The notes under the pieces are model-generated. The model worked only from the letters and a program-made list of their open reading frames with translations. It was not told where the DNA came from and did not search any database. A DNA stretch of 9,715 nucleotides from Candidatus Poribacteria bacterium (GTDB taxonomy: Bacteria; Abyssobacteria; SURF-5), in NCBI GenBank assembly GCA_016215705.1, contig JACRIR010000064.1, positions 1-9,715 on the forward strand, written 5' to 3'. The position numbers and the translations under genes were made by a program. The stretch's first letter is position 1. Every line of letters begins with the position of its first letter. Of this stretch, positions 1 through 9,715 are shown piece after piece.

Positions 1-120
1 GCCTTTGAACTTTCGCCTTTCGCCTTCCTTCTTGCAGGCGTGGTGGGGGACCGGAGGCAGCCGCTTGTCTTCACAGTTCAAAACATGCGCGCGGGAAGGA
101 GCGCATGGCCAAACAATCAA

Positions 121-140
121 CTCCACGCCCGGGCGTGGAG
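121..140. repeat. Perfect 20-bp palindrome
   Basis: CTCCACGCCC is followed directly by its exact reverse complement GGGCGTGGAG, with no spacer. The bases just outside do not pair. With no loop it would form a poor RNA hairpin and no U-tract follows, so it is unlikely to be a terminator. It could be a protein-binding site or one copy of a dispersed palindromic element. Only one copy is in the window, so this cannot be settled here. Confidence 0.7.
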
Positions 141-200
141 CACCAGGCTTCTTAGTCGCACAACTTATGATTCCTGTGACGTATTTTGCAGGCTTATTCC

Positions 201-284
201 GTAGGGGCGACCCGCCGGGTCGCCCGCAAGAGACGTATTCTTTAGGCGTACCCTGTAGCGGCGACTCGATGATGCGCCCGCAAG
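201..284. repeat. Hairpin-type repeat and its degenerate second copy
   Basis: At 205-225, GGGCGACCCG and CGGGTCGCCC form a perfect inverted repeat around the single base C215. The 30-nt unit 201-230 (from GTAGG to GCAAG) is echoed 54 nt downstream at 255-284 with 23 of 30 positions identical. The second copy keeps the outer ends, GTAG and CGCCCGCAAG, but its palindromic centre is ruined. This looks like two insertions, or a duplication, of a REP-like dispersed element, one intact and one decayed. No transposase is nearby. Confidence 0.65.
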
Positions 285-457
285 AAATGCACTGTATATG
301 CGAATTTATTCGCACGCTTTCAGCCGATGCCAGCAATGGAAACCGAAGGCGAAGCCCGAAAGGAAAAAGACCAAAGGAAACTTTGCGAAGCACGCGGCGC
401 ATGTAGCTCACAGTTGGTTGGTCCACTATTCACAGTTCCAAAGACCAGCCAATTGGC

Positions 458-597
458 AACCGTAAACCGTAAACCGCAAACCGTAGATCGTAGGCCGTAG
501 ATCGTAGATCGTGAACCATGAACCACGAACCGTAAACCATGAACCGTAAACCATGAACCATAAACCATGAACCATAAACCATAAACCATAAACCATC
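458..597. repeat. 20-unit heptanucleotide tandem array
   Basis: Exactly twenty 7-nt units run without a break. Variants are AACCGTA, AACCGCA, GATCGTA, GGCCGTA, GATCGTG, AACCATG, AACCACG, AACCATA and a final AACCATC. Apart from the last base of the last unit, every difference between units is a transition, so all units follow the pattern RRYYRYR. AACCGTA types dominate the left end, GATCGTA types the middle and AACCATA types the right end, as expected if the array grew by local duplication. The antisense strand stays open through it and gives a spurious heptapeptide repeat. It resembles the STRR heptamer arrays known from cyanobacteria in form, not sequence. Confidence 0.9.
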
Positions 598-768
598 TAA
601 CACGTACTACGCTCTTTTGGAGTCTCTCCATGAATTCGCGCAATTGGTGGTCCATGTTATCATACTATTAGTATATTATATTTCAGTGTCTGTGATGTTG
701 TTATTATCATATAAAATACTGTAGATGAGCATGTTATGCATAGAATGAAGCTTTTCATGATCTCCCTC
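598..768. other. AT-rich leader upstream of the regulator promoter
   Basis: From about 655 the composition becomes markedly AT-rich compared with the rest of the window. The stretch contains the 13-mer at 662-674 discussed as a possible operator, plus several TATAAA-like strings. No open frame with a ribosome binding site is present. It most likely serves as the regulatory region of the TetR gene. Confidence 0.5.
662..674. promoter_or_regulatory. Candidate upstream operator (13-mer, copy 1)
   Basis: ATACTATTAGTAT is a perfect inverted repeat: ATACTA and TAGTAT around a single T. A copy differing at one base, ATAATATTAGTAT, lies at 793-805 over the -10 box and expected start of the regulator promoter. 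TetR proteins usually bind short inverted repeats in their own promoter region, so the pair is a reasonable candidate for autoregulation. The AT-rich context raises the chance of coincidence. Confidence 0.35.
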
Positions 769-797
769 TTGACGAATATGAATTAGTGATGTATAAT
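769..797 (+). promoter_or_regulatory. Sigma70-type promoter for the TetR gene
   Basis: A -35 box TTGACG (769-774, five of six consensus bases) is separated by exactly 17 nt from a perfect -10 box TATAAT (792-797). Transcription would start near 804, about 30 nt upstream of the regulator's ATG. A second TATAAT at 803-808 has no comparable -35 box. This is the only strong promoter I can see in the window, so it may drive the regulator and, by read-through, the enzyme genes behind it. Confidence 0.75.
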
Positions 798-805
798 ATT
801 AGTAT
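793..805. promoter_or_regulatory. Candidate operator overlapping -10 and start (copy 2)
   Basis: ATAATATTAGTAT matches the 662-674 palindrome at 12 of 13 positions. It covers most of the -10 box and the predicted start site, where a bound repressor would block RNA polymerase. Binding by the adjacent TetR protein is inferred from position and symmetry alone. Confidence 0.4.
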
Positions 806-818
806 AATAGCGCCGGGT

Positions 819-825
819 AAGGAGG
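819..825 (+). promoter_or_regulatory. Ribosome binding site of the TetR gene
   Basis: AAGGAGG is a full-strength Shine-Dalgarno sequence 9 nt upstream of the ATG at 835. It fixes that ATG as the start. Confidence 0.8.
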
Positions 826-834
826 GAAAACAGA

Positions 835-1467
835 ATGAGTGTTCGGCTTCGCGGGGAACAGGGAAGAAGAGAAAGATGGCAACAGATAGTTGACGCCGCG
901 CGAAAAGTGTTTCTTGAAAAAGGATATGAGCGGACGACTATCGAGGACGTAGAACAGGCCAGTGGTGTCACCCGCGGCACAATCTACTACCATTTCAAGG
1001 GAAAAGAAGAGATATATATATCGGTTCTCTCCTGTGGGCTCAGGCTGCTGAGGGATGAACTCAGGTGGACGTTGCGCGACAGGAGCGCAAGCCCCGAAGA
1101 GCTTGTCGGTCGCTTCTTTGACAAATACTGCGAGTTTGCCAGAACCCACAAGGAGTACATGGACATCCTCGACCATTTTCATTCCGGATGGGAAACAGAA
1201 CACGAACTGCCGAAAGACCTGGTCGAAGAGGTCAATCGGTTGTTCTTCGAATGCATCAACGAGGCCGTCTCTGTCGTCGAACTGGGCATAAAGCAGGGTG
1301 TGTTTGCGGTCAAAGACCCGTTCCTCGAAACGTTAATGATGTGGAGCATGGCGTCCAGCGCTCTCAGAAAGACCACCGCAAACCCGAGAACCGCGTTCCT
1401 CGGCGTAAGCTGGGAAACCATGAAGAACGCGCTGAAAGAAAAGATTCTCGCTACGCTTCGACGCTGA
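835..1467 (+). CDS. TetR/AcrR-family transcriptional regulator
   Basis: This 210-residue protein has the usual length of a TetR-family dimeric DNA-binding repressor. The N-terminal domain (about residues 12-60) shows the family signature: a first helix (IVDAARKVFLEKGYERTT), then the helix-turn-helix IEDVEQASGVTRGTIYYHF with its typical YYHFKGKEE end. The remainder (about 65-210) is a helical ligand-binding and dimerisation domain. It is not similar enough to a named subfamily for me to predict the inducer. The ATG at 835 is supported by a strong ribosome binding site and a sigma70-like promoter. The gene stands first in the run of same-strand genes, so it probably controls itself and the glycyl radical enzyme operon. 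That target is inferred from position. The 13-mers at 662 and 793 are candidate operators. Confidence 0.93.
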   Translation: MSVRLRGEQGRRERWQQIVDAARKVFLEKGYERTTIEDVEQASGVTRGTIYYHFKGKEEIYISVLSCGLRLLRDELRWTLRDRSASPEELVGRFFDKYCEFARTHKEYMDILDHFHSGWETEHELPKDLVEEVNRLFFECINEAVSVVELGIKQGVFAVKDPFLETLMMWSMASSALRKTTANPRTAFLGVSWETMKNALKEKILATLRR

Positions 1468-1661
1468 GAGAGGCGAAAGGCAAAAGGGCAGATGCATACA
1501 GATGAGAAGAAAAAGATTTTCACGGGGAGCACGGGGAGTCACGGGGAAGAGAAAAGGCGGCCGCTATTCTCTGCCCCCCTCGGCGTCCTCTGCGGTTCAA
1601 AATCTTTTTGTTAGACAGCAGTGATCCAAAATCCAAAGTCGGTAAGCGGAGGCAGATAACC
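1468..1661. repeat. Intergenic mosaic of several short repeat families
   Basis: The 194-nt gap before the glycyl radical enzyme is built from at least four unrelated short repeats. GCGAAAG and GCAAAAG stand in tandem at 1473-1486, the reverse complement of the CTTTCGC heptamers at 10-23. CACGGGGA occurs three times, starting at 1521, 1530 and 1540. A CTCTGCG-type segment (1566-1599) matches the reverse complement of 9561-9594. Two exact ATCCAAA heptamers lie at 1624-1637. I see no clear promoter or terminator, so the enzyme gene may depend on read-through from the regulator. Confidence 0.7.
1648..1652 (+). promoter_or_regulatory. Ribosome binding site deciding the enzyme start
   Basis: GGAGG lies 9 nt before the ATG at 1662. 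The reading frame is open back to a TTG at 1608, but that 18-codon extension is encoded partly by the ATCCAAA repeat and has no ribosome binding site. The ATG at 1662 is therefore the likely start. Confidence 0.75.
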
Positions 1662-4139
1662 ATGACACAACTAGCCGAAATGACGACGCCGGTTCTATCG
1701 CCGCAAGAAGCAAGGATACAGCAGGGCCTGGGGATCGGGCTCATAAGCAAAGATGCGCAGAAAAAGCGAGTCAGGATTCATAAGATGCTCGAGGGTTTCA
1801 GGGATTTGCCGATACGGCTGAATGTGGAGCGGGCCCGTTTGCTGACGGAATCGTTCAAACAGACCGACGGACAGCCAACGGTGTTGAAATGGGGAAAAGC
1901 TCTGGCGCATATCCTGGCCAACGTTCCCATACATATCGGCGCGAACGAATTAGTTGTCGGAAGCGCCGGACCTCCCGGACGCTTTGCCATTTTGGTTCCT
2001 GAACTGGGCGAGCGCGTCTTCGAGCAGGAGGTTCGCCCAAGCGAACCGGGTGACCGGCTTGTCTTGACAAAGGAGGATGCCAGGGTCATCAATGAAGAAC
2101 TCAAACCCTTCTGGGAAAACAGACAATTCCACAATGCCTACCTTAAGGCCTTGCCCGAGGACACACGCCGCATCGTCGAGTTATTCTGCATCATTACTCC
2201 GACCGGAACCGCCCGTTCAAGCTTGGCATGGAATCACGACTACGAAAAAGTCTTGAGACGCGGCATCAAAGGGATAAGAAAGGAAGCTCAGGAAAGATTG
2301 GCCTCTCTTGATCCGCTCGACCCGAAGAACAAGATAGAGAAAGAGCCTTTCCTGAACGCGGTCATGATCACATGTGACGCGATAGTTGCGTTCGCTCACA
2401 GATATGCGAAGCTGGCAAGGAATCTGGCGGACGAAGAAACGGACAAGGAGAGGAAGAAAGAGCTTCTGGAAATCGCCGAGGTCTGCGAGTGGGTTCCGGA
2501 GAATCCGGCAAGGACATTCCGCGAAGCCGTGCAATCCCAATGGTTCATTCAGACTGTGTCCCGTCTCGAACAGCGTATTGGCGGAACCGTAGGCAACGGC
2601 AGGATCGATCAGTATCTTTATCCATACTATGAAAAGGATGTCGAGGAAGGCCGCCTCACAAAAGACGAAGCGCTTGAACTCCTCGAGTGCCTGTGGATAA
2701 GCATGGCCAGGCACGTGGAACTATACGCCTCGCCAGGCAGCCTGTCCTACACCGACGGTTACGCCCACTGGGAGGCGACGACCATCGGTGGCCTGACCCG
2801 CGACGGGAAAGACGCCACCAATGACTTGTCGTACCTGATGCTGCAATCAAAGAGGGAATTCCCGTTGAGCTATCCCGACCTCGCAGCAAGAATCCACGCC
2901 CAAACACCTGAACCGTTTCTTCACGCAATCTGTGAAACTATAAAAGAAGGGACCGGTTTCCCGAAGCTATTCTTTGACGAAGAAATCATTCCTCTGTTTC
3001 TCGTTAAAGGGGCAAACATCGAGGAAGCGAACGACTACTGCATTACGGGATGCACGGAGCCAAAACTGCCGAATCGCGATGCCGTCAGCACAGGCTGCGC
3101 ATGGACCAATTTAGGGGCGATGCTGGAGATGACCCTGAATGACGGCCGGATGAAACTATTCGGCGACGAGAGATATGGCGTCAGCACGGGCGACCCGAGA
3201 AGATTCACTTCTTACGACGACCTGTGGCAGGCGTTCTGTTGCCAGGGCGAAAACATCATGAAGCATACGTTTGCGCAGCAGTACGTCGCTGACACGCTCA
3301 AGTCGCAGTATATCGCGGCGCCAATGTGCTCGTCGCTGCATGACCTGTGCATGAAAGAATGTAAGGATATCCATTCAGGTCCGATAAAAGACGCTTTGTA
3401 TCTGGGGTATATAGACACAACCGGTTTCGGCACCGTCATCGACTCCCTTGCCGCAATCAAGAAACTCGTGTTCGACGACAAGAAACTGACTATGAATGAG
3501 CTTTTGGAAGCGCTCGATACCAACTTCGAAGGCAAAGAGGCGATACGACAGATGTGCCTCAATGCTCCCAAGTACGGGAACAACGACTCCTATGCCGATT
3601 CGATCGGCCATGATATCGAGGAGTTCTTCGTCGGGCTGGCCCGGAGATATAAGACGGCGTTCGGAGGAGAATTGGATATCCGTTACGCGAACATCACGGC
3701 TCATGTTCCTTTCGGCGCAGTATTGGGGGCCACACCCGACGGCAGAAAAGCGGGTGAGCCGCTGTCTGAAGGCGTGAGCCCATCGCAAGGCGCCGACAAA
3801 AAGGGGCCTACTGCGAGCCTTCTTTCCATTGCAAGAAGCAAGTGCGGAAGCTACAAAGAGCGTGCGGCGCGACTGGTGAACTTGAAGCTGACTCCCTCGA
3901 CAGTTGCTGGCCCCGAAGGAACGAGAAAACTGATGACACTCATCCGGACTGCCTGCGACCTGAAGCTGTGGCACCTGCAATTCAATATCGTCAACAGGGA
4001 CACCTTGATTGCCGCGCAGAACAATCCCGAAAAGTACCGGGACCTGCTCGTGCGCGTCGCCGGCTACAGTGCTTACTTCGTTGACCTCTCACCGCAACTG
4101 CAGGACGAAATCATAAAGCGGAGTGAACACACATTCTAA
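1662..4139 (+). CDS. Glycyl radical enzyme (pyruvate formate-lyase-like), substrate unknown
   Basis: This 825-residue protein is full length for the family of oxygen-sensitive cytoplasmic enzymes that store a radical on a C-terminal glycine and pass it to an active-site cysteine. The N-terminal part carries the family hallmark NVERARLLTESFKQTDGQP. The thiyl loop reads YCITGCTEP, with C464 as the radical cysteine and E466 as the acid/base glutamate of the GCxEP type found in diol, choline, hydroxyproline and related eliminases. The C-terminal loop RVAGYSAYFVDL carries the radical glycine G801. The segment before DYEKVL reads AWNHDYEKVL (N191, H192), which differs from the GHxxPDYEKVL I recall for well-known eliminases, so the substrate may differ too. 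Alternatives include arylacetate decarboxylases or C-S/C-N lyases. No radical-SAM activase and no small subunit lie nearby. An SDR follows after 24 nt, suggesting one transcript. Confidence 0.93.
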   Translation: MTQLAEMTTPVLSPQEARIQQGLGIGLISKDAQKKRVRIHKMLEGFRDLPIRLNVERARLLTESFKQTDGQPTVLKWGKALAHILANVPIHIGANELVVGSAGPPGRFAILVPELGERVFEQEVRPSEPGDRLVLTKEDARVINEELKPFWENRQFHNAYLKALPEDTRRIVELFCIITPTGTARSSLAWNHDYEKVLRRGIKGIRKEAQERLASLDPLDPKNKIEKEPFLNAVMITCDAIVAFAHRYAKLARNLADEETDKERKKELLEIAEVCEWVPENPARTFREAVQSQWFIQTVSRLEQRIGGTVGNGRIDQYLYPYYEKDVEEGRLTKDEALELLECLWISMARHVELYASPGSLSYTDGYAHWEATTIGGLTRDGKDATNDLSYLMLQSKREFPLSYPDLAARIHAQTPEPFLHAICETIKEGTGFPKLFFDEEIIPLFLVKGANIEEANDYCITGCTEPKLPNRDAVSTGCAWTNLGAMLEMTLNDGRMKLFGDERYGVSTGDPRRFTSYDDLWQAFCCQGENIMKHTFAQQYVADTLKSQYIAAPMCSSLHDLCMKECKDIHSGPIKDALYLGYIDTTGFGTVIDSLAAIKKLVFDDKKLTMNELLEALDTNFEGKEAIRQMCLNAPKYGNNDSYADSIGHDIEEFFVGLARRYKTAFGGELDIRYANITAHVPFGAVLGATPDGRKAGEPLSEGVSPSQGADKKGPTASLLSIARSKCGSYKERAARLVNLKLTPSTVAGPEGTRKLMTLIRTACDLKLWHLQFNIVNRDTLIAAQNNPEKYRDLLVRVAGYSAYFVDLSPQLQDEIIKRSEHTF

Positions 4140-4163
4140 CGAAAAGGGAAAGGAATTACTGTC

Positions 4164-4946
4164 ATGGGAGAACTCCAAGATCAAGTTGCCGCTATCACAG
4201 GCGCGGCGTCGGGTATTGATCTCGAAATTGCGCGCCTTTTCTATCAAGAGGGCGCGCAAGTGCTTCTGGTTGACCGCAACGCCGAGGCGCTGAAGAAGGC
4301 CGAATCGGAGTTTCATGACTCCGGGGGCCGCGTGTGTTCTTGTGTTTCGGATGTGACAAAGAGCAACATGGTGGACTCATTCATGGAAGAAGCGGTCCGC
4401 AGGTTCGGCAAACTGGATATTCTTGTAAACGGCGCGGGCCTTCAGCATCGCAGCCCGATCGTGAACTTCACCGATCAAGACTGGCACAAGATATTGGACG
4501 TGCTGCTCCACAGCGTTTTCTATGGGATCAGGGCCGCCGCGCGCCAAATGATCAAACAGCAAACCGGCGGAAAGATAATTACTCTCTCCTCGGCGGCATC
4601 GGTCGTTCCGTGCGGGACAACCGCACCATACTGCACAGCCAAAGCGGCTGTGAACATGCTCACAAAGGTGGCCGCCGTTGAGCTTGGGAAGCACAAAATT
4701 CGTGTCAACGCGATTGCTCCGGGCGAAATCGAAACCCCTTTCATCCAACACTGGCTGGCCAGGCCGATGTGGAAGGAACTGGTGGTCCGCGAGACCCCGC
4801 TCAGACGAATGGGAAAAACAACCGATGTAGCCGAAGCGGCTCTGTTTTTGGCAAGCGATCGCTCGGACTGGGTGAGCGGCCATGTGTTATTCGTTGATGG
4901 CGGCCAGGGGCTCCGGGGCGTAGACTACGAGGAGTTCGGGATATAA
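4164..4946 (+). CDS. Short-chain dehydrogenase/reductase with altered key residues
   Basis: This 260-residue protein belongs to the classical SDR family of NAD(P)(H)-dependent cytoplasmic oxidoreductases. Visible family features are the TGxxxGxx cofactor loop at 12-19, D62 or D63 of the adenine-pocket region, the NGAG motif at 89-92, the catalytic S143, Y156 and K160 (APYCTAK), and the C-terminal VSGHVLFVDGG. Two positions are abnormal. The cofactor loop reads TGAASGID, with Asp19 (codon 4218-4220) in place of the third glycine. The helix normally reading DVNL reads DVLL, with Leu114 (4503-4505) in place of the tetrad asparagine. Either change would be expected to harm an ordinary SDR. The reading frame is otherwise intact, with an AAAGGA-type ribosome binding site. 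It sits 24 nt after the glycyl radical enzyme and probably acts, or once acted, on its product. Confidence 0.88.
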   Translation: MGELQDQVAAITGAASGIDLEIARLFYQEGAQVLLVDRNAEALKKAESEFHDSGGRVCSCVSDVTKSNMVDSFMEEAVRRFGKLDILVNGAGLQHRSPIVNFTDQDWHKILDVLLHSVFYGIRAAARQMIKQQTGGKIITLSSAASVVPCGTTAPYCTAKAAVNMLTKVAAVELGKHKIRVNAIAPGEIETPFIQHWLARPMWKELVVRETPLRRMGKTTDVAEAALFLASDRSDWVSGHVLFVDGGQGLRGVDYEEFGI

Positions 4947-4969
4947 TCCCGTTTCTCAGGAGCAATGTA

Positions 4970-6067
4970 ATGATCCAACGCAAATATAATCCCTCCCTCT
5001 GTCTCGGTGTGGCGATCGGCGCAATCGCTCTCGCATTCGTGCTCGGCATGCTTCGAATAAGAACAGGCATATTCGACGCTGTTGACACACGGACTTCCGA
5101 GATCGCGAATTCGGTCCGCTCGGCTTACCTTACACCTGCCATGCGCGGCCTGACGTGGCTCGGCTACGAGACGGGTCTCATGGTAGTCATCTGTGTCATC
5201 TACTGGCTCGGCTATACCACCGAGGCGCTTGTCTTCATGCTCATGGTTGTGTTCGGACTGGCGCTCAACTCAATTATGAAGGATGTGTTTGCCCTTTCGA
5301 GACCGCCGGACAGTCTGATCACCAAACTCGATGATCCGGGCGGATATGGCTATCCCAGCGGCCATGGCCAGTGGGGAATCCTGTACGCATGGTTGATCTA
5401 TTCGTTCCTGGACAGTTCCCTTAACTCCAGTTTGGCTGTTTGCCGCTTTGGCAATTTGCCGGTTCAAAATCCCAAACTCTCAAACCTCCAAACTTCCAAA
5501 CGTCTTTTCCCCGCTTTCGCCTTTTCCCCATATCCCCCTTTTCTTGTATTGGTCTGCTTGCTTCCCATCCCATTGCTGATCGCAAGCCGCTTGTATCTCG
5601 GCGTGCACTATCTTACGGACACAATCGGCGGGCTCATCTGTGGGGTCGCGCTCGTAGCTGGAGCAACCGGCATTTATTGGTATCTGCGCGACTCCAACGG
5701 ATTGCGCGAGTCGTTGCGGCGCTCGTTTGCGGTCAAGGTCTTGCTTTCGCTCGCGCTCTCCGGCGCTTATTTCGGGCTCTCATGCTTAACGCCGGAAGCT
5801 TTCAAGTATTCAGGCCTGGCCGGTTTCCTTTTCGGTTTTCTTCTAGTCTACCTAATGCTCGGTCTCCGCTGGCGGCCGCGGAACCTGTTGCTTATGGTTG
5901 TTGTGATTGCGGTCGGACTTGCTGTTATGATCGGTTTGAGGCTCGGCCTGGCCGCAATCCTGCCGCAAAACGATTTGGGCAAATACTGCCGATATTTTGT
6001 CACAGGCGTCTATCTGGCGGCTTCACCGCTTTTATTCGTGAAAATGGGACTTCTCGAGAGCGCCTGA
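4970..6067 (+). CDS. PAP2-superfamily membrane phosphatase with repeat-derived insert
   Basis: This 365-residue protein has about ten hydrophobic segments and all three signatures of the type-2 phosphatidic acid phosphatase superfamily: K104-x6-R111-P112, P129-S-G-H132, and S206-R207-x5-H213-x3-D217. H213 is expected to be the phosphorylated nucleophile, with H132 assisting. Members dephosphorylate lipid phosphates or isoprenyl diphosphates at the membrane; the substrate here is unknown. Four more spans follow the catalytic core, a longer C-terminal extension than minimal PAP2 proteins have. Residues of about 149-190, between the second and third motifs, are low-complexity (Ser, Leu, Pro, Phe) and encoded by intergenic-type repeats. 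CAGGAG seven nt before the ATG supports the start. It follows the SDR by 23 nt, so it is probably cotranscribed although its role there is unclear. Confidence 0.88.
   Translation: MIQRKYNPSLCLGVAIGAIALAFVLGMLRIRTGIFDAVDTRTSEIANSVRSAYLTPAMRGLTWLGYETGLMVVICVIYWLGYTTEALVFMLMVVFGLALNSIMKDVFALSRPPDSLITKLDDPGGYGYPSGHGQWGILYAWLIYSFLDSSLNSSLAVCRFGNLPVQNPKLSNLQTSKRLFPAFAFSPYPPFLVLVCLLPIPLLIASRLYLGVHYLTDTIGGLICGVALVAGATGIYWYLRDSNGLRESLRRSFAVKVLLSLALSGAYFGLSCLTPEAFKYSGLAGFLFGFLLVYLMLGLRWRPRNLLLMVVVIAVGLAVMIGLRLGLAAILPQNDLGKYCRYFVTGVYLAASPLLFVKMGLLESA
5414..5535. repeat. Short-repeat cluster inserted in frame in the PAP2 gene
   Basis: Three repeat types follow one another here. TTTGGC and TTTGCC-like units occur at 5430-5461. 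An 8-nt period follows: CAAACTCT, CAAACCTC, CAAACTTC and CAAACG, starting at 5473, 5481, 5489 and 5497, differing only by transitions. Then come pyrimidine heptamers: CTTTTCC at 5504 and 5521, CTTTCGC at 5514. The last family is the one seen at 10-23 and, inverted, at 1473-1486. No stop codon arises, so the cluster is translated as a loop between two catalytic motifs. Confidence 0.75.
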
Positions 6068-6261
6068 TCACACTTTTGGCGTGATTAATTATGAAAGAAA
6101 TGCGAGGTGTGTGCAGATTATTATTCACGCGAAAGCAGAGATTTTGTAAAATAACATGGCGCTTCAAGAAGTCTGCGAAAGCGGGAATCCATTCTCCTTT
6201 TCGCGGTTCAACTATGAACCATAAACTATAAACCACGAACCGAGTTTCTGAGGAGAACCGC
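6068..6261. other. Intergenic gap with no gene
   Basis: This 194-nt gap separates the PAP2 gene from the transporter. It contains GCGAAAGCGGGAATCCA at about 6176-6192, which looks like half of the widespread GGGAATCC-type dispersed hairpin repeat, and the heptamer array at 6210-6244. A weak imperfect hairpin just after the PAP2 stop lacks a U-tract. I see no convincing promoter, so it is unclear whether the transporter shares the upstream transcript. Confidence 0.5.
6210..6244. repeat. Second RRYYRYR heptamer array (5 units)
   Basis: Units AACTATG, AACCATA, AACTATA, AACCACG and AACCGAG stand in tandem and belong to the same family as the 20-unit array at 458-597. All but the last unit keep the RRYYRYR pattern. 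The array ends 6 nt before the transporter's ribosome binding site region (GAGGAG at 6250-6255), so changes in copy number would alter the 5' leader of that gene. Confidence 0.8.
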
Positions 6262-7578
6262 ATGAATGATCACGACCGCGACAAGATATTCTATGGCTGG
6301 TGGATTGTGGCCGCCGTCTTTGTGATCGTCTTCTTTGGCCACGGAATAGCTTTCTATTCCTTCAGCGTATTCATAAAGCCGCTCGAAGCGCATTTCGGCT
6401 GGAGCCGGACCACGATTTCCATCGGGGTAGTTCTGTGGGCGCTGTTGTACGGTTTGTCAGGACCTGTTGTCGGAGTCTGCATGGACAAATTAGGTGTGCG
6501 GGTTGTCATCGCCTTCTCTGCGCTGGTTGTCGGATCGTGCTACGTCCTGCTTGGTTCCCTCAATGGCCTCGTTATGCTCTATATCCTGATGTTCTTCTCC
6601 GGAATCGGGTCTGCGGGCGTGACAACCGTTCCGAGTCAAACCATCATATCCAACTGGTTTGAAAAATATCGCGGCAGAGCCATGGGAATTATGATGGCGG
6701 GAGTCGGTCTCGGAGGACTGACAATGCCTCCGGTTTCCAACGCCATAATCACGGAGTTCGGCTGGAGAACATCATTTCGGGTGGGAGGTCTCCTGTTGCT
6801 TTTCATGATAGTTCCGCTTGCCGCTTTAGTAGTACGCGCCAGACCTTCGGACATGGGATTGCAGCCCGACGGCATCCGGAATGACACCGGCGAAGAGGCG
6901 CTGAGCGTCCAGGAGAAAAGGGAGTCGGTGGGTCTATCTGTGAAACGCTCGTTGGGCACTTCTTCTTTTTGGATGCTTTTCATCGCGTACATGCTGCAAA
7001 TCTTCGGCGTCTCAGGACTCACGGTTCATTTCGTTGCCTGCGTTGACGACGCCGGCGTGTCGTCTCAGGCAGCCTCAATCTTCTGGGGATTGGCTATAGG
7101 ATTCAGCGTGGTTGGCCGCGTGGTGTTCGGGTTACTGGCCGACCGCTGGAACCCGAGAAACCTCATGGCTCTCACCAACATGTTTCATGGGGTGGCCGCC
7201 GCAATCTTGCTCGTCTTCTTTTTGCGGATGGGCATTCACTCCGCCGCCAGTCTTTTGCCGTTTCCATTGATATACGGATTGTCAATGGGGGGAACATCTG
7301 TTTTGCTGCCAGTTCTCGCAAGCCGCTGCTTCGGCCTGCGGAATTTCAGTAAACTGCTCGGGCTTTTGATGAGCGGATTCGCCCTGGGCGTGGTTGGTGG
7401 GCCGCTCACGGCCGGCAGGATTTTTGATACCACGGGAAATTATAGACTCGCGTTCCTCATATTCGCAATTGTTTTTGTCGCATCCGGGCTCGCGGTCCTG
7501 TTTGTTCAGCCGGACAGATACATGGCAGAGTTCTCCATCTCAACCCCAGAAAGGAAAGAGGTATGTGTCAGCGATTAA
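6262..7578 (+). CDS. MFS transporter, oxalate/formate antiporter (OFA)/MCT-like
   Basis: This 438-residue inner-membrane protein has about twelve hydrophobic segments in two halves with a hydrophilic central loop (about 195-225). The start FYGWWIVAAVF, the FGWSRTTIS segment at 45-53 and NWFEKYRGRAMGI, which leads into GVGLGGLTMPP, are typical of the oxalate/formate antiporter and monocarboxylate transporter branch. Motif A appears between spans 2 and 3 as G71-VCMDKLGVR80 and is echoed in the second half as GRVVFGLLADRW. Family members exchange or symport small carboxylates; the actual substrate is not deducible. AGGAG six nt before the ATG supports the start. The 3' end overlaps the next SDR by 16 nt, suggesting translational coupling. 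Next to a glycyl radical enzyme operon it is a plausible importer of the substrate or exporter of an acidic product. Confidence 0.9.
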   Translation: MNDHDRDKIFYGWWIVAAVFVIVFFGHGIAFYSFSVFIKPLEAHFGWSRTTISIGVVLWALLYGLSGPVVGVCMDKLGVRVVIAFSALVVGSCYVLLGSLNGLVMLYILMFFSGIGSAGVTTVPSQTIISNWFEKYRGRAMGIMMAGVGLGGLTMPPVSNAIITEFGWRTSFRVGGLLLLFMIVPLAALVVRARPSDMGLQPDGIRNDTGEEALSVQEKRESVGLSVKRSLGTSSFWMLFIAYMLQIFGVSGLTVHFVACVDDAGVSSQAASIFWGLAIGFSVVGRVVFGLLADRWNPRNLMALTNMFHGVAAAILLVFFLRMGIHSAASLLPFPLIYGLSMGGTSVLLPVLASRCFGLRNFSKLLGLLMSGFALGVVGGPLTAGRIFDTTGNYRLAFLIFAIVFVASGLAVLFVQPDRYMAEFSISTPERKEVCVSD

Positions 7579-7985
7579 AGGATAAGGTGGCGATTGTCGT
7601 GGGCGCGGGTTCGACGCCCGGTGAAACTATGGGCATCGGCAGAGCGACGGCAATACTGTTCGCGCGCGAGGGCGCCAAGGTGATGTTGGTTGATCGTCGT
7701 TTGCGTTCGGCGGAAGACACGAAGAGAATGATCAATGAAGAAGGCGGCGAGTCCTTTGCGTTCGAGGCTGATATAACTGATTCGGCAGATTGCAGGCGCA
7801 TGGCGGACGCATGTTTCAAGACTTATGGTAGAATCAATATCCTGGATAACAACGTCGGAATAGGCGAAGGCGGCGGACCCGTTGAACTGAGCGAAGAAGA
7901 TTGGGATAAAGTAGTGAACACGAACCTTAAGGGGGTCACCGGTGTTACCTTGACTGTTAACGGCGGCCAAAGCCTGAAGAGCTGA
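7563..7985 (+). pseudogene. SDR with internal in-frame deletion of the catalytic core
   Basis: The open frame encodes 140 residues, against roughly 250 for the family. Residues 1-124 are a normal SDR N-terminal half: an extended cofactor loop VGAGSTPGETMGIGRA, acidic D70, NNVG at 96-99 and the tetrad asparagine in VVNTNLKG (N121). Residue 125 onward jumps directly to the C-terminal signature VTGVTLTVNGGQSLKS, which normally lies over 100 residues later. The segment with the catalytic Ser, Tyr and Lys is therefore missing, about 330-360 nt, while the frame is kept. The join is at about 7934/7935. The product could not catalyse the usual reaction. It is either a decaying gene or an assembly error. 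It starts inside the transporter gene, which implies that it was once a coupled operon member. Confidence 0.85.
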
Positions 7986-8023
7986 TATATTGACAAAAAC
8001 CATGTTTCTTGGGAGGCTAGGTT

Positions 8024-9337
8024 GTGGACCGACGAAAATTGACACGTCGCATCTTTATTGGGCTTGGCGCCGTCGTAGTTGCATGTATCTTCACTGTCTT
8101 TGGGGTTGCGTTCCGATTTTTGCGACGCGAATGCAAAAGAAACCATTCGGTCAAGGACAACCCCGTTCCGGATGACCAATTCAGAAGAGTGATCCGGACC
8201 CGTTTCGATCCGCCGGACATGTACAATCTGGAGGCGGTGACGGTTGACTCAACCGACGTTGTCCTGAGGTGGGCGTCCGCGAAGGAAGCCAAATTCGAAA
8301 TCGCCAACGCCGAAGGCAATCCCGATCCGTACTGGGTGGAACGTTCGCTCTCCCGATATCACGCCGCCCAACTGACCGGCCTGAAACCGGATACGGAATA
8401 CTCGCTGCGAGTATCTGAGATCGGAGGACAGGCGAACGAGCGAGTCACTTTCCGGACGCTGCCGGACGCGGATGAAATCCTGTTTACGTTCGCAACATTC
8501 GCTGACAACCACTTCAAACCAGACGGCATGTCGTGGCCCGATGGCCGCCTATATCGCAAATGCTCGGACGTGCATCAATGTCTCGTGCGCGACTTGAACA
8601 ACGTCGGGGCCGACTTTCTCATCAACAAAGGCGACCTTACCGAGATTTTCTTTTCGGGGCCGTACAGGTTGCGCGCATATCGTGATGCAGTCCGCGAGCT
8701 CAAGACCCCCACATACTGCATTCCGGGAAACCATGACCATCTCCGCAACAAGGATTTCAAAGCCGATTGGCTCGATTTCGCGGGAACCAACCGAGTGCAC
8801 CGTTCGTTTGATCACAAGGGATTCCACTTTGTTCTTCTTGACACGTGCTGGACAGGCGAACAGGAGCGCGGCTATCTCGGCCCCGAACAGATTTCGTGGA
8901 TGTCCGATGATCTTGAGAAGAATGCCTCGAAACCGGCATTCATATTCACACATCATCCGGTCAACGGCGATACTGCCGAGAACCGTGTGATACACGATTA
9001 TGCCGAATTCCAAAAGGCGATTGCGCAATTCCGGGACGTGGTTGCGGTCTTCTCCGCGCATACCCACCGGAATTATGCGACCTCTTCAGTGGTGACGCCG
9101 GCCGTGCCCTACATTGAGACTGCTTCCGTTATCCAATATCCGATGGGCTACAACGTCTACAGCGTTTCGCGGCGAGGCATCAAACAGATTTTCAAGGAGT
9201 TGAGCGATGTTTCATTCAACGAAGAGAGTTGGCTGTGTTCTCCGCTCCGGTGTCTGACGAATCCCGGCGATGGAATAGGGAAGATCGCTGACCGCAACTT
9301 GTTTATCGAGTTCAAGCATAACCTTCGCACGGCGTAG
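8024..9337 (+). CDS. Calcineurin-like metallophosphoesterase with FN3-like domain, anchored or exported
   Basis: This 437-residue protein starts at a GTG preceded by GGGAGG seven nt upstream. The N-terminus LTRRIFIGLGAVVVACIF has a twin-arginine-like pair followed by a hydrophobic stretch, so it is either Tat-exported or anchored by one membrane span. Residues of about 65-150 resemble a fibronectin type III-like or purple-acid-phosphatase N-terminal domain (ending LTGLKPDTEYSLRVSE). The catalytic domain shows the metal-binding motifs in order: D161-N-H163, G203-D204, G235-N-H-D238, H310-H311 and A345-H346-T-H348, the last replacing the usual GHxH. Such enzymes hydrolyse phosphomono- or diesters with two metal ions; the substrate is unknown. 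It lies 38 nt behind the deleted SDR. A functional link to the upstream enzymes is not evident. Confidence 0.88.
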   Translation: MDRRKLTRRIFIGLGAVVVACIFTVFGVAFRFLRRECKRNHSVKDNPVPDDQFRRVIRTRFDPPDMYNLEAVTVDSTDVVLRWASAKEAKFEIANAEGNPDPYWVERSLSRYHAAQLTGLKPDTEYSLRVSEIGGQANERVTFRTLPDADEILFTFATFADNHFKPDGMSWPDGRLYRKCSDVHQCLVRDLNNVGADFLINKGDLTEIFFSGPYRLRAYRDAVRELKTPTYCIPGNHDHLRNKDFKADWLDFAGTNRVHRSFDHKGFHFVLLDTCWTGEQERGYLGPEQISWMSDDLEKNASKPAFIFTHHPVNGDTAENRVIHDYAEFQKAIAQFRDVVAVFSAHTHRNYATSSVVTPAVPYIETASVIQYPMGYNVYSVSRRGIKQIFKELSDVSFNEESWLCSPLRCLTNPGDGIGKIADRNLFIEFKHNLRTA

Positions 9338-9715
9338 CGAAGCCGCAACCAAAGGGGACGAGGGAATCCGCAGATTTCGCGGATTCGCACAGATTCAGGA
9401 AAGAATGAAGAAAGAAAAGAGTTCGATCACGAATGAAACGAATTATGCGAATTACACGAATAAAGAAGTCCATTGATCTAGGATGATTTACGCAGATTTC
9501 CGGGAAAAGAAGAAAACAAAATCATGACAAGAATTCACTGCTGTCCAAAACAAAGAGGCCTGAACCGCAGAGGACGCGGAGGGGCGCAGAGGAAAACGGC
9601 AAAAGCCAATATCCTCAGCGAACTCTGCGTACTCTGCGGTTGATGATTTGTGCAAGTTGTTTCGCCTCTGCTGTTCATGACAAAGGGGTTTCCTGGTTTG
9701 TGCATGTCAGTGTTA
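9338..9715. repeat. Gene-free tail with several short-period repeats
   Basis: No gene is visible in these 378 nt. At 9369-9402 CGCAGATTT, CGCGGATTCG and CACAGATTCA form a loose array, and CGCAGATTTCC recurs near 9491. Four 9-nt units, CACGAATGA, AACGAATTA, TGCGAATTA and CACGAATAA, fill 9428-9463. A larger inverted repeat occupies 9563-9641 and is listed separately. These are different families from the heptamers elsewhere but have the same style: units of 7-10 nt that vary slightly. Confidence 0.7.
9563..9641. repeat. Inverted repeat of CGCAGAGGA-type elements
   Basis: The 19-nt arm at 9563-9581 begins AACCGCAGAG and pairs with 9623-9641, which ends CTCTGCGGTT, at 17 of 19 positions. The arms are separated by 41 nt. 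The left arm belongs to a 34-nt segment (9561-9594) whose reverse complement matches 1566-1599 at about 30 of 34 positions. It could fold as a long hairpin at the RNA level, but no U-tract follows the right arm. It more likely reflects two facing copies of a dispersed element. Confidence 0.7.

Follow-up and report, generated by a model that had tools for sequence, protein, structure and literature searches.

A gene for a predicted PAP2-superfamily membrane phosphatase carries, between two of its catalytic motifs, an in-frame segment of 126 nt that is built of intergenic repeats. Very probably, an intergenic repeat unit was inserted into a duplicated PAP2 gene, survived by virtue of its frame and site, and is translated as a probably disordered loop of a gene that is under purifying selection. 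The window analysed here, 9715 bases in length, is the whole of one contig (C240) of a genome of 5.47 Mb in 270 contigs.

The gene lies at 4970–6067 on the plus strand and encodes 365 amino acids. As the first-pass annotation had claimed, the segment is placed between the PSGH and SRxxxxxHxxxD motifs without frameshift or stop; the reading frame is of full length and stays open throughout. The Pfam model of the family (PF01569) gives a single match over residues 87–239 (E 1.8e-15), spanning both sides of the insert in one stretch, with a score of 57.3 bits against a curated cut-off of 27.2. All three catalytic motifs, which lie on the plus strand, are intact: C1 (KxxxxxxRP, residues 104–112; 5279–5305), C2 (PSGH, residues 129–132; 5354–5365) and C3 (SRLYLGVHYLTD, SRxxxxxHxxxD, residues 206–217; 5585–5620). 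In an alignment of 36 sequences, K104, R111 and P112 of C1, P129 to H132 of C2, and S206, R207, H213 and D217 of C3 are invariant. The best solved structure found by Foldseek was B. subtilis PgpB (5jki; E 6.6e-6, TM 0.80 by target length), which has the PAP2 helical fold. By the Pfam match, the three motifs and the fold, the product is a predicted PAP2 superfamily phosphatase.

The inserted segment comprises 42 residues (149–190), encoded at about 5414–5539 on the plus strand, where the boundaries may shift by a few codons. When 98 genomes were searched, a paralogue was found on contig C30 of the same genome, at 55% identity, and a homologue in G001, which belongs to another genus of the family, at 44%. 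The window protein aligns with both copies in two blocks, 1–148 and 195 to the end, with four residues in between, and in a global alignment the gap is exactly 42 residues in each case. It had been proposed that the flanking protein would read as continuous once the insert was removed; the undivided Pfam match and the exact gap in the relatives both bear this out. Close homologues with the same loop encoded without repeats would have argued against a capture, and none with this loop was found in the homologue comparison.

The spacing from PSGH to SR is 31–42 residues in 76 of 78 distant PAP2 homologues from many phyla, as against 73 in the window protein, that is, 31 + 42. The two remaining homologues have 52 and 68 residues here, and from them it could be argued that the segment is no insertion but a long loop normal for some PAP2 subfamily, which the relatives have lost. 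Such a history is scarcely credible, as the two long loops are unrelated in sequence to the insert, the near relatives do not have the segment, and the segment itself consists of repeat words of the genome, with a copy in intergenic DNA. Longer loops of their own, unrelated and at the same site, are present in two distant PAP2 proteins, encoded at L263 1351–2064 and L228 1432–2439, which indicates that the PSGH–SR connection tolerates changes in length. An intron or a bypassed segment was considered separately and rejected, given the open frame and the lack of an Rfam match; no Rfam family matched anywhere within the window.

The insert has a simple plan: a (GTTTGnnn)n array faces itself as an imperfect hairpin and is followed by a TTTTCCCC/CTTTCGCC tail. 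Its left arm (5429–5458, plus strand) is the octamer array GTTTGGCT-GTTTGCCG-CTTTGGCA-ATTTGCCG, which reads GTTTGnnn on this strand except for two units that read CTTTG and ATTTG, and TRF reports a row of period 16 at 5431–5461. The right arm (5464–5501) is a (GTTTGnnn) array of the minus strand, with a TRF period of 8. Together they form the inverted repeat I1, whose 30-nt arms (5429–5458 and 5465–5494) are 73% complementary. The pyrimidine-rich tail (5503–5539, plus strand) reads TTTTCCCC GCTTTCGCC TTTTCCCC, and intergenic DNA frequently contains its 10-mers TCTTTTCCCC, CTTTCGCCTT and CCTTTTCCCC. Of the three repeat families that had originally been read in the insert, the first two proved to be one octamer family in inverted orientation.

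As a DNA strand, the insert folds better than its dinucleotide shuffles (z -2.6, 3 of 200). Its composition is also foreign to coding DNA. The GC skew is -0.53 in the insert and about 0 elsewhere in the gene, and only 0.01% of 126-nt gene windows are as low; the in-frame hexamer coding score is negative and falls below that of 99.4% of gene windows.

The repeat origin of the insert, as first suggested from the letters alone, is confirmed by a search of its own genome. A near full-length further copy of the segment was found at C26:17294–17411, where 117 nt match at 78% identity. It is situated between two genes, amid a dense run of other repeat arrays. The alignment of the two copies scores 108, the maximum among 200 shuffles being 28. 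The C26 copy is nearer to a perfect octamer array than the copy in the gene, with all GTTTG cores of its left arm intact, and it folds better still (z -3.3, 0 of 200 dinucleotide shuffles). These two are the only copies of the complete unit that were found. The 1.7 Mb of the genome that were scanned contain 11 arrays of three GTTTG octamers; 10 are intergenic, a count that includes both arms of the C26 copy and two arrays in one locus, and the only one in a gene is the right arm of the PAP2 insert. In the same scan, five variant cores gave 0 arrays and mononucleotide shuffles gave 0–1.

The words of the tail are more widespread. In a sample of 1.07 Mb, the 10-mer CTTTCGCCTT has 58 intergenic and 25 coding occurrences, and some tail 10-mers rank among the most frequent intergenic words. 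For the first two parts of the insert, counting exact 10-mers has little power, and the octamer-core scan and the C26 alignment are better suited. The family that the insert had been said to share with the gaps at 10–23 and 1473–1486 was recovered as the word CTTTCGCC: an intergenic array at 10–26 (plus strand, TRF) has the CTTTCGC word in common with the tail, and a copy of the tail word lies on the minus strand at 1473–1486, reading GGCGAAAGGC on the plus strand. Among 290 genomes, the heptamer array AAAGGCG is present in three, namely the own genome, a member of the same family (G002) and one distant genome, and the reversed pattern was found in none. The more stringent pattern TTTGGCNGTTTGGCNGTTTGGC matched one of the 290 genomes, which was not the own genome. 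In plasmids, no match was found.

Other repeats are also present in the window. At 178–285, a 54-nt unit occurs twice in tandem; its palindrome GTAGGGGCGACCCGCCGGGTCGCCC looks like a GTAG-tagged REP, and the related words GCGCCCCTAC are frequent in the genome. Two intergenic gaps (458–594 and 6210–6237) hold the heptamer arrays AACCATA / AACCGTA. The stretches 9361–9470 and 9560–9650 consist of more intergenic repeat words (ATTACACGAAT, CTCTGCG), of a kind that is also seen in the C26 mosaic.

Through an AlphaFold2 model (36 sequences; mean pLDDT 84.7, pTM 0.82), the core of the protein was predicted with confidence. The motif blocks and most core blocks have a pLDDT above 90, and residues 155–167 and 173–185 fall below 50. 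A structural model of the roughly 42 residues had been called for, in the expectation of an extramembrane loop; according to the prediction, they are probably a disordered loop outside the core. The active site of PgpB-type proteins is directed outward, with the connection between helices 4 and 5 on the opposite side. On this ground, the loop would probably be cytoplasmic.

The insertion could instead have happened after the gene had lost its function, with the frame left open by chance or by youth. The C30 paralogue and the G001 copy have the same acetyltransferase-like gene upstream (as read by eye), for which reason C30 is probably the positional counterpart of the G001 copy and the window gene a duplicate placed elsewhere. 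The paralogue could thus cover the function. Moreover, among the three close copies it is the window copy whose branch is longest, exceeding that of the paralogue, although this length does not separate weakened constraint from adaptation. The comparison gave no resolved fork for the three, so that the duplication may be older or younger than the genus split. Against a dying duplicate stand the intact catalytic motifs and the full-length reading frame. In addition, the differences between the window gene and the C30 paralogue concentrate at third codon positions (0.34/0.22/0.57 for the three positions), which is the pattern of purifying selection. Loss of function before the insertion is hence considered improbable, and a capture by a gene that has been kept under selection is preferred. 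A different kind of change is seen in another gene of the window, at 7563–7985, which encodes a short-chain dehydrogenase of 140 aa. It retains the N-terminal part and a short C-terminal end without the catalytic middle (positions 1–118 of 195 of the Pfam model adh_short), and looks like the result of an in-frame internal deletion.

The capture had been presented as a rare case, a view that does not hold for this genome. Intergenic DNA was compared with 1455 predicted genes in 1.715 Mb, about 31% of the genome; part of this sample was picked for matches to the insert, so that the rate is approximate. Internal segments that match intergenic DNA and have coding-like sequence on both sides were observed in 25 genes, with at least two intergenic loci as sources in 19 and at least five in 14. 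Several of the single-source hits are gene paralogues and not repeats. Dinucleotide-shuffled intergenic DNA gave 0–1 genes as a control, and none with two sources. About 18 genes other than the PAP2 gene thus show similar captures in the sampled third of the genome, and the PAP2 capture is not unique. The genes concerned include a gamma-glutamyltranspeptidase, two MFS transporters, a mannosyltransferase with several captures, an ABC transporter linker, an iron-sulphur protein, an FAD oxidase and a TMEM260-like protein, and in several cases the Pfam match spans the segment. For four of them, homologues were found in which the repeat-bearing stretches are absent or shortened; the MFS alignment is divergent and its support weaker, and the gamma-glutamyltranspeptidase comparison has further indels besides the repeat-bearing stretch.

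Such recurrence also bears on the assembly. The contig of the PAP2 gene is only 9.7 kb long and comes from a fragmented, repeat-rich assembly of 270 contigs, in which a repeat may have been wrongly joined into the gene. The insert, however, is 22% diverged from its nearest copy and is therefore not a misplaced duplicate, the reading frame is kept exactly, and a like pattern is found in the other genes, several of them with Pfam matches spanning the segment. An artefact is thus very improbable.

Some of these genes may be described individually. The mannosyltransferase-like gene at L147 3601–5700 (minus strand) holds about four to five CCCCTTTGCAAAGGGG palindromes in different phases, and its G001 homologue is without two stretches there, of roughly 40 and 100 residues. 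The gamma-glutamyltranspeptidase at L098 484–2502 (minus strand) has an extra stretch of 75 residues with IGDTMSHRVPDF, within the Pfam match, the repeat of which is matched by 94 intergenic segments. In the glycosyltransferase/TPR protein encoded at L153 13241–16291, a stretch of 271 nt between two glycosyltransferase modules matches 78 intergenic segments. The central loop NPKSKTCPERSRRIQNPKS of the MFS transporter at L158 15736–16983 (minus strand) is likewise built of intergenic repeat words.

Another proposal is that the insert, once captured, was recruited, so that the 42-residue loop is now functional, for example in binding or regulation, and selected as such. The frame has indeed stayed intact despite a difference of about 22% from the intergenic copy. 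Nevertheless, the loop is predicted to be disordered, its hexamer usage is not adapted to coding, a paralogue without it exists, and the captures elsewhere involve unrelated proteins and each of the three phases. Within genes, the palindrome CCCCTTTGCAAAGGGG is found in every phase, phases 1 and 2 being the commonest, which argues against selection for one encoded peptide. Recruitment is accordingly held to be quite improbable, and the loop seems to be tolerated rather than beneficial. In the literature, no paper mentioning the recurrent captured peptides was found.

The favoured explanation, tolerated capture of an intergenic unit, can be set out as follows. The unit that was copied would be an inverted pair of GTTTGnnn octamer arrays with its CTTTTCCCC/CTTTCGCC tail. 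A copy of it would have been inserted between transmembrane helices 4 and 5 of the duplicated phosphatase. There it may have survived as a multiple of three, stop-free in frame, in a short link that lies apart from the active site, to be translated as the 42-residue, probably disordered loop while the surrounding gene was kept under purifying selection. The direction from intergenic DNA to gene is suggested by the context, as only two complete copies of the unit were found. A given frame is open in a quarter (25%) of the intergenic 126-nt windows, and by chance about one insertion in twelve would thus leave the reading frame intact; a survival filter suffices, and no special coding design appears to be needed. 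The copying itself may have come about by a switch of template, by slippage between arrays, or through Y1 transposases acting in trans. Three genes of the Y1 transposase family (PF01797) score over the Pfam cut-off in this genome and would be candidate agents, but nothing links them to the unit. At the insert, no target-site duplication could be identified.

It is conceivable, though on the whole unlikely, that an active process of the lineage (transposase or replication template switching) copies several unrelated repeat families into gaps and genes alike. If this were so, repeat-derived disordered loops would steadily supply new sequence to proteins throughout the proteome. The apparent captures in any case make this genome a natural experiment for asking how much foreign sequence a protein can accommodate, and at which sites. 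It is also a warning, as captured loops can mislead annotation and alignment.

Some features of the insert are familiar from other repeat systems. Vioque reportedly described, in 1997, STRR heptanucleotide repeats of cyanobacteria in an RNase P RNA gene. Compared by description and not by sequence, the two cases share tandem 7–8-nt words across gaps and inside a gene; the cyanobacterial host is an RNA gene, whereas the array here lies in a protein frame. REPs of the GTAG/CGTC superfamilies are mostly intergenic short palindromes, some of which lie wholly within ORFs of known proteins in several species (PMC3733652). The present genome also has genes with the Y1 transposase domain, by which RAYTs are defined, and these may be RAYTs. 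Unlike these REPs, the PAP2 insert has no conserved tag: CGTC occurs in it only at 5501–5504, where the C26 copy reads CAAACATA. Among the other repeat families of this genome, some look more like REPs, e.g., the GTAGGGGCG palindrome. For Wolbachia and Methanocaldococcus jannaschii, too, palindromes in coding sequence have been reported (PMC2996958).

A close parallel is provided by the Rickettsia palindromic elements (RPEs), which are found in protein-coding genes (Ogata et al. 2000, 2002, summarised in PMC10969869); in R. conorii, nearly half of 44 RPE insertions are inside ORFs (PMC10969869). Like RPEs, the repeats here are roughly 100–150 bp long, have hairpin potential (73% complementary arms; z -2.6 and -3.3 for the two copies), and occur in frame in unrelated genes, where they are apparently tolerated; moreover, neither the paralogue nor the homologue from the other genus has the insertion. 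RPEs, however, are a large family of one element, whereas the unit here consists of inverted octamer arrays and a pyrimidine tail in two full copies, a single genome has captured several unrelated repeat families, and the palindrome that was tested occurs in all three phases. Furthermore, Rickettsia is a reduced intracellular parasite, and the present genome has 5.5 Mb. In-frame repeat capture is best known from Rickettsia; in the present genome, which is unrelated and larger, about one in every 75 predicted genes seems to be affected. Thus, the in-frame capture of intergenic repeats was known before, from the RPEs and from intragenic REPs, and the PAP2 case works as these precedents do; it is set apart by the facing octamer arrays, the number of captured families and the host lineage.
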